From Chroococcidiopsis sp. TS-821 (GTDB taxonomy: Bacteria; Cyanobacteriota; Cyanobacteriia; Cyanobacteriales; Chroococcidiopsidaceae): a stretch of 64,000 bases of DNA. The stretch covers positions 1,178,001 through 1,242,000 of the forward strand of contig NZ_MVDI01000001.1 of assembly GCF_002939305.1 (NCBI RefSeq). The letters are read 5' to 3'. Below are positions 1-64,000 of the stretch, piece by piece. Every line of letters starts with the position of its first letter. The first letter of the stretch is position 1. The translations under genes were made by a program, and so were the position numbers. The notes beneath the pieces were generated by a model, which saw only the letters and a list, made by a program, of their open reading frames with translations, ran no database searches and was not told the origin of the DNA.

Positions 1-2
1 TT

Positions 3-536
3 GCCGCGTTGTTAATTCACTACAGCTTTGATTTAGGGGGCTATACAAGCAGTGAATTAATCGCTCAATGGTTCGCCAATTACCCTGAAAGATGGGTGCG
101 TGCTGCGGTGATTGAAGCTTTGTATCGCGGGCGTTACAAAGCAGTTTCTATCGATCAAATTTTAACTGTGTGGCAGCGTCGAGGTGATGCGCTGCATCAT
201 TTTAACCACGAATTCGAGCGCCTTGTGTGTGCTGACTTACCAGAAACACTCATCAAACAACTCGAATCCGCAGCAGATAAAACAGCCTGCGATGACAAGA
301 CGCATTGTGTGGCTGAAGCATCTCCCAGTGAAAAGCGATTTTCTGTCACTGTAGTAGATTCTGCTGTAATTCCTCCTACAAGTAGCGCTAATAATAAGGT
401 GCGATCGCACCAGCGTACTGACTACTCGCCGATTGTACGATTCACTCCCCCAGAAACGACTACCTCAGACTTTTACGCAAAGCTGAAAGCGATTTCTCGC
501 AGTACCAAAAAGCAATCGGAATCTGAGCAATTGTAA
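3..536 (+). CDS. Conserved cyanobacterial hypothetical protein, 5' end cut by window edge
   Basis: The reading frame is open from the first bases of the window, so the true start probably lies upstream. The visible part is about 177 residues. The first 75 residues are compact and rich in aromatic and charged residues (YTSSELIAQW, WVRAAVIEALYRGRYKAVS, FNHEFERLVC), which looks like a helical domain. The C-terminal 100 residues are low-complexity and Ser/Thr rich, with a HIP1 octamer inside the coding sequence. I recognise this as a protein type common in cyanobacteria, but I know no function for it. It may act as a small adaptor or DNA-associated protein, but nothing here proves that. Confidence 0.6.
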   Translation, partial: AALLIHYSFDLGGYTSSELIAQWFANYPERWVRAAVIEALYRGRYKAVSIDQILTVWQRRGDALHHFNHEFERLVCADLPETLIKQLESAADKTACDDKTHCVAEASPSEKRFSVTVVDSAVIPPTSSANNKVRSHQRTDYSPIVRFTPPETTTSDFYAKLKAISRSTKKQSESEQL

Positions 537-697
537 ATGCCCATAACTAAATATCAACTATAGCGATACAAGGAAAAGTGTTGTGTAACACACACACAGC
601 AGTTGAAGGGACGCTGAGGATGTGGTAGAAGCAATTCTATCACCAAAGGTAGCTTTGCCCGTCAATTTTGTTTGGGTAGCCTTGAAACAGTTAGAGA

Positions 698-1567
698 TTA
701 TATTTGTTGTTGCATCCATCTGCGCGTACCAAAAGACTCGCAAGCAGCAGCAGCAACACGCGCAGCAGCAGCTAAGGCTTCAGCAAAGCTAGTTTGCAAA
801 ATGTAATGACAAAAAGCCCCGTGAAAGATATCACCAGCTCCTAGGGTGTCAACAGCTTTGATTTTGGGAACTGCGATAGTATTACACTGACCATTCGCTT
901 GATATTGAATGGGGTTTTCTCCTTGAGTGATGGCAATGTGAGGAATACCAATAGCGCTAAGATAGGCAAATACTTCAGTTGTGTTTTTGCAGCCTGGTGG
1001 ATGAAAATTTGCCGAACATACTGCATAATCGACAAAAGGCAAGACAGTTTCAAATCCAGGTTTCCAACTTCCACCATCAATCACAACAGGGATATGATTC
1101 GCTTTGGCTTGTTGGGCGATCGCGCATCCAATTACCATTTGATGTCCGTCAATTAAGACAATATCTACTCCTTGTAAAATGTCTTGAGGAATGCGATCGC
1201 GCGTGACCTGAGTTTTTACCGCGTTGATGGAAACAACTGCCCTTTCTCCTGTTGCTTCCGTGACAATAATCGAGGATACTGGCGGCGGTTCTACTTGTGT
1301 GGGATTTAAGTCTTCCACTGTAACTTGGTAAGTCTCTAAATCTGCCACAATTGAGTTGCAAAGTGGATGCGAACCTATAACACCTATTAGTTTTGCTTGA
1401 TGCCAATAACTAAACGCAACCGCAGCATTTGTTGCAGGACCACCAGCCGCCACAGTGTAATCAATTGCTACTATTTTTTGATTATTGCGCGGAACAGATT
1501 TTGCTAGATAGATGAAATCGAGCGTTATTAATCCAACAAACAGTCCTACTTGAGATTTCTGACGCAT
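698..1567 (-). CDS. PfkB-family carbohydrate/nucleoside kinase
   Basis: A cytoplasmic kinase of the PfkB (ribokinase) family, which transfers phosphate from ATP to a sugar or nucleoside hydroxyl. It is 289 residues, close to the usual family length of about 300. The N-terminal substrate region has the AAGGPATNAA glycine-rich motif. The C-terminal signature DTLGAGDIFHGAF starts near residue 240; Asp246 in GAGD is the expected catalytic base, next to the anion hole. The exact substrate cannot be read from sequence; cyanobacterial relatives are usually annotated just as sugar kinases. The gene stands alone, facing away from the upstream hypothetical, and is followed at its 5' side by an intergenic repeat. 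Confidence 0.85.
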   Translation of the reverse strand: MRQKSQVGLFVGLITLDFIYLAKSVPRNNQKIVAIDYTVAAGGPATNAAVAFSYWHQAKLIGVIGSHPLCNSIVADLETYQVTVEDLNPTQVEPPPVSSIIVTEATGERAVVSINAVKTQVTRDRIPQDILQGVDIVLIDGHQMVIGCAIAQQAKANHIPVVIDGGSWKPGFETVLPFVDYAVCSANFHPPGCKNTTEVFAYLSAIGIPHIAITQGENPIQYQANGQCNTIAVPKIKAVDTLGAGDIFHGAFCHYILQTSFAEALAAAARVAAAACESFGTRRWMQQQI

Positions 1568-1602
1568 TTTTAAACCACAAAGGCGCGAAGCGCGCGAAGA
1601 AA

Positions 1603-1640
1603 GTCAATAGCAACTAGCAACTAACCACTAACAACTAGCC
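1603..1640. repeat. Degenerate short repeat built on CTAGCAACTA / ACCACTAAC units
   Basis: Tandem-like units of about 7 bases (CAACTAG, CAACTAA, CCACTAA, CAACTAG) lie between the PfkB kinase and the SLH gene. Related degenerate strings occur in other gaps of this window, near 16454, 18992, 28828, 33199, 42237, 45190, 59245 and 60095. Short repeats of this type are frequent in filamentous and Chroococcidiopsis-like cyanobacteria. Confidence 0.5.
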
Positions 1641-1656
1641 ATAAGTATACTGTGGT

Positions 1657-2394
1657 TTAGTACGGGGACTGAGCTGTTAATGGAATTGGATTGTTCGCAA
1701 TATATTGCTGCGGAATCACTGATGCTTCATTAGGAGTTGCTAAAGCTTGACATAAAAATGCTGCTACTTCTGCGCGCGTTGCTTGCTTATTAGGATGTAA
1801 AAACCTCACATCGGGGTAATTAACAACAATACTTCTTTCTGTTGCTGCTGCTATTTTGCTTTGGGCATACCGAGGAATTTTATGAGCATCTGCAAAATTT
1901 GTTTTCAACGTAGAGGTGACGTCCCTACTAGGAACATAATTTAATCCACTCGCTAAAGCGACTAAAACTTGCGAACGAGTAATTCTTTGATTTGGTTTAA
2001 AAATTCTCCCTGGATAGCCTGATAAAAAGTTTCTTTGATACGCCTCTGCTACATGGTGATATGCCCAGTCATATACATGAACATCTCTAAATTCTATTCG
2101 CCTGCGTGTTCGAGGAATTTGCGGAAAAGCCTTACCGACTATTGCTGCAAATTCTGCACGATTAATATACATCATTGGGCGAAAGCTACCATCTGGATAA
2201 CCATTAATAATTCCTTGATTCGCTAATTTGACGATACAAGAGTTTGCCCAATTTCCTTGCAGATCGTAAAACAAGGAATATTGATTAGAATATTGAGCTA
2301 CAGCAGGTTTTTGTGGTATCCACGCGAATCCAGTCGTTATGACTCCCAAGCCGACTAACAAAGTAGGTAAGGAGCGATGTTTGAAACTAAACAT
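1657..2394 (-). CDS. S-layer homology (SLH) domain protein, exported
   Basis: A 245-residue exported protein. Residues 1-33 form a signal peptide (basic start, hydrophobic core, Ala-rich end before QYSNQYS). Three SLH repeats follow, at about residues 40-95, 100-150 and 160-220. Each carries the typical pattern of an aromatic start, a helix with NRAEFA/TRSQVLV/TRAEVAAF, and a turn such as GYPDGSFRP. SLH domains bind secondary cell-wall polymers or peptidoglycan; in cyanobacteria they anchor outer-membrane porins or small periplasmic proteins. There is no porin barrel here, so this is a stand-alone SLH protein, probably attached to peptidoglycan. It is monocistronic, with a long AT-rich region upstream. 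Confidence 0.85.
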   Translation of the reverse strand: MFSFKHRSLPTLLVGLGVITTGFAWIPQKPAVAQYSNQYSLFYDLQGNWANSCIVKLANQGIINGYPDGSFRPMMYINRAEFAAIVGKAFPQIPRTRRRIEFRDVHVYDWAYHHVAEAYQRNFLSGYPGRIFKPNQRITRSQVLVALASGLNYVPSRDVTSTLKTNFADAHKIPRYAQSKIAAATERSIVVNYPDVRFLHPNKQATRAEVAAFLCQALATPNEASVIPQQYIANNPIPLTAQSPY

Positions 2395-2830
2395 TAAATG
2401 CTTCTACCCTCTATTTATATATTTGTTGATTAATGAATGAATAACTGAGTTCCTGATATTTATGCAGCTCAATCTTCTTTATAAAAAATTTATATAAACT
2501 AATATTTAGGAGCTACTCTAGATACATTAGTATTTAGCAATATCAAATATTATCATACTCTGGTTACAGTGACTGACTTAAATTAAATTTGAATAAATTT
2601 TGGATTTACCTACCTAGCAGTTGAAGAAACGCAGTAATTATACCAAAATCTAGTGAATTAGAGTAAAAGTCGGATAATGACTGCGAGTTTATTACTCATG
2701 GTTGTCACAATTCTACCGAGATTTCACTGAAAAAAAATTAAAGTGCGACTAGCAATCAAAGATATCCGTAGATTCACTAGATACAAATCGATCTGATTAT
2801 TCTACAGGTACTATCCTTAACCTCAGAACA
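2395..2830. other. AT-rich intergenic region between divergent SLH gene and rsmI
   Basis: These 436 bases separate two divergently transcribed genes and must hold both promoters. The sequence is strongly AT rich, with several poly-A and TATA-like stretches. I see no ORF of coding character, no tRNA-like structure and no convincing inverted repeat. Confidence 0.5.
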
Positions 2831-3700
2831 ATGCAGGCAGCAGAAAACGGAAGACTTTATGTAGTAGGAACGCCGATTGGCAACTTAGAAGATATAACTT
2901 TTCGCGCCGTGCGAATTTTGCAATCGGTAGACTTCATTGCAGCAGAGGATACAAGGCATACAGGAAAGTTGCTACAACACTTTCAAATTAAGACACCACA
3001 GCTAAGTTATCACGAACACAATCGTAACAGTCGCATTCCTGAATTGATCCAGAAGTTAAGTGAAGGAAAAGCGATCGCCCTTGTCACAGATGCAGGAATG
3101 CCTGGAATTTCCGATCCTGGTTATGAACTTGTGCAAGCGTGTATTGCGGCAAATATTCCCGTAATCCCCATTCCTGGGGCAAGTGCAGTGATTACCGCGT
3201 TGTGCGCCGCCGGATTACCGACGGATCGATTTGTGTTTGAAGGGTTCTTACCCGTGAAAGGAAAAGAACGCCAGCAGCGCGGAGAATCTTTAAAAACTGA
3301 GTCGCGAACGATGGTTTTTTACGAATCACCCCATCGCCTGCGCCAAACTCTGCAAGACTTTGCGAACTTTTTTGGACAAGATCGGCAAATTGTTATAGCG
3401 CGCGAGTTAACTAAACTACACGAAGAATTTTGGCGCGGAAATATTGCGGAGGCGATCGCCCACTACAATCAACGCGAACCGCAAGGGGAATACACGCTAG
3501 TTGTTGCTGGAGTTTTAGCGAGTAAACCGCACTTGAGTGAAGTAGAAATTAAAGCTGAGTTACAAAAACTCATGGCACAGGGAATATCGCGATCGCAAGC
3601 TAGTCGTCAGTTAGCAAAGGAAGTCTCGCTTTCGCGCAGTCAAATTTACCAAATTGCTTTAGCGCTACCTAATTTATCTGCGGAGGATAGTAGCGATTAA
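2831..3700 (+). CDS. rsmI: 16S rRNA (cytidine(1402)-2'-O)-methyltransferase RsmI
   Basis: RsmI uses S-adenosylmethionine to methylate the 2'-hydroxyl of C1402 in 16S rRNA, in the decoding centre of the small subunit. The 289-residue length matches the family. The SAM-binding tetrapyrrole-methylase fold shows GTPIGNLEDIT at residues 13-23, the AAEDTRHTGKLL motif at about 37-48, and the DAGMPGISDPG segment near 97. The C-terminal tail (LSRSQIYQIALAL) is the usual small helical RsmI extension. The gene overlaps the 3' end of the convergent nuclease-like gene by four bases. Confidence 0.95.
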   Translation: MQAAENGRLYVVGTPIGNLEDITFRAVRILQSVDFIAAEDTRHTGKLLQHFQIKTPQLSYHEHNRNSRIPELIQKLSEGKAIALVTDAGMPGISDPGYELVQACIAANIPVIPIPGASAVITALCAAGLPTDRFVFEGFLPVKGKERQQRGESLKTESRTMVFYESPHRLRQTLQDFANFFGQDRQIVIARELTKLHEEFWRGNIAEAIAHYNQREPQGEYTLVVAGVLASKPHLSEVEIKAELQKLMAQGISRSQASRQLAKEVSLSRSQIYQIALALPNLSAEDSSD

Positions 3701-4548
3701 GATTTAGTTTTAACGCCAGAAAATTCGCACACTGTATTAAATGGGCAATAACGACAGTGCGAACCAGGGTTAGGCGGAAAAATTTTGCTGAAATGGTGGG
3801 GGTTTTGTTGATAGTGGTGCATATCTTGCTGATGCTTGATCGCCACTTGTGCTAATTGATCTTCTACAGCGTCGAGTTGAGTGGAAGTTACACTAATTAG
3901 CTCAGAGTTTTTACACCGTTCTAAGTTGTAGAATGAAGCAACGGCTTGATAATCAGGATATAAATAGCGCGCCGCAAGTAAATAAACAAGCGCCTGACGC
4001 TCGTCAAAAGCCGATCTACCCGTCTTAAAGTCAAGAATGTGCAAGATTTTATCAGCTTCGACGAACACGCAATCCATCGTCGCGTACAGCCGAAATTGAT
4101 AATTTTTTTGATGAATCACGATTGGTTGCGGAAATCCTTCATCGCCACTGGTAAGTTGAATGATGTGTTTTCCGAGTAAAACTGGACGATGATGGTAGTT
4201 TTTGAGAATTTGCATGACGCGCTGCTGAATCTCAACACTTGATTTACTTAGTTTGAGTAGTTGAGCCACTTGTTCAACACCATCAGGCTGAGTTAACCAT
4301 TGACGGTGATGATGAAATTCGTAAACGCCCTTTTGGGCAAGTAAACCGATGCGTTGCGGTGGGCTAACTTTAGCTAGTAATGCTTTGATTATCGGTTCTT
4401 TTTGCCGCGCTTTGATAAAGCCTCGTTTCATCTGACAATGCCATCTTTCTTGCCCGATAGCTGGGGCAAATAAAGACCAAAGGTGGTAGCTGGCAAAGGG
4501 TCGCCCAGAGTTTAGCATTGTCTGGCGGTTCAGTAAGGGAAGCAACAA
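3697..4548 (-). CDS. PD-(D/E)XK nuclease-superfamily protein with Cas4-like cysteines
   Basis: A 283-residue protein of the RecB/Cas4-like nuclease fold. The core shows DCVFVEAD, then ILDFKTGRS, in which Asp and Lys match the (D/E)-x-K active site. QALVYLLAARYLYP follows and matches motif QxxxY. Cys38 near the N-terminus and Cys265, Cys268 and Cys274 near the C-terminus (CRYCPFNTVC) match the spacing of the 4Fe-4S cluster in Cas4 and AddB nucleases. That implies an iron-sulfur DNA nuclease, but the substrate is unknown. No cas genes are nearby, so it is not a CRISPR adaptation protein by context. The frame opens with TTG at 4548; an ATG at 4518 is an alternative start. Confidence 0.75.
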   Translation of the reverse strand: MLLPLLNRQTMLNSGRPFASYHLWSLFAPAIGQERWHCQMKRGFIKARQKEPIIKALLAKVSPPQRIGLLAQKGVYEFHHHRQWLTQPDGVEQVAQLLKLSKSSVEIQQRVMQILKNYHHRPVLLGKHIIQLTSGDEGFPQPIVIHQKNYQFRLYATMDCVFVEADKILHILDFKTGRSAFDERQALVYLLAARYLYPDYQAVASFYNLERCKNSELISVTSTQLDAVEDQLAQVAIKHQQDMHHYQQNPHHFSKIFPPNPGSHCRYCPFNTVCEFSGVKTKS

Positions 4549-4620
4549 AAGTTACTGTGACACGTGAGAAACAATAAGCTTCTTGTACTATTAATGATGA
4601 ACGACAGGGAGTGGCAAAAA

Positions 4621-6060
4621 ATGAGCGCTAGTAACAATTCCAGCAAGATCAAGTTTGGTACCGATGGATGGAGAGGTATTATTGCTGATGACTTTACCTT
4701 CCCCAACGTACGGAAAGTAACGCGGGCGATCGCCAAATACCTGGAAACCGCCTACAACAAAAACCAACCGGTTCTTATTGCCTACGATACTCGCTTTCTC
4801 GCTGACCAGTTTGCGCGTACTGCTGCCGAGGTTTTAGCAGCAGAGGGTTGGAGTGTGAAAATTACCGATCGGGATTGTCCTACTCCAGTAATTGCTTACA
4901 ATGCCCGTCACTTAAATAGTGCTGGTGCATTGATGTTTACTGCCAGTCATAATCCGGCACCCTATTGTGGGATTAAGTATATTCCTGATTACGCTGGTCC
5001 TGCCACTCCTGAGATTACTGATACTATTGTGGCAAATATCTCTGGTGCAGATGACGCACCTGTCAGCGGTAATTGGAAAGATCAGATCTCAACTTTCGAT
5101 CCCAAGCCCGAATATCTTAAATTTCTTTACACGCTACTCGATGTTGAGAAGATTCGTAACGCTAAGTTAAAAGTCAAATACGACGCGCTTTATTCGACAT
5201 CGCGCGGTTATTTAGATACAGTATTGGAACACTGTGGTTGTGAATTAGAAACTTTTCACGCACAGCGCGATGTCCTTTTCGGTGGTGGAATGCCTGAACC
5301 CAAAGGCGAACAACTCGTTGAATTAGTCGAAGCTGTGAAGAAAGACAAAGCTGACTTAGGTTTAGCAACCGATGGCGATAGCGATCGCTTCGGAATCGTA
5401 GACGAACAAGGCAACGTTTTGACCCCAAATACGGTGTTACTTTTACTTGCGCGTCACTTAGTTAAAAATCGCGGTAAATCAGGCGCGATCGTGCGGACTG
5501 TTGCGACAACGCATTTACTCGATAACCTCGCCGCTAGCTATGGCTTAGAACTTTACGAAACGCCTGTAGGCTTCAAGTACATCGGGGAAAAAATGCGCGA
5601 AACCACCGTTCTAATTGGTGGCGAAGAATCAGGCGGTTTAAGTGTAATTGGGCATATCCCCGAAAAAGACGGAATTTTAGCTGATATGTTAGTTGCAGAA
5701 GCGATCGCCTACGAAGGAAAACCGCTAAGTCAGTTAGTCGAAGAAGCAATTAGCGAGGCTAATGGCCCATTAGCTAACAAGCGCTTGGATTTACATCTCA
5801 ACGACGCCCACAAAGCTGCTGTTATCGATTCGTTTACCAATAATCCACCCGCAGACGTCGCCGGAATTAAAGTTAAAGAAGTTGGTCGCAAAGATGGCGT
5901 TAAGCTGTATCTCGAAGAAGGTAGCTGGGTTTTATTGCGTCCATCGGGTACAGAACCACTGATGCGCGTTTACATCGAAGCAACTTCGGCGGATAAACTC
6001 AACAAAATTGCAACTCAAATGGAACAAATGATTAATCAACTCGAACCTGTAACAGTATAG
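4621..6060 (+). CDS. Phosphoglucomutase/phosphomannomutase family protein
   Basis: An alpha-D-phosphohexomutase that interconverts sugar 1- and 6-phosphates, feeding glycogen or nucleotide-sugar synthesis. Hallmarks are FGTDGWRG at the N-terminus, the phosphoserine loop TASHNP with Ser109, the metal-binding DGDSDR loop, the sugar-binding GGEESGG motif, and the phosphate-binding RPSGTEP motif near the C-terminus. I chose the ATG at 4621 because AGGGAG lies nine bases before it; the open frame extends upstream to a GTG at 4564 without a comparable ribosome site. The resulting 479 residues are normal for the family. Glucose versus mannose specificity, or a GlmM-like role, cannot be fixed from sequence alone. 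Confidence 0.9.
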   Translation: MSASNNSSKIKFGTDGWRGIIADDFTFPNVRKVTRAIAKYLETAYNKNQPVLIAYDTRFLADQFARTAAEVLAAEGWSVKITDRDCPTPVIAYNARHLNSAGALMFTASHNPAPYCGIKYIPDYAGPATPEITDTIVANISGADDAPVSGNWKDQISTFDPKPEYLKFLYTLLDVEKIRNAKLKVKYDALYSTSRGYLDTVLEHCGCELETFHAQRDVLFGGGMPEPKGEQLVELVEAVKKDKADLGLATDGDSDRFGIVDEQGNVLTPNTVLLLLARHLVKNRGKSGAIVRTVATTHLLDNLAASYGLELYETPVGFKYIGEKMRETTVLIGGEESGGLSVIGHIPEKDGILADMLVAEAIAYEGKPLSQLVEEAISEANGPLANKRLDLHLNDAHKAAVIDSFTNNPPADVAGIKVKEVGRKDGVKLYLEEGSWVLLRPSGTEPLMRVYIEATSADKLNKIATQMEQMINQLEPVTV

Positions 6061-6112
6061 GACTGGCGATTAACGATAAACTAGAAAAGAATCCTCATAG
6101 CTAATTGCTTCT

Positions 6113-6373
6113 ATGAGAACTCTTGCTAATTTGCTCGCGATCGTAATTCTGGCAGGCTGGGTAGTGGCGATCGCCATTGTTTCTGTCCAAAACGCCACCC
6201 CAGTTTCTTTGCGGTTTCTGACATTCCAATCAATTCAACTTCCCGTAGGATTGGTACTAGCGTTTAGTGCTGCGTTGGGTATGCTAGCGATGGCACTAAC
6301 TCAACCGATTTGGACTGCTGGTTTGAGAAGAAATAGTCTTGAATCAGATAACGAGTTTTTTGTCGATGAATAA
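6113..6373 (+). CDS. LapA-like (DUF1049) small membrane protein
   Basis: An 86-residue protein with two hydrophobic segments, residues about 5-25 and 42-65, separated by the family-typical stretch VQNATPVSLRFLTFQSIQLP. This pattern matches the lipopolysaccharide assembly protein A / DUF1049 family of small inner-membrane proteins. The gene starts 52 bases after the phosphohexomutase on the same strand and may share its transcript. Its function in cyanobacteria is not known. Confidence 0.7.
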   Translation: MRTLANLLAIVILAGWVVAIAIVSVQNATPVSLRFLTFQSIQLPVGLVLAFSAALGMLAMALTQPIWTAGLRRNSLESDNEFFVDE

Positions 6374-6377
6374 AAAG

Positions 6378-6869
6378 CTAAGATTCTCCCTTTCCTACTT
6401 TATAGTGTTTGATGTATCGTTGTTCGGGATCGATACCTTCAAAAGTAGGTGGAATCCAAACTCGTACGACTAATAGTGCAGCTAACACGAGTAAAAACGC
6501 ACAAGCTGCTAGCATCTGATTCCAAGGCACTTCCAACACCCCGCGCACAATCACTTCACGCAACACAGAGACAATTGATACTTCTACTGCAACGCCAATC
6601 GACACGCGCTGTTCTTGCAAATAAATAATCAATAGGCGAAACAACTCCACCATAATCAGCAAAAACAAAATATCTGCGGTAACTTCGTGAAAGTTGAGCG
6701 GCGGTAACATTAAATAAAATATACCCCTTAACTGAATTACCATCGCGCAGAATAGTCCAATACACAGCGAGACTACAATCAAGTCTTGAATAGTCTCTAG
6801 GCTGCGCACAAGCAGATTCCGATTTAACGCTTCGTACCAATTTAACGGGGACTTCAACGGCTGCTCCAT
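6378..6869 (-). CDS. PsiE-family (phosphate-starvation-inducible) membrane protein
   Basis: A 163-residue integral membrane protein with four predicted hydrophobic segments, at about residues 27-50, 62-82, 98-112 and 117-138. The segment between helices (VELFRLLIIYLQEQRVSIGVAVEVSIVSVLREVIVRG, given here only for location near residues 75-110) is the conserved core of the PsiE family. Members are named for induction by phosphate starvation in E. coli, but their activity is unknown. The 3' end is four bases from the convergent LapA-like gene. Confidence 0.75.
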   Translation of the reverse strand: MEQPLKSPLNWYEALNRNLLVRSLETIQDLIVVSLCIGLFCAMVIQLRGIFYLMLPPLNFHEVTADILFLLIMVELFRLLIIYLQEQRVSIGVAVEVSIVSVLREVIVRGVLEVPWNQMLAACAFLLVLAALLVVRVWIPPTFEGIDPEQRYIKHYKVGKGES

Positions 6870-6966
6870 CTAAACTTCCTCCTGCGTGTGGTGTTGATGG
6901 GAGATTATGCTTAGATTAACTTATAGATTTGTATTTTTGGTATTTGAATTAATTATTAATTGCATT

Positions 6967-7023
6967 AGCCTAGCGACTAAAGTCGCAGCTAGATAAACGA
7001 AGTCAGATGGTGCGCGGACTAAC
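6967..7023. repeat. Palindromic intergenic repeat with GCGACTAAAGTCGC core
   Basis: A perfect inverted repeat, GCGACT-AA-AGTCGC, occupies 6973-6986. It is followed by AACGAAGTC and a second GC-rich element ending GCGCGGACTAAC. Elements of this composition (a gcgactaaagtcgc hairpin followed by a gaagtc...ggact hairpin) are dispersed intergenic repeats in many cyanobacterial genomes. Here it lies between psiE and polA. Confidence 0.55.
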
Positions 7024-7054
7024 AGGAAAATGAGGAAAGTTAAAGTGTGCGTGA

Positions 7055-9991
7055 CTACTTAACCTCCATCCAGTTTTCACCTGCACGCACTTCAACAACT
7101 AACGGTACACTTAAAGACATTGCAGATTCCATTGTTGAACGAATTTTTGGCTGTAATTCTTCCCACTCGTCTTGCGGAACTTCAAACACCAATTCATCAT
7201 GAACTTGTAGCAATAATCGTGCTTGGTAATTTTGCAACAGTTCGTGCAGTCGCACCATCGCAATTTTAATAATATCCGCACTCGAACCTTGAATTGGAGC
7301 ATTAGCTGCAGCGCGGAGTAACCCAGCATCATTTGCTGTTAAACCGCGAATTTCATCAAGGTTGATGTCGTCAGGCTTGAGGTTGCGTAACTTGCGCAGG
7401 CGATCGCTTGTAAAATTAAAATACCGCCGTCGCCCTAGAATAGTCTGTACGTACCCATAGGCTATGGCTTCTCGTTCCATTCGCCGCAAGTATTCAAAAA
7501 CTAACGGATACTGCTGGTTAAATCTTTCAATAAACACCTTACCATCCGCAGCTTTCATCTTCGTTTCTCTGGCAAACCGCTGCGCACCCATACCATAAAT
7601 AACGCCGAAATTAATTGTTTTAGCTAAACGGCGTTCTTCAGAAGTTACCTCATCTTTTTCAAAGAGTAATCGTGCAGTTACCGTGTGAATATCTTCATTA
7701 TTTTGGTAAGCTTTTACTAAGATCGGTTCTTGCGATAAATGGGCGAGAATTCGTAACTCAATTTGCGAATAATCTGCTGCTACTAATATCCAACCCGATT
7801 CGGGAATAAACGCTTTGCGAATTTGCCGACTAAAAGCTGTACGAATCGGAATATTTTGTAAATTTGGGTTAGAAGAAGATAATCGCCCTGTTGAAGTTGC
7901 AGTTTGATTAAAACTTGTATGCACGCGCTGCGTATCTGGACGCACCAATGCTGGTAGCGCATCGACATACGTTGACTTTAATTTAGATAAAGTTCGATAC
8001 TCTAATATCGCCTCTACTATCGGATGCTCGTCGCGTAACTTTTCTAATGTTGCTGCATCTGTAGAGTAACCTGTCTGAATTTTGCGTGACTTTCGGCGGT
8101 CTAAATTCAACTTATCAAATAATAGTTCGCTTAACTTTTTTGGCGAACCTAAATTAAACTTCTCTTGTGCAACTGCATAAATTTGTTCTTCAATTGCTGC
8201 TAAGTCTTTTTCAAGTTGTTTAGAAAATTCTTGCAGATACGCCGTATTGATGTGAATTCCTGCATACTCCATCTCGGCTAAAACAGGTTCGAGCGGTTGT
8301 TCGACTTCGAGTAATAACTTGTGTAATGCTGGAATCTTATCTAGTTCTTCACGTAGCTTTGGCACTAATCCGTAAGTTGCATAAACATCCATGCCGCAAT
8401 ATTCTGCAACAGTAGGAATATCTAAATCTGCAATAGTTTTGCCTTTTGGTACTAACTCCGCATAACTTTTTGATGTCAAACCCAAATAGCGCTGCGCGAG
8501 ATCGCTTAAATTATGGCTGCTATCAGGATCTAAAACATAACTTGCTAGCATCGGATCGAAGACTACGCCCCTGAGATGAATTCCCTGACACCGCAATACC
8601 AGCCTGTCAAATTTCGCATTTTGCAACGCTTTCGGATGTTCTGCACTTTCTAAAATTGGTCGCAATGCGGCCAATACTGTTGCAGTATCTAGATTATCTC
8701 CTGCTGCGTGACCGAGGGGAATGTATGCGATCGCATCGAGTTCGCTTCCCCAGCAGCAACCAATTCCCACAAGTTGTGCATCGCGTGGTTCAAGTGCTGT
8801 TGTTTCCGTATCCCACGCAACGGGTGTCGTTGGGTTGGTATGTTTTTGCAATTGTTTTACTAGCTGCGTCAATTTTGCAGGCGTATCAATAATTTGCGGA
8901 GTAATTTTGGTAAGCGGTTGTTCTTGAATTGCTTCGGTATCTTCAGCGCTAAAGAACCACAAATCGTCACTCTCAAATGTTGGCACTGCGATGAGGTTTG
9001 AGTCTGACATGTTTTCTGGTTCGTCTTCTGGAATCGTACCGCCAAACTGTTGCTGTAGTTCGTTAATTTTTCCAAGAAAAGATTTAAATTCTAATTTCTC
9101 TAAGATTGGCTTGAGAGTCGTTGTATCAAAGCCTGTTAATTTTGCTGCTTCTAAATCAATATCTAGCGGTACATCTACAACAATAGTTGCTAAGTATCGC
9201 GATTTTTCCGCGTCTTGTTTCCCTGCTTCCAGTTTTTTTTTCGTTACACCTTTAATTTCATTCAAAGAGTTATAAATTTGCTCGAGCGATGTGTATTGAT
9301 TAAGTAACTGAATTGCTGTTTTTTCACCAATACCTTTAACGCCAGGAATATTATCCGATTTATCGCCACAAAGTGCTTTAAAATCGACAATTTGCGATGG
9401 CAATACCCCCATCTTTTCTTTAACTTGTTCGGTTTTAAATTCGTTAATTCCCGTAGAAGAACGCTTCAAAGCTTCGGAACTAAGATAGAGAATACTGATA
9501 TTTTTTTGCGGATCGACAAGTTGAAATAAATCGCGATCGCCTGTCAAAATCTTCACTTGATACCCCGCCGCGCTTGCTTTTTGCGCCAGTGTTCCTAGGA
9601 CATCATCAGCTTCGTACCCTGGCGCAGTGATAATGGGTAAGTTTAAGCCATCGAGTAATTCGTGGAGATTCTTAAGATCGGGAACAAAGTCTTCTGGCGT
9701 CCCTGGGCGATCTGCTTTATAGGTATCGTCGGCTTCGTGGCGAAATGTTGGTAATCCAAGATCGAATGCGATCGCCATTGCTTCCGGCTTTTCTACCGCC
9801 ATGACTTCTAGTAACGCCTTGAGAAAGCCAAAACACACACTTGTCGGAATTCCCGTCGTTGTGCGCAACCCACCATCACGCCCTTTAGCAAATGCAAAAT
9901 AAGAACGAAAAGCTAGTGAATGCCCATCTACAAGGATAAATGTTGGGCGCAAAGAAGATGAAGCCACAGTAGAGGTAAAAGCTTGAGACAT
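7055..9991 (-). CDS. polA: DNA polymerase I
   Basis: PolA fills gaps and removes RNA primers during replication and repair. The 978-residue protein has all three domains. The 5'-3' exonuclease covers residues about 15-310 (VDGHSLAFRSYFAF, YEADDVLGTL, GDKSDNIPGVKGIG). The 3'-5' exonuclease covers about 365-570 and keeps the WDTETTALE metal motif and NAKFDRLVL. The polymerase covers about 600-978, with motif A AADYSQIELRIL, motif B TINFGVIYGMG and motif C LQVHDELVFEVP. The retained DxE and downstream Asp in the middle domain suggest active proofreading. The gene is monocistronic or follows the NhaD-type gene on the same strand; the intergenic distance is 46 bases. Confidence 0.97.
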   Translation of the reverse strand: MSQAFTSTVASSSLRPTFILVDGHSLAFRSYFAFAKGRDGGLRTTTGIPTSVCFGFLKALLEVMAVEKPEAMAIAFDLGLPTFRHEADDTYKADRPGTPEDFVPDLKNLHELLDGLNLPIITAPGYEADDVLGTLAQKASAAGYQVKILTGDRDLFQLVDPQKNISILYLSSEALKRSSTGINEFKTEQVKEKMGVLPSQIVDFKALCGDKSDNIPGVKGIGEKTAIQLLNQYTSLEQIYNSLNEIKGVTKKKLEAGKQDAEKSRYLATIVVDVPLDIDLEAAKLTGFDTTTLKPILEKLEFKSFLGKINELQQQFGGTIPEDEPENMSDSNLIAVPTFESDDLWFFSAEDTEAIQEQPLTKITPQIIDTPAKLTQLVKQLQKHTNPTTPVAWDTETTALEPRDAQLVGIGCCWGSELDAIAYIPLGHAAGDNLDTATVLAALRPILESAEHPKALQNAKFDRLVLRCQGIHLRGVVFDPMLASYVLDPDSSHNLSDLAQRYLGLTSKSYAELVPKGKTIADLDIPTVAEYCGMDVYATYGLVPKLREELDKIPALHKLLLEVEQPLEPVLAEMEYAGIHINTAYLQEFSKQLEKDLAAIEEQIYAVAQEKFNLGSPKKLSELLFDKLNLDRRKSRKIQTGYSTDAATLEKLRDEHPIVEAILEYRTLSKLKSTYVDALPALVRPDTQRVHTSFNQTATSTGRLSSSNPNLQNIPIRTAFSRQIRKAFIPESGWILVAADYSQIELRILAHLSQEPILVKAYQNNEDIHTVTARLLFEKDEVTSEERRLAKTINFGVIYGMGAQRFARETKMKAADGKVFIERFNQQYPLVFEYLRRMEREAIAYGYVQTILGRRRYFNFTSDRLRKLRNLKPDDINLDEIRGLTANDAGLLRAAANAPIQGSSADIIKIAMVRLHELLQNYQARLLLQVHDELVFEVPQDEWEELQPKIRSTMESAMSLSVPLVVEVRAGENWMEVK

Positions 9992-10037
9992 ACTACTATT
10001 CTAGCTTTTCAAGCTTATTGTATGTGGCGTAGGTAAC

Positions 10038-11381
10038 TTATCTAAAAATGAAAAAGCGAATCGAAATAAATAAAGCCGCCGCGATCAATTGCGCAATCAT
10101 TACTGGAATGCCATAACGCAAAAAAGTCTTAAATGAAATTCGTCGCCCATGAAGTTCAGCAATTCCGGCTGCGACAATGTTAGAAGAAGCCCCAACTAAA
10201 GTTCCATTTCCCCCCAAAGTTGCACCAAACATCATTGCATAAAATAATGGCAAAACTTCAGGCGGTAACTCGCCCTGAAAGCCTGGTTGTAATATTTCTG
10301 GTGTTGCTAATCCAACGTTGACGACATACTCTTTGAGTAAAGGAACCATTGCGACAACTAGCGGAATATTAGGGACAACACTTGATAAAATTCCTACCAA
10401 AAATAGTAGAGATAGCGCACCTAAAGCAATATTTCTCCCTAAAATATACGCTAAAACCGCCGATACACTACTAACAACACCTGTCTTTTCTAATCCTCCA
10501 ATTATGACAAATATACACATGAAAAAGATTAAAGTACTCCAATCGACATCACTTAAAATATGGTTAACTGTCTCAATTTTACTGTGATGTGACAAGAGTA
10601 AAGCTAAGGCTGCTCCGAGTAATGCTACCGCAGCTGGTGAAATAGGTATTGGCAGCATTTCTCCTATAGCAAAAAATAGTAGTACAAATGCTATAAGGAC
10701 GATTCCTAATATTAAAACGCGGGGATGATTAATCTGAGGATGCGGTAATTGCTCTAAGCTATCCAACTTTTTTCGCCAAATTTTGGGGAATAAATACGGT
10801 AGCATAAACACAATTGTTCCTACCGCAATAACTCCCCCTATACTTAAACGTTCTAGATAACTCATAAAACTGATATTAACAGCATCCCCAACAATAAACG
10901 TTGCTGGATCTCCTACTAATGTTAATAAACCTGCACTATTGGCAACAAATACCATTAAAATTAACAAAGGTACAAAATTAACACCTACATCTTCAGCAAT
11001 TGGAGGAATCAATGGTGCTAACAACATCACTGTTGTAGCATTGGGAAGCACTGCACAAATTGGCGTTGTAATTGCCACAATTGCAAGGAGAAGTCGTTTA
11101 CCTTGTCCTTTTGCTAAGATAACTATTTGAGTTGCTAAGTATTCAAATACTTTGGTTGGTTCAAAAGCTCTGACTAGCACCATAACTCCAAAAAATAATG
11201 CTAGTGTAGAGTAGCTTCTGGCGATGTAGCTAACGGCTTCTGCCAGTGTCATAATATTGGCAAATACTAGCAGCAATGCGCCTAAAAATGCAGCAATAGT
11301 TAGGTGTAGTCTTTCAGTCATAATCAAGACAATTACACCAATAAATATGATTGAGCTAAATATTGCTTGCCAGCTTGCCAT
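10038..11381 (-). CDS. ArsB/NhaD-type (SLC13-like) ion transporter
   Basis: A 447-residue integral membrane protein with about eleven hydrophobic segments. It belongs to the ion transporter superfamily: the duplicated hairpin motifs appear as AVLPNATTVMLLAPLIP with VANSAGLLTLVGDPATFIVG in the first half, and as SSVVPNIPLVVAMVPLL with GATLGGNGTLVGASSNIVAAG in the second. Family members move Na+/H+, arsenite or dicarboxylates, and sequence alone does not choose between them. The gene lies downstream of the nitrate/bicarbonate-class ABC genes, but a 173-base gap suggests a separate promoter. Confidence 0.85.
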   Translation of the reverse strand: MASWQAIFSSIIFIGVIVLIMTERLHLTIAAFLGALLLVFANIMTLAEAVSYIARSYSTLALFFGVMVLVRAFEPTKVFEYLATQIVILAKGQGKRLLLAIVAITTPICAVLPNATTVMLLAPLIPPIAEDVGVNFVPLLILMVFVANSAGLLTLVGDPATFIVGDAVNISFMSYLERLSIGGVIAVGTIVFMLPYLFPKIWRKKLDSLEQLPHPQINHPRVLILGIVLIAFVLLFFAIGEMLPIPISPAAVALLGAALALLLSHHSKIETVNHILSDVDWSTLIFFMCIFVIIGGLEKTGVVSSVSAVLAYILGRNIALGALSLLFLVGILSSVVPNIPLVVAMVPLLKEYVVNVGLATPEILQPGFQGELPPEVLPLFYAMMFGATLGGNGTLVGASSNIVAAGIAELHGRRISFKTFLRYGIPVMIAQLIAAALFISIRFFIFR

Positions 11382-11554
11382 TGAATTGTCTCAGGTAAAT
11401 TGACTACACCACAATTAACAGAAAACAAAAGTAAATTCAAGTTGCTTATGGATAGGTATAGCTATTTGTGTGTTAATGTGTCAACTTACCATGATGCGAA
11501 GGAAACAAATCCCCAAGTTATAGAAATACCTATGAAATATTTAGAGATGCTATC

Positions 11555-12391
11555 TTATTCATCCTGAGAAAAATAGCGTTCTAAGAAATTAAGTGCGTGG
11601 TTGCGGATGTCATAATACTCTTGGGAATTGCGCATGGCAACGCGATCGCGCGGGTGAGAAAAGGGTACATTGATAATTTCTCCAATTTTAGCACCTGGTC
11701 CATTAGTCATTAAAACAATGCGATCCGACATATAAATTGCTTCATCTACATCGTGGGTAATCATCATTACGGCTTGTCGATGTTGTTCCCAAATATCTAA
11801 TACCTGACGTTGTAATTTACTCCGCGTTAAAGCATCTAAGGCTCCAAAAGGCTCATCCATAAGTAACATTTTTGGGCGAGTTGCTAAAGCCCTTGCAATT
11901 CCAACACGCTGCTTCATACCACCAGAAATTTCATCAGGATACTTATCAGCTGCTGCAGTTAAATTCACCATTGATAAGTGTTCGTTAACTATGCTAATTT
12001 TTTCAGCGCGCGAAGCCTTTTTTAAGACTTCATCGACAGCCAAACGAATATTTTCTCGTACTGTTAACCACGGTAGCAACGAATATTGCTGAAACACCAT
12101 CATTCGCTCAGCACCAGGTTTGCGTATTTCTCTACCATCAAGACGTACCGAGCCATAAGTCGGTTTTTCTAAACCAGCAACGATTTTTAAAAGTGTTGAT
12201 TTACCGCAACCAGAGTGACCGATGACTGAAATAAATTCATCTTCATTGATTGTTAGATTAATCCCGTCAAGAACAACAAATTCACCTCCATCAGATAAAG
12301 GATAGGACTTCACTAAGTTTTCAATTTCCAAAAAACCATTACGGTCGAAATTTTGTTCGTAAGACTGATTTTGATAAGAAGTAGATTTCAT
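11555..12391 (-). CDS. ABC transporter ATP-binding protein, nitrate/bicarbonate/cyanate class (NrtD/CmpD/CynD-like)
   Basis: The cytoplasmic ATPase of the importer encoded with the next two genes. Its 278 residues include Walker A GHSGCGKST, the signature ISGGMKQRVGIARAL, Walker B MLLMDEPFGALD and the switch histidine in MITHDVDEA. It resembles NrtD, CmpD and CynD, the single-domain ATPases of cyanobacterial nitrate, bicarbonate and cyanate systems. The NrtC/CmpC type of ATPase, with its fused binding domain, is absent from the window. It is last in a minus-strand set of permease, binding protein and ATPase, 52 bases after the binding-protein gene, so the three are probably co-transcribed behind the riboswitch. 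Confidence 0.9.
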   Translation of the reverse strand: MKSTSYQNQSYEQNFDRNGFLEIENLVKSYPLSDGGEFVVLDGINLTINEDEFISVIGHSGCGKSTLLKIVAGLEKPTYGSVRLDGREIRKPGAERMMVFQQYSLLPWLTVRENIRLAVDEVLKKASRAEKISIVNEHLSMVNLTAAADKYPDEISGGMKQRVGIARALATRPKMLLMDEPFGALDALTRSKLQRQVLDIWEQHRQAVMMITHDVDEAIYMSDRIVLMTNGPGAKIGEIINVPFSHPRDRVAMRNSQEYYDIRNHALNFLERYFSQDE

Positions 12392-12443
12392 TTGTAAAAC
12401 CTCTAAAACGCATGTGTTTCCCTGTTAACGAGGAAAGTACTCC

Positions 12444-13853
12444 TTAAGATAGGAAAAATGATTTAGGACGATTAGCACGAATTTCAAAACTATTGAGATA
12501 CCCTACCGGATCGCTAGGGTCAAAAGCTTTGTTATCAATGAAAGCAGCAGCAGGTGCAATTTTGAAATCATCTTTAGGACACTCAATTCCCATTTCTGCG
12601 GCAATGTCTCGGTAAAGATCGGTTCTCCAGGCTTTTCGCGCTACTTCTTCAGCGTTTTTCGGAACTGATTTGATTTGTCCCCAGCGTGCTGATTGTGTCA
12701 TCAACCAAATACTTTCTGATTGCCACATAAATGTTGAGTGATCGTGAGGAATTTGAGCAAGATCAGGTGGCAAATCAAAGAAAATAGTTGTGTAAGGCGA
12801 TCGCACTATTCTTTTTTGGTTATCAAAACCACCGTAATTGTATTCGCCAACAATCGCTGCGCGAGTTAAATTCAGCTTGGCACCAGTAAAAGACTTGTTT
12901 GTAATAATTTGCGCAACTTCTTCTCGATTATTGGGATTGCTGCAATACTGACAGGCTTCGATCATAGCTTTGACAAGCGATCGATAAGTCTTAGGATTTT
13001 CCTCGATAAAAGACTCCATAACAGCGAGTAGTCGATCTGGGTGTCCTTGCCAAATTTCTTTACCTTGGGCAAACGTAAAGCCAATGCCTTCATTACCCGT
13101 AATTGCTCGTGTATTCCAAGGCTCTGCTACCATGTAAGCTTGCATCGCACCAATGCGCATATTGACTACCATTTGTGGTGGCGGAATGATAATAATGCGA
13201 AATTCCTCATCTGGATCGACTCCCGCTGCTGCAGCTAAATAGCGCACAAAGTATTCGTAAATTGCCGAACTCAGTACAACTGCCCAAACTCTTTGTTCAG
13301 CTGGCAAATTCTCAAAATAGCGGCGAAAATCACGCCCGAATTCTGCTAAATTACCGTTATATTCTCGCCAAGGACGCAACCCTGATACCCACATTGCCTT
13401 ATTCATCGTCATTGCGTTACCGTGGCGGTGTATTGTCATCGCAGCGCACAAGGGTGCATGACGCGCACCTTCTGCACCTGTTCGGGCATTTGTCACTGCG
13501 CCACAGACGACAGGAGAAGCATCAAGGCGACCAAAGATAATGCCATCGCGAGCAGTTCCCCAACTTGCCTCACGGCTGAGCGTGACATTTAAACCATACT
13601 TGCGAAAAAAGCCTTTTTCCCACGCTACAGCAAAAGGCGCACAATCATTGACGGGGACATATCCTACAGTCAAGTTAGGTTTTTCTAACGTTTTGGGATC
13701 GACAACTTGTTCCACAGCCAATGCAGCAGCAGATAGTCCTTGAGGGGCGCGATTGGCATTAATTGCACATCCAGATGCGACACTCACTGCTGTAGCGCCC
13801 ATTCCTAAAAGGAAGCTACGCCGACTCCAGTAGTTCTTGTCGGTATGATTCAT
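12444..13853 (-). CDS. CmpA/NrtA-family substrate-binding protein, twin-arginine signal
   Basis: The solute-binding component of the importer. Residues 1-35 carry a twin-arginine motif in SRRSFLLGMG and a possible lipid-attachment cysteine in VASGC, so the protein is likely exported folded and membrane tethered. The mature part has the family features: VGYVPVNDCAPFAVAWEKGFF near the start (listed in part), DASPVVCGAVTNARTG, the AMTIHRHGNAMT segment and MVAEPWNTRAI. The 469-residue length (ATG at 13853) is close to NrtA and CmpA. The bound ion could be nitrate, bicarbonate or cyanate, which can be settled only by comparing ligand residues to solved NrtA and CmpA structures. Confidence 0.9.
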   Translation of the reverse strand: MNHTDKNYWSRRSFLLGMGATAVSVASGCAINANRAPQGLSAAALAVEQVVDPKTLEKPNLTVGYVPVNDCAPFAVAWEKGFFRKYGLNVTLSREASWGTARDGIIFGRLDASPVVCGAVTNARTGAEGARHAPLCAAMTIHRHGNAMTMNKAMWVSGLRPWREYNGNLAEFGRDFRRYFENLPAEQRVWAVVLSSAIYEYFVRYLAAAAGVDPDEEFRIIIIPPPQMVVNMRIGAMQAYMVAEPWNTRAITGNEGIGFTFAQGKEIWQGHPDRLLAVMESFIEENPKTYRSLVKAMIEACQYCSNPNNREEVAQIITNKSFTGAKLNLTRAAIVGEYNYGGFDNQKRIVRSPYTTIFFDLPPDLAQIPHDHSTFMWQSESIWLMTQSARWGQIKSVPKNAEEVARKAWRTDLYRDIAAEMGIECPKDDFKIAPAAAFIDNKAFDPSDPVGYLNSFEIRANRPKSFFLS

Positions 13854-13913
13854 ATGCAACAATTACATAATTAGTAGCAACTGTAGAGACACGCAATTGT
13901 CCGCTCACTCCTA

Positions 13914-14753
13914 TTAGCTTTTTGGGCGATGCGTTACCAACTGCTGAATTTTGCCCACAGCATAATCCAGCACCAAACCTGTCAAGCCAATTACCAATAC
14001 AGCTAGGAAGACTGAACTTAAATTGAGGCGACTCCACTCATCCCAAACAAAAAAGCCAATGCCAACACCACCAGTCAGCATTTCTACTGCAACAATAACT
14101 AACCAGGCAATGCCGAGACTAATTCTTAAACCTGTAAAGATATAAGGCAAACTCGCAGGTAAGATGATTTTAGTAATTTGTCGCCAACGCGGCATTTCCA
14201 GCACTCGCGCTACATCAATGTAGTCTTTATTAACGCTAGAAACTCCCAAAGCTGTATTGATAATTGTAGGCCACAGTGAAGTGATGAAGATGACAAAAAT
14301 AGCCGAAGGGTCGGCTAAATTAAAGATCGCTAGCGAAATAGGTAGCCATGCGAGTGGCGATACAGGTTTGAAAATCTGAATCAAAGGATTGAGTGCAAGT
14401 GAGGCTTGCTTGGACATCCCTATAAGAAAACCAATCGGAATTGCGACTAAAGCACCCAATCCGAAGCCAAGCAGTACTCTTCTCAGGCTTGCCATTAGTA
14501 ACCAACCAAGCCCTAAATTTCCTGGTCCCCGTCGGTAGAAGGGGTTTATGATGTAGTCTAAATTGGCAATAAGTGCCTCAGCTGGAGTAGGCATCAAATT
14601 GGTTAAGAAAGTGGCAACAAACCACCACAAGATAATGATGCCTAAAAAACCAGCCGCAGGAAGTAAAACAATATCCTGCAAGACAACTGGTCGTATTTTT
14701 TTCCAGCTACTCTGTCCTGCAACCGCCAAGACAGCAAGATTCAGGTTCAACAT
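13914..14753 (-). CDS. ABC transporter permease, NrtB/CmpB/CynB-like
   Basis: The membrane channel subunit of the importer, 279 residues with about six hydrophobic segments. The conserved cytoplasmic loop that contacts the ATPase (EAA loop) is visible near residues 185-205, from VARVLEMPRWRQITKIILPA. It is the first gene of the set behind the riboswitch, so the order is permease, binding protein, ATPase. Classical nrt and cmp operons place the binding protein first, so the order here is unusual for the class. Gaps to the next gene are 60 bases. Confidence 0.9.
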   Translation of the reverse strand: MLNLNLAVLAVAGQSSWKKIRPVVLQDIVLLPAAGFLGIIILWWFVATFLTNLMPTPAEALIANLDYIINPFYRRGPGNLGLGWLLMASLRRVLLGFGLGALVAIPIGFLIGMSKQASLALNPLIQIFKPVSPLAWLPISLAIFNLADPSAIFVIFITSLWPTIINTALGVSSVNKDYIDVARVLEMPRWRQITKIILPASLPYIFTGLRISLGIAWLVIVAVEMLTGGVGIGFFVWDEWSRLNLSSVFLAVLVIGLTGLVLDYAVGKIQQLVTHRPKS

Positions 14754-14865
14754 TATTATGAAACTCCCTCAGAGCCAAAAGCAGGCACAACAACATTGAG
14801 CAGTACCAGCTAGGAATACTGATGAGAGCAAATAGTTTAAATGCTCGCTCTTCAGTCTCCTCTCA

Positions 14866-15001
14866 ACGCCTACGAAGTTAGCTGACGGGCTAGGATAGAG
14901 AGTTACCCTTCTGCGTTCGCAGATACGCCCCTTAGATTTGGTTCCTCCGCTCCAGACTCATCTCACACCAGATGCTGCAAGTGAGCTACTGAATTAGGCT
15001 G
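14866..15001 (-). promoter_or_regulatory. ydaO/yuaA-type cyclic di-AMP riboswitch
   Basis: On the minus strand this leader matches the ydaO aptamer, element by element. The P1 arms are GCCTA (14995-14999) and TAGGC (14868-14872). Between them, in order, are GGAGGAACC (14940-14948), a GGGGCGTATCTGC...GCAGAAGGGTAAC segment, and the highly conserved CCCGTCAGCTAAC (14878-14890) followed by TTCGTAGGCG. The same blocks occur in the structurally solved Thermoanaerobacter aptamer. The aptamer ends about 113 bases before the permease start. No strong intrinsic terminator with a U tract is visible in the gap, so the expression platform is uncertain; a weak hairpin around GAGCA/TGCTC lies near 14825-14850. 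Confidence 0.9.
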
Positions 15002-15021
15002 ACTTACTCTTAATAACGAAT

Positions 15022-15057
15022 TCCACATATCATAGCATTTATGTACGAAATGATCGA
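15022..15057 (-). promoter_or_regulatory. Candidate promoter for the riboswitch-controlled ABC operon
   Basis: Read on the minus strand, TATGAT (15029-15034) is a good -10 element. It lies 17 bases after TCGATC (15052-15057), a poor -35. Transcription would start near 15022, about 20 bases before the riboswitch aptamer, which is a sensible arrangement. No GTA-N8-TAC NtcA site was found at an activating distance. Prediction only. Confidence 0.35.
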
Positions 15058-15223
15058 GCTTAGTGAAAGCTAAATAGGTTTGAGTAGTAAATCCATAAAG
15101 TTGCGATCGCCCTTAAGATAAGTCAAGGAAGCTAGCTGCAAAATTCGGTGGGCGATTGATGTGTGATTGCACTAAGTTAAGACAAGTAGACTTGCTTCCT
15201 TGCGCTGTTTTAAACCTGCGAAA

Positions 15224-16441
15224 ATGTTTGATTTTAGCCAAATCTTACTCGATAAAAGTGACACAATTATTGAAAACTGGATAGAAGCTGTACGCCAAGA
15301 TCGACAGATTGAAAGTACAGAAGGTATGTGCTACACAACGATACGCAATCACGTGCCTTACGTGCTCAAAGCAATGGCAACAGTGCTATCAAAAACGACA
15401 GATAACGATTTGCAAACTCTGATTGAAGCAAGTTTAGTGCATGGCATCCACCGTGCGGAAGAAGGATTTGACCCGCTCGAAATCGCCCGCGAATATCGCT
15501 TACTACGACGGGCAATATTCTTAGCCTTAGAACCAGAATTACAGCAAGTTTCGCCAGCGGAAGTGATCCGAGTTTTTCGCCTTGTCGACGCCGTCGTTGA
15601 TGATGCGATCGCGCGTTGTTTTCAAAGTTACGTAGATGAACGCTTACGCGAATTACAGCAACTTCAATCGCAGCTAACACTACACAATCAAGAACTCACG
15701 CGCTTGATTCGGGCAAATCAAGAAAACTTCTCACACTTAGCGCACGAACTCAAAAATCCTTTAACTTCAATCATTGGTTATTCCGACTTATTTATCCGCC
15801 TACAAAGCAAAACCGAAGTCAAAGACAACTTCAAAAATATCGAACATATCGAGCGCGTGTTGCGTAATGGTAGGCATTTGCTGCGCCTGATTAATGATGC
15901 GCTAGAAATATCGCGCTATGAAGCAGGGAAAATGACACTTCATCCTGCACCAACCGACGCGTGCGTTGTTATCCAAGACGTGCTAGATATGCTACAACCA
16001 ATGGCACAAGAAAAAAACTTGCAGCTTGCCGTAGACTTAGCAAACGCTCCGCAACAAGTTGTCACAGATGCATTACGCTTTCAGCAAATTGTCACAAATC
16101 TTGTGAGTAATGCCATTCGTTACACCCCCGCAGGCAGCGTAACAGTCAGATGCTATACATTAGAAGATAGATGGGCAATCGCCGTCACTGATACTGGAAT
16201 TGGAATCGCTCCCGAAGATCAACCAAAAATTTTTGACCCTTACTACCGCGTCGGCAATACGCCAAAATCACAAGTTCCACCAGATAGCACTGGGTTAGGA
16301 CTAGCAATTGTATCCCGCTTAGTTAAACTTTTGCAAGGAGAAATTAAACTTGTTTCCCAACTTGGAATTGGCTCAACATTCACGGTAATCTTTCCAATGG
16401 AAGTTAAAGAAAGGTCAGGAGTGAGGAGTGAGGGAAGTTAA
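15224..16441 (+). CDS. Sensor histidine kinase with RsbRD-like N-terminal domain
   Basis: A soluble 405-residue histidine kinase. Residues 1-150 are an all-helical N-terminal region resembling the RsbRD-type sensor domain; there is no transmembrane segment. The phosphoacceptor box, HLAHELKNPLTSIIGYSD, lies near residue 178. N and G boxes are present as NLVSNAIRY, DTGIGIAPEDQPKIFDPYY and STGLGLAIVSRLV. No response regulator is adjacent, so the partner is unknown. I prefer the ATG at 15224 over the TTG at 15200, though neither has a strong ribosome site. It is divergent from the ABC operon, with the riboswitch leader between them. Confidence 0.85.
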   Translation: MFDFSQILLDKSDTIIENWIEAVRQDRQIESTEGMCYTTIRNHVPYVLKAMATVLSKTTDNDLQTLIEASLVHGIHRAEEGFDPLEIAREYRLLRRAIFLALEPELQQVSPAEVIRVFRLVDAVVDDAIARCFQSYVDERLRELQQLQSQLTLHNQELTRLIRANQENFSHLAHELKNPLTSIIGYSDLFIRLQSKTEVKDNFKNIEHIERVLRNGRHLLRLINDALEISRYEAGKMTLHPAPTDACVVIQDVLDMLQPMAQEKNLQLAVDLANAPQQVVTDALRFQQIVTNLVSNAIRYTPAGSVTVRCYTLEDRWAIAVTDTGIGIAPEDQPKIFDPYYRVGNTPKSQVPPDSTGLGLAIVSRLVKLLQGEIKLVSQLGIGSTFTVIFPMEVKERSGVRSEGS

Positions 16442-16453
16442 AAATATTTTTAA

Positions 16454-16480
16454 ACTAGCTACTAGTCACCAACCATTCCA
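16454..16480. repeat. Degenerate CTAGCTACTAGTCACCAACCA intergenic repeat
   Basis: A member of the dispersed CTAG/ACCA repeat family of this window, between the kinase gene and chlD. It has no coding character. Confidence 0.4.
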
Positions 16481-16493
16481 CTTGCCTTGATCG

Positions 16494-18515
16494 ATGAACG
16501 CCATGCCTGTACTCAACACCTCCGCAACCGTGACAGCATTTCCTTTAACCGCTGTTGTTGGTCAAGAAGCGATAAAATTAGCACTGCTACTGGCAGCCGT
16601 CGATCCTGGATTAGGAGGAGTCGCGATCGCGGGGCGTCGCGGTACGGCAAAATCAGTTATGGCACGCGCCCTGCACGCACTGTTACCTCCGATTGAAATC
16701 GTCAAAGGTTCGATTTGTAACTGCGATCCTAACCGCCCCGAAGAATGGGACGACCAACTTTTAGCAATAGTCGGCGATCGCGCGCAAATAGAAACCGAAG
16801 TCATTCCCGCGCCATTTGTCCAAATCCCCTTAGGTGTCACTGAAGATCGCCTATTAGGTTCCGTCGATGTCGAACAATCCGTCAAACAAGGAAAAACCGT
16901 TTTTCAACCAGGATTACTCGCCCAAGCACATCGTGGCGTTCTTTACGTTGATGAAATCAATTTACTCGACGACAACATCTGCAATCAGCTATTAACCGTT
17001 TTAACTGAAGGACGCAACCAAATCGAACGCGAGGGCATTAGTTTTCAGCATCCTTGTCAACCGCTATTCATTGCTACCTACAACCCTGAAGAAGGCGCGC
17101 TGCGCGAACACCTCCTCGACCGCATCGCGATCGCACTTTCAGCGGATGAAGTTCTGGGAATTGACGAACGCGTTCAAGCCGTTGAACAAGCAATTGCCTA
17201 CGCGCGATCGCCGCAAGAATTTCTTCAGCAGTACCGCGAAGACATCGACAGTTTAAAAACCCAAATCATCCTAGCGCGAGAATGGTTAAAAGATGTCCGC
17301 ATCAGCCACGAACAAATCGCCTATCTTGTTGATGAAGCCATCCGCGCCGGAGTACAAGGACATCGCGCAGAATTATTTGCTCTCCGCGTCGCCAAAGCTG
17401 CTGCTGCACTTGATGGACGCACCGCAGTCAACGCTGAAGATTTACGTCGGGCGGTGGAATTAGCGATTGTTCCCCGCGCAACAATGATACAAACGCCTCC
17501 TGAAGAGGAAACACCACCACCACCGCCACCACCACAAGATCAATCCGAACAACCGCAAGCCGAACAGGAACAGGAAGAAGACAAAGACGAAGAACAAGAC
17601 CAAACACCACCGAGTATTCCTGAAGAATTTGTGTTCGATCCGGAAGGCGTGATTCTCGATCCGAGCGTGCTCTATTTTGCGCAAATGGCTAAACGCCAGG
17701 GCAAAGCCGGTAGCCGCAGCGTTATTTTCTCCGAAGATCGCGGGCGGTATGTTAAGCCAATGTTACCGAAAGGTAAAGTACGCCGTATTGCCGTTGATGC
17801 CACACTCCGCGCCGCCGCCCCTTATCAAAAAGCGCGTCACGAACGCCAACCAAGTCGCAAAGTGATTGTCGAACAAGGCGATATTCGCGCCAAGCGGTTA
17901 GTGCGCAAAGCTGGGGCGTTAGTTGTGTTTGTTGTCGATGCTTCGGGTTCAATGGCACTCAACCGGATGCAAGCCGCAAAAGGTGCTGTAATGCGCTTAC
18001 TCACCGAGGCGTATGAAAACCGCGATCAAGTTGCGCTGATTCCCTTCCGAGGGGAACAAGCCGAAGTATTACTACCGCCAACGCGTTCGATCGCCGCCGC
18101 CCGAAGAAGACTCGAAAGATTGCCGTGTGGAGGTGGTTCGCCGCTAGCGCATGGTTTAACACAAGCCGTTCGCGCCGGAATAAATGCTCAAATGTCTGGC
18201 GATATCGGTCAGGTTGTGATTGTCGCGATTACCGACGGACGCGCCAATATTCCCTTATCGCGATCGCTTGGCGAACCGCAAGTCGAAGGCGAAAAACCTG
18301 ATATTAAAGGCGAATTGTTAGACATTGCAGCCAGAATTCGCGCCCTGGGAATGCAGCTACTCGTCATCGATACTGAAAGTAAGTTTATTTCAACAGGTTT
18401 TGCCAAAGAACTTGCGCAAACAGCCGGAGGAAAGTATTATCACTTACCAAAAGCAACCGATCAAGCGATCGCCGCGATGACGAAGAATGCAATATCAAGT
18501 TTGAAGTCTCGTTAA
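16494..18515 (+). CDS. chlD: Magnesium chelatase subunit D
   Basis: ChlD works with ChlI and ChlH to insert Mg2+ into protoporphyrin IX, the first committed step to chlorophyll. It is 673 residues in three parts. An AAA+ module covers about 15-330 ([14 protein letters not shown] in the Walker A position, [12 protein letters not shown] in Walker B). A proline- and acid-rich linker covers about 335-375 ([10 protein letters not shown] followed by many Glu/Gln). A von Willebrand A domain covers about 470-670, with the metal site DASGSM. All are expected for ChlD. The partner subunits are not in the window, as is usual in cyanobacteria. Confidence 0.96.
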
Positions 18516-18522
18516 GTGGCTA

Positions 18523-18999
18523 GTGAAAGTGCAACAACAGGAATTGCCGTTAGGATGTTCTGTTCGTCAAGCCCGTAGGAATGACCTTTGGACAATTCGA
18601 AAATTGGTGCTCAGCGCTAAACTCGATCCAACGCAATTAAATTGGTCGCAGTTTTGGGTCATCGAATGTCAGCAAAAAGTTGTTGCTTGCGGGCAATTAC
18701 GTAACTTCCAGACAGCACAAGAACTGGGTAGTTTGGTCGTTTCGCCCGCTTGGCGCGATCGCGGTTTAGGAAGTTACTTAGTTAAGCATTTGATTGCGCA
18801 AGCAACGCAGCCGCTTTATTTAGAATGTGTCGGTAGCAGATTAGCCGAGTACTACACCCGCTTTGGTTTTGTACCAATTTCCTGGCAAGCCTTACCACAA
18901 AGCCTTAAACTTAAATTTGGTATCTCGCAGCTAGCGGCTAAATTAATTCCTTTTTTGTCGGTGACGATTATGCAGTATCAAGGTTCTCTTAGTTGGTAA
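18523..18999 (+). CDS. GNAT-family N-acetyltransferase
   Basis: A 158-residue single-domain acetyltransferase that would transfer acetyl from acetyl-CoA to an amine; the substrate is unknown. The pyrophosphate-binding loop shows as VVSPAWRDRGLGSYLVKHLI, listed near residues 71-90, matching the Q/RxxGxG/A consensus (RDRGLG). Later strands contain LYLECVGSRLAEYYTRFGF, the usual CoA-site aromatic region. The start is a GTG seven bases after the chlD stop, so translation may be coupled to chlD. Confidence 0.85.
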   Translation: MKVQQQELPLGCSVRQARRNDLWTIRKLVLSAKLDPTQLNWSQFWVIECQQKVVACGQLRNFQTAQELGSLVVSPAWRDRGLGSYLVKHLIAQATQPLYLECVGSRLAEYYTRFGFVPISWQALPQSLKLKFGISQLAAKLIPFLSVTIMQYQGSLSW

Positions 19000-19023
19000 C
19001 TGGTCAATGGTAATTAGTGATTA
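18992..19023. repeat. Degenerate TTGGTAACTGGTCAATGG repeat
   Basis: Overlaps the last codons of the acetyltransferase and belongs to the degenerate AACTGGT/AATTAGTGA repeat family seen in other gaps. Confidence 0.35.
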
Positions 19024-19072
19024 GAAAGAATAAGAAGCAACATCCCGATTACCTAACAATAGAGAATTATCT

Positions 19073-20617
19073 TTATTCGTGTAGACTGCCATCAGGCATC
19101 GTAGCCCCACTTAGCCTTGCAGATTCTAGATTAGCTCCGCTCAAGTTTGCGCCTGTAAGATTTGCTGTTTCTAAGTTGGTATTTCTTAAATCTACCCCGC
19201 GCAAATCTGCTGCTGTTAAATTGACTGCGCTTAAATTAGCTTGACTGAGGTTGGCGCCACACAGTTTAGCCCCACTCAAGTCGGCTCCGCTCAGATTTCC
19301 TTGAAATACAACCCCAATTAAATTAGCTCCTGTTAATGTAGCACCGCTCAAGTTTATCTTTTTGAGATGCGTATTTTGCAAATTCGCACGACTTAAGTTA
19401 GCTGCTGTAAAATTTGCTCCCTCTAAACTGGCTCTACTTAAGTTTGCTTCGGTAAAATCCGCGGCTATTAAATTTGCATATCTCAAGTTGGCTTCCCTTA
19501 AATTAGCTGCACAAAAACTCGTTTGCAGCATAATTGCCCCATTAAGATTCGCACAACTGAAGTTGGCTTGAGCGCAGTTTGCTTCACTGAGATTTGCTCC
19601 ACTTAAATTTGTTGAATAAAGGTTTGCTGCTTGCAAATCTGCCTTAATTAAACTCGCCTCTGCGAGGTCGTAACCTGCTAAATTAGCCTTGGATAAGATA
19701 GTATTAGGAGCAATCAGATAAACTTTTGCTGCTGTTAATTCAAAATCTTCAGGAAATACTGTTAACAAGTCATATACTGCTTGTTGTAAGTTTGCGTTTT
19801 GAAGATTTGCTTCGGTAAAATCTGTAGCTAATAAATTAGCACGACTCAAATTCGCTTCACTCAAATCAACTTTATAAAACTTGACTTTCTGTAAATTTGC
19901 TTTAATAAGATTTGCTTTTCTCAAGCTAGCTTCTTCAAGTTCTACTTGAAAAGACAAGTTAACTGCACTTAAATTTGCACCGCTTAAATTAGCTCGCGTT
20001 AATTTGGTATGGGAGAAAGTAGCTCGACGTAAATCTGCATTCTCTAAATTTGCTTCAGCTAAATTTGTTTGTTCTAATATTGCTTCACAAAGTTGAGCAC
20101 CTTCTAGATTAGAAGAACTTAAATTTACAAAACTTAGATTTGTCTTTCTTAAGTTTGCTTGTCCCAAATTAGAATAACTGAAGTTCCAATCACTCGCGTT
20201 TAAAGATTGTCCGCTTAAATTAATTTGTGCAAGATTACAACCTGAAAAGTCACACTGTCCGTTATTATGTCGCTGCCAAAACTCTTCAAGTGTGATGTTT
20301 CGTTTGCTATCCTCGTCGCGATCGCTTTGAGCCAAGACACGATGAGGAACCTGAATAGTATTATCTGATACTAAATTAGGGCGAGACTGGATTAAGCTAA
20401 GTTCTTGCAGTCTGGCTAATGCATCTTGTAGTTTAAGAATTTCCTCTAGTTCTGGTCGGGTGTCAAATCGTTCGCTGAGAATATCTAAGCGCCGTTTTAA
20501 TTCTGCTAAATATTTAACAAGAACATTTTGCTGTTGCTGTAACTGTTCAACTTGGGAAACTAGCCGATGGTAATCATTTGGTGTTTCCCATAAAGGATCT
20601 AATTCTGGGTTAGACAT
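19073..20617 (-). CDS. Pentapeptide-repeat protein with N-terminal coiled coil
   Basis: A 514-residue protein. Residues about 10-85 are a coiled coil rich in Gln, Glu and Leu (VSQVEQLQQQQNVLVKYL). From about residue 125 to the end, A(D/N)LxX pentapeptides repeat almost without a break, with a short non-repeat insert near residues 275-315 (DLLTVFPEDFELTAAKVYL). Such repeats fold into a right-handed square beta-helix. The biochemical role of most cyanobacterial members is unknown. It lies 36 bases downstream of the NACHT-remnant gene on the same strand, so the two may share a transcript. Confidence 0.9.
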   Translation of the reverse strand: MSNPELDPLWETPNDYHRLVSQVEQLQQQQNVLVKYLAELKRRLDILSERFDTRPELEEILKLQDALARLQELSLIQSRPNLVSDNTIQVPHRVLAQSDRDEDSKRNITLEEFWQRHNNGQCDFSGCNLAQINLSGQSLNASDWNFSYSNLGQANLRKTNLSFVNLSSSNLEGAQLCEAILEQTNLAEANLENADLRRATFSHTKLTRANLSGANLSAVNLSFQVELEEASLRKANLIKANLQKVKFYKVDLSEANLSRANLLATDFTEANLQNANLQQAVYDLLTVFPEDFELTAAKVYLIAPNTILSKANLAGYDLAEASLIKADLQAANLYSTNLSGANLSEANCAQANFSCANLNGAIMLQTSFCAANLREANLRYANLIAADFTEANLSRASLEGANFTAANLSRANLQNTHLKKINLSGATLTGANLIGVVFQGNLSGADLSGAKLCGANLSQANLSAVNLTAADLRGVDLRNTNLETANLTGANLSGANLESARLSGATMPDGSLHE

Positions 20618-20653
20618 AAACTAAGGTTGAAAAACAGTTAGGCAACTTAATTA

Positions 20654-21796
20654 TTATGCGATCGCTTCTAGCAGTAGAGTATTCTTCTCCGATGAAAATA
20701 AGTTTTGCTCTAACTCGTCTCGAACACTACAAGTAACGCATCCTGCATCTATGCTATCAAACAAAACCTTAGATAGCTCATAGTATTGTTGTAACGCCAG
20801 CTTCTGGCGATCGCTAAAACGGCATCTTTGTATGTTATTAATGGCAGAGTTTAACTTTGGCGAATCAGCTTCTAGATCGCGTGATAACTGACTATCTAGA
20901 GTGCCAGAAATCTCAAAATCTCTACCAAGAATACACTCTATATAAAACGCACGGATTGCTGCAGGCTTATAAGCAAAATTTATGTTCATTGATTGATGTT
21001 CTAACCAACTCAGAAACGGTTGCAAAGTTGCCTGTGATTCAATTAAGGTATCAATTTTATGCTTCAGGAGTAGCAGTAGATAGTCTGTATTCGGCAACAT
21101 ACTCGCCACTAAAGTGCAAATTTGATGCCAGCGACTTTCCGTTAATTGCTCAACAAGGTGCTTGAGCGCTTGCTCTAGTCCTTGTGCAGTATAACCTTCT
21201 ACAATTGCTTTGGCAGCCAAATATTCATGAAAAGAAAGAACTGAAAAAGCATAAATACCAGGCGTCCATTCGGTAAATAGTCCGTAATGCGCTTGAATAG
21301 ACTGTAGAACTTGCTTGGCTTGCTCGCGTGTTTCTGTCTCATTCTGATTTGTGAAGATTTTTTGCAGATAGTCACTGATATACTGCTCTAGTTGCTGTTG
21401 CTTAAAAAAGTATTCTCCTTGCGCAAAAGTCATCCACGCAACGTATGTTAGCAAATCTTCTTTTTGTTTCAACGACAAACTTGCTAAAATTTCGTCTTTT
21501 GCATCTTTAGAACTATGCCACCGCTTTAAGAGAATTTGTAACCCTGCATGATAAAGCTGCGATCGCTGTGGTGGAATTTCACCTGTTTCTGCAAAAACTA
21601 CACGTAAGAAAGTTAATAATAAAGGTTGACTAATGATTTGTTTTAGCGATTCATGTTCTTGAATTTTTACAGGTAATTGTGGTTGTTGAGTTCTGAACCA
21701 AATTCTTTGGCGACCTATTTGTTTTTGCTCGTCAATATTAATATAATTATCTATAGATATTTTTTGGAATTGTGACTCTATAGTGACATTAAGCAT
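20654..21796 (-). CDS. N-terminally deleted NACHT-family NTPase (C-terminal region only)
   Basis: This 380-residue protein has the distal part of a cyanobacterial NACHT/STAND NTPase but no P-loop. Typical features are SQPLLLTFLRVVFAETGEIP (the NPLLLTLL winged-helix entry), LYHAGLQILLKRW, the FSVLSFHEYLAAKAIV motif near residue 197, and the C-terminal YKPAAIRAFY segment. Walker A and Walker B, which lie upstream of these in the family, are absent. Only 86 bases separate its start from the sigF stop, so there is no room for them. It is therefore a deletion remnant that still has an intact ORF. Whether it is expressed is unknown. Confidence 0.7.
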   Translation of the reverse strand: MLNVTIESQFQKISIDNYINIDEQKQIGRQRIWFRTQQPQLPVKIQEHESLKQIISQPLLLTFLRVVFAETGEIPPQRSQLYHAGLQILLKRWHSSKDAKDEILASLSLKQKEDLLTYVAWMTFAQGEYFFKQQQLEQYISDYLQKIFTNQNETETREQAKQVLQSIQAHYGLFTEWTPGIYAFSVLSFHEYLAAKAIVEGYTAQGLEQALKHLVEQLTESRWHQICTLVASMLPNTDYLLLLLKHKIDTLIESQATLQPFLSWLEHQSMNINFAYKPAAIRAFYIECILGRDFEISGTLDSQLSRDLEADSPKLNSAINNIQRCRFSDRQKLALQQYYELSKVLFDSIDAGCVTCSVRDELEQNLFSSEKNTLLLEAIA

Positions 21797-21882
21797 AAGA
21801 ATTAGTTACTATTAATAGTATATTTTGCAATCAGCTATTTACCAATATCATTTAAGTTAAGAATAAATTAATAAAGTAAGTC

Positions 21883-22668
21883 TTAAGCTCCCGCTGCTAA
21901 GGCAGGAGTTTGTAATAAACTAATTAATTGTGCTTTACCCCTTTGAAGGTAGCGTGTCACCGTCATTGGGCTAGTACCAATGTGTTGTGCTGCTTCTTTA
22001 CGTGACAGCTCTTTTAAGAAAACTAATTCAACTGCAATTCTTGTCTTTTCCTCCATTTGACTCATTGCACCATGTAATTGCTGGCGTTCCTCTTCTTGTT
22101 GTTGCAAGCTCGTAGAACGAGGGTCTGCAAGTGCTTCTCCTAATGTGATTGGACAGTCAACATGATGAACAACAGTAGTATCTAAACTTAAAGTAATTCG
22201 GTTTTGAATTGCTAATTTACAATCGAGCCACTCTTGTATAGAAACTTGTAAGTAACAAGCAATTTCAATATCTGTTGGACAGCGTCCTAACGAAGAAGTG
22301 AGTTTTTTACGAGCTTTTTGTCCTTGATTGTAAATTTCTTGCCAACGCCGTGGAATTTTAACAGCACACGAGCGATCGCGTAAAAAGTGAAGAATTTCAC
22401 CGCGAATGTAAGGCACAGCAAACGAACTAAATGCATAGCCTTGAGTTGGATCGAATCGTTCAATTGCTCGAATCAGACCCAAGTAGCCAATTTGTTCTAA
22501 ATCTTCATAAGGCTCAGTACATTGATGATTGAATTGATGCGCGATTTTTCTAACTAATCCACTGTGTAACTTAACAAGTTTATTTCGTAATTTTATAGAC
22601 GGTTTTTGATGATATGAAATGAGTAAATTGCGTGCTTCTGAATAGGCAGAATATTGAGTTTTTGTCAT
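21883..22668 (-). CDS. sigF: RNA polymerase sigma factor, SigF-type (group 3)
   Basis: A 261-residue alternative sigma factor of the sigma-B/F/G type. Region 2 shows PYEDLEQIGYLGLIRAIERF and FSSFAVPYIRGEI, which contact core polymerase and the -10 element. Region 3 spans about 120-165. Region 4 has the helix-turn-helix LSRKEAAQHIGTSPMTVTRY near residues 225-245. In Synechocystis, SigF controls pilus genes and phototaxis, and the pil motor genes lie elsewhere in this window, although no regulatory link can be seen here. It is divergent from prfB. Confidence 0.9.
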   Translation of the reverse strand: MTKTQYSAYSEARNLLISYHQKPSIKLRNKLVKLHSGLVRKIAHQFNHQCTEPYEDLEQIGYLGLIRAIERFDPTQGYAFSSFAVPYIRGEILHFLRDRSCAVKIPRRWQEIYNQGQKARKKLTSSLGRCPTDIEIACYLQVSIQEWLDCKLAIQNRITLSLDTTVVHHVDCPITLGEALADPRSTSLQQQEEERQQLHGAMSQMEEKTRIAVELVFLKELSRKEAAQHIGTSPMTVTRYLQRGKAQLISLLQTPALAAGA

Positions 22669-23218
22669 AAAAACTCCTAATAAGAGTTAAATAATTTTTG
22701 AGAGATTTGTGTAAAAAAATGACTAAGCCTGAATCCAAGCTGCAATTATTGTCGGTAGAGAAAGCATAAGAAACCATAGTCATTCCACTGAATTTATCAA
22801 GGTTGCCCTTTGACAAATCGGGATATTTACGTATATTTTCTGAGTAAGTAGCATCGCTGTATTGTCTTTATAAGTTAGACACGCCGTTTCCGAATCACTA
22901 GTTACTGACATGAATCACCGAGTAATTTTTCTTTTTAAGATGAAAGCAGCGTGGCAAATTCACGCCGATGGGAGAGATAACTACACGCACTTACTTCCAG
23001 CAGTGGTTCAGTAAAGATTCAGTTGTATGAGTAGAAATCAATCTCTAAACTAGTTCTGACGTCTTCAGTAGCGTGTGGAAAAGCTGAAAGTCCGACGGAA
23101 AGAATTGAGAAGTTGTCAATAATCGTTAAAATCAGAAATAAAGCTCGACGCGCGATGGCGCTACTTTGAGAGCGCGATAAAACGCGATCGCCAAATAACA
23201 CTGTCTACAAAAGAGGAT
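22669..23218. other. Intergenic region between divergent sigF and prfB
   Basis: These 550 bases hold the promoters of both genes. I see no protein with coding character, no tRNA fold and no repeat array. A GC-rich, partly palindromic patch (cgcgcgatggcgc...gagcgcg) lies near 23140-23175, close to the prfB start, and a HIP1 octamer near 23184. Confidence 0.5.
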
Positions 23219-24341
23219 ATGGAAGTCTTAGAAATTAAACGCGAAGTCGAAAGGTTATCTCAGCGCCTGGGTAAAACCCAGGACTATCTTTGACATACCA
23301 GCACTAACTGCCAAAATTCAAGATCTCGAACAACTCGCCGCACAACCAGAATTTTGGGAAGATCAAGCAAGTGCGCAGAAAACGTTGCAAGAAATGAACG
23401 ACCTCAAAGCACATTTACAGCAACACGCACAATGGCAAGCGAGTTTAGAAGATGCAAAAGCTGTGCTAGAGCTTCTAGAGTTAGAAGCTGACGAGGCGCT
23501 GCTCAGCGAAGCCACCGCCAACGTGATGCAGCTTAATCGAGAACTCGATCAGTGGGAGCTACAGCAGTTATTATCTGGTCCTTATGATGAAAAAGGTGCC
23601 GTTCTTACAATCAATGCTGGTGCAGGAGGTACTGACGCTCAAGATTGGGCAGAAATGCTGCTGCGGATGTATACGCGTTGGGCAGAAAATCAGGGTTATA
23701 AGGTAAATCTTGCTGAACTTTCTGAAGGCGATGAAGCGGGAATCAAGTCGGCTACGCTAGAAATTTCTGGTCGTTATGCTTATGGGTACTTGCAAGGCGA
23801 GAAAGGAACGCATCGCTTAGTACGCATTTCCCCTTTTAACGCCAACGGTAAGCGACAGACGAGCTTTGCTGGTGTGGAAGTCATGCCACAAATTGATAAT
23901 TCCGTGCAGTTGGATATACCAGAAAAAGATTTGGAAATTACAACATCCAGGGCTGGCGGTAAAGGTGGGCAAAACGTTAACAAAGTAGAAACCGCAGTCC
24001 GCATTGTCCACATTCCAACTGGTATTGCAGTACGCTGTACTCAAGAGCGCAGTCAGCTGCAAAACAAAGAAAAAGCACTAGCGATCCTCAAAGCAAAGCT
24101 GCTCGTCATTGCGCAAGAACAACGCGCGCAAGAAATCGCCCAAATTCGCGGCGATATGGTAGAAGCTGCTTGGGGAAACCAAATTCGTAACTATGTCTTT
24201 CATCCTTATCAGTTAGTGAAGGACTTACGAACTAATGTGGAAACAACAGCGATCGCTGACGTTATGAATGGTGAAATCGATTTGTTTATCCAAGCCTACC
24301 TCCGTCAAGAGCATCAACTTGTGGAGCGTGACATTGCTTAG
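23219..24341 (+). CDS. prfB: Peptide chain release factor 2, programmed +1 frameshift
   Basis: RF2 ends translation at UGA and UAA. The first 24 codons (23219-23290) encode a start like other cyanobacterial RF2 proteins ([17 protein letters not shown]) and stop at UGA (23291-23293). Skipping the T at 23291 opens the main frame at GAC (23292) and gives a 373-residue RF2. The main frame has the PGxGGQ-type hydrolysis motif as [16 protein letters not shown] near residue 240; here the first three residues read SRAGGKGGQ. Expressed without the shift, the gene would give only a short peptide, so the frame is kept by recoding that lets RF2 control its own level. E. coli RF2 is 365 residues. Confidence 0.95.
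23266..23294 (+). promoter_or_regulatory. prfB +1 recoding site with upstream hairpin
   Basis: The slippery sequence CTTTGAC (23288-23294) is identical to the core of the classic RF2 site. AGGACTAT precedes it; AGG can serve as the internal Shine-Dalgarno. In addition, CCTGGG (23266-23271) and CCCAGG (23277-23282) form a perfect six-pair hairpin with a TAAAA loop, ending eight bases before the stop codon and overlapping the AGG. Confidence 0.85.
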
Positions 24342-24475
24342 TCGAGAAGAGACAGGGGAAGCTAGAGAGTTTTGGGTGAATTACATTAAGGTTGTTTCAA
24401 CTCAAAAATTGCCCTGGCGGCTTTAACAAACTGTTACATTAAGGAAAGAAATCTATATATTGCGTAAAAGCGACT

Positions 24476-24679
24476 ATGAGCAATTTGTCATCACCAGAAC
24501 CAACTGCGAGCCATCCGGCGCAGTCACCGCCAAATGCTACAACAGAGCCCCAGCCAAGTTATGTTAGGCTTGCTATGCGTAATATGGTACGCAAGCGAGC
24601 CACTTCGCTACGACATTTTGTTTTAACGACTGCTGGACTTTTGGCTGTTCTCGTGGGACTTGCTTATCTGACTCGATGA
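24476..24679 (+). CDS. DUF3285-like small membrane protein
   Basis: A 67-residue protein with a polar, Pro/Ser/Thr-rich first half and a single hydrophobic segment near residues 46-63 (HFVLTTAGLLAVLVGLAYL). The SYVRLAMRNMVRKR stretch before the membrane segment resembles the cyanobacterial DUF3285 family. Its stop overlaps the ybeY start (ATGA), so translation is coupled. No function is known. Confidence 0.65.
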   Translation: MSNLSSPEPTASHPAQSPPNATTEPQPSYVRLAMRNMVRKRATSLRHFVLTTAGLLAVLVGLAYLTR

Positions 24680-25215
24680 AAAAACAATTGCAAGTCGAAA
24701 TCAACGTCGAAAATTCTTTTCTAGATTCCCCAACAGTAAAAAATTTATTAGGAAATCAACAAGTTACTGCCAACGCGATCGCAACAGAAACGTGGGAAGC
24801 GTGGTTTGCGTGTTGGCTCGAAAGCTTGCAAGAGTATCTTCCTTCAGCGTTGGGCTATGAATTGAGTTTGCGCTTAACCGACGACGCAGAAATGCAAAAA
24901 CTAAATTTTCAGTATCGACAGCAAGATAAGCCTACTGACGTACTAGCATTCGCAGCATTGGAGACAAATTTCCCTCTGCCGAGTGAGATGCGATCGCGTC
25001 TTCCTTTATATCTTGGTGATATAGTAATCTCGGTTGATACAGCTGCAAGGCAAGCTCATCAGCAAAATCACTCGTTGAAAACTGAGCTAGCTTGGTTAGC
25101 AGCGCACGGTTTACTTCATCTTTTGGGTTGGGATCATCCTGATGAGGATAGTCTTAACCAAATGCTCGACGAGCAAACTCGCTTACTACAAAAAGTTAAT
25201 CTTGTCGTGGTGTAG
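24676..25215 (+). CDS. ybeY: Endoribonuclease YbeY (16S rRNA maturation)
   Basis: YbeY is a zinc-dependent endoribonuclease that helps mature the 3' end of 16S rRNA and takes part in ribosome quality control. The signature AAHGLLHLLGWDH at about residues 137-149 provides the three zinc histidines; DKPTDVLAF and LGDIVIS are also typical. The 179-residue length is normal, with a slightly long N-terminus. It starts inside the last codons of the preceding small gene and is followed by dgkA on the same strand. Confidence 0.93.
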   Translation: MKKQLQVEINVENSFLDSPTVKNLLGNQQVTANAIATETWEAWFACWLESLQEYLPSALGYELSLRLTDDAEMQKLNFQYRQQDKPTDVLAFAALETNFPLPSEMRSRLPLYLGDIVISVDTAARQAHQQNHSLKTELAWLAAHGLLHLLGWDHPDEDSLNQMLDEQTRLLQKVNLVVV

Positions 25216-25323
25216 CTAATCTAATTTCTTTTCTATTGCCAGTTGTTACTTTTATGTGAGACGATGAATTACCCCTATTCAAGCAAGTTTCCTCAATAAC
25301 TCCTGTGTTCTGGTTTCGCGTAT

Positions 25324-25773
25324 ATGTCCCAAGAAATTTCTACATCACAGCCAAACCGACCAGAAATAACTTCAAGAAAGCGGGAGTTTTCTTGGCGAGT
25401 TGCTGCCAATTTATTAATTAGTTTTAAATTTGCCTGGAATGGCATTAGTTACACTTTTGTTACCCAACGCAATTTTCGGATTCATCTATTCATTGGCGCC
25501 CTCGCAATCAGCTTGGGCGTCTTCTTACATTTACAACCGATTGAGCTAGCGATCATTTGCATTACGATTGGATTAGTTTTGGCATTAGAGGTTTTAAACA
25601 CAGCCATCGAATCTGTCGTCGATCTCACAGTTAAGCAAACTTATCACGATCTCGCCAAAATTGCTAAAGACTGTGCAGCAGGTGCAGTTCTTGTAACTGC
25701 GCTAGCCGCCGTGTTTGTTGCTGGAATCCTTTTATTTCCTCCGCTACTCGTCTTGCTGCGCACCGCTTTATGA
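25324..25773 (+). CDS. dgkA: Diacylglycerol kinase family protein (DgkA-type)
   Basis: A 149-residue membrane enzyme with three hydrophobic segments, at about residues 55-72, 75-92 and 118-143. The family motif EVLNTAIESVVD (near residue 87) and the later AKDCAAGAV belong to the undecaprenol/diacylglycerol kinase family. In the same fold, Gram-positive homologues phosphorylate undecaprenol. The N-terminal 45 residues are polar and typical of the cyanobacterial form. It lies in the ybeY-dgkA-trpG run on the plus strand. Confidence 0.88.
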   Translation: MSQEISTSQPNRPEITSRKREFSWRVAANLLISFKFAWNGISYTFVTQRNFRIHLFIGALAISLGVFLHLQPIELAIICITIGLVLALEVLNTAIESVVDLTVKQTYHDLAKIAKDCAAGAVLVTALAAVFVAGILLFPPLLVLLRTAL

Positions 25774-25804
25774 TAGAGAGGAGTAAGAATGAGGATAAAT
25801 AACC

Positions 25805-26401
25805 TTGCTCATAGTTATCGATAACTACGACAGCTTCACCTACAATTTAGTTCAGTATCTCGGAGAACTGGCAGTTGAATTTCCTGTAGCGGCAGAAATT
25901 CAAGTCTACCGTAACGACCAAATTACTTTAGAGCAAATTCGCCAGTTACAACCAGCAGGTATTGTTATTTCTCCAGGACCTGGACGTCCTGACGATGCTG
26001 GAATTTCCTTAGAGATTATTCGTCATCTAGGACCAGACTTACCGATTCTCGGCGTGTGCTTAGGACATCAAAGCATTGGTCAAGTTTTTGGCGGTAAGAT
26101 TGTTTCTGCACCAGAACTCATGCACGGTAAAACATCCAACGTTTCTCACACGGGTACTGGTATTTTTAAAGGACTAGAAAATCCCTTGACTGCGACTCGC
26201 TATCATAGTTTGGCGATCGATCCGCAAACCTGCCCAGACGTACTAGAAATTACGGCTTGGGTAGACGATGGCACAATTATGGGTGTAAGACACCGAAACT
26301 ATCCGCACATTGAAGGCGTCCAATTTCACCCAGAGAGTGTGCTGACAAATTCAGGAAAGCAGCTACTACGAAATTTCCTGGAACAACTGGAGAAAAGATG
26401 A
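25805..26401 (+). CDS. trpG: Anthranilate/para-aminobenzoate synthase glutamine amidotransferase
   Basis: The class I amidotransferase subunit makes ammonia from glutamine for anthranilate or aminobenzoate synthesis. The 198-residue protein has ISPGPGRPDDAG, the catalytic Cys in GVCLGHQSIGQVFGG (near residue 83), and the His-x-Glu of VQFHPESVLT near residue 175. The start is a TTG at 25805 with GAGG ten bases upstream, giving LIVIDNYDSFTYN, the usual first residues of TrpG/PabA. Cyanobacteria often use one subunit for both pathways, so the pabA function is equally possible. The stop overlaps the next gene. Confidence 0.92.
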   Translation: MLIVIDNYDSFTYNLVQYLGELAVEFPVAAEIQVYRNDQITLEQIRQLQPAGIVISPGPGRPDDAGISLEIIRHLGPDLPILGVCLGHQSIGQVFGGKIVSAPELMHGKTSNVSHTGTGIFKGLENPLTATRYHSLAIDPQTCPDVLEITAWVDDGTIMGVRHRNYPHIEGVQFHPESVLTNSGKQLLRNFLEQLEKR

Positions 26402-27168
26402 AACGGCGACAATTAATGCAATATGCTGGGGCGGGGTTGCTGACAACGGTAGCAACTACCCTAGGCAAACTTCAACCTGCTGTCGCACAAGCAGGTTCGT
26501 TATCAATTCAATGGTTAGGTCATACGTGCTTTCTCTTTGATGGAGGTGGAACCCGCGTTTTAGCGAATCCTTTTCGGACATTAGGTTGTACTGCAGGCTA
26601 TCGCCCTCCGAACGTTGCGGCGGATTTAGTGCTGATTAGCAGTCAGTTACTCGATGAAGGTGCCGTAGAATCAGTACCAGGAAATCCCCGCTTGATCTTC
26701 GAACCAGGCGTTTATGAGTTTAATAATATTCAATTCCAAGGAATTGCTACAGACCACGATCGCGTCGGTGGTAGGCGTTTTGGCACGAATGTCGTATGGC
26801 GCTGGACACAAGCAGGCATCAACATTCTGCACTTAGGAGGCGCGGCGGCACCTATTACAACTGAGCAAAAAATCTTAATGGGAACGCCTGATGTCGTCCT
26901 TGTTCCTGTTGGTGGCGGTCCTAAAGCTTATAATCCTCAAGAGGCAAGAACAGCAGTGCAAACACTCAATGCAAAACTTGTGATTCCAACACACTATCGT
27001 ACTCAAGCAGCAGACGAGGCAAGCTGCGATATCGTTGCGCTTGACGAATTTTTGGCAGTCATGGACGGAATGCCTGTCCGCCGCGCCAACTCTGACACAA
27101 TTACCTTAAGTGCAGCAGACCTACCGCAAAATGGCTCGGCGATTCAAGTCTTAAGTTATCGATTTTAG
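26398..27168 (+). CDS. MBL-fold protein lacking the HxHxDH metal motif, exported
   Basis: A 256-residue protein with the UlaG-like metallo-beta-lactamase fold. A signal-like N-terminus (MKRRQLMQYAGAGLLTTVAT) may use the twin-arginine or Sec route. IQWLGHTCFLFDGGG and ATDHDRVGG, GINILHLGG, VPVGGG and IPTHYRTQA follow the order of the family. Where active members have the metal ligands HxHxDH, this one has LISSQLLDEGA, and the later HLGD is HLGG. So two of the usual metal-binding elements are lost and catalysis of the ordinary type is doubtful. It overlaps trpG by ATGA, so the two are co-translated. Confidence 0.75.
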   Translation: MKRRQLMQYAGAGLLTTVATTLGKLQPAVAQAGSLSIQWLGHTCFLFDGGGTRVLANPFRTLGCTAGYRPPNVAADLVLISSQLLDEGAVESVPGNPRLIFEPGVYEFNNIQFQGIATDHDRVGGRRFGTNVVWRWTQAGINILHLGGAAAPITTEQKILMGTPDVVLVPVGGGPKAYNPQEARTAVQTLNAKLVIPTHYRTQAADEASCDIVALDEFLAVMDGMPVRRANSDTITLSAADLPQNGSAIQVLSYRF

Positions 27169-27180
27169 CGCTTGCCTAAC

Positions 27181-27211
27181 AACCACCTGGGCAGTATTGT
27201 TCGAGGTGGTT
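27181..27211 (+). terminator. Hairpin after the MBL-fold gene
   Basis: AACCACCT (27181-27188) and AGGTGGTT (27204-27211) form a perfect eight-pair stem with a 15-base loop, 12 bases after the stop codon. No run of T follows, so it may be a transcript-stabilising hairpin rather than an intrinsic terminator. Confidence 0.45.
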
Positions 27212-27329
27212 CGACGACAATCAAGTCAAAAAATCAGCCAGTGGGTAAAAATAGACATAACTTCAAAGGTAGTCGGCAAGAATATCCATTACCCCCTTAC
27301 CTATTACCTAACTTAACAATGTCACTTTG

Positions 27330-28661
27330 ATGCCCACGTACTTAACAGTAGCAATGCAAGCAGAATATCGCCAGCGTCGCGAACAGCTAATGACAAAAAT
27401 CGGCAACGGCACCGCCATTTTTCGCAGTGCGCCAACGGCAGTCATGCACAACGATGTGGAATATATTTACCGTCAGGATAGCGACTTTTTCTACCTAACA
27501 GGATTTAACGAACCCGAAGCCGTTGCCGTCTTAGCGCCACATCACCCAGAACATCGCTTTATCTTGTTTGTCCAGCCCAAAGAACGAGAAAAAGAAGTGT
27601 GGACAGGCTACCGCTGTGGCGTGGAAGGGGCAAAAGAACGCTATGGAGCAGACGAAGCGTATCCGATCGGCGAACTCGATGAAAAATTACCGCAGTATCT
27701 CGAAAAAGCTGACCGGATTTATTACCGCTTAGGACGCGATCGCGCGTTTAATGAAAAAATTCTGCATCACTGGCAACGCCTACTCGCAACGTATCCCAAA
27801 CGCGGTACAGGACCGATTGCCTTAGAAGATGTTGGCATACTGCTACACGCGATGCGACTCACAAAAAGTCCAGCTGAACTAGAATTGATGCGTAAAGCGG
27901 CGGAAATTTCCGTCGAAGCCCACAATCGGGCAATGGCGATCGCGCAACCAGGGCGTTACGAGTACGAAATTCAAGCCGAAATTGAACACGTCTTTCGCCG
28001 ACGCGGTGGTATGGGACCTGCGTACCCCTCAATTGTTGCCTCTGGTGCGAATGCGTGCGTGTTGCACTACATCGAGAACAACTGCCAAATGCAGGAAAAT
28101 CAACTGCTACTCATCGACGCTGGCTGTGCTTACGAGTACTACAACGGAGATATTACGCGGACATTCCCGATCAGCGGTAAGTTTACGCCAGAACAAAAAG
28201 CGTTGTATGAAATTGTCTTAGAAGCACAACAACAAGCGATCGCGCAAGTGAAACCAGGAAACCCCTACAATGCTTTGCACGATACTGCCGTGCGCGTCCT
28301 CACCGAAGGTTTAGTCGAACTGGGTATCCTCAAAGGTGAAATCGACAAACTCATCGAGGAAGAAAAATACAAACCCTTCTATATGCACCGCACAGGACAC
28401 TGGCTAGGGTTAGACGTTCACGATGTCGGCGTTTATCAACACGGCGATAATCCTCAAATTTTACAACCTGGGCAAGTTCTCACCGTTGAACCGGGGCTTT
28501 ATATCGTTCCCGACACCAAACCCGCCGAAGATCAACCCGAAATTGATCCCCGCTGGAGTGGAATTGGTATCAGGATTGAAGACGATGTATTAGTCACAGA
28601 AACTGGCAACGAAGTCTTAACCGCAGGTGTTCCTAAAGCAATTTCAGAATTGGAAAGGTAA
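27330..28661 (+). CDS. pepP: Xaa-Pro aminopeptidase (aminopeptidase P)
   Basis: A dinuclear metallopeptidase that removes the N-terminal residue before proline. The N-terminal domain (residues about 1-165) and the pita-bread catalytic domain are both present. Metal ligands are visible: Asp in LIDAGCAYEYYNGDITRTF (two Asp), His in HRTGHWLGLDVHD, Glu in VEPGLY and Glu in GIRIEDD. The length of about 443 residues is normal. I chose the ATG at 27330 rather than the TTG one codon upstream; an internal ATG at 27354 is also possible. Confidence 0.94.
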   Translation: MPTYLTVAMQAEYRQRREQLMTKIGNGTAIFRSAPTAVMHNDVEYIYRQDSDFFYLTGFNEPEAVAVLAPHHPEHRFILFVQPKEREKEVWTGYRCGVEGAKERYGADEAYPIGELDEKLPQYLEKADRIYYRLGRDRAFNEKILHHWQRLLATYPKRGTGPIALEDVGILLHAMRLTKSPAELELMRKAAEISVEAHNRAMAIAQPGRYEYEIQAEIEHVFRRRGGMGPAYPSIVASGANACVLHYIENNCQMQENQLLLIDAGCAYEYYNGDITRTFPISGKFTPEQKALYEIVLEAQQQAIAQVKPGNPYNALHDTAVRVLTEGLVELGILKGEIDKLIEEEKYKPFYMHRTGHWLGLDVHDVGVYQHGDNPQILQPGQVLTVEPGLYIVPDTKPAEDQPEIDPRWSGIGIRIEDDVLVTETGNEVLTAGVPKAISELER

Positions 28662-28734
28662 AAATGGTAATTGGTACGCGGATCAAAGAAGCGGTAGTAG
28701 GATCTCAAGTCTTTTGACGTCCAAATTTAAAGTG

Positions 28735-28815
28735 AGTCGGTTAAATAAATTTTAGGCTTGCATGATGTCCTAAATCTGGCAGGGACGGAAGTAGGGACAA
28801 GCTTCTCTTCAATTG
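28735..28815 (+). ncRNA. Candidate small structured RNA, possibly SRP (4.5S) RNA
   Basis: The gap between pepP and the pentapeptide gene holds a stretch that folds: GCTT (28756-28759) pairs with AAGC (28799-28802), and GTCC (28767-28770) pairs with GGAC (28795-28798). It encloses CAGG, a short arm, a GGAA tetraloop (28787-28790) and a closing arm, the order seen in domain IV of signal recognition particle RNA. The usual AGCA on the 3' side reads GGGA, which weakens the match. The RNA ends are guesses. Confidence 0.4.
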
Positions 28816-28827
28816 CTCTATTTTCCC

Positions 28828-28855
28828 TATTACCAGCTACCAATTACCAACCATT
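28828..28855. repeat. Degenerate TACCAGCTACCAATTACCAACC repeat
   Basis: Four overlapping copies of a TACCA unit at about seven-base spacing, from the same dispersed family as the repeat near 42237. Confidence 0.45.
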
Positions 28856-28894
28856 CAATCACATATATTTTTACCTACTAACTGAGCATCTCAA

Positions 28895-29572
28895 ATGGTA
28901 CTACTTCCACGACGACTACTTCAGACTGATTGGTTCTCACCAAAGCAAAACGTTATTTTAGTCGATACGCCAACTGCGGCTAACGAAATAGCTTTTATGC
29001 TAGGCGGCGACTGGGACGGATGTAATGGCGTTGTGTTAAAGAAATGTGACGAGGTAGCTGTCAACACTGCGGCTAGCCTCATTCAAGCACAGTGGTGTTA
29101 TGTAGGGGCAGCAGTAACATATTTTACCCGATTAACTGCTCGCGAGTTGCTACGACGCTATCAAGCAGGCGAGCGAAATTTCACCAACGCCAACTTAAGA
29201 GGAATTTCACTCAATTCTTACAACTTAAATGCCATCAATCTCAGTTGGGCAAAGCTAACAGGGGCTACACTGCAAGAAACAAGCCTAACTTATGCCGATT
29301 TGACTGCAGCTGACTTAACAACGGCTGATTTAAGTTTGGCAAACTTGAGTAGAACAACGCTAGCAATGAGTAACTTAGCGCGGGCAAACTTGTCGCAAGC
29401 AAACCTTGCTGGTGCTAATTTATATCGTGCTTGCTTAAGAGGTGTCGATCTTGCACAAGCAAACCTCACAGGTGCTAACTTAACCTTAGCCGACCTCACA
29501 GGCGCAAACCTAAATGAAGCTAAGCTAACTCACGCCAACTTAACAGGAGCAAAGATACAGCTAGATATATAG
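28895..29572 (+). CDS. Pentapeptide-repeat protein
   Basis: A 225-residue protein. Residues 1-95 are a non-repeat domain (LVDTPTAANEIAFML, WCYVGAAVTYFTRLTARELL). Residues about 97-222 are about 25 A(N/D)LxX pentapeptides, predicted to form a right-handed square beta-helix. The last three residues break the pattern. The cellular role is unknown. It is not linked in an operon with the other pentapeptide gene of this window; the convergent radical SAM gene follows. Confidence 0.88.
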   Translation: MVLLPRRLLQTDWFSPKQNVILVDTPTAANEIAFMLGGDWDGCNGVVLKKCDEVAVNTAASLIQAQWCYVGAAVTYFTRLTARELLRRYQAGERNFTNANLRGISLNSYNLNAINLSWAKLTGATLQETSLTYADLTAADLTTADLSLANLSRTTLAMSNLARANLSQANLAGANLYRACLRGVDLAQANLTGANLTLADLTGANLNEAKLTHANLTGAKIQLDI

Positions 29573-29624
29573 TAGCGGTCAAAGTTTTTGATAGTAGGGA
29601 CATAGGGGAAACTTTGTAGTTCTT

Positions 29625-31268
29625 TCAACACTCCACCAACTGAGCCTCTTGACCTACAGCATTCATCTCAGCTTCAGCCGCCGCTAGATGCTTCAACAAA
29701 GTTGCCTGTGTAAGCGAGCCTTGAATGTGACTCCAAGGTAAAACCCGATCGCGCGACCAATCGCTATACACGTAAAAATCCAAATCAGGAATCTGCCCGC
29801 GTAATGCTTTAAATGCCCGTCGGTAACTTCCCAGCGAGTCACCATAGTGCCGCGTCAACTCTAATAGTTGTGATAAACGGCGATCGCCCCGCGATATCAA
29901 AGCCTGAATCACCGACCAATTGTAACTTTCTGGTCGAAAATCAATTCCTTGGGGCTTAAGTTGCTTTTGCAAAAACTGCAATCGCTTCTCAGCTTGGCGG
30001 TTGACTCCATACCACTGAAACGGCGTATGCGCTTTCGGAACAAACGTACTGCATCCCAACGTTAACCGCAATCCTGGGGCAGCTTTTTTCAGCGATTTCA
30101 TCATCGTGACAGTTTGTTCGAGATCGGTCATTTCTTCGCCAGGAACTCCCACCATCCCGTAAAGTTTTAAACCACTTAACCCTCCAGCTTTGGCATTAAC
30201 CGCAGCTTGAATAATTGCATCATTATCGAGTTTTTTATTGATAATCCGCCGCAAGCGTTCTGAACCACTTTCGACCGCGATGGTCAGCGATCGCGTGTCA
30301 CGTTTTGCTAACAATTGCGCCAGTTTTTCCGTTACGGTATTTGTGCGCACCGAAGCGATACTTAAACGGATATGGTCGTATTCTGGCTTACTCAAGTACT
30401 CTAACAAAGCATCAAACTCTGGGTGCTGAGTTACCGACGCGCCTAATAAACCAATGCGATCCGTAACAGCTAAACCGCGTTCAATCGCTGGAATCAACGA
30501 CCCCTCAACACTCGCTGTCCGAAACGGAAGTGTCAAGTAACTTGCCAAGCAAAAGCGGCACATTTCGGGACAACTGCGTACCACCTCCACCATGTAGATA
30601 TTTTCCCACGCGGCTTTTTCCGTGACTACCGTCGATGCAGATAACGTATTACCGCGATAAGTTTGCTTTTCGACAACGCTGGGAATTGCTGCTAGTGGTT
30701 CAATTGACTGAATTTCGCCTGTAAGATCTTGATAAGTTACTGCGTACAAACTAGGGATATAAACCCCTGGAACTTGTGCCAAATGTTGTAACTGAGTTGG
30801 GCGATCGCAATTGCGCACTTCTTTATAAGCAGCAATAAAATTTCCTAGTAAATTTTCCCCATCGCCAAGCAAAATAACATCAAAAAAATCTGCAAAAGGT
30901 TCTGGGTTTGCTGTTAATACTGAACCACCGCCAAACACTAGGGGATCGCTGTTGCGACGTACATTTGCCCGAATCGGAATTTCTAAAGATTCAAGTAAAT
31001 TGAGAATGTTAACGTAATCAAGTTCCCAAGACACGGAAAAACCAAGTAACTCAGGATCGCGTGGTAATTGTTCGTGAATATCGGTAAACAAACGGCTTAC
31101 CTGCACATCTGACCGCATTGCTAAAGTTGCCCACACGACTTGATAGCCTAAGCTAGTGATTCCCACGCTGTATTCATTAGGAAAAGCAAAAATCGTACGA
31201 ATCGCGTTACTATCTGGAGTTGCTGGATTAAATAAAAGGCGTTCGTTGGCAAACAAGGAGGCAGTCAC
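29625..31268 (-). CDS. B12-binding-domain radical SAM protein
   Basis: A 547-residue radical SAM enzyme. The N-terminal part (residues about 20-150) has a cobalamin-binding-like Rossmann region (GFSVSWELDYVNILNLL, LVFGGGSV, LGDGENLLGNF). The radical SAM core starts near residue 235 with the cluster motif CPEMCRFC (C-x3-C-x2-C), followed by TIAVESGSERL and GVPGEEMTDL. It belongs to the group annotated as TIGR03960-like B12-binding radical SAM proteins. The reaction is unknown. There is no visible partner gene; the SemiSWEET gene is 28 bases upstream on the same strand. Confidence 0.88.
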   Translation of the reverse strand: MTASLFANERLLFNPATPDSNAIRTIFAFPNEYSVGITSLGYQVVWATLAMRSDVQVSRLFTDIHEQLPRDPELLGFSVSWELDYVNILNLLESLEIPIRANVRRNSDPLVFGGGSVLTANPEPFADFFDVILLGDGENLLGNFIAAYKEVRNCDRPTQLQHLAQVPGVYIPSLYAVTYQDLTGEIQSIEPLAAIPSVVEKQTYRGNTLSASTVVTEKAAWENIYMVEVVRSCPEMCRFCLASYLTLPFRTASVEGSLIPAIERGLAVTDRIGLLGASVTQHPEFDALLEYLSKPEYDHIRLSIASVRTNTVTEKLAQLLAKRDTRSLTIAVESGSERLRRIINKKLDNDAIIQAAVNAKAGGLSGLKLYGMVGVPGEEMTDLEQTVTMMKSLKKAAPGLRLTLGCSTFVPKAHTPFQWYGVNRQAEKRLQFLQKQLKPQGIDFRPESYNWSVIQALISRGDRRLSQLLELTRHYGDSLGSYRRAFKALRGQIPDLDFYVYSDWSRDRVLPWSHIQGSLTQATLLKHLAAAEAEMNAVGQEAQLVEC

Positions 31269-31296
31269 AGGCTTTAATTAGCTTTTAGCTATTGAG

Positions 31297-31551
31297 TTAT
31301 CTATATCTTATTTTAAGCCCTAGAATTATTAAGTTAAAAATGAGCGTAATTAAGTTAGCAAGAATAATCGGTAATGCTTGCAGATACATTCCATAAATTA
31401 ACCACAAAAATACGCCAGTAGAAAATATCATTAACATCCCTAAAGAAACGTCTTTAGCTGATTTAGAACGCCAAGTTTTAAATAATTGTGGTAAAAAGGC
31501 AATCGTCGTTAATGTTCCGGCTATTAGTCCTAAAATTGTGACAGAATCCAT
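31297..31551 (-). CDS. SemiSWEET sugar transporter
   Basis: An 84-residue protein with three hydrophobic segments, which is one half of a eukaryotic SWEET unit. The PQ-loop motif is FLPQLFKTW (residues about 19-27), followed by the family-typical SKSAKDVS and the second helix with a Trp in FLWLIYGMY. SemiSWEETs dimerise in the inner membrane and move sugars down a gradient. Specificity cannot be predicted. The start codon is the ATG at 31551. Confidence 0.88.
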   Translation of the reverse strand: MDSVTILGLIAGTLTTIAFLPQLFKTWRSKSAKDVSLGMLMIFSTGVFLWLIYGMYLQALPIILANLITLIFNLIILGLKIRYR

Positions 31552-31691
31552 TTAATTTGTAGATGTTACGAACAAAAACTCCAGGCACCGAAAACGCAAA
31601 GATTAGAAATAAGAATGTCAGTGAGATTTTTTGTTATGAAGTTAGGCAATGTCAGCTTTCTAGAAAATAAAACAACAAAATCTTCTGCCTT

Positions 31692-32606
31692 CTACCTTCT
31701 GCCTTTTTTTATAAATTCTCGTTCTATTTCTTGAAGCGCTTGACGTAGATCTTCTGAGTGAAGCCAACCAACAAAGCCACTGTAGAGACACTTACCATCA
31801 GGACAACTGACAAAGACATGATCTATTCCTAACAAGTTTTTCCACGTGCAAATAGAAATACCATTCTCTAAAGTAAAGCAAACTTGCGCTTTGCTAAAGT
31901 CGCGATGATGCGCATCCGTGATTCCAGAAACGAGTTGCAAACGCTGAATCAGTAAGTCAGTTAGTTCAGGTTCGGAAATATCGCTTAGTGTTTTCTCGCT
32001 AGCCCAAAAATCTTGAATGACAGTTGCAACATCCGAGTGATGGCGCATAATTGCGTGCGATAAGCCAGGAAGTAAGACAAACTGGGCATTACGAAATTTT
32101 GTTGAACCTATCGGAATTGTGCCATCGCTACCATTGTCAAAATCTCCAGCAATGACTAACGTGGGGATCGCGAGAGCGATCGCTTCGGCAATTTTGCGGC
32201 GATTTTTGCCTAGGTCGCGTGCAATACCTACTCCCAAACTCAGAGGATCGAGTAATCTTGCTAAGTCTGCACCTCCGACAGGTGACGCAACCAACACTAA
32301 TGATTCTACTCTTGACCACCATTCGGGATGACGGTTGAGAACTTCAAGCCAAATTAATCCTCCCATCGAGTGACCAATAATGCGGATTGGTACGTCTGGA
32401 TAGCGCGAGTTTGTTTCAATCGCGATTGCTTCGACTGCTGCAATTAAAGGGTCAATTTGCAACCAAGTATTGATAAAGCCCAAGCTTGGGGCGACAACAA
32501 GTGTTTTCGGAGTTGCCAGACGATTTGCTAATGATGCGATCGCGCTACCTGTGTCCGCCCATCCATGCTGCGCATAAAGAATAAAATCTGGTTTATCAAT
32601 TGGCAT
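31692..32606 (-). CDS. Alpha/beta hydrolase (lipase/esterase-like)
   Basis: A 304-residue alpha/beta hydrolase. The nucleophile elbow is GHSMGG (Ser near residue 80), HGW near residue 11 is the oxyanion loop, and Asp and His candidates follow in VIAGDFDNGSDGTIP and LPGLSHAIMRH. The C-terminal 100 residues (VCFTLENGISICTWKNLLG) form an added region not typical of simple esterases. I start at the ATG at 32606 instead of the TTG at 32615. The substrate is unknown; the gene stands alone. Confidence 0.82.
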   Translation of the reverse strand: MPIDKPDFILYAQHGWADTGSAIASLANRLATPKTLVVAPSLGFINTWLQIDPLIAAVEAIAIETNSRYPDVPIRIIGHSMGGLIWLEVLNRHPEWWSRVESLVLVASPVGGADLARLLDPLSLGVGIARDLGKNRRKIAEAIALAIPTLVIAGDFDNGSDGTIPIGSTKFRNAQFVLLPGLSHAIMRHHSDVATVIQDFWASEKTLSDISEPELTDLLIQRLQLVSGITDAHHRDFSKAQVCFTLENGISICTWKNLLGIDHVFVSCPDGKCLYSGFVGWLHSEDLRQALQEIEREFIKKGRR

Positions 32607-32726
32607 CGCGTACAAAATAAAGTTATCTGCCCAGTGCTATCTTAGCGGTGTTTAATCTAGTTTTACTTTTCAATCTCTTTCGTATTTACCCAACCTTGAT
32701 ATAGGAATTAGCTCTTCTGCGAGTAA

Positions 32727-33205
32727 TCACTGATCCAAATTATCTATCAAATCATTGATGTGGTGGAGAATTTGACTATCTACTGATAGCGAAACTAGAA
32801 GATCTTGCCAATCAATTTCAAAAAATTTGGTAATTTTTTACACAGAGATTTACCAAATTGCACTAAGCGTTTTTCTTTTGGATGAGGTTGATAATTAACT
32901 GCAAAAATAATATCAAAATAACTTGCAACTAATGCGGCTATACGATGGTTAATACTTACAAAATCACTGGGGCTTATTGCTGATTCTATCTGATGCATAT
33001 AAGCTGAGATATGCTGGCGGAGAATTGGAGAATTTTTAGCAACGATCGCGCGTCTCAATGTATAGTTGCGAAGTTTGGTTTTGTAAATGTCTATACCAAC
33101 CATCGCGATCGTATAAAAGATGCGACGGTAAACATTCCACCACAGACACGTGGAATAGCCAACAGATGCTTGGTGCTTGACTAAGACCTCTGATTTATTT
33201 AGTGG
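32727..33205 (-). pseudogene. Frameshifted gene remnant, possibly nucleotidyltransferase/DUF4037-like
   Basis: A coding signal on the minus strand runs from 33205 to 32727 but has no start codon and one frame break. The upstream frame reads VGYSTCLWWNVYRR, then MVGIDIYKTKLRNYTLRRA, ASYFDIIFAVNYQPHPKEKR, LCKKLPNF. At a run of six T at 32820-32825 the frame shifts; the other frame continues as FEIDWQDLLVSLSVDSQILH and ends at a stop at 32727. Adding one T would join them. The YFDIIFAVNYQPHPKEKRL segment recalls the C-terminal half of nucleotidyltransferase-like DUF4037 proteins; that assignment is weak. The N-terminus is missing. Confidence 0.6.
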
Positions 33206-33225
33206 TTAGTGACTAGTTGTACCAT
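33199..33225. repeat. Degenerate AGTGGTTAGTGACTAGTTG repeat
   Basis: Reverse-orientation copy of the dispersed CTAG/ACCA repeat, next to the 5' end of the gene remnant. Confidence 0.4.
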
Positions 33226-33437
33226 TACTCTGACTAAGAACTACAATTAATTTCTCCTCTGCTCCTGAAGTTGTATATTTGTAGAAACTTAAAGGCAAAG
33301 GGTATTACTATTCACCCTTCACCTTAACTGACCATTTTTGTTAATGCTCGTCAACCGAATTTGACATAGGTTCAAGCAATCAAGCTATTCAACTATGTCA
33401 GGGCAATACAATATTTCATAAATTGTTAACTGACAAA

Positions 33438-34532
33438 CTAATGAGTTAACACCTTACATTGTCCTTGATGCCGTAATAGATGATCGCACAATACCAAAGC
33501 TACCATAGCTTCTACCATAGGTACAGCACGGGGTAGCACACAGGGATCGTGTCTTCCTTTAGCGGCTAATAGCGTTTCTTCGCCTTCACGGGTGACTGTA
33601 CGCTGTTCCTTGCGAATTGTCGCCGTTGGTTTAAACGCTACTCGCAAAATAATATTTTCTCCATTAGAAATTCCTCCCTGAATCCCTCCTGAACGATTTG
33701 TTCGAGTACGCACTTCGCCGCGTTCGTCGGTGTAAAATTCATCATTGTGTTCGCTACCTGTGAGTAACGTACCAGCAAAACCCGAACCGATTTCAAAACC
33801 TTTAGAAGCAGGTAAAGACATCACGCCTTTGGCAAGATCGGCTTCTAGTTTGTCAAATACAGGTTCTCCTAAACCTTTGGGGACGTTTCGCGCTACGCAT
33901 TCCACAACTCCACCGATTGAATCTCCCTGACGCCCAATTTGTTCGATGTATTCAATCATGCGTTCAGCGCATTCACCATCAGGACAGCGGACAATATTAC
34001 TTTCAACTTGTGCAGTTGTCACCGTATTGGGATCGATAACTCCTTCTAAATCTTTGATACGTTTGACGTAACCAACAATTTCGACACCAGCTACCGCAAA
34101 CAGAATTTTTTTAGCGATCGCACCCGCGGCTACTCTCCCAATCGTTTCGCGAGCAGAAGATCGACCACCACCTTGCCAGTTACGAATACCGTATTTCGCA
34201 TCATAAGTCGCATCCGCGTGTGATGGACGGTACTTTTGCGCCATTTCATCGTAATCTTGCGGGCGAGTGTCTTTGTTGCGTACCAAAATTGCGATCGGCG
34301 TTCCCAAGGTTTTGCCTTCAAATACTCCCGATAGAATTTCGCACGTATCTGCTTCTTTGCGCGGTGTGGTAATTTTGCTTTGACCTGGGCGTCTGCGGTC
34401 GAGTTCTTGCTGAATTTCTGCGGCGGAAATTTCTAGGCGCGGCGGACAACCATCAATCACTACCCCAACGCCACCTCCGTGAGATTCGCCAAAGGTTGTT
34501 ACCCGAAATAATCGTCCAAAAGTATTACCCAT
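33438..34532 (-). CDS. aroC: Chorismate synthase
   Basis: AroC converts 5-enolpyruvylshikimate 3-phosphate to chorismate using reduced FMN, the last common step of aromatic amino acid synthesis. The 364-residue length is normal. Signatures are [16 protein letters not shown] at the N-terminus, the [19 protein letters not shown] segment near residue 130 and [15 protein letters not shown] near residue 290. The gene is monocistronic, with about 470 bases before the divergent ftsQ. Confidence 0.97.
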
Positions 34533-35000
34533 AGTGTTGGGGTGAATGATATTTTTACCAAACTTACCAAACTTAAAGATATCAAGATTTTACTGTTTAG
34601 TTTGGGAGTCTTGCTGCTTAGGTATGAGAAGGTTTACGCGTTCCTCTAGATATGCATGGAAGCCTTAGTAGCTTTTGCGCCTTCTTAACTTGGTGAGGAC
34701 AACAGCATAGACATTCATGCTGAATACCGCAAAATTACTGAAAAATCAGCAGATTGCAATTGAAATTCAGTGATTTTACTGTAGACACTCTATGACAATT
34801 TCCACAAAAGTGATACTCACGACGCAGTAATCATGCTAAAAGCATCATCAACGTTAGTAAATACTGAAAGTCTTTTTGTACGGTGCATTAGTTTTGTTGT
34901 GGACTTTGCATAGCTTCAAGCAAGATCTAAAATATCCAGAACGGTATGCAAAGGTTGAAACATCAATTATCTTTTGTAGAACTGCTAGTAGTGAGGTAGG
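34533..35000. other. Intergenic region between divergent aroC and ftsQ
   Basis: These 468 bases carry the promoters of aroC and ftsQ. I see no ORF of coding character, no tRNA and no strong hairpin. GAGGTAGG directly before 35001 gives ftsQ a weak ribosome site. Confidence 0.45.
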
Positions 35001-35840
35001 ATGACCAGCGTCGAATCAGTTTCTCGCTCAGATTTAGAGCAAAGACGAAAAATGTTGCGGACTCACAGACGCCTCAAAATGGTACAGGCTGCGTGGCAAA
35101 CTTTGGTAGCTGGCGGAATCCTCGGTGGCTTAGTTTGGGCGACGACTCAACCTATTTGGGTATTGCGCGAGTCGAGTCAAGTGACAATCGAAGGAAACCA
35201 ACTCCTAGCAACACAAGCAATTAAGTCACTGCTACCTATTACCTACCCACAGTCACTATTGCGAATTCAACCCGAAGCGATCGCAACGACACTAGAATCG
35301 CAACCTACGATCGCAAATGCGAATGTCACGCGCGAATTGTTTCCCCCAGGTTTACACGTCCAAGTTAGCGAAAGAATTCCGGTGGCGATCGCCTACATTA
35401 AACCACCCCAAACTATAACAACCGACGCGCAAGCTAATATGGGATTTGTCGATGCTCAGGGAGTGTGGATTCCTTTTCAAACTTATGCTGCCCAATCTTC
35501 AAATTTGAAACTGCCACAGTTAAGAGTCATTGGTCCTTGGGAGCGCTATCAATCTTATTGGGCTTCTCTATATCAAAGTGTTAGTCGTAGTCCAGTCAAA
35601 ATTACTGAAGTCGACTGTCAAGATCCTACTAATATTATTCTTAAAACTGAATTAGGAATCGTGCATCTTGGTGCCTATACTTCGAGACTAAACCAGCAGC
35701 TACGAGTCCTCGATCAAATGCGGCAACTTCCTCAACAATTAAATCCTAGTCAAATTGCTTACATTGATCTTTCCAATCCCGATGCTCCTACAGTACAAAT
35801 GAACCACGTAGAAACGGTTAATCCTGATACTCCACAATAG
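35001..35840 (+). CDS. ftsQ: Cell division protein FtsQ
   Basis: FtsQ is a bitopic inner-membrane protein that links early and late divisome proteins. The 279-residue protein has a short basic cytoplasmic N-terminus, a membrane segment at about residues 32-50 (AAWQTLVAGGILGGLVW) and a periplasmic POTRA domain at about 56-125 (VTIEGNQLLATQAIKSLLP, NANVTRELFPPGLHVQVSE). The C-terminal FtsQ domain follows. The order ftsQ-ftsZ is common in cyanobacteria. The gap to ftsZ is unusually long at about 0.9 kb. Confidence 0.9.
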   Translation: MTSVESVSRSDLEQRRKMLRTHRRLKMVQAAWQTLVAGGILGGLVWATTQPIWVLRESSQVTIEGNQLLATQAIKSLLPITYPQSLLRIQPEAIATTLESQPTIANANVTRELFPPGLHVQVSERIPVAIAYIKPPQTITTDAQANMGFVDAQGVWIPFQTYAAQSSNLKLPQLRVIGPWERYQSYWASLYQSVSRSPVKITEVDCQDPTNIILKTELGIVHLGAYTSRLNQQLRVLDQMRQLPQQLNPSQIAYIDLSNPDAPTVQMNHVETVNPDTPQ

Positions 35841-36744
35841 TGAGGTTGATGCCAATATTGTCAAGATATATAAGTAAGTTTCATAAGTTTTCTTTTTGAC
35901 AAAGAAAACTACTTTTGTATTTTTTTACATACAATGTTCCTCAAAGTTAATAGTTGACTATCTAGTGAAGCAAGCACAGTAAACTGCTTAAATAAAGTTT
36001 TAGTATTGACAAAGCTATGCTTAAAATTATTGTTTATCAAAGTAAAAATTGTTGATTTTCTTTAAAAGAAGACGACCAAGATGCATTTTTGTATTTTTTA
36101 ATTAAGTTGACAAGGAAAATAGTGTAGGCTAGTTTTTGGCAGCGTTTCGCCTTCTCAATCATCGTCGAAAGCCGCCGAGCGATCAAACGAACAACTGTAT
36201 AGTAGTACAGGAAAACGTAAAAGCTATTTGAAAGCAAAGCCAACGACATGACAAGATTTAACAGCAAGTCTCACGAACCAACTGCCAACTCATCGCTAAT
36301 CAAAGGAGCGTGACAATCCCACTAATTAAGCTTGTTTCATCAGAACTGTTAGCTTGACACTTTGACTCGAAAAGTAGATAACCTACAAAGGTGGAAGTTA
36401 TTAACCCTATTAATTAGGTTCAACTCAATCAATTGTTAAAACTTAATACGCAACCGCAAGTACTTTGCTATGAGATTTGCTATTTATCAGCAAACCCAAT
36501 ATTATTCCGATTAGGAACACTCATTAGAAGAACGAGTAATCTGCCTACACTTACGTTTTTTATAAATCACTGCATTAATTGGATTATTGTATTGACTCTA
36601 TTTACACTAGTAACAATATTAATTTCTTGCAATAGAGCGACATTTACAGTCATACCGCAGATCGATGGCAGAGTCAGAGGCGGTCAACCTATAGTAGACT
36701 CTTAGCCGAATCACATCTAAAAAGTTGTTTACATACCCTTGTTC
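35841..36744. other. Long ftsQ-ftsZ intergenic region
   Basis: About 900 bases separate ftsQ from ftsZ on the same strand. The sequence is AT rich. A possible promoter has TTGACA at 36354-36359 and a weak -10 (GATAAC) 17 bases later. An open frame at 36433-36705 starts with TTG, has no ribosome site and no family resemblance, so I do not call it a gene. No repeat array or tRNA is seen. Confidence 0.45.
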
Positions 36745-38022
36745 ATGCCAATGGTGCTTAATAGTAAAAGAGAGCGTAGCGATCAAAGCTCACAATCTGC
36801 AGGACAGCCAAGCTATTCACTGACTGTCAACTCGAACAACCCTTTTAACTCTTCAGGAATTCATTTTGGGCAGAATTACGATTCCAAAGGAGTTCCTGAA
36901 CCAGACAGTCAATTCGATGATATTGTGCCAGGTCGAGTTGCCAATATTAAAGTTATTGGTGTTGGTGGAGGAGGTGGCAATGCAGTTAACCGGATGATTG
37001 CTAGCGAAGTGAGCGGTATTGAGTTTTGGTCAATCAATACAGATGCTCAGGCTTTAACAAATACATCAGCAAATCGGCGGTTACAAATTGGACAAAAGCT
37101 AACGCGCGGTCTAGGCGCAGGTGGTAATCCGGCGATTGGTCAAAAAGCTGCTGAAGAATCACGCGAGGAAATTGCTGCAGCTTTAGAAAATGCTGACCTT
37201 GTATTTATTACTGCAGGTATGGGCGGTGGGACAGGAACTGGTGCAGCACCAATCGTAGCAGAAGTCGCAAAAGAATTAGGCGCACTGACTGTTGGAGTGA
37301 TTACGCGTCCTTTTATGTTTGAAGGGCGGCGGCGTACTGCACAAGCTGAACAGGGGATCGAGGCACTGCAAAGCCGCGTCGATACGCTAATTGTCATCCC
37401 CAACGATAAACTGCTATCTGTTATTTCAGAGCAAACGCCGGTACAAGAAGCTTTTCGGATTGCGGATGATATCCTCCGGCAGGGCGTACAAGGAATTTCT
37501 GATATTATCACCATCCCAGGGTTAGTAAACGTTGACTTTGCAGATGTCCGCGCCATTATGGCAGACGCAGGTTCAGCGTTGATGGGAATTGGCATTGGTT
37601 CTGGCAAATCGCGCGCTAGAGAAGCCGCAAACGCAGCAATTTCGTCGCCGCTTCTCGAATCATCAATCGAGGGAGCCAAAGGCGTCGTTTTTAATATTAC
37701 TGGCGGTCACGATTTAACTTTACACGAAGTCAATGCCGCAGCGGAAACAATTTATGAAGTCGTAGACCCCAACGCCAATATTATTTTTGGTGCCGTTATT
37801 GACGAAAAACTACAAGGTGAAATACGAATTACAGTAATTGCTACAGGATTTTCTACAGAAACTACCGCTGAATCACAAGCAAGTGCGCGAGTCATCTCCA
37901 AGCCGCAACCACAAGCTACACCAAGTGCGCCATCTTCTCCCACAATTGAGATAGAAACTGTAGAAAAGCCAGGTTTAGATATTCCTGAGTTTCTTCAAAG
38001 AAGGCGCAATCCTCGGTCTTGA
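36745..38022 (+). CDS. ftsZ: Cell division GTPase FtsZ
   Basis: FtsZ polymerises into the cytokinetic ring. The 425-residue protein has a variable N-terminal extension of about 60 residues rich in Ser and Asn, typical of cyanobacteria. The core begins at [19 protein letters not shown]; the tubulin GTP-binding signature [10 protein letters not shown] is near residue 165 and the T7 region with [11 protein letters not shown] near 265. The C-terminal linker is followed by the conserved tail [10 protein letters not shown] that binds FtsA/SepF/ZipN-type partners. I start at the ATG at 36745; the TTG at 36739 and the ATG at 36751 are alternatives. Confidence 0.97.
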
Positions 38023-38028
38023 GACGAA

Positions 38029-38055
38029 GCGTAGACGTTAAAGCCGCGTCTACGC
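38029..38055. terminator. Inverted repeat between convergent ftsZ and gshB
   Basis: GCGTAGACG (38029-38037) and CGTCTACGC (38047-38055) are a perfect nine-pair stem with a nine-base loop. It begins seven bases after the ftsZ stop and overlaps the gshB stop codon. It may end both transcripts, although neither side has a strong T run. Confidence 0.5.
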
Positions 38056-39021
38056 CCCCACCGCTTTTAACTCCAGCCACTGAATGACCTGTTCGCCCAA
38101 GCGAATGTCTTCTAGGCGATCGATTTCCCGAATACCTGTGGGACTTGTGACGTTGACTTCGGTGAGGTAACCGCCAATCACATCGATTCCCACAAAATAC
38201 AAGCCGTCTTGGTGCAATTTCTTCGCGATATCGGCGCACATTGATTGCTCGCGCTCAGTGATGCCAATTTGAGCCACAGTTCCGCCTGCTGCCATATTGT
38301 TGCGAAACTCATTTCCTGAAGACAGTCGATTGAGCGCGCCTATGGGTTTACCATCAAGGAGAATAATTCTTTTATCACCTTCTTTGGCAGCAGGTAGGTA
38401 AGTTTGTACCATAACGGGTACGCTGCCTTGCAAGGTACTCAACTCAACCATCGAGTTAAAATTGCGATCGCTAGCTTCTAAATAGAGAATTCCTTCTCCT
38501 GCTTTGTTTCCCAAAGGCTTAAGAATTGCTGCACCTTGTGCCTCGACAAACTCGCGAATTGTTTGTTTGTCAGAACTAACAATTGTCTCTGGAATCCAGT
38601 CAGTAAATTGTAGCGCGTACATCTTTTCATTGGCGGCTCTGATTCCTTGGGGATCGTTGATCACTAAAGTTTTGGCAGGATCGATGTAATCTAAAATATA
38701 CGTCGCATACAGGTAGGAAACCGTTACCGGCGGATCGGTGCGCATGAAAACAGCGTCCATGCTTTCTAAGGGTGCGAAAGTGCGATCGCTCAACTCAAAC
38801 CAAGGATTTTCCGCAACCCACCGTCCTTGCACGAGTTGTACAGGTTTTAGCTGCACTCGTTCTAACACAGCCCAAGCTTTACCTGCTACGACACTCAAAA
38901 GATTTGCTTGCGTTATCCAAACCGCATGACCGAGGGCTTGTGCGGCTTCCATCAAAGCGATACTCGTGTCGTGCCCTGGATCGAGCTGCGCAATGGGATC
39001 AATAATAAAGGCAAGTTTCAT
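38050..39021 (-). CDS. gshB: Glutathione synthetase
   Basis: GshB is an ATP-grasp ligase that joins gamma-glutamylcysteine to glycine. The 323-residue length is normal. Typical features are FIIDPIAQLDPGHDTSIAL at the N-terminus, VFMRTDPPVTVSYLYATYIL near residue 92, the ATP-binding LKPLGNKAGEGI near residue 165, and the C-terminal DVIGGYLTEVNVTSPTGIREI metal-binding region (near 285-305). grxC lies seven bases upstream on the same strand, so the two form a glutathione unit. Confidence 0.96.
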   Translation of the reverse strand: MKLAFIIDPIAQLDPGHDTSIALMEAAQALGHAVWITQANLLSVVAGKAWAVLERVQLKPVQLVQGRWVAENPWFELSDRTFAPLESMDAVFMRTDPPVTVSYLYATYILDYIDPAKTLVINDPQGIRAANEKMYALQFTDWIPETIVSSDKQTIREFVEAQGAAILKPLGNKAGEGILYLEASDRNFNSMVELSTLQGSVPVMVQTYLPAAKEGDKRIILLDGKPIGALNRLSSGNEFRNNMAAGGTVAQIGITEREQSMCADIAKKLHQDGLYFVGIDVIGGYLTEVNVTSPTGIREIDRLEDIRLGEQVIQWLELKAVGA

Positions 39022-39028
39022 TGCTTTT

Positions 39029-39289
39029 TTACGCTGCTAGTAGTTGATCGAGCTTGCCTTGAAATTCCAATTCGTACAAATCGTCACAGCCGCCGATATG
39101 GTTATTATTAATGAAAATTTGCGGTACCGAACGTCTACCATTCGCGCGTTTTGCCATTTGCGATCGCGCTACCTCGTCACCATCAATCACGTATTCTGTA
39201 AACTCAACGCCTTTCTCTTTGAGTAAAGCTTTAGCGCGAATACAAAAAGGGCATCGGCTCCAGGTATAAATTTCGATGTTAGGCTTCAT
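39029..39289 (-). CDS. grxC: Glutaredoxin 3
   Basis: An 86-residue dithiol glutaredoxin that reduces disulfides with glutathione as donor. The active site is WSRCPFCIRAK, with CPFC at residues about 14-17. The cis-proline and GSH-binding region is SVPQIFINNNHIGGCDDL. It is a close match in length and motifs to GrxC. It is the first gene of a two-gene unit with gshB, so glutathione synthesis and use are produced together. Confidence 0.94.
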   Translation of the reverse strand: MKPNIEIYTWSRCPFCIRAKALLKEKGVEFTEYVIDGDEVARSQMAKRANGRRSVPQIFINNNHIGGCDDLYELEFQGKLDQLLAA

Positions 39290-39481
39290 AAGCTATTTCA
39301 AGGTTGAAATAAAACCACTAAGTAATAATTCTTAAACTTTATTTTAAACTGTGCCACATAAGGTAACTGGGGATCAATTAATCAAAAAAAGGATAGGATT
39401 CATGCTATTTCACTGCTTGAGAGCTATACGCAAATTCTCCTGAAGCACCTGAAGCACCTCAGCTCCCCCGCTCTATAAAAA

Positions 39482-40570
39482 CTACGACTCCTCGGCTTCT
39501 TGATAGAGTTGCTCTAGCGCTTGATGTTGAGTCCGCCGCGAATGCCGTCGATATTTTGTTTCTAGCTTGGGTTCGTATTGTCTTTTACCGCGCTTTGTTT
39601 TCAGTTTCACACTCGACTCAGGGTCAGCTTGCTGATTGATTTGTTCTTGGTGGGCGATCGCCTCTTCTAGAAAAACCAAATAATGCTCGTATCGTTCCCA
39701 ATCACCGCGCACTGCACAATTAGGCTCATCGCGGTGCAAACAATCGCTAAATTGACAACTTTGTTGTGCTAGTCGCTGTCGGGCTTCTGGAAAATAATTT
39801 GCTAACTCGGGTGGGCGACAAGTTAAATCCGGTTGATTGAACCCAGGAGTATCTGCCAGTAATCCACCGTCGGGTAGGGTAAAAAGTTCTACGTGACGAG
39901 TCGTGTGCCGCCCGCGACTTAGCTTTCCAGAAACTTCACTGGTTCGCAGGTGCACTGTAGGAATCAAGGCATTGATTAAACTCGACTTTCCCACTCCCGA
40001 AGGTCCAGCCACCGCGGAAATGCGCGCTTTGAGCAGATTGCGAACTTCTGAAATACCACTTCCATCACGTACGCTGATCAACACGGGTTGATAGCCCCAT
40101 TGCTGTAGGCGATCGCGCCATTGTTGCTGTTGTTCTGATGTCAGTAGATCGCTTTTGTTTAAACACAAACGCACTTCGAGTCCTGTAGACTCGGCTTTGA
40201 CCAAAAAGCGACTCAGTTGGTAGGGTTCTAAGGGTGGTTCTGCCAAAGCAAAAACTAAAAGAATTTGTTCGGCATTCGCAATTGGCGGACGATCTAATTG
40301 TGATGTTCGCGGTAAAACTCCGGCAATTGCGCCTCTACCACCCGCCCAATCAGGTTCTACAATTTCGACGCGATCGCCTACCATAACTTGCTGCCCTAGT
40401 TTTTTTAACCGCGCCCGCCGCGTACATAACAAAAGGGGTGAGGGGTGCGGAGAGTGGGGTGAGGGATTTAGGCGGACTCGATAGTAGTTAGCTTGGACGG
40501 CTAGGACTGTACCTCTTAACGGTGCATCAGCGTCATTAAGCCTCTCGTTCGATGTCACTTCGTTGCTCAT
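39482..40570 (-). CDS. rsgA: Ribosome biogenesis GTPase RsgA
   Basis: RsgA is a circularly permuted GTPase that checks 30S subunit maturation. The protein has an OB-fold N-terminus (GTVLAVQANYYRVRL), a permuted GTPase core with the order NKSDLL (G4), GPSGVGKSSLINAL (G1), and DTPGF (G3), and a C-terminal zinc site with Cys/His residues in CQFSDCLHRDEPNCAV. The last 45 residues are a basic tail that could bind RNA. I start at the ATG at 40570 rather than TTG at 40615, giving 362 residues. It follows the tusA-like gene on the same strand. Confidence 0.93.
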   Translation of the reverse strand: MSNEVTSNERLNDADAPLRGTVLAVQANYYRVRLNPSPHSPHPSPLLLCTRRARLKKLGQQVMVGDRVEIVEPDWAGGRGAIAGVLPRTSQLDRPPIANAEQILLVFALAEPPLEPYQLSRFLVKAESTGLEVRLCLNKSDLLTSEQQQQWRDRLQQWGYQPVLISVRDGSGISEVRNLLKARISAVAGPSGVGKSSLINALIPTVHLRTSEVSGKLSRGRHTTRHVELFTLPDGGLLADTPGFNQPDLTCRPPELANYFPEARQRLAQQSCQFSDCLHRDEPNCAVRGDWERYEHYLVFLEEAIAHQEQINQQADPESSVKLKTKRGKRQYEPKLETKYRRHSRRTQHQALEQLYQEAEES

Positions 40571-40637
40571 GCAAGCGTTAAGAAATGCGTACGCGACTCT
40601 GAAATGAGTGCCCAACTGTCTTCAGGAAAACTAGATT

Positions 40638-40928
40638 TCATTCCTGACCTCCCACTGACCGCTGATCGCTCGCACTGGCATCACCTGGACGCCGAACGAA
40701 TAGGGCGAAATAGCCATTGCGTTCCGCGATCTGTTCAACTGGATAACCTGCCATCGTTAGACTGTCAGGAACCTGCTCAATCGGCTCGCCAGGATCTAAC
40801 CACACTTCTAAGCACGACCCTGGCGGCATTTTTTCCAAGCGCAACTTTGTCCGAACAAAGTTTAGCGGACAAGGAGTCCCGCGCAAATCGAGTTGCGCGT
40901 GCGGTTGAGATAGCGCCGTTTGATTCAT
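40638..40928 (-). CDS. TusA-family sulfurtransferase-like protein
   Basis: A 96-residue protein with the TusA fold. The signature [20 protein letters not shown] at residues 13-32 carries the candidate persulfide Cys (near residue 20) in CPLN, where classic TusA has CPxP. TusA relays sulfur to tRNA modification or cofactor synthesis; many relatives have no assigned partner. The start overlaps the stop of dnaJ by four bases, so its translation is coupled to dnaJ, which is worth noting. RsgA follows downstream. Confidence 0.85.
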
Positions 40929-42052
40929 CGCTGGAACAGATTTCCTAAAAACCCTTCTAGACCACCTTTACCAGTGCGATCGCCCTTAATTTTAGCTAAT
41001 TTTTCCAAGAGTTCTCTTTCTTCTGTCGTAATCTTCGTAGGAATGTCAATCAAAATTGTAATCAAATGATCGCCGCGACTTACGGGATTACCTAAGCGCG
41101 GGACACCATGATTTTCTAGTGTAATTACCGTATTCGGTTGCGTTCCTGCTGGTATGACGAGTTCTTGCGGTCCATCAACCGTATTTACCTGTATTCGACA
41201 GCCCAAAATTGCTTGGAGATAGCTAATTTTGACCTCTGAGAGAATGTTGATGCCTTCGCGCTGAAATTCTGCATCTTCATTTACAAATAAATAAACGTAT
41301 AAATCTCCCGGAGGCCCGCCGCGCTGACCAGCATCGCCTTCACCAGAGATCCGCAACCGCGTCCCGTTGTCTACCCCAGCCGGAATTGTAATTTTTAGTT
41401 TCTTAGTAACTTGGCGGACGCCATTCCCTTCACAAGCATCGCACTTTTCTTCGATCGTCTGTCCTGTGCCATTACACGTAGGACACGTTGACACTTGCGT
41501 AAAACTACCAAATGGCGTACGCGTTACGCGCCGCACTTGACCTGAACCACTACACGTTGAACAACTACGGGGTCGAGTTCCTGGTTTTGCTCCCGAACCA
41601 TTACAAACTTCACACGTTTCCAAGTGCGAAATGCGGATTTCTTTTTCGCCACCAAAAACAGCTTCGCGAAACTCTAGTTTGAGATCCAGCCGCAGATCGT
41701 CACCGCGAACCGGACCACTACGCCGCGATCGCGTTTGTCCTGCACCGGCAAAACCGCTAAAGAAACTTTCAAACAAATCGGCAAAGCCGCCCATGTCGCC
41801 CATATCTTGGAATCCGCCAACTCCAACTCCACCGGCAACACCAGCTTCGCCAAAGCGATCGTAACGCGCGCGGGTTTCGGGTTCAGAAAGCACTTCGTAA
41901 GCCCGATTAATTTCTTTAAAGCGCTCCTCTGCTCCCGCTTCTTTGTTCACATCTGGGTGATACTTGCGGGCTAATCGCCGATAGGCGCGCTTGATTTCTT
42001 CTTTGTCGGCGTTACGAGAAACACCTAAAATTTCGTAGTAGTCGCGGGCCAT
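40925..42052 (-). CDS. dnaJ: Chaperone DnaJ (Hsp40)
   Basis: A full-length type I J-protein of 375 residues that delivers substrates to DnaK and stimulates its ATPase. The J domain (residues 1-70) has the HPD motif in YHPDVNK. A Gly/Phe-rich region covers about 75-110. The zinc domain has four CxxCxGxG repeats at about 145-215 ([32 protein letters not shown]). The C-terminal substrate domains follow. It is in a minus-strand series after grpE and dnaK. Confidence 0.97.
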
Positions 42053-42236
42053 AAAGCGCTGCTTTGCTTGAGGTTAGTATTTATATAATTCTTAATTTAT
42101 TTTAGATTATTGACCATTTAGTCATTATTCCCATACTACAACCTTAGTGGGATAGCGATAAGTAAGCAATCGTCATTGCGTTGTATCATACTTTAGGTTG
42201 CTAACAGGTCATAATTGATAAGTCTTGCCGCAGTTT

Positions 42237-42269
42237 AGCAATTACCAGCTACCAATGACCAATCATCAG
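42237..42269. repeat. Degenerate TACCAGCTACCAATGACCAATC repeat
   Basis: Several TACCA/GACCA units at about seven-base spacing in the gap between dnaJ and dnaK, near-identical to the repeat at 28828. Confidence 0.45.
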
Positions 42270-42301
42270 CCTTTATCTTCTGCCTATATTTCAGTCAGTT
42301 G

Positions 42302-44281
42302 TTATTCAATTGCTTCATAGTCAGCTGTCACCGTGTAATCTTCATCAAAATCAAAATTGTATTCTTCTGCAACAGTAGCATTATCTGCGGTGCTTAAATT
42401 GCCAGCTTCGAGATCGCTGTTGTGCGCCGAGAGCTCGCTTTCTTCAGTGCTGATTTGTTGATTTAGTGCTTTGTCAGCATTGTTATAGACCTCTGTACCA
42501 ACCGCATATAGTGTTTGCTGGAAGTTATGCAAAATTTGCTTGGCTTTTTCTACTGTGATTTCTTCAGCAAAGGCAATGCGTAGTTCCTCAGCTTTCTGAC
42601 TAACTTCCAGTTTTAGGCGATCGCCGATCAAGTGTTCGTTGTCCTTTAACGTTGCTTCGTAGCTGTATAATAAATCCTCCGCTTGGTTGCGCAAAGCGAT
42701 CAATTCTATACGCTTTTTATCCTGTTCCGCATAGATTTCTGCCTCTTGGCGCATTTGTTCGATTTCGGCGGCGCTTAAGCCACCAGTATTGGTGATGCGA
42801 ATACTTTGTTCGCGCCCTGTACCTTTGTCTTGAGCCGAAACTTTCAAAATACCATTAACATCAATTTCGAACGATACCTCAATTTGTGGGATTCCTCGTG
42901 GCGCGGGGGGAATTCCAGTTAAGAGGAATTTGCCAAGACTTTTGTTGTCTTTGGCTAACGGGCGTTCTCCCTGAAGCACGTGAATTTCTACTGATGATTG
43001 ACCATCAGTTGCTGTGGAAAAAACCTGCGACTTACTCGTTGGGATAGTTGTATTGCGTTCGATAACTTTTGTAAAGACTTCTCCGAGTGTCTCGATTCCG
43101 AGCGAAAGAGGGGTGACATCTAACAGTAAAACATCTTCAACTTCACCGCCTAATACCCCGCCTTGAATTGCTGCGCCCAAAGCTACAGCTTCATCTGGAT
43201 TGACCGAACGTTCTGGAGTTTTGCCGTTGAAAAACTTTTGCACGGCATTAGTTACTGCTGGAATGCGCGTGGAACCACCAACCAAAATAATGCGGTCAAT
43301 ATCAGCAGGTTGTAAGCCACTATCTTTCAACGCCTGACTCATCGGTTGAATTGTCGCGGCAATTAAATGGTTGACTAACTCTTCAAATTTGGCACGAGTG
43401 AGTTCCATTTCTAAGTGTTTCGGACCGCTTGCATCAGCCGTGATAAACGGGAGATTGATTGATGTCGTACCCAGCGTTGAAAGTTCGATTTTGGCTTTCT
43501 CAGCAGCTTCTCGCAACCGCTGTAGTGCCATTTTGTCTGCAGATAAATCAATCTTTTCTTGTTCGCGAAAACAGGCGAGCATCCAGTTGACAATACAGCT
43601 ATCAAAGTCATCACCACCGAGATGATTGTTACCAGCAGTTGCTTTGACTTCAAAGACACCGTCGCCGAGTTGTAAGATCGAAACATCGAAAGTGCCACCG
43701 CCAAGGTCAAATACGAGAATTTTTTGCTCTTGTTCGAGTTTGTCCAAGCCGTAAGCTAAAGCTGCTGCGGTAGGTTCATTGATAATGCGCAGCACTTCTA
43801 ACCCAGCAATTGTACCTGCGTCTTGGGTGGCTTGACGTTGAGCATCCGTAAAGTATGCTGGGACTGTAATCACTGCTTGGGCGATCGCTTCACCTAAAAA
43901 ACTTTCGGCATCTTGTTTGAGCTTCCATAAAATCATTGCGGAAATTTCTTGAGGAGTGTAGGTGCGATCGCGGATTTGGACGTCAACCGTATCATCGCGA
44001 CCTTTAATACATTTGTATGGCACTCGGCTGCGCTCTGTAGCCGTGTCATCCCAGCGACGTCCAATAAATCGCTTGATGCTGTAAATCGTATTCTCCGCGT
44101 TCGTGACGAGTTGGCGCTTCGCGAGTTGTCCGATCAGGCGATCGTTACCTTTGCCAAAACCTACAACACTAGGAGTTGTTCTTCCTCCCTCTGAATTGGC
44201 AATAACCATAGGTTGACCACCTTCTAAGATGGCAACGCAACTATTCGTGGTGCCTAAGTCGATGCCAATGACTTTTCCCAT
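42302..44281 (-). CDS. dnaK: Chaperone DnaK (Hsp70)
   Basis: The ATP-driven chaperone of the set. Residues 1-380 form the actin-like ATPase ([37 protein letters not shown]); residues about 390-505 form the substrate-binding beta domain ([16 protein letters not shown]). A helical lid and an acidic tail complete the 659 residues. The tail ends in ADYEAIE, not the EEVD of eukaryotic proteins, as expected for a bacterial protein. Cyanobacteria have several DnaK paralogues; this is the one beside grpE and dnaJ. Confidence 0.97.
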
Positions 44282-44388
44282 ATTTTCTAGTCGTAAGTGC
44301 GATTAGATTTTTAGAGTTTGTTTGACTCTTGGGACGATTGCATCCACGGCGTCGATTTGTACGGTTATTGCCAATGCGTTCGATTGAC

Positions 44389-45075
44389 TTACTCGGTGTC
44401 TGACGTTGCAGAAGTTTCTCCTGGTTCAGGAGCCGCTGCAACTTTTACCAAAGCATGACGTAAAACGCGATCGCCTAGGAAATATCCCCGAACTAATTCT
44501 TCTAACACTGTTCCTTCAGGATGTTCATCCGTAGGTTCACGCATTACGGCTTCGTGGTAGTTGGGATCGAAGGGACTGCCTTCGGAGCGCATTGCGGAAA
44601 CTCCTAGACGCTTCAAGGTTTCTACCATTTGCTTATAAACGCTCTGGTAGCTTTTATGAATTGTCATTTCCGCGTCGGTTTGAGGTTTGATTTGCGATCG
44701 TGCCCGCTCAAAGTTATCGACTACAGGCAATAACTCGGTAATCGTGTCGCGTTTAATTTTCTGCTCGATTTCTTCTTTTTCCTTCTGCATCCGCTTGCGG
44801 AAATTCTCAAAATCTGCGCCAATCCTCATGTATTGAGAGGTGCGCTCCTCCAACTGCGATTTGAGCGATTCTATCTGTGCTGTTAATTCAGCTATTTGCT
44901 GCTCTTGTTCTGAAGCAGCCGCCACTACACTTTCCTCATCAGTTGTTTCGCCTGATGAGCTTGCGGAGTCTACGACTTGAGCATTTACCTCGGAGTTATC
45001 ATTCAAATTCATTGTTTCAGATGAGGTGTTACTCTCTTGTTCTGCGATTTCTGTTTGCTTATCCTCGTCAACCAT
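44389..45075 (-). CDS. grpE: Nucleotide exchange factor GrpE
   Basis: GrpE releases ADP from DnaK. The 228-residue protein has an N-terminal low-complexity acidic stretch (about 1-55), a long coiled coil at about 60-115, and the C-terminal beta wing with [23 protein letters not shown] around 165-185. It leads the minus-strand order grpE-dnaK-dnaJ-tusA-rsgA. No CIRCE operator (TTAGCACTC inverted repeat) was found upstream, so HrcA control is not supported here. Confidence 0.95.
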
Positions 45076-45402
45076 TATGCACCAATCTTAGATACTCGAA
45101 ACTGCGTTCTATACTTACTTGTTTCACCGTACCTTTTCTAGGATGCACTAATTACATCCTAAGTAGCAAAACTCAGCACAATTTTTGAGGAGTGAGTAGT
45201 TAGTAGTTGGTGGCGAGTGACTAGTAATACTTAATTGTAGACTTTTCTTTCTTCTTTCCCAATCCTGCTTGTGTTCAGAAACATCACTAACCTCTGACCC
45301 CCAAACCCTATAATGACCGAAGCTTTAATTTTCTGTGCCACGTAGCAACTTTGCGAGAGTTTTTGGGAATACTCTTATGTGGAAACATTTCACGACTGAT
45401 GT
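45076..45402. other. Intergenic region between divergent grpE and pilB
   Basis: These 327 bases carry the promoters of the heat-shock set and the pil set. A degenerate repeat of GAGTGAGTAGTTAGTAGTTG-type units lies near 45190-45230. The rest is AT rich with no gene-like ORF. Confidence 0.45.
45190..45230. repeat. Degenerate GTGAGTAGTTAGTAGTTGGTGG repeat
   Basis: Reverse-complement copy of the CTAG/ACCA repeat family, in the grpE-pilB gap; a further TGACC-type unit occurs near 45288. Confidence 0.45.
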
Positions 45403-47403
45403 ATGACCTACTCCCCCTCACAGCGGCGTGCCCTGATCGTCAAAAATGACTTTTCTCCTTTCGGCAATAAGGTAGTTGAGTCGGGGTATGTCAGTAATGA
45501 ACAGATGCAGCAAGCTCTGAGCGAAAGTCGTAAATCCAAAAGACCTATTATCGAAGTTCTAGAATCGCTGACTGGGCGTCAACTCTCACCCGACTTACTG
45601 CGGTTTTATAAAAAACAGCAACTTTTTGAACTCAAAATTGTCTACGGAGTTGAATTTATTGACCCTGAAATCAATCAAATTGCTACTAATCAAGTCGCAA
45701 ATTTAATTGATACATTGATTCCAGTGGAGATATGCCGCCGTTTTCAATTAATGCCTTTATCCCAAACTGCCGATCCTCCTGCAGTGTTAGTGGCGATGGT
45801 CGATCCCGATCATCTTGAAGCTCAGGATAATTTAAGTCGCATTCTCCGTCCTAAAGGTTTAGGATGGCAACGCATCGGAATTGCGCAAGACGACTTTCAG
45901 CAGTTATTTGCTAAATACCTCGACGCCCAAGTTGAACAGCAAAAGCAGAAAGAATTACAAAAATCGGTAGATGTTCAATCGGAAATCGAAGGTTTAGAAG
46001 GTTTTGATTTACAAAATGCTCACGATGAGGTAGAAGCCGATTTAGGCGCGGCGATTCAAAATGCTGAAGCCGCTCCGGTCATTGCTTTAGTCAATAAAAT
46101 TCTGGTTAAAGCACTGCAAGAAAAAGTTTCAGACATTCATATCGAACCGCAAGAAGAATATCTCAGAATTCGCTTTCGCAAGGATGGCGTTTTACGTCAA
46201 GCGTTCGATCCCTTGCCTAAGAAAATTGTTGCTGCGGTTGTCGCGCGTTTTAAAATTATTTCAGACTTGGACATCGCTGAACGGAGGATGCCCCAAGATG
46301 GAAGAATTCGGCGCGTATTTGAAGGACGTAAAGTCGATTTTCGCGTAAGTACGTTACCGAGTCGTTATGGTGAAAAAGTTGTCTTGCGAATTTTAGATAA
46401 CTCAGCAACTCAACTCGGTTTAGATAAGCTCATCAGCGATGAAGAAAGTTTGCAAATTGTCCGCGAAATGGCGAGTCGTCCTTTCGGATTACTGTTAGTC
46501 ACAGGACCAACAGGTTCGGGAAAATCAACGACTTTGTATTCGATCTTGGCAGAACGTAACGAGCCAGGAGTCAACATTAGTACTGCGGAAGATCCTATTG
46601 AGTATTCATTGCCAGGGATTACTCAGGTACAGGTGATTCGCGACAAAGGGATGGATTTTGCCTCGATTTTGCGGTCATTTCTGCGGCAAGATCCGGATGT
46701 GATTCTTGTGGGCGAGACACGCGATCGCGAAACTGCTAAAACCGCGATTGAGGCTGCATTAACAGGACACCTAGTATTGACAACACTCCACACAAATGAT
46801 GCTGCAGGTGCGATCGCTCGTTTGGATGAAATGGGAGTTGAGCCGTTTATGGTTTCAGGAGCCTTACTTGGTGTTGTAGCCCAGCGTTTAGTAAGGCGTG
46901 TTTGTTCCGCTTGTCGCATTCCCTATAAACCATCTCCTCAGGAATTAGCGCGCTTTGGCTTAACCAGCTCGCAAGACGCTGGCGTGACCTTTTACAAAGC
47001 AAAAACTCTACAGCCTGAAGAAATTGCGACTGCTAAGAATCAAGGTGAACTTTGTCCTGAATGTAACGGTGTTGGTTACAAGGGACGTTGTGGGGTATAT
47101 GAAGTCATGCGGATTAACCAGCGGCTGCAAACTTTAATTACCGAAGGCGCACCTACTGAACGCATTAAAGAAGTCGCAGTTGAAGATGGGATGAAGACCT
47201 TACTGTCATATAGCCTTGACCTTGTGCGTCGAGGTTTCACCACACTCGAAGAAGTTGAGCGCGTGACTTTTACGGATTCTGGTTTAGAAGCAGAACTCAA
47301 AGCCAAACGTAAAAGTTCTTTAGAATGTCGCACTTGTAGCGCCGAGTTACAACCAGAGTGGCTAGAATGTCCCTACTGTATGACACCACGTTTTCAGGAA
47401 TAG
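45403..47403 (+). CDS. pilB: Type IV pilus extension ATPase PilB
   Basis: PilB powers pilus assembly. Its 666 residues include an N-terminal GspE/MshE region (residues about 15-170), a linker, and the ATPase: GPTGSGKSTTLYSIL (Walker A), the Asp box with EDPIEYSLPGITQVQV, and the Walker B region with RQDPDVILVGETRD. A zinc motif (CSACRIPYKP and CPECNGVGYKGRCG) is present. The C-terminus also carries an added four-cysteine unit, CRTCSAELQPEWLECPYC, near residues 642-660. In cyanobacteria PilB serves motility and DNA uptake. It is followed by pilT and pilC. Confidence 0.95.
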   Translation: MTYSPSQRRALIVKNDFSPFGNKVVESGYVSNEQMQQALSESRKSKRPIIEVLESLTGRQLSPDLLRFYKKQQLFELKIVYGVEFIDPEINQIATNQVANLIDTLIPVEICRRFQLMPLSQTADPPAVLVAMVDPDHLEAQDNLSRILRPKGLGWQRIGIAQDDFQQLFAKYLDAQVEQQKQKELQKSVDVQSEIEGLEGFDLQNAHDEVEADLGAAIQNAEAAPVIALVNKILVKALQEKVSDIHIEPQEEYLRIRFRKDGVLRQAFDPLPKKIVAAVVARFKIISDLDIAERRMPQDGRIRRVFEGRKVDFRVSTLPSRYGEKVVLRILDNSATQLGLDKLISDEESLQIVREMASRPFGLLLVTGPTGSGKSTTLYSILAERNEPGVNISTAEDPIEYSLPGITQVQVIRDKGMDFASILRSFLRQDPDVILVGETRDRETAKTAIEAALTGHLVLTTLHTNDAAGAIARLDEMGVEPFMVSGALLGVVAQRLVRRVCSACRIPYKPSPQELARFGLTSSQDAGVTFYKAKTLQPEEIATAKNQGELCPECNGVGYKGRCGVYEVMRINQRLQTLITEGAPTERIKEVAVEDGMKTLLSYSLDLVRRGFTTLEEVERVTFTDSGLEAELKAKRKSSLECRTCSAELQPEWLECPYCMTPRFQE

Positions 47404-47513
47404 TACGAACAACCCAGAACTATTGTCGTGGAAACCTTATTTTAACGCTAACCCCTGACCCCAACCTCTGACTTTTGCTATAGTCACCTACTTAAACACC
47501 AGGAGATGATTTT

Positions 47514-48650
47514 ATGGATTACATGATTGAAGACCTCATGGAGCAGGTTATTGCTTGTGGCGGCTCCGATTTACATATTTCTGCTGGTTTACCGCCTTAT
47601 ATTCGCATTAGTGGCAAGCTGACTCCTACAGAGTACGAACCACTAACAGCAGAACAATGCCAGCGGTTGATTTTTACGATGCTCAATAATACGCAGCGCA
47701 AACATCTCGAGCAAAATTGGGAACTTGATTGCTCTTATGGAGTGCGAGGGTTAGCCCGCTTTCGTGTCAATGTCTACAAAGATCGCGGAACATATGCGGC
47801 TTGTTTGCGCGCGCTGTCTTCTCAAATTCCCAGCATGGAAGCTTTGAAGCTACCAGATATTGTGCGAGAAGTTTCTGAAAAACCACGCGGATTAGTTTTA
47901 GTTACGGGTCCCACAGGTTCTGGTAAGTCAACAACATTGGCGTCAATGATCAATAACATTAACATGACGCGCTCGGAACATATATTAACGATCGAAGACC
48001 CGATTGAATTTGTTTACGAACCAATTAAAAGCCTAATTCACCAGCGTCAAATCGGTGAAGACACTAAAAGTTTTGCTAATGCTTTAAGAGCTGCCTTACG
48101 TGAAGATCCTGATGTAATTCTTGTCGGTGAAATGCGCGACTTAGAAACAATTTCGCTGGCAATTTCTGCGGCAGAAACAGGTCATTTAGTATTTGGTACA
48201 TTGCATACAAGTTCTGCTGCACAGACAGTTGACCGGATGGTTGATGTCTTTTCGCCTGAACAACAACAGCAAATCCGCGTTCAGTTATCTAACTCGCTCG
48301 TAGCCGTATTTAGTCAAACGCTAGTACCGCGTAAAAACCCAAAACCAGGTGAATTTGGTAGAGTTATGGCGCAGGAAATTATGATTGTGACTCCAGCGAT
48401 CGCTAACTTGATTCGCGAAGGTAAAACATCTCAAATCTACTCAGCGATTCAAACAGGGGGAAAATTAGGAATGCAAACGCTAGAAAAAGTTCTCGCAGAT
48501 TTATATAAAGCAGGAACTATTTCTTTAGAGGCAGCAATGTCTAAAACATCAAAACCTGACGAGTTACAGCGCCTAATTGGTGGTAATATACCAGCAGCGC
48601 AGGCAACGCCGGCTAGACCAGGTTCGAGTAAACCCGTACTTGTAAATTAA
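47514..48650 (+). CDS. pilT: Type IV pilus retraction ATPase PilT
   Basis: PilT depolymerises pili, which drives twitching motility. The 378-residue protein has GPTGSGKSTTLASM (Walker A), ILTIEDPIEFVY (Asp box), DPDVILVGEMRD (Walker B), and the conserved PilT AIRNLIRE-type motif as TPAIANLIREGKTSQIYSAI near residue 290. The start ATG at 47514 has AGGAG eight bases upstream. It lies 110 bases after pilB. Confidence 0.96.
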   Translation: MDYMIEDLMEQVIACGGSDLHISAGLPPYIRISGKLTPTEYEPLTAEQCQRLIFTMLNNTQRKHLEQNWELDCSYGVRGLARFRVNVYKDRGTYAACLRALSSQIPSMEALKLPDIVREVSEKPRGLVLVTGPTGSGKSTTLASMINNINMTRSEHILTIEDPIEFVYEPIKSLIHQRQIGEDTKSFANALRAALREDPDVILVGEMRDLETISLAISAAETGHLVFGTLHTSSAAQTVDRMVDVFSPEQQQQIRVQLSNSLVAVFSQTLVPRKNPKPGEFGRVMAQEIMIVTPAIANLIREGKTSQIYSAIQTGGKLGMQTLEKVLADLYKAGTISLEAAMSKTSKPDELQRLIGGNIPAAQATPARPGSSKPVLVN

Positions 48651-48885
48651 GTTTTTCGATCAATCATTAACTGCTAATAGTTCATTGATAATGACTTTGA
48701 AAAACTCTTGCTAATTGATATTCTAATTTGAGCTATTAGCTATTTATCTAAAATATAAAATATGGATAATTTTAGCTATGCAAAAATCTGACAGATAAGT
48801 TTTTAAATAAAATTATTTTGGTTAAAATTAGCTGCAAAGATTCTTAAATAGGAATTAAATTGTATTAGTCACTATATAATAAGCT

Positions 48886-50109
48886 ATGCCTACCTACGTT
48901 GCTAGTGTTAGAGACTCGAAAGGACAACTTAGAAAAGAGAAAATTACTGCCAACTCTCCAAGTGAGGCACGTTCAAGTTTAAGAAATCAAGGTTTGTTTA
49001 TTCAAGAAATTAAACAAGCTTCAGAGTTAGACCTGAGTAAAATTGACTTTCAGAAAATTACATTATTTTTATCAAAAGTCTCAGTTAAAGATAAAGCAGT
49101 ATTTTCAAGGCAATTTTCTGCATTAGTCAATGCTGGAGTAGCAATTGTAAGAAGCTTGAGTGTACTAGCAGAGCAGTGTTCTAATCCTAAACTCAAAAAA
49201 GCTTTATTAGAAATTAGTTCTGACGTGCAACAAGGGGTGAACCTTTCTGAAGCAATGCGCAAGCACCCTGATTGCTTTGATAATTTGTATGTCAGTATGG
49301 TTCAAGCTGGCGAAGTTGGTGGCGTCCTCGATGAAGTTTTAAATCGCTTATCTAAACTCCTTGAGGATATAGCACGGCTACAAAACCAAATTAAATCAGC
49401 ATTAGCTTATCCAGTTGTTGTGGGTTTATTAGCAATTGCTATCTTCATTGGAATGACAGTTTTCCTGATTCCAATTTTTGCGAATATATTTAAAGACTTG
49501 GGAACAGAACTTCCAGCATTGACACAATTTATGTTAGGTGTTAGTGCTTTTATTCAAGGTTTCTGGTGGATGATTCCGATTGTAATTGTTGTGCTTGGGT
49601 TTGCCTACCGTAACTACTACAGAACCCGAATTGGTAGAGAAACTATCGACCGTTTTTCTTTAAAAATGCCGCTATTTGGCGATTTAATTCAAAAGTCAGC
49701 AGTTGCACGTTTTAGTCGTACTTTCGGGGCTTTAACTCGTTCGGGAGTTCCCATTTTAACTGCTTTGGAGATTGTCCGAGATACCGCCGGAAATCAAGTT
49801 ATTGCCAATGCAGTAGATGCATCGCGACAAGATATTCAACAAGGGGGAATGATCAGTATTGCTTTGCAAAAAGAGCGCGTATTTCCACCGATGGCAATTC
49901 AGATGATTAGTATTGGCGAGGAAACCGGAGAACTCGATCAAATGCTGATGAAAGTTGCAGATTTCTACGAAGATGAAGTTGAGCAAGCAGTCAAAGCCTT
50001 GACAAGTATTTTAGAACCTATAATGATTGTTGTTTTAGGTGGTATGGTTGGCTTAATTTTGCTTTCTATGTATCTACCTATGTTTAAAGTGTTTGATAGT
50101 TTGGGTTAA
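48886..50109 (+). CDS. pilC: Type IV pilus inner-membrane platform protein PilC
   Basis: PilC is the polytopic membrane platform on which the ATPases act. The 407 residues show two repeated F domains (about 70-190 and 270-395), with membrane segments at about 172-195, 220-245 and 375-398. AGVAIVRSLSVLAEQCSNP and SGVPILTALEIVRDTAGNQ are the paired repeat motifs. Some 235 bases separate it from pilT, so it may have its own promoter. Confidence 0.95.
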   Translation: MPTYVASVRDSKGQLRKEKITANSPSEARSSLRNQGLFIQEIKQASELDLSKIDFQKITLFLSKVSVKDKAVFSRQFSALVNAGVAIVRSLSVLAEQCSNPKLKKALLEISSDVQQGVNLSEAMRKHPDCFDNLYVSMVQAGEVGGVLDEVLNRLSKLLEDIARLQNQIKSALAYPVVVGLLAIAIFIGMTVFLIPIFANIFKDLGTELPALTQFMLGVSAFIQGFWWMIPIVIVVLGFAYRNYYRTRIGRETIDRFSLKMPLFGDLIQKSAVARFSRTFGALTRSGVPILTALEIVRDTAGNQVIANAVDASRQDIQQGGMISIALQKERVFPPMAIQMISIGEETGELDQMLMKVADFYEDEVEQAVKALTSILEPIMIVVLGGMVGLILLSMYLPMFKVFDSLG

Positions 50110-50158
50110 ATCTACAGGAAATGCAAAAAGTCAGCTTTTCAAATTTTTCGCGCTAATC

Positions 50159-50728
50159 ATGACTATCAAACAAGTTCAATACGAAAGTTGCTTAGCTGAG
50201 TATGCAAATGTTACTGGTGCGATCGCGCTACTCAAGCAGTATCGATCTTACTTAGAAATGCTTCCTAGCTTGCGACGCGCTCATGAAAGTATTATTGCAA
50301 TTCCTTTACCGGTAGTACGGCTGCGCCAAAGTGCATATGACCATACTGAAATAACAGCAACGGCAACACAACTTCCTTGTGATGTTGCCATTTTAATGTG
50401 CGATCCTGAGTGGAAAATTAAAACTGGGGTCGAAATTATGATATTTGTGTATCGTCCATACGAAGATTTTTCTGACTTGCTCAAGCGCTGGCGACAAACG
50501 CAAGTTTTACTTGATAAAGACTATGAATGGATTTTACCTTCTTCTTACCAACATATTTTGAACGAAGGAGCTAATAAGCTTTATCCTTTATTTGTTATTT
50601 TCAATGAAACTCCAGACCGCATTAAGCTAGGGCTACAAGGAGCAAGTTTACCCTTTATTATTGAAACTCCTTCTAGACAAACAGATGAAGTAACAAATGA
50701 TTTATTGTCATCAATGCCACCTGAATAG
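50159..50728 (+). CDS. Hypothetical protein downstream of pilC
   Basis: A 189-residue soluble protein with no signal peptide or membrane segment. It has LAEYANVTGAIALLKQYRSY near the start, then a beta-rich central region (ATQLPCDVAILMCDPEWKIK, MIFVYRPYEDFSDLLKRW). I do not recognise the family. The ATG at 50159 lies 49 bases after the pilC stop, and the coding frame continues upstream without a better start. Same-strand placement allows co-expression with pilC, but no functional link is proven. Its 3' end is six bases from the convergent bioB. Confidence 0.6.
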   Translation: MTIKQVQYESCLAEYANVTGAIALLKQYRSYLEMLPSLRRAHESIIAIPLPVVRLRQSAYDHTEITATATQLPCDVAILMCDPEWKIKTGVEIMIFVYRPYEDFSDLLKRWRQTQVLLDKDYEWILPSSYQHILNEGANKLYPLFVIFNETPDRIKLGLQGASLPFIIETPSRQTDEVTNDLLSSMPPE

Positions 50729-50734
50729 ACAGAA

Positions 50735-51772
50735 TCAAGCAGAAGCGATAAATTTAAATGATTCAGCTTCCAGCGGAGAACCGTCAGGGGCTTCAATGAC
50801 AAACCCAGCATCGCGAATCATTTCTAGATCGCTATGACTTGCTTGTCCTGGAGTCGTTAAATAATCACCAATAAAGATTGAATTGGCTGGATAAAGTCCT
50901 AAAGGTTGCAGCGATCGCAAATGAACTTCTCTACCGCCAGCTATTCTGATTTCTTGTGAGGGAAGCACAAAGCGAAATAAACACAATACCCGCAGACAAC
51001 GACGCGGATTCAATTCTTGAATCTTTTCAAACGGCGTTCCTGGAATCGGAATCAAAAAATTTAACGGAACACTTGTAACGTTTAATTCCCGTAAGGAAAA
51101 TGCTAAATCGATGACATCATCATCCGACTCTCCCATTCCAATGATTCCACCCGAACAGGTTGTGATACCTGCAGCTTTGACATTCTCTACTGTCGCGACG
51201 CGATCGCCAAACGTATGCGTCGTACAAATTTGCGAGTAGTAATCGTCAGACGTATTCAAATTATGATTGACGCGATCTACCCCGACTTCTGCCAAACGCC
51301 GCGTTTGCTCTTGTGTCAACAACCCAAGACACGCACAAATTTTTAGGTCATAGTTGGCTTTCACCGCTTGTACAGCCTCCAAAACCTGTGCAAACACTCG
51401 TTCGCTAGGAGAACGCCCTGAAATGACCATGCAGAAAGTTCCCGCTTGCAATTTCTTTGCCTGCGCAGCAGCGTCTAGAATTTTTTCTTTAGCAAGGAGA
51501 GGGTACTTCTCAATTTCAGCAGTAGAAATCTTCGATTGCGAACAATAATGACAATCTTCTGGACAAAGCCCACTTTGAGCGTTCAGGAGAAAATGCAACC
51601 GGACGCGGTTTTCCCAGTAATGATAGCGCACGCGATAGGCAGCAGCGAGTTGATCGAGCAATGAACTATCAGGCGCATTGAGTACCGCCCGTGCGGCTTC
51701 ACGCGTTAGTAGTTCTCCAGCCAAAGCGCGATCGGCAAGTTCGTTCCAATTAAGTGCAGCAGATTTCAGCAT
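50735..51772 (-). CDS. bioB: Biotin synthase
   Basis: BioB is a radical SAM enzyme that inserts sulfur into dethiobiotin. The 345-residue protein has the cluster motif [11 protein letters not shown] near residues 68-78 and the later [21 protein letters not shown] and conserved [10 protein letters not shown]. It is encoded 63 bases after bioA on the minus strand, so the two are likely one transcript. bioD and bioF are not present in the window. Confidence 0.96.
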
Positions 51773-51835
51773 AAGAAGAGGTCGGAGGTCAGAGATTATG
51801 GTGAAAACAGAGGCAATAATTCTGATTGACCATTG

Positions 51836-53140
51836 CTATATGATAGTATCAAGTACGCGACGGATTGCTTGATAAATTGATTCAAGTTGCTCTGAGGTAA
51901 TGCAGTAAGGTGGCATTAAGTAAAGCGTGTTACCTAGAGGGCGTAAGAGAAATCCTTCTGCTAGGAACCTTTTTTTGAGGATTGGCGCGATCGCATTAAA
52001 ATACCCGCTCTCACTATCCGTAACAATGTCCATCGCGGCGATCGTTCCACAAGTGCGGACTTTATTGATTTTGGGATGATTTTGTAAGTATTTTTCTAGA
52101 TAGCAACGATGCTGCTGTTCCAGATGGCGAAAACTAAGGTTTTGTTCTAGCAACTCTAAAGACGCAACGCCTGTAGCACAAGCTAACGGATTTCCTGTGT
52201 ATGAATGACCGTGAAAGAACGTTTTACTGATATCATCGCTGTAAAACGCGCGATAAATATCTTCTGTTGCAACGGTTACAGCCAAAGGTAAGCAGCCGCC
52301 GGATAAACCTTTTGATAAACAAATAATATCCGGTGCGGTTTCGGCTTTTAAGCAAGCAAATAATTCGCCAGTACGCCCGAAGCCTGTCATCACCTCATCA
52401 TAAATGACCAGTACGCCAAACGACTGCGCTAGGTTTTCTAAAGCTTGTAAAAACTGTGGACGACATATGCGCATTCCCCCCGCACCTTGTACCAGTGGTT
52501 CGATAAAAATACCTGCGTACCGCGTGGGATTTTGCTTAAGAAGACGCGTCAGGATCTCTAGAGTCTGTGCTTCACGCACTTCGACATCGGTATCATCGTC
52601 AAACGTAGCAGGGAAAGGCACAAGCTCCGTCGAGAACATTAACCGTCGAAAAGGCTGTTCCCAGGGTGAATTACCTGCGATCGACATTGCTCCTATCGTA
52701 TCGCCGTGATATCCACCTTCAAAGCTAATAAACGTCGTGCGATCGCTTTCTCCTTGATTAAACCAATATTGATAAGCCATTTTCAGCGCGACTTCCATCG
52801 CGGTTGAGCCATTATCAGAAAAAAATACTCGCGTCAGCCGTTTTGGTAGATGCTGAAGTAATTTCCTCGCTAGCTGCTCGGCGGGTTCGTGCGTAAAACC
52901 TGTAAAAATGACGTGTTCTAAGGCTTGAGCTTGTTTGTAGAGCGCTTCAGCTAGTACAGGATGTCCGTGTCCGTGAATCGTTACCCACCAACTGGAAATA
53001 CAATCCATAATTTGGCGTCCATCTTCAAGTTCGAGCATCACTCCATGTCCCTTGACGACTTTCAAAGGCGGCGGTGCAGTTTTCATTTGGGTGAATGGTT
53101 GCCAAATCGGAGAATGATAAATTTCTTCAATGCTGCTCAT
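51836..53140 (-). CDS. bioA: Adenosylmethionine-8-amino-7-oxononanoate aminotransferase
   Basis: BioA makes 7,8-diaminopelargonic acid, an intermediate of biotin synthesis, with SAM as amino donor and PLP as cofactor. The 434-residue protein shows ISSWWVTIHGHGHP near residue 45, FSDNGSTAMEVALKMA (PLP site) near 105, DEVMTGFGRTG near 235 and the PLP lysine in CLSKGLSGGCLPLAV near residue 263. I start at the ATG at 53140; the TTG at 53152 is an alternative. It is upstream of bioB. Confidence 0.95.
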   Translation of the reverse strand: MSSIEEIYHSPIWQPFTQMKTAPPPLKVVKGHGVMLELEDGRQIMDCISSWWVTIHGHGHPVLAEALYKQAQALEHVIFTGFTHEPAEQLARKLLQHLPKRLTRVFFSDNGSTAMEVALKMAYQYWFNQGESDRTTFISFEGGYHGDTIGAMSIAGNSPWEQPFRRLMFSTELVPFPATFDDDTDVEVREAQTLEILTRLLKQNPTRYAGIFIEPLVQGAGGMRICRPQFLQALENLAQSFGVLVIYDEVMTGFGRTGELFACLKAETAPDIICLSKGLSGGCLPLAVTVATEDIYRAFYSDDISKTFFHGHSYTGNPLACATGVASLELLEQNLSFRHLEQQHRCYLEKYLQNHPKINKVRTCGTIAAMDIVTDSESGYFNAIAPILKKRFLAEGFLLRPLGNTLYLMPPYCITSEQLESIYQAIRRVLDTII

Positions 53141-53490
53141 AAAAAAATTCAAGTTTTCTCACTAGAAAAGCCGTTAATAATCAGGAAAAATTAGAAAATA
53201 CGACTCAATTCATGCTTTTTAGCTTCTACGCACGAGCTACTCGCTACTTAATTCTTACTTGACTGCTGCGGTTAGTTAAGCGAAACTGACAATAATTGAT
53301 GTAAGGCTTCATCATATTGCTAAATTTTGTTAATTTTTTATTCTCTATAATTCGATAGATGAAACATTATTTAGCAATAGAGATAGTGAGGAGAGAGACT
53401 GGTAAGCATAAATGCTTACAAATAGCAACGAGCAGCCGATACAGTGTCGCTGCAAAATTATAAATAAAGCTATGGTGATTAGCTAGAAGT
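53141..53490. other. Intergenic region between divergent bioA and the DUF2997 gene
   Basis: This gap is divergent. It is AT rich, with a GAGCTACTCGCTACTTAA repeat-like patch near 53226 and a perfect inverted repeat at 53402-53419. No other gene-like content is seen. Confidence 0.45.
53402..53419. promoter_or_regulatory. Perfect palindrome upstream of DUF2997-Ycf35-ferredoxin operon
   Basis: GTAAGCAT-AA-ATGCTTAC is an eight-pair inverted repeat 72 bases before the DUF2997 start codon. Its spacing does not match the NtcA consensus GTA-N8-TAC. It may be a repressor site or a leader hairpin; nothing in the sequence decides between these. Confidence 0.45.
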
Positions 53491-53700
53491 ATGGAAACGC
53501 TAGAGTTTGTGATTTATCCCGATGGTCGCGTACAGGAAAAAGTTTCCGGTATTGTCGGAGCAACCTGTACCGAAGTAACAGCGGCAATCGAAGCAGAACT
53601 GGGGCAAGTCGTCAGTCACCAGCCAAGCTCAGAATTTTATAATGCAGTACAACACCAATCTACAGTTGCAACAACCCAAGCTAGCTTTAGCGAGTGGTAA
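53491..53700 (+). CDS. DUF2997 family protein
   Basis: A 69-residue protein. The first 45 residues (LEFVIYPDGRVQEKVSGIVG, CTEVTAAIEAELG) match the DUF2997 family seen next to Ycf35/DUF1257 genes in cyanobacteria. The function is unknown. It is the first gene of a plus-strand group with the Ycf35-type gene and a ferredoxin. Confidence 0.8.
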   Translation: METLEFVIYPDGRVQEKVSGIVGATCTEVTAAIEAELGQVVSHQPSSEFYNAVQHQSTVATTQASFSEW

Positions 53701-53744
53701 CTTTTATTAACTAGTCCAGTTTGATTCAATTCACAGCTACTACA

Positions 53745-54131
53745 ATGTCACACTTTAGCCAAATCAAAACACAAATCCGTAATCTTTCATCGTTACAAGC
53801 TGCGCTCACTGATTTAGGCATTAATTGGAAATCTGGTCCTAGAGCAGTTCGAGGCTATCGCGGTCAAACTCGTAATGCCGAAATCACCATTGAGCAGGAG
53901 AATGGTTACGATGTCGGTTTTAGTTGGAATGGCAAAGAATACGAACTTGTTGCTGACTTGCAATATTGGCAGCAAGACCTCTCAGTCGAAGGTTTCTTGA
54001 AAAAAGTTACGCAGCGTTATGCCTATCACACAGTATTGAACGAAACCTCGCGCTTAGGTTTTCAGGTAGCAGAACAGCAACAAAACGAAGACGGTTCAAT
54101 TCGACTACTAGTACAGCGCTGGAGTGCGTAA
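53745..54131 (+). CDS. ycf35: Ycf35/DUF1257 family protein
   Basis: A 128-residue protein homologous to Ycf35, a gene kept in some algal plastid genomes. Typical features are SHFSQIKTQI at the start, the GYRGQTRNAEITI segment and the aromatic GFSWNGKEYELVADLQYW. I choose the ATG at 53745 because it opens the conserved region; the frame reaches back to 53721 without an ATG of that quality. The stop overlaps the ferredoxin ATG (TAATG), so the two are translated together. No activity is known. Confidence 0.85.
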   Translation: MSHFSQIKTQIRNLSSLQAALTDLGINWKSGPRAVRGYRGQTRNAEITIEQENGYDVGFSWNGKEYELVADLQYWQQDLSVEGFLKKVTQRYAYHTVLNETSRLGFQVAEQQQNEDGSIRLLVQRWSA

Positions 54132-54592
54132 TGTCTGATTTTATGCCGCCGGAGCAAGCACAATCTGGAGCAGTGCGATCGCACCTCGAACCCGAACTAG
54201 GTGGAATTTTTCGCGATGCACCTGAACGTTCAGGCTTAGAACCTGAGTTAGGAGGTGAACTGCGACAAAAAGGTGTTTATGTTGACGAAATCACCTGCAT
54301 TGGTTGCAAGCACTGCGCCCATGTTGCCCGCAACACCTTCTATATTGAACCAGATTACGGTCGTTCGCGCGTCGTCCGTCAAGACGGAGACTCAGAAGAG
54401 TTAATTCAGGAAGCAATTGACACGTGTCCAGTTGATTGTATCCATTGGGTTGACTACACCGAACTGAAAAAACTCGAAGAAGAGCGACAGTATCAAGTCA
54501 TCCCTATTGTTGGATACCCTGTAGAAGAAGCTGTTGTTGCTGCTCATCGGCGGCGTAAAAAGCGCCAAGCCCAGAAGAAGGCTCGATATTAA
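54131..54592 (+). CDS. 4Fe-4S ferredoxin with N-terminal extension
   Basis: A 153-residue ferredoxin with one predicted [4Fe-4S] cluster: C56-x2-C59-x2-C62 and C99-P (TCIGCKHCAH, DTCPVDCI). An extra Cys103 follows. The first 50 residues are an extension with a duplicated LEPELGG (residues about 19-25 and 36-42). The tail is basic (RRRKKRQAQKKARY). The ATG at 54131 overlaps the Ycf35 stop codon. Only one cluster is seen, so it is not a bacterial 2[4Fe-4S] type. Partner enzyme unknown. Confidence 0.85.
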   Translation: MSDFMPPEQAQSGAVRSHLEPELGGIFRDAPERSGLEPELGGELRQKGVYVDEITCIGCKHCAHVARNTFYIEPDYGRSRVVRQDGDSEELIQEAIDTCPVDCIHWVDYTELKKLEEERQYQVIPIVGYPVEEAVVAAHRRRKKRQAQKKARY

Positions 54593-54617
54593 TTGGAAAA
54601 AAGTGGTTTTATCTTAC

Positions 54618-54643
54618 AAAAGGCTGTTACGGCAGCCTTTTTT
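54618..54643 (+). terminator. Intrinsic terminator of the DUF2997-Ycf35-ferredoxin operon
   Basis: AAAAGGCTG (54618-54626) and CAGCCTTTT (54633-54641) form a perfect nine-pair hairpin with a TTACGG loop, followed by a T run. It lies 26 bases after the ferredoxin stop. Confidence 0.85.
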
Positions 54644-54703
54644 AGGCTTTGTAGAAGGCAGTAATAATTGACAAGTCGATCGCGCGATCGCGATTTTAAA
54701 CTT

Positions 54704-55178
54704 TTAAACTAAATCATCTAAACGTAAGCCTGTACCATAAAGTAACTTGATTAAAAAAAGTTGATGTAAGCCAGACAATTGTTTGATAATCGCAAAAACT
54801 TAATCTTTTTCCAGGACAGTTGGTAAATTTAGAATATTTTGTCCTAACTGCGTCTACTTTTAAATCTAAATCTTCTTTTAATACTTCTTGATAGAGAAAT
54901 AAAGTTGCGTTAAAAAATTGATTTTGAGGAGGTGCAGCAACTTTTTTTTCAACTGCTAAATGTGTGAGAAAAGCCTCTATTTCAGCACTTTCCCTATCTT
55001 TAGAATGGCGCTTATCATGAAAAAATATATAGCGTTGAATCCAACCAACATAGCTTTTCTCTATTTTGCATGAATAACGTTTCAGCCGAATAGCATTTTG
55101 CACCTGTGCCATCAGCTTTTTGGGGCGTTGTTCTATAAATAAAAAATATTTAGAAAAATTCCATCTAATACCCTTCAT
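54704..55178 (-). pseudogene. Decayed integron-type tyrosine recombinase (integrase)
   Basis: The N-terminal part (residues about 20-115) reads as an integron/phage integrase SAM-like domain: QVQNAIRLKRYSCKIEKSYV, IEAFLTHLAVEKKVA and FLYQEVLKEDLDLKVDAVR. After about residue 118 the frame breaks. The second frame reads LPTVLEKD, a stop at 54800-54802 where family members have Glu, then VFAIIKQLSGLHQLF and LLYGTGLRLDDLV. GLR contains the first catalytic arginine. The C-terminal catalytic half that should follow is absent. Frameshift, nonsense and deletion together mark it as a dead gene. Confidence 0.85.
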
Positions 55179-55187
55179 ATAGTGGAA

Positions 55188-55811
55188 TTAGATAGCAGAA
55201 TTGTCTGATAACCCTTGAAGTAGCGTTTGCGATGAGAATTTCAAGAAAGTTTCAAGTTCTTCCTGCGATCTGACCTGTAATTTATTATCCAGAATCAACA
55301 TTGATTGACCATGTACCATTGACCAAGCGACTCGTGCCATATTAACTGGATCGACCGCACGAAAGATTCCAGCAGCTTGACCTTCTTGAATCGTATTCAC
55401 TAGCACCATGAACGATTGCTGAGCTGCTTCTGCAAGAGCGGAATACTTACTGAGATTGCAGTGATAGTCTCCAAACATCAAACGATAGTGGGACGGATGG
55501 GCTAGTGCAAACTTAACGTAGGCAATCCCGATCGCTTCTAAGCGTTGAGAGGAGTCTAGTGGTAGGTTTCGTTGTGCCTTTTTCATCGTGTCTCTTAAGG
55601 ACTGAAACCCTTGTGCTGCGACTGCTGCCAATAGCGCATCTTTATCTTCAAAATGACGATAAGGGGCATTGTGCGAAACACCAACCCGCTTCGCAACCTG
55701 ACGCAGAGACAGCTCGTTAATCCCTTCCTCTTTTAGGAGTTCGAGCGCTGCGTCAATTAAGCTTTGCCGTAGGTTGCCGTGGTGGTAGGAGTTCTTTACT
55801 GCTACTGTCAT
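55188..55811 (-). CDS. TetR/AcrR-family transcriptional regulator
   Basis: A 207-residue repressor-type regulator. The N-terminal HTH (residues about 10-60) includes AALELLKEEGINELSLRQVA and VSHNAPYRHFEDKDALLAAV. The all-helical C-terminal ligand domain covers about 75-200. I use the ATG at 55811; the TTG at 55841 would add ten residues and overlap the operator region. It faces away from the FAD oxidoreductase, with 121 bases between their start codons, so that gene is its likely target. Confidence 0.92.
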   Translation of the reverse strand: MTVAVKNSYHHGNLRQSLIDAALELLKEEGINELSLRQVAKRVGVSHNAPYRHFEDKDALLAAVAAQGFQSLRDTMKKAQRNLPLDSSQRLEAIGIAYVKFALAHPSHYRLMFGDYHCNLSKYSALAEAAQQSFMVLVNTIQEGQAAGIFRAVDPVNMARVAWSMVHGQSMLILDNKLQVRSQEELETFLKFSSQTLLQGLSDNSAI

Positions 55812-55841
55812 GAAGTCGTTTGTCCAGGAAGAATTAACCAA

Positions 55842-55904
55842 ATTTTAATTCCGTATGTTGACAATGTCAACATCCCATCTTATATTCAAGTTGTCGGTGA
55901 CAAC
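55842..55904. promoter_or_regulatory. Overlapping divergent promoters with two palindromic operators (TetR)
   Basis: Operator 1 is a perfect repeat, ATGTTGAC-AAT-GTCAACAT (55855-55873). It contains TTGACA on both strands. On the plus strand TTGACA (55858-55863) is 17 bases from TATATT (55881-55886). On the minus strand TTGACA (55865-55870) is 17 bases from TAAAAT (55842-55847). Operator 2, GTTGTC-GGT-GACAAC (55890-55904), lies 33 bp centre to centre, about three helical turns. Both fit GTTGwC-N3-GwCAAC. Confidence 0.8.
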
Positions 55905-55932
55905 ATTTAGATCTTTTGGTCTAGGAGGAATT

Positions 55933-57522
55933 ATGGTCACTGCAACTCAGCAGCAAAGATTTGACGTAATTGTGATTGGTTCCGGAATTGGTGGATTAAC
56001 TGTTGCTGCACTGCTATCCAAACTGTATCGGAAAAGGGTTTTAGTTCTAGAACAGCATTTTACTGCGGGCGGATTTACCCATACCTTTGAGCGCAAGGGG
56101 AAATTTTCTTGGGATGTAGGACTGCACTATGTCGGAGACATGGGGGAAGGCAGTACAGGAAAAGCTGTGTTTAACTATCTCACTAACAGCAATTTGCAAT
56201 GGCATAAAATGCCCGACCCGTTTGAGAAATTCGTCTATCCAGATTTCACTTTTGAGGTGTATTCTGACCCCGATCGCTATCAAGCTGATTTGGTTCAACG
56301 CTTTCCTCAGGAACAGTTCGCAATCCAGCGGTATTTCAAAGACATTCAAACGGCAGCGTTTTGGTTCGGAATGCATTCCATGCTGGAGCTATTTCCGAGA
56401 TGGTTACATCCATTGCTCAGACCAGCGATCCGGTCTTTCGGTGCGATCGCAAGACAAACCACTCAGCAATATTTGGAGCAACACTTCCAAAATGTCCATC
56501 TCAGAGCGTTGCTGGCTTCTCAGTGGGGAGATTACGGCTTACCGCCATCTCGGAGTTGCTTTGGCATTCACAGCGTGATTGTCAGCCATTATTTAAAGGG
56601 AGGTTGGTATCCCGTGGGTGGAGCCAAGGCGATCGCGCAATCCATCATTCCAGTGATTGAACGCTCAGGTGGTACTGTTCTCACCCAACGCCGCGTCACA
56701 GAAATCTTACTAGACTCTGGAGCAGCAGTGGGTGTAAAAGCGCAACATACGGCAAAGCCACAGGCAGATTTAGAAACCTACTATGCATCGATTGTCGTGT
56801 CTGATACCGGCGCATTTAATACCTATTTGAAACTGATTCCCTCTAACTATCCGCTAGTCGAGCGTCAGGCAATTCAGACGTTTCCGAAAGGCAGCAGTAT
56901 GGTGACAGTATACCTGGGATTAAACGAAAGTCCCCAGCGCCTGGGTTTTCAGGGCGAAAACCACTGGATTTATACGACTTATGACCATGAGACGATTGCT
57001 CAAAATTCGCTCATTTCTTCTAATTATTTACCCAAGTTCTGCTATCTCTTATTTCCATCACTAAAAGATCCCTTGGCTCGCGAACATACCGCAGAAATCA
57101 TCGCGCATGTTGACTACGATTTCTTCTCACAGTGGCGGGAGCAACCTTGGCGGCGGCGAGGGAGTGAATATACTGAACTGAAAGCTCAAATTACCCAATC
57201 CCTGATTCAGTTAGTAGAAAGCCACTATCCTGGCTTCCAGAATTTGATCGAGTATGCAGAACTCTCAACTCCACTGACAGTAGAGCATTTTGATGCCAGC
57301 GATCGTGGTGCTATCTATGGCATTCCTTGCATTCCCGAACGACTCGATCAATCTTGGATCGGGGTTAGAACACCGATTAAAAATCTCTACCTGACTGGAG
57401 CAGACACATTTTCACCTGGCATCATGGGCGCAATGATGGGTGGCGTGAAAACAGCAGGTATTTTGAATGGAGCATTTGGTTTCTTCAAGATTATGGCAAG
57501 GATTATGCGAGAGTCGGCTTGA
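55933..57522 (+). CDS. FAD-dependent oxidoreductase, retinol saturase/carotenoid isomerase-like
   Basis: A 529-residue flavoprotein of the phytoene desaturase superfamily. The N-terminal FAD-binding motif is VIVIGSGIGGLTVAALLSK (residues about 12-30), followed by GLHYVGDM and FAVQR-type segments. The C-terminal NLYLTGADTFSPGIMGAMMG is the second FAD contact. The closest functional relatives are retinol saturase and carotenoid cis-trans isomerases, so a polyene substrate is likely but unproven. The ATG at 55933 has a full AGGAGG site (55923-55928). It is divergent from the TetR gene. Confidence 0.85.
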   Translation: MVTATQQQRFDVIVIGSGIGGLTVAALLSKLYRKRVLVLEQHFTAGGFTHTFERKGKFSWDVGLHYVGDMGEGSTGKAVFNYLTNSNLQWHKMPDPFEKFVYPDFTFEVYSDPDRYQADLVQRFPQEQFAIQRYFKDIQTAAFWFGMHSMLELFPRWLHPLLRPAIRSFGAIARQTTQQYLEQHFQNVHLRALLASQWGDYGLPPSRSCFGIHSVIVSHYLKGGWYPVGGAKAIAQSIIPVIERSGGTVLTQRRVTEILLDSGAAVGVKAQHTAKPQADLETYYASIVVSDTGAFNTYLKLIPSNYPLVERQAIQTFPKGSSMVTVYLGLNESPQRLGFQGENHWIYTTYDHETIAQNSLISSNYLPKFCYLLFPSLKDPLAREHTAEIIAHVDYDFFSQWREQPWRRRGSEYTELKAQITQSLIQLVESHYPGFQNLIEYAELSTPLTVEHFDASDRGAIYGIPCIPERLDQSWIGVRTPIKNLYLTGADTFSPGIMGAMMGGVKTAGILNGAFGFFKIMARIMRESA

Positions 57523-57657
57523 CGTAGCCGCTATTAACAAAACTATAGAGCTTGCTGCCTAGCTAAAAGTAATAGCAGGCTAGTAACTCGGTTGGAGCAG
57601 ACAATTGCAAGTCTTTTCGTTTTGCTGTAGTCGATCTGCTACCGCTCAACCGGAACG

Positions 57658-59148
57658 TTATTGTGCGTTTTCACGAGGATCTCGCGAAACTTGTGGAGCT
57701 TCGCGATCTTCCAAGAAGGTTTGTACTTTACCCTCAGGTGTCAAAACGACTCGAATTCTAGCTACTTGACCATCAGCAATGGGAGATACAAAAGGCTCGC
57801 CAATCAGAGGCATTCCAGTGCGGTCAATTTGGTCTCTAGCAGCTTGATTTAGCGGTTCAATACGTTGAATTGTGCCATCAACATCCAACAGCAAACTATA
57901 CTCCAAGGTTTGCTTAACAGCTTCTGTTGGTTCCCAGCGGCGCTGAAAGAATTGTCGAGCTTCGGCTACCTGACTAATATTATCTAACGATGTAGGTTGA
58001 CTTGGGGCAGGAGGAGGTTGGTTTGGCGATCGCACTGCCGCAGTTGTGTTATTCGCCGCCTGTTGCTGTGGTGCTGCTGGTGCAGTTCGCTGCGTTTGAG
58101 ATATTGCTGCTTGCGAACCAGGATTAGGCGCGTTGAGTTGCGCTAAAGGACTCGGTATGGCGATTGTAGGTGCGGAATCCCCTGCACCTGGTTGCTGGGG
58201 CGTCGTATTTCCTGCCCTAGCTGTAGCGGTTTGATTCGGCGACCCTGGAATGGTGGTTGTTTGTGGCGCTGTTGTCCCGCCTGGAAGAGTAGGAGACGGT
58301 GCTGCTGCGGTTGATTCTGTGGGAGGGCTAGCGTTTGGTACTGGAATTGTAGGTAGTGGGGCATTAGGAACAGGGACAGGAGAACCCACAGGCGGTGGAG
58401 GTGGTAATGTATCTATTGATGATAAAGGTGGTAAAGGTGAAGGCTGCGTCGCAAGCTGCTGTGGATCTTCCGTGATTTGATTACTGGTTGCCGTTTGTTG
58501 AACAGGGCGGTTCAGTTGTTGTAAGACAGCAAAGATACCTACAGCTAGTGTTAATCCGGCGGCAATCGTTGCCCAAGCGGGAGGAGTCGTACTTACTCGA
58601 CGTTGCTTGAGGCTGGGTAGGGCAACAATATCAGCTTCAAATTGATCTAAAGCCGTTGCCAAATCAAACAGTTGCAGTACGCTCAACTGCACGATAGGTC
58701 CGGTTGTGGGAGTTGCTAGCGATCCTAAATAGAGTGTATGTGATAGTCCTGTACCGGGTTTAAGAAAGATTTGTCGCGCCTGCGCCGGAGGTGAATCAGA
58801 GGAATTGGCAGGCGAAATCACAATTTGGGAGTTTGCAACCGCAGTCGTTGAATCACTCGAAGTCGTTTGCGACGCTAACTGTGCGGTAAATTGGGCTGGC
58901 GATTGATTTAATAACTCTTGCACATACACTGTGACGGCTTGGTGTAAGGCTTCGAGTTGTTCGCGATCGCCTGTAACCTGAATTCGTCGATCCGGCGATC
59001 GCGGATCGTCAAAATGCAAATGAAAGCGTAACTGCGTGGCTACTGTCCGCCCAGCCCAACGCGACAGTGGCGATCGCGGAGCCACAATTTCCAACGTACA
59101 AGTGGGCGGCGTATACCTACGGAGAACCTGTAAATTTGACAAAGTCAT
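57658..59148 (-). CDS. DUF4335-family protein with membrane segment and Pro/Gln/Thr linker
   Basis: A 496-residue cyanobacterial protein. The first 180 residues are a conserved domain (TCTLEIVAPRSPLSRWAGRT, LHFDDPRSPDRRIQVTGDRE). A single hydrophobic helix at about 193-211 (ATIAAGLTLAVGIFAVL) follows, then a Pro/Gln/Thr/Ser-rich region to about 385. The last 100 residues again look folded (YSLLLDVDGTIQRIEPL). That arrangement fits an inner-membrane protein with an external disordered linker. The family has no assigned function. A DUF3038 gene lies 158 bases upstream on the same strand. Confidence 0.8.
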   Translation of the reverse strand: MTLSNLQVLRRYTPPTCTLEIVAPRSPLSRWAGRTVATQLRFHLHFDDPRSPDRRIQVTGDREQLEALHQAVTVYVQELLNQSPAQFTAQLASQTTSSDSTTAVANSQIVISPANSSDSPPAQARQIFLKPGTGLSHTLYLGSLATPTTGPIVQLSVLQLFDLATALDQFEADIVALPSLKQRRVSTTPPAWATIAAGLTLAVGIFAVLQQLNRPVQQTATSNQITEDPQQLATQPSPLPPLSSIDTLPPPPPVGSPVPVPNAPLPTIPVPNASPPTESTAAAPSPTLPGGTTAPQTTTIPGSPNQTATARAGNTTPQQPGAGDSAPTIAIPSPLAQLNAPNPGSQAAISQTQRTAPAAPQQQAANNTTAAVRSPNQPPPAPSQPTSLDNISQVAEARQFFQRRWEPTEAVKQTLEYSLLLDVDGTIQRIEPLNQAARDQIDRTGMPLIGEPFVSPIADGQVARIRVVLTPEGKVQTFLEDREAPQVSRDPRENAQ

Positions 59149-59244
59149 AGGTGAGAATTTAGCAGAGGTCAGAGGTCAGGGGGAGCAAAGGAGTAGAAGG
59201 TAGGGGGGTAGGCGGGTAGGATTATTAATTAGATTCCATATTGT

Positions 59245-59280
59245 CACTCATCACTAGCTACTACTCACTATTCACCAGTC
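59245..59280. repeat. Degenerate CACTCATCACTAGCTACTACTC repeat
   Basis: Member of the dispersed CTAG/ACCA/CACTA intergenic repeat family, located between the DUF4335 and DUF3038 genes. A GAGGTCAGAGGTCAGGGGG unit is also present at about 59165-59185. Confidence 0.45.
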
Positions 59281-59306
59281 ATTTGCTTTTTGCCCTAGTT
59301 TCTTAA

Positions 59307-59903
59307 CTATTTTGAGCGGTCTAGAAGTGCTAACCAAAGGCGACGATGACCGCCAGGCGCGCTGTAAAATAACAAGTCAATCAAGAGTTTGAGCGCCAGA
59401 TGAGTTAGGACATCAGTGGAAATGTTTTCATTTTCCTCCATGCGTTCTTGGTAGGTGTTACTGAAAGCATCCAGATAATCTCCTAAAAGAGCGGCTTTGT
59501 GAGGAGCTTCATTGTTTTGGGTGACTTGTTCTAGCAAAGCAACCGCGCGGCGAATTTGTTCTTGGTGTTGTTTTGCGAGGTAGCAGCTGATTAAAGTGAG
59601 CGATCGCGCTTCTTCTACATCAAGCTTCTTTCTTCCTCCTTCACCTTTACGTAGTGGATTTGATTGGCGCAGTCGCCATAGTGCCACGCGATCTGGGATT
59701 TTGGACTCTAGATTAAGTTGAGCCGCAGCTTGGAGCATTGCTTCTGAGCCAATTCCCGCCAAAGCTTCAAGCGCCAACAATACCAAGTCCAACTGAGCTT
59801 TGATGTTATCTAATTGGGCTGGGTTGGGCTGAATGTTAGTAAGCTCTTCCCATCGTGGAGTTGGTGTTGGCGATTGTGCGCTGGAGTGCATAACCTTAAG
59901 CAT
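59307..59903 (-). CDS. DUF3038 family protein
   Basis: A 198-residue soluble, mostly helical protein. The core includes LDLVLLALEALAGIGSEAML near residues 38-57, VEEARSLTLISCYLAKQHQE and the C-terminal LLIDLLFYSAPGGHRRLWLA. This matches the cyanobacteria-specific DUF3038 family, often encoded next to DUF4335 as here. No function is known. Confidence 0.8.
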   Translation of the reverse strand: MLKVMHSSAQSPTPTPRWEELTNIQPNPAQLDNIKAQLDLVLLALEALAGIGSEAMLQAAAQLNLESKIPDRVALWRLRQSNPLRKGEGGRKKLDVEEARSLTLISCYLAKQHQEQIRRAVALLEQVTQNNEAPHKAALLGDYLDAFSNTYQERMEENENISTDVLTHLALKLLIDLLFYSAPGGHRRLWLALLDRSK

Positions 59904-60094
59904 AGGAGATAATACGAGAATGGGCGTTTGTTGTTACCCATTTTGAAACCAAACTTGTCTAAATCGACGTTGATTTCTAATTAGCTACCAGCTTATCCTG
60001 TTTGGCTCAAATGTAAAATCGCCCTTGTAAAAAAAGCAAGGGAGTAGGGGAGCTTCTTGTGCAGGGGGAAGTACTACAAATGAACTTTTCTGTT

Positions 60095-60130
60095 ACTACC
60101 ACTAACCACTAGCTACTGATCGCTATTGAC
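60095..60130. repeat. Degenerate ACTACCACTAACCACTAGCTACTG repeat
   Basis: Another copy of the CACTAACCACTAG-type repeat, downstream of mutS2. Related in sequence to 1603-1640. Confidence 0.45.
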
Positions 60131-60144
60131 TCTTTCCTCATTCC

Positions 60145-62568
60145 TTATTCAATGTAAGCAACTGTGACGCCTGTACCGCCATCTTCTGGGGCTGCTGGCT
60201 CAAAGCGGCTAACGCGGGGGTTTTGTTGCAAAAAAGCGTGGACTCCTTGTCTGAGCTTGCCAGTGCCGTGACCGTGAATGATCCATAATGGTCCTTGGGC
60301 TTGAGCGATCGCGCGTTCTAAGACAATTTCAGCATCGGCGACTCGGCTTCCGCGCAGATCGATTGTGTTTTGTGAAGTGCGGATTGCGAGGGCGGATGGC
60401 GGTGTAGTAGTCGGTGAATCTTGCTGATTGCTACTACGCGGTGTTTCTTTGACTTGCCTTTGACTTGCGATTGGTTCGGCTTTTTGCCCGTCGAGCGATT
60501 CAATATCTTCAAGCTTGACACTCATTTTCATGATTCCAAAGCGGACAGTTAATTCGCCGTCTTCGTTGGGGGCGCCGATCACTTCGGCGGTTTGCTCAAG
60601 ACGCGGTATGCGGACGCGATCGCCTACCTGGGGTTTGAATCCTGGTTTGGGCTTGGGTGGCGGGGGAAGATGCTTTTTGGCAATTTGAGTGAGTGCATTT
60701 GTTGCTTGTTGCGCATCTTGGGCTGTTGTCGAACCTTGCTGAAGGCGACGAATCACTTGCGCGATTTCACCTTTGGCTTGCACAAGCGCTTGTTGAATCG
60801 ATTGCTCTTGCTGTTGTCGGAGTTGCGCTTCGCGTTCTTGAAGTTGTGCAGCTTTTTGCGATACTTCGCTATAGAGCCGCTGTACTTGTTGCAGTAATTT
60901 TTCTGCCTCAGCCGCTTTAGTTTCTTGAAGTCGGCGTTGTGCTTCTAGCCCTGCGATTACCTGGTTGACGTCTTCGCTAGCACCGCCAATTTTAGTTTTG
61001 GCTTGCTCGATAACTTCAGCCTTTAGCCCCAGGCGTTGAGCAATTGTCAAGGCGTTAGAACGTCCTGGAATTCCCCATAATAAGCGATAGGTTGGCGAAA
61101 GGCTTTCTTCATCAAACTCGACTGAGGCGTTTTCAAAGCGTTCGTCTTGGTATTTCAATGCTTTTAATTCGCCAAAGTGAGTTGTGGCAATACTTAGTTG
61201 CGCGCGATCTGCCAAGTATTGTAGAAGCGCGATCGCTAAAGCACTTCCTTCTGCGGGATCAGTTCCTGCACCGACTTCGTCGAGTAAAACTAAAGAAGGA
61301 CGAGGTGTTTTTGGTGTTGAATTGCCGTTTGCTAATGCATCGATAATGCGACTGATGCGGCGAATGTGACCAGAAAATGTCGATAAACTTTGCTGTAATG
61401 ACTGCTCGTCTCCAATATCGGCTAATACCTGGTCAAACCAGGGAATTTCTACAGGTTCGCGTGCTGGGACAAATAAACCTACCTTTGCCATTAAAGCTGC
61501 TAATCCCAGGGTTTTGAGCGTGACTGTTTTACCACCAGTATTTGGTCCTGTAATGGTTACTACCCGAATTTGTGGTTTAATGACTAAATCAATTGGAACG
61601 ACTGCTGCGCCTTGTTCGTGGGCAAACTGCCATACTAACAATGGATGGTGTAATTGCCGTAGAGTAATAGTTTCGCCTTCACTGCGTTGAATAAATCGTG
61701 GTGGATTTGCTTTTAACCAATAGCTATAACGCGCACGGGCACACGCAAGGTCAAGAATCGTTGCAACGCTCAGCAAATATTCTAAATCAGGTGCCACTGC
61801 TGCGATTTGCTCGGATAACTGCCGACGAATTGCGGTTTCTTCAGCTTGCTCTTTAACGGTTAATTGCCGTAATTGATTACCCAAAGAAACGACTGAGTTT
61901 GGTTCGACATATAGGGTTGCACCACTCGTAGAAGTATCATGCACGATTCCTGGAATCGCATCTTTTTGAGGTGCTTTGACAGGAATCACAAAGCGATCGC
62001 CGCGTTTAGTAATCAGCTGCTCTTGGACTGCATTTGCTTGGCGTTGCAGAATATTTTGTAGTTTTTGCGTGATTTGACTGCGGATTTGCCGCAGCGAACT
62101 GCGAATATTTGATAGAGTTGTGCTGGCGCGATCGCTGACTTGTCCGCGTTCGTCGATGCAACGATGAATTTCCTGTTCGATTTCGGGATAAGTACGAATA
62201 TCAGCAACTAAGGCACTGAGAACGGGCACGTCAGGCTGATTATCAATTGCACGGCGTAGTTGGCGAGTTCCTGCAAGCGTCGTTGCGATCGCTAAAAGTT
62301 CTTCCCCAGCTAAAATGCCTTGGCGTTGTACGCGCGCTAACGAATCGCCAATATCTTGAATACCTTCAAACGATAAACCACCCGTGAGGCTATTTTCTAA
62401 CTTGTATGCTTCCTGCGTTTGGGCAAGAAGTTCTTCACTTTGTTTTTGGGATTGCGGAATTTGCAAGTTCCGCGCTGCGGTTGCCCCTAATTTAGTTGCC
62501 GCAAAAGTAGACAAGTGCTGACACAGGCGCGACCATTCGAGTAATTCTAGCGTCTCTGATTGAATCAA
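60145..62568 (-). CDS. mutS2: Endonuclease MutS2
   Basis: MutS2 is a MutS paralogue that limits homologous recombination and rescues collided ribosomes in some bacteria. The 807-residue protein lacks the MutS mismatch domain and keeps the core ATPase (GPNTGGKTVTLKTLG, Walker B region VLLDEVGAGTDPAEG, ATTHFGELKAL). A coiled coil covers about 515-610, and the Smr nuclease domain is at the C-terminus (IDLRGSRVADAEIVLERAI, WIIHGHGTGKLRQGV). The order and length match MutS2. It is monocistronic. Confidence 0.96.
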   Translation of the reverse strand: MIQSETLELLEWSRLCQHLSTFAATKLGATAARNLQIPQSQKQSEELLAQTQEAYKLENSLTGGLSFEGIQDIGDSLARVQRQGILAGEELLAIATTLAGTRQLRRAIDNQPDVPVLSALVADIRTYPEIEQEIHRCIDERGQVSDRASTTLSNIRSSLRQIRSQITQKLQNILQRQANAVQEQLITKRGDRFVIPVKAPQKDAIPGIVHDTSTSGATLYVEPNSVVSLGNQLRQLTVKEQAEETAIRRQLSEQIAAVAPDLEYLLSVATILDLACARARYSYWLKANPPRFIQRSEGETITLRQLHHPLLVWQFAHEQGAAVVPIDLVIKPQIRVVTITGPNTGGKTVTLKTLGLAALMAKVGLFVPAREPVEIPWFDQVLADIGDEQSLQQSLSTFSGHIRRISRIIDALANGNSTPKTPRPSLVLLDEVGAGTDPAEGSALAIALLQYLADRAQLSIATTHFGELKALKYQDERFENASVEFDEESLSPTYRLLWGIPGRSNALTIAQRLGLKAEVIEQAKTKIGGASEDVNQVIAGLEAQRRLQETKAAEAEKLLQQVQRLYSEVSQKAAQLQEREAQLRQQQEQSIQQALVQAKGEIAQVIRRLQQGSTTAQDAQQATNALTQIAKKHLPPPPKPKPGFKPQVGDRVRIPRLEQTAEVIGAPNEDGELTVRFGIMKMSVKLEDIESLDGQKAEPIASQRQVKETPRSSNQQDSPTTTPPSALAIRTSQNTIDLRGSRVADAEIVLERAIAQAQGPLWIIHGHGTGKLRQGVHAFLQQNPRVSRFEPAAPEDGGTGVTVAYIE

Positions 62569-62765
62569 AGCTTAACCGTTATGCAGATGCGATAAGTGAG
62601 TGAATAGCTTGTTATTATTAAGCAAACAGCTATTTCTATTGTAGCGAATTCGCAAAAATTCTTTTGCAGCAATAATTACCTAGCGTATCTAGAAGTAAAA
62701 TAAATTTCCTTGCAATTTGGTACGCTAACAAAAACAGTAGTGGAACTTAATAAGAAGTAACAGGC

Positions 62766-63929
62766 GTGGATATTCAGATTGGGCGTGGGAAGATGGCTCG
62801 CCGAGCCTACGGAATTGATGAAATTGCGCTCGTTCCTGGACAGCGCACGCTAGACCCAAGTTTAGCAGAGACACATTGGCAAATTGGCAGCATCAAGCGG
62901 GAAATTCCCATTATTGCCAGCGCGATGGATGGTGTTGTCGATGTCCGCATGGCAGTACTTTTGTCACAGTTGGGTGCGTTGGGTGTCTTAAATTTAGAGG
63001 GCATTCAAACGCGTTATGCTGACCCAAACCCTATTTTAGAAAGAATTGCTTCGGTAGGTTCGCAAGAATTTGTGCCGCTGATGCAAGAACTTTATGCTGA
63101 ACCTGTTAAACCCGAACTCATCACGCAACGCATTCAAGAAATCAAACAACAAGGCGGTATTGCCGCAGTCAGTGCTACCCCAGCGGGCGCAAGTAAATAT
63201 GGCTCGATTGTCGCGAATGCAGGTGCTGATTTGTTTTTTGTTCAAGCAACAGTGGTTTCTACGGCACATTTATCACCGGAATCAATGGCTAACTTGGATT
63301 TAGCTGAATTCTGCCGCGAAATGCCCATGCCAGTAGTATTGGGAAATTGCGTAACGTATGAAGTGACGCTCAATTTAATGAAAGCTGGTGCAGCAGCTGT
63401 GCTTGTGGGAATTGGCCCTGGCGCTGCGTGTACCTCACGGGGTGTTCTGGGTGTAGGTGTACCGCAAGCAACGGCGATCGCCGACTGTGCCGCTGCGCGC
63501 GATGATTACCATCGAGAAACGGGTAATTATGTTCCGGTGATTGCTGATGGTGGTTTGATTACTGGCGGTGACATTTGTAAGTGTATCGCCTGCGGTGCTG
63601 ATGGCGTGATGATTGGATCTCCCTTCGCACGCGCAGCTGAGGCTCCTGGACGCGGTTTTCACTGGGGTATGGCAACACCTAGCCCTGTATTACCTCGTGG
63701 CACTCGCATTCGAGTTGGTACGACGGGTACGTTAGAACAAATTCTCCGCGGTCCTGCACAGCTTGATGACGGAACGCATAATTTTTTAGGCGCTTTAAAA
63801 ACTAGCATGGGTACGCTGGGGGCTAAGAATCTTAAAGAAATGCAGCAAGTTGAAGTTGTGATTGCCCCTTCGCTGTTAACTGAAGGAAAGGTTTATCAAA
63901 AAGCACAACAGTTAGGCATGGGCAAGTAG
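62766..63929 (+). CDS. guaB3: GuaB3-type IMP dehydrogenase family protein
   Basis: A 387-residue IMP dehydrogenase/GMP reductase-family protein of the GuaB3 type, found mainly in cyanobacteria and actinobacteria. It has no CBS domains. The catalytic loop region is GPGAACTSRGVLGVGVPQ (near residues 220-237), with the Cys-Thr expected for the enzyme family, and ADGGLITGGDICKCIACGAD provides the phosphate site. The start is the GTG at 62766. Whether it makes XMP or GMP-derived IMP cannot be fixed by sequence alone. Confidence 0.93.
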   Translation: MDIQIGRGKMARRAYGIDEIALVPGQRTLDPSLAETHWQIGSIKREIPIIASAMDGVVDVRMAVLLSQLGALGVLNLEGIQTRYADPNPILERIASVGSQEFVPLMQELYAEPVKPELITQRIQEIKQQGGIAAVSATPAGASKYGSIVANAGADLFFVQATVVSTAHLSPESMANLDLAEFCREMPMPVVLGNCVTYEVTLNLMKAGAAAVLVGIGPGAACTSRGVLGVGVPQATAIADCAAARDDYHRETGNYVPVIADGGLITGGDICKCIACGADGVMIGSPFARAAEAPGRGFHWGMATPSPVLPRGTRIRVGTTGTLEQILRGPAQLDDGTHNFLGALKTSMGTLGAKNLKEMQQVEVVIAPSLLTEGKVYQKAQQLGMGK

Positions 63930-64000
63930 ATCTACTTGGGTAAAACGCCTAATAAAGTCTGCAGGAATTGTTAAGTAAATTCGGAAAAAAGCTAACCTGT

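Follow-up and report, generated by a model that had tools for sequence, protein, structure and literature searches.

Divergent TetR regulators and their neighbors

Between the divergent tetR and tetA genes lie two 15-bp palindromic operators, and this is the closest described arrangement to the one reported here (PMC3511530, in the part considered). According to the same part of that source, TetR regulators located less than 200 bp from a divergent neighbor most likely regulate that neighbor, and it is common to find an enzyme regulated by a divergent TetR. A divergent TetR is not always the repressor of its neighbor, as three different outcomes are described there among those tested.

We analyzed a 64,000-nucleotide stretch of Chroococcidiopsis sp. 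TS-821 (hereafter, the window), to which all coordinates refer. Based on its gene content and GCGATCGC repeats, we take it to be cyanobacterial DNA. A TetR-family regulator gene (55191-55811, minus strand) and a gene for an FAD-dependent oxidoreductase (55933-57522, plus strand) are divergently encoded there across a gap of 121 bp with a G+C content of 36%. The locus resembles tetR/tetA in its divergent regulator and target, short gap, two 15-bp palindromic operators and TetR-family regulator, and the two palindromes overlap both promoters, which here are predicted only. It differs in that the target is an FAD oxidoreductase and not an efflux pump. The layout itself is thus a known one, and the locus is a tidy but ordinary example among the many switches of this type.

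The Streptomyces TetR/enzyme pairs (PMC3511530, in the part considered) likewise have short gaps, palindromic operators and, commonly, divergent oxidoreductase targets. In the part of their Table 2 that was covered, the putative operators differ in sequence from those of the window, as does the PmeR operator in the part of PMC4538802 considered. Unlike in the covered part of the Streptomyces study, pairs with one enzyme family are compared here across phyla. A literature search for the same operator sequence or the same TetR/enzyme pair found none, which is not proof that they are unpublished.

The predicted control region between the two genes

Two predicted operators were identified in the gap, with centers 33 bp apart. 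O1 (ATGTTGACAATGTCAACAT, 55855-55873) is, as read from the bases, a perfect 19-bp palindrome of the form 8+3+8, and O2 (GTTGTCGGTGACAAC, 55890-55904, within the 19-mer 55888-55906) is a perfect 6+3+6 palindrome. They score 24.1 and 15.9 bits, respectively, on a matrix built without the window. The preliminary description had reported one palindrome with both TTGACA boxes and a second one with the same half-site pattern 33 bp away, and O1 and O2 reproduce these to the base. When the 121-bp gap was shuffled 20,000 times at the mononucleotide level, at least two perfect 6-3-6 palindromes occurred in 0.08% of the shuffles.

Both predicted -35 boxes (TTGACA) lie inside O1, that of the oxidoreductase promoter at 55858-55863 on the plus strand and that of the regulator promoter at 55865-55870 on the minus strand. 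The corresponding predicted -10 boxes are TATATT (55881-55886, plus strand) and TAAAAT (55842-55847, minus strand), each matching the consensus at 5/6 positions after a spacer of exactly 17 bp, in agreement with the near-consensus boxes and 17-base spacers described before. The two copies of TTGACA are not independent facts, because the half-site GTTGACA holds TTGACA on both strands of the palindrome; the independent part of the promoter evidence is the two -10 boxes. With O1 fixed and the flanks shuffled, both -10 boxes at 5/6 appeared at a spacer of exactly 17 bp in 0.03% of the shuffles, and at spacers of 16-18 bp in 0.17% (0.155% with 40-bp flanks).

From the -10 boxes, transcription is predicted to start near 55893 (plus strand) for the enzyme and near 55835 (minus strand) for the regulator, and the former position falls within O2. 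The ATG at 55811 was taken as the start of the regulator because a TTG at 55841 would be upstream of its predicted transcript start. On the enzyme side, a Shine-Dalgarno-like AGGAGG (55923-55928, plus strand) was read directly 4 bases 5' of the ATG at 55933.

The exact pattern GTTGWC-N3-GWCAAC, for which a genome search had been suggested earlier, has two sites in the 5,234,181 bases (72 contigs) covered of the genome, and these are O1 and O2. A wider regulon in this genome was considered and rejected: sites with at most one mismatch numbered 57 (exact ones included) against 136 for a reversed-pattern control, and 19-mers with at most two mismatches numbered 11 against 12. As these counts are not above the controls, no wider regulon is visible in the source genome.

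The regulator and its operator family

The regulator (207 aa, ATG start, stop codon at 55188-55190) passes the Pfam cut-offs for the TetR_N domain (PF00440, 53.3 bits, cut-off 24) and for the C-terminal ligand domain TetR_C_33 (PF13305, 61.1 bits, cut-off 26.8). Among proteins of solved structure, its sequence is best matched by 3on2 (E 4.5e-30, regulator residues 6-188), named by its depositors as a probable transcriptional regulator and presumably from Rhodococcus. In the same phylum, 16 of 386 genomes contain relatives of the regulator, and 35 further loci were found in other genomes, the last few of which are partial matches only. No relative was found among viral contigs.

A palindrome close to ATGTNNACANTGTNNACAT was detected upstream of the TetR gene in 42 of 50 loci (p ≤0.01, 200 shuffles each), a circular figure, since these loci also served to train the matrix. 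These are the distinct TetR loci, without L034 (incomplete), L052-L056 (partial matches), L073 and duplicates. We therefore relied on a held-out matrix built from 43 other TetR loci, which exclude the window and L061-L067; nine of them (L013-L021) come from the window's phylum, and the spirochaete pairs described below are also among them. With this matrix, two sites scoring at least 12 were found in the 64-kb window, namely O1 and O2. Among the seven held-out loci, six had two sites of at least 10 and L067 had one. The 10 other TetR loci of the source genome (3117-3141 bp each) all stayed below 12, with a best score of 11.3. The 43-locus matrix, the matrix of the spacing survey and the 28-locus matrix used below were all seeded with two sites noticed by eye.

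O2 scored 17.6 on the 50-locus matrix, and the best of 2000 shuffles of the 275-bp upstream region scored higher (20.4), so the case for O2 rests on its position and company more than on its score. On the sequence evidence, the held-out matrix ties the putative operators O1 and O2 to the TetR subfamily of the adjacent regulator.

The oxidoreductase

The 529-aa enzyme matches amine-oxidase-type FAD families in Pfam and belongs to the CrtI/CRTISO superfamily. It matches the CRTISO model TIGR02730 at 136.3 bits (E 1.4e-39), far under the cut-off of 586.9, and the CrtD model at 125.6 bits, well below the cut-off. Among the 10 proteins of the source genome that match the CRTISO model, none of which exceeds the cut-off, this enzyme ranks fourth. 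It aligned to a fragment of human RETSAT with 31% identity over 490 positions (236 bits), and to the genome's best CRTISO-model match with 122 bits. We call it retinol-saturase-like, a provisional designation for which the yardstick is this RETSAT fragment.

Few genomes of the window's phylum contain the enzyme (4 of 386 at E 1e-60), and of these copies only that of the window has an adjacent TetR. The closest relative of the enzyme, at L058 (72% identity), lacks both a TetR and an operator, which indicates that the enzyme is not dependent on TetR control. Viral carriage was considered and dropped, with no relative among viral contigs. At E 1e-40, copies were found in 6 of 72,556 plasmid records, all with less than 60% identity.

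At L059, in a genome of the same family (G005), an unpaired retinol-saturase-like gene (1492-3090) overlaps the start of the next gene (3084-3809). The latter encodes an iron-sulfur protein of the NADH-dehydrogenase G / hydrogenase kind (Fer2_4, NADH-G_4Fe-4S_3), which we take to be of the HoxU kind.

TetR/enzyme pairs in other bacteria

In Spirochaetota, the phylum of two Leptospiraceae genomes, the enzyme was present in 42 of 247 genomes at E 1e-100 or better. A divergent TetR of the same subfamily was found in 7 of the 30 enzyme loci fetched from this phylum (L071, L072, L079 and L094-L097), or in 5 of 28 without L071 and L072, which had first been found via the regulator search. The search covered a 1.5-kb flank, and at one of the 30 loci (L106), which starts at the edge of a contig, a TetR could not have been seen. 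Among three further loci fetched later, one (L145) had the pair. A weaker TetR relative is co-directional with the enzyme at the Myxococcales locus L073, where no operator was seen.

Sites scoring at least 8, a threshold of our choice, were found before the enzyme gene in 7/7 pairs and in 3/31 unpaired copies (hypergeometric 9.5e-6, kinship ignored). This comparison covered 38 enzyme loci from several phyla, without L106 (contig edge) and duplicates, and its matrix was built from 28 loci without enzyme pairs, L061-L067 or the window, including L016 and L020. Inside the enzyme genes, such sites occurred 5 times in 60,190 bp. Several of the spirochaete pairs are closely related, thus the seven are not seven independent cases.

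The three unpaired copies with an operator are L075 (G387), L076 (G386) and L081 (G572), and each of these genomes also has a pair. L075 and L076 each have two sites 20 bp apart, compared to 21 bp in the pairs of the same genomes. Judged from the sites, this looks like a small regulon controlled in trans. The second enzyme copy of G481 lies outside the fetched loci.

The preliminary description had read the palindromes as operators bound by the neighboring TetR, with the divergent gene as its target. This part of the interpretation stands, with the divergent gene as the likely target, based on the held-out matrix and the 7/7 pairs; the polyene-like ligand proposed with it is a tentative candidate.

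Promoter layout and operator spacing in related loci

The nearest sampled regulators, L061, L062, L063 and L064, share 58, 50, 44 and 46% identity with that of the window, respectively. All four loci have two sites 33-34 bp apart, matching the window. Their TetR-proximal site carries -35-like hexamers on both strands (4-6/6 matches), and -10 boxes of 4/6 or 5/6 are found at 16-18 bp in both directions, that on the regulator side of L061 overlapping the start codon. By flank shuffle, -10 boxes of at least 4/6 on both sides arose in 6.4, 7.3, 10.8 and 7.1% of cases for L061-L064, respectively. A conserved shared -35 layout in these loci is thus inseparable from chance locus by locus, and it is not clear in the spirochaete pairs. 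Relatives may or may not have retained the shared -35 boxes.

The genes adjoining these regulators differ. The divergent neighbor is monooxygenase-like at L062, a DUF3291 gene at L063 and a SnoaL gene at L064; at L061, a second TetR gene comes next, encoded on the same strand, and past it lies a transport gene. At L065 and L066, the regulator faces a ydhR-type monooxygenase, and the sites are 27 bp apart. These differences at L061-L066 indicate that the two-operator region has been kept while the adjoining gene changes.

Across loci, the operators are spaced by 17, 20, 21, 27, 28, 31-34, 43-45 or 64 bp; the survey left out the 8 of 50 loci without a good site. The spacings cluster near 21, 33 and 43 bp (approximately two, three and four helical turns), with the 27-28 bp group off these values and many near-copies among the loci. 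A whole number of helical turns does not account for spacings of 17 or 27-28 bp. Helical phasing was evaluated (R = 0.53 at 10.5 bp, 33 two-site loci), and we make no claim of it given the many near-copies (Myxococcales, 43 bp).

Phylogeny and genomic context of the pair

Trees were built from chosen rows (26 for the enzyme, 27 for TetR). In the TetR tree, which has several long branches, the seven spirochaete pair regulators cluster together (92/89), and the window regulator joins L061 (99/97) in a part of the tree occupied by regulators of other genes; given the supported branches, the pairing label must change twice. The window enzyme joins the unpaired L058 (98/97) in the enzyme tree, where supported branches force at least four such changes. 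From these placements, the pairing here and that in Spirochaetota either had separate origins or persisted through losses or exchanges of partners. By either history, the recurrent pairing argues for a functional link.

The pair lies on an insert of 3 kb (~54647-57670) that is absent from both other genomes of the genus examined, based on alignment to both. In one of the genomes compared (G648), 55 bp separate the ferredoxin gene from the next gene. This slot is empty in the two congeners and holds the TetR/oxidoreductase pair in the window (L141-L143 compared). At L143, from the same family, the same slot contains genes for an intact tyrosine integrase (PF13495 and PF00589) and for a protein of 732 aa that carries a DNA methylase domain (PF01555). 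This slot appears to be a hot spot for insertions.

The insert also contains a truncated integrase relative (54714-55178, minus strand) with only the N-terminal SAM-like domain PF13495. It shares 57% identity with the intact L143 integrase over 89 residues, and its best NCBIfam match is an integron integrase, below the cut-off.

A probable self-repressed switch and alternative explanations

Taken together, we consider it likely that the gap is the control region of a divergent, self-repressed switch in the style of tetR/tetA, with binding, repression and induction all predicted. A TetR dimer would bind O1 and O2. On O1 it would cover both -35 boxes and shut off the regulator gene and the oxidoreductase together, and the geometry by which a single dimer could do so, as judged from the bases, is sound. 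On O2, 33 bp away, a dimer would also cover the predicted transcript start of the oxidoreductase, so the two genes need not be equally repressed, and the enzyme is expected to be more tightly repressed than the regulator. By analogy with the regulator family, a small and probably hydrophobic compound, likely one that the enzyme uses as a substrate, would take the repressor off the DNA and thereby release both genes.

The ligand is probably a hydrophobic enzyme substrate. A polyene or retinoid-like compound is a reasonable candidate from the enzyme class only (CrtI/CRTISO, and the 31% identity to the human RETSAT fragment). Against deducing the ligand from the enzyme class, TetR relatives of the same order adjoin monooxygenase-like, DUF3291, SnoaL and ydhR enzymes.

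The main alternative keeps O1 and O2 as operators and treats the shared -35 boxes as incidental, with repression mainly at O2 or at promoters located elsewhere and the double TTGACA arising from the operator consensus. Operators of this family with the half-site GTTGACA are indeed TTGACA-like on both strands, the both-sided matches of L061-L064 are each at the 6-11% chance level, and the spirochaete pairs are unclear. However, the -10 boxes of the window, both 5/6 at exactly 17 bp, have a frequency in flank shuffles (0.03%) that makes incidental boxes rather unlikely in our assessment. Binding of the palindromes by another regulator, with the TetR acting elsewhere, is very improbable, as the same kind of motif is found upstream of TetR relatives in distant phyla and the exact motif nowhere else in the 5.23 Mb covered of the genome. 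Short palindromes are common, with 22 perfect 6-3-6 ones in the 64-kb window, and the inverted repeats could in principle be there by chance without a regulatory role; the held-out matrix score, the unique occurrence in the part of the genome covered and the 7/7 spirochaete pairs make this scarcely credible.

Beyond the self-repressed switch at this locus, we tentatively raise a broader scenario, which we regard as possible and on balance doubtful. The control region may be an exchangeable cassette of a TetR_C_33 regulator and two operators, the nearer of which would supply both -35 boxes, with a spacing of 33-34 bp in five related loci of one order and the adjoining gene swapped (flavin enzyme, monooxygenase-like, DUF3291 or SnoaL). 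In the same scenario, the TetR subfamily and retinol-saturase-like enzymes would have come together on at least two occasions, one in Spirochaetota and one here, through sensing of the enzyme substrate by the regulator, and unlinked enzyme copies would also be controlled in some spirochaetes.

Implications

The occurrence of related repressor-enzyme pairs in distant bacteria raises the interest of this switch. The conserved operator provides a motif for finding unlinked regulon members. The recurrent link between a retinol-saturase-like enzyme and one TetR subfamily offers a direct handle on the substrate of the enzyme, as a compound that lifts the repressor from O1 and O2 should name its substrate class.
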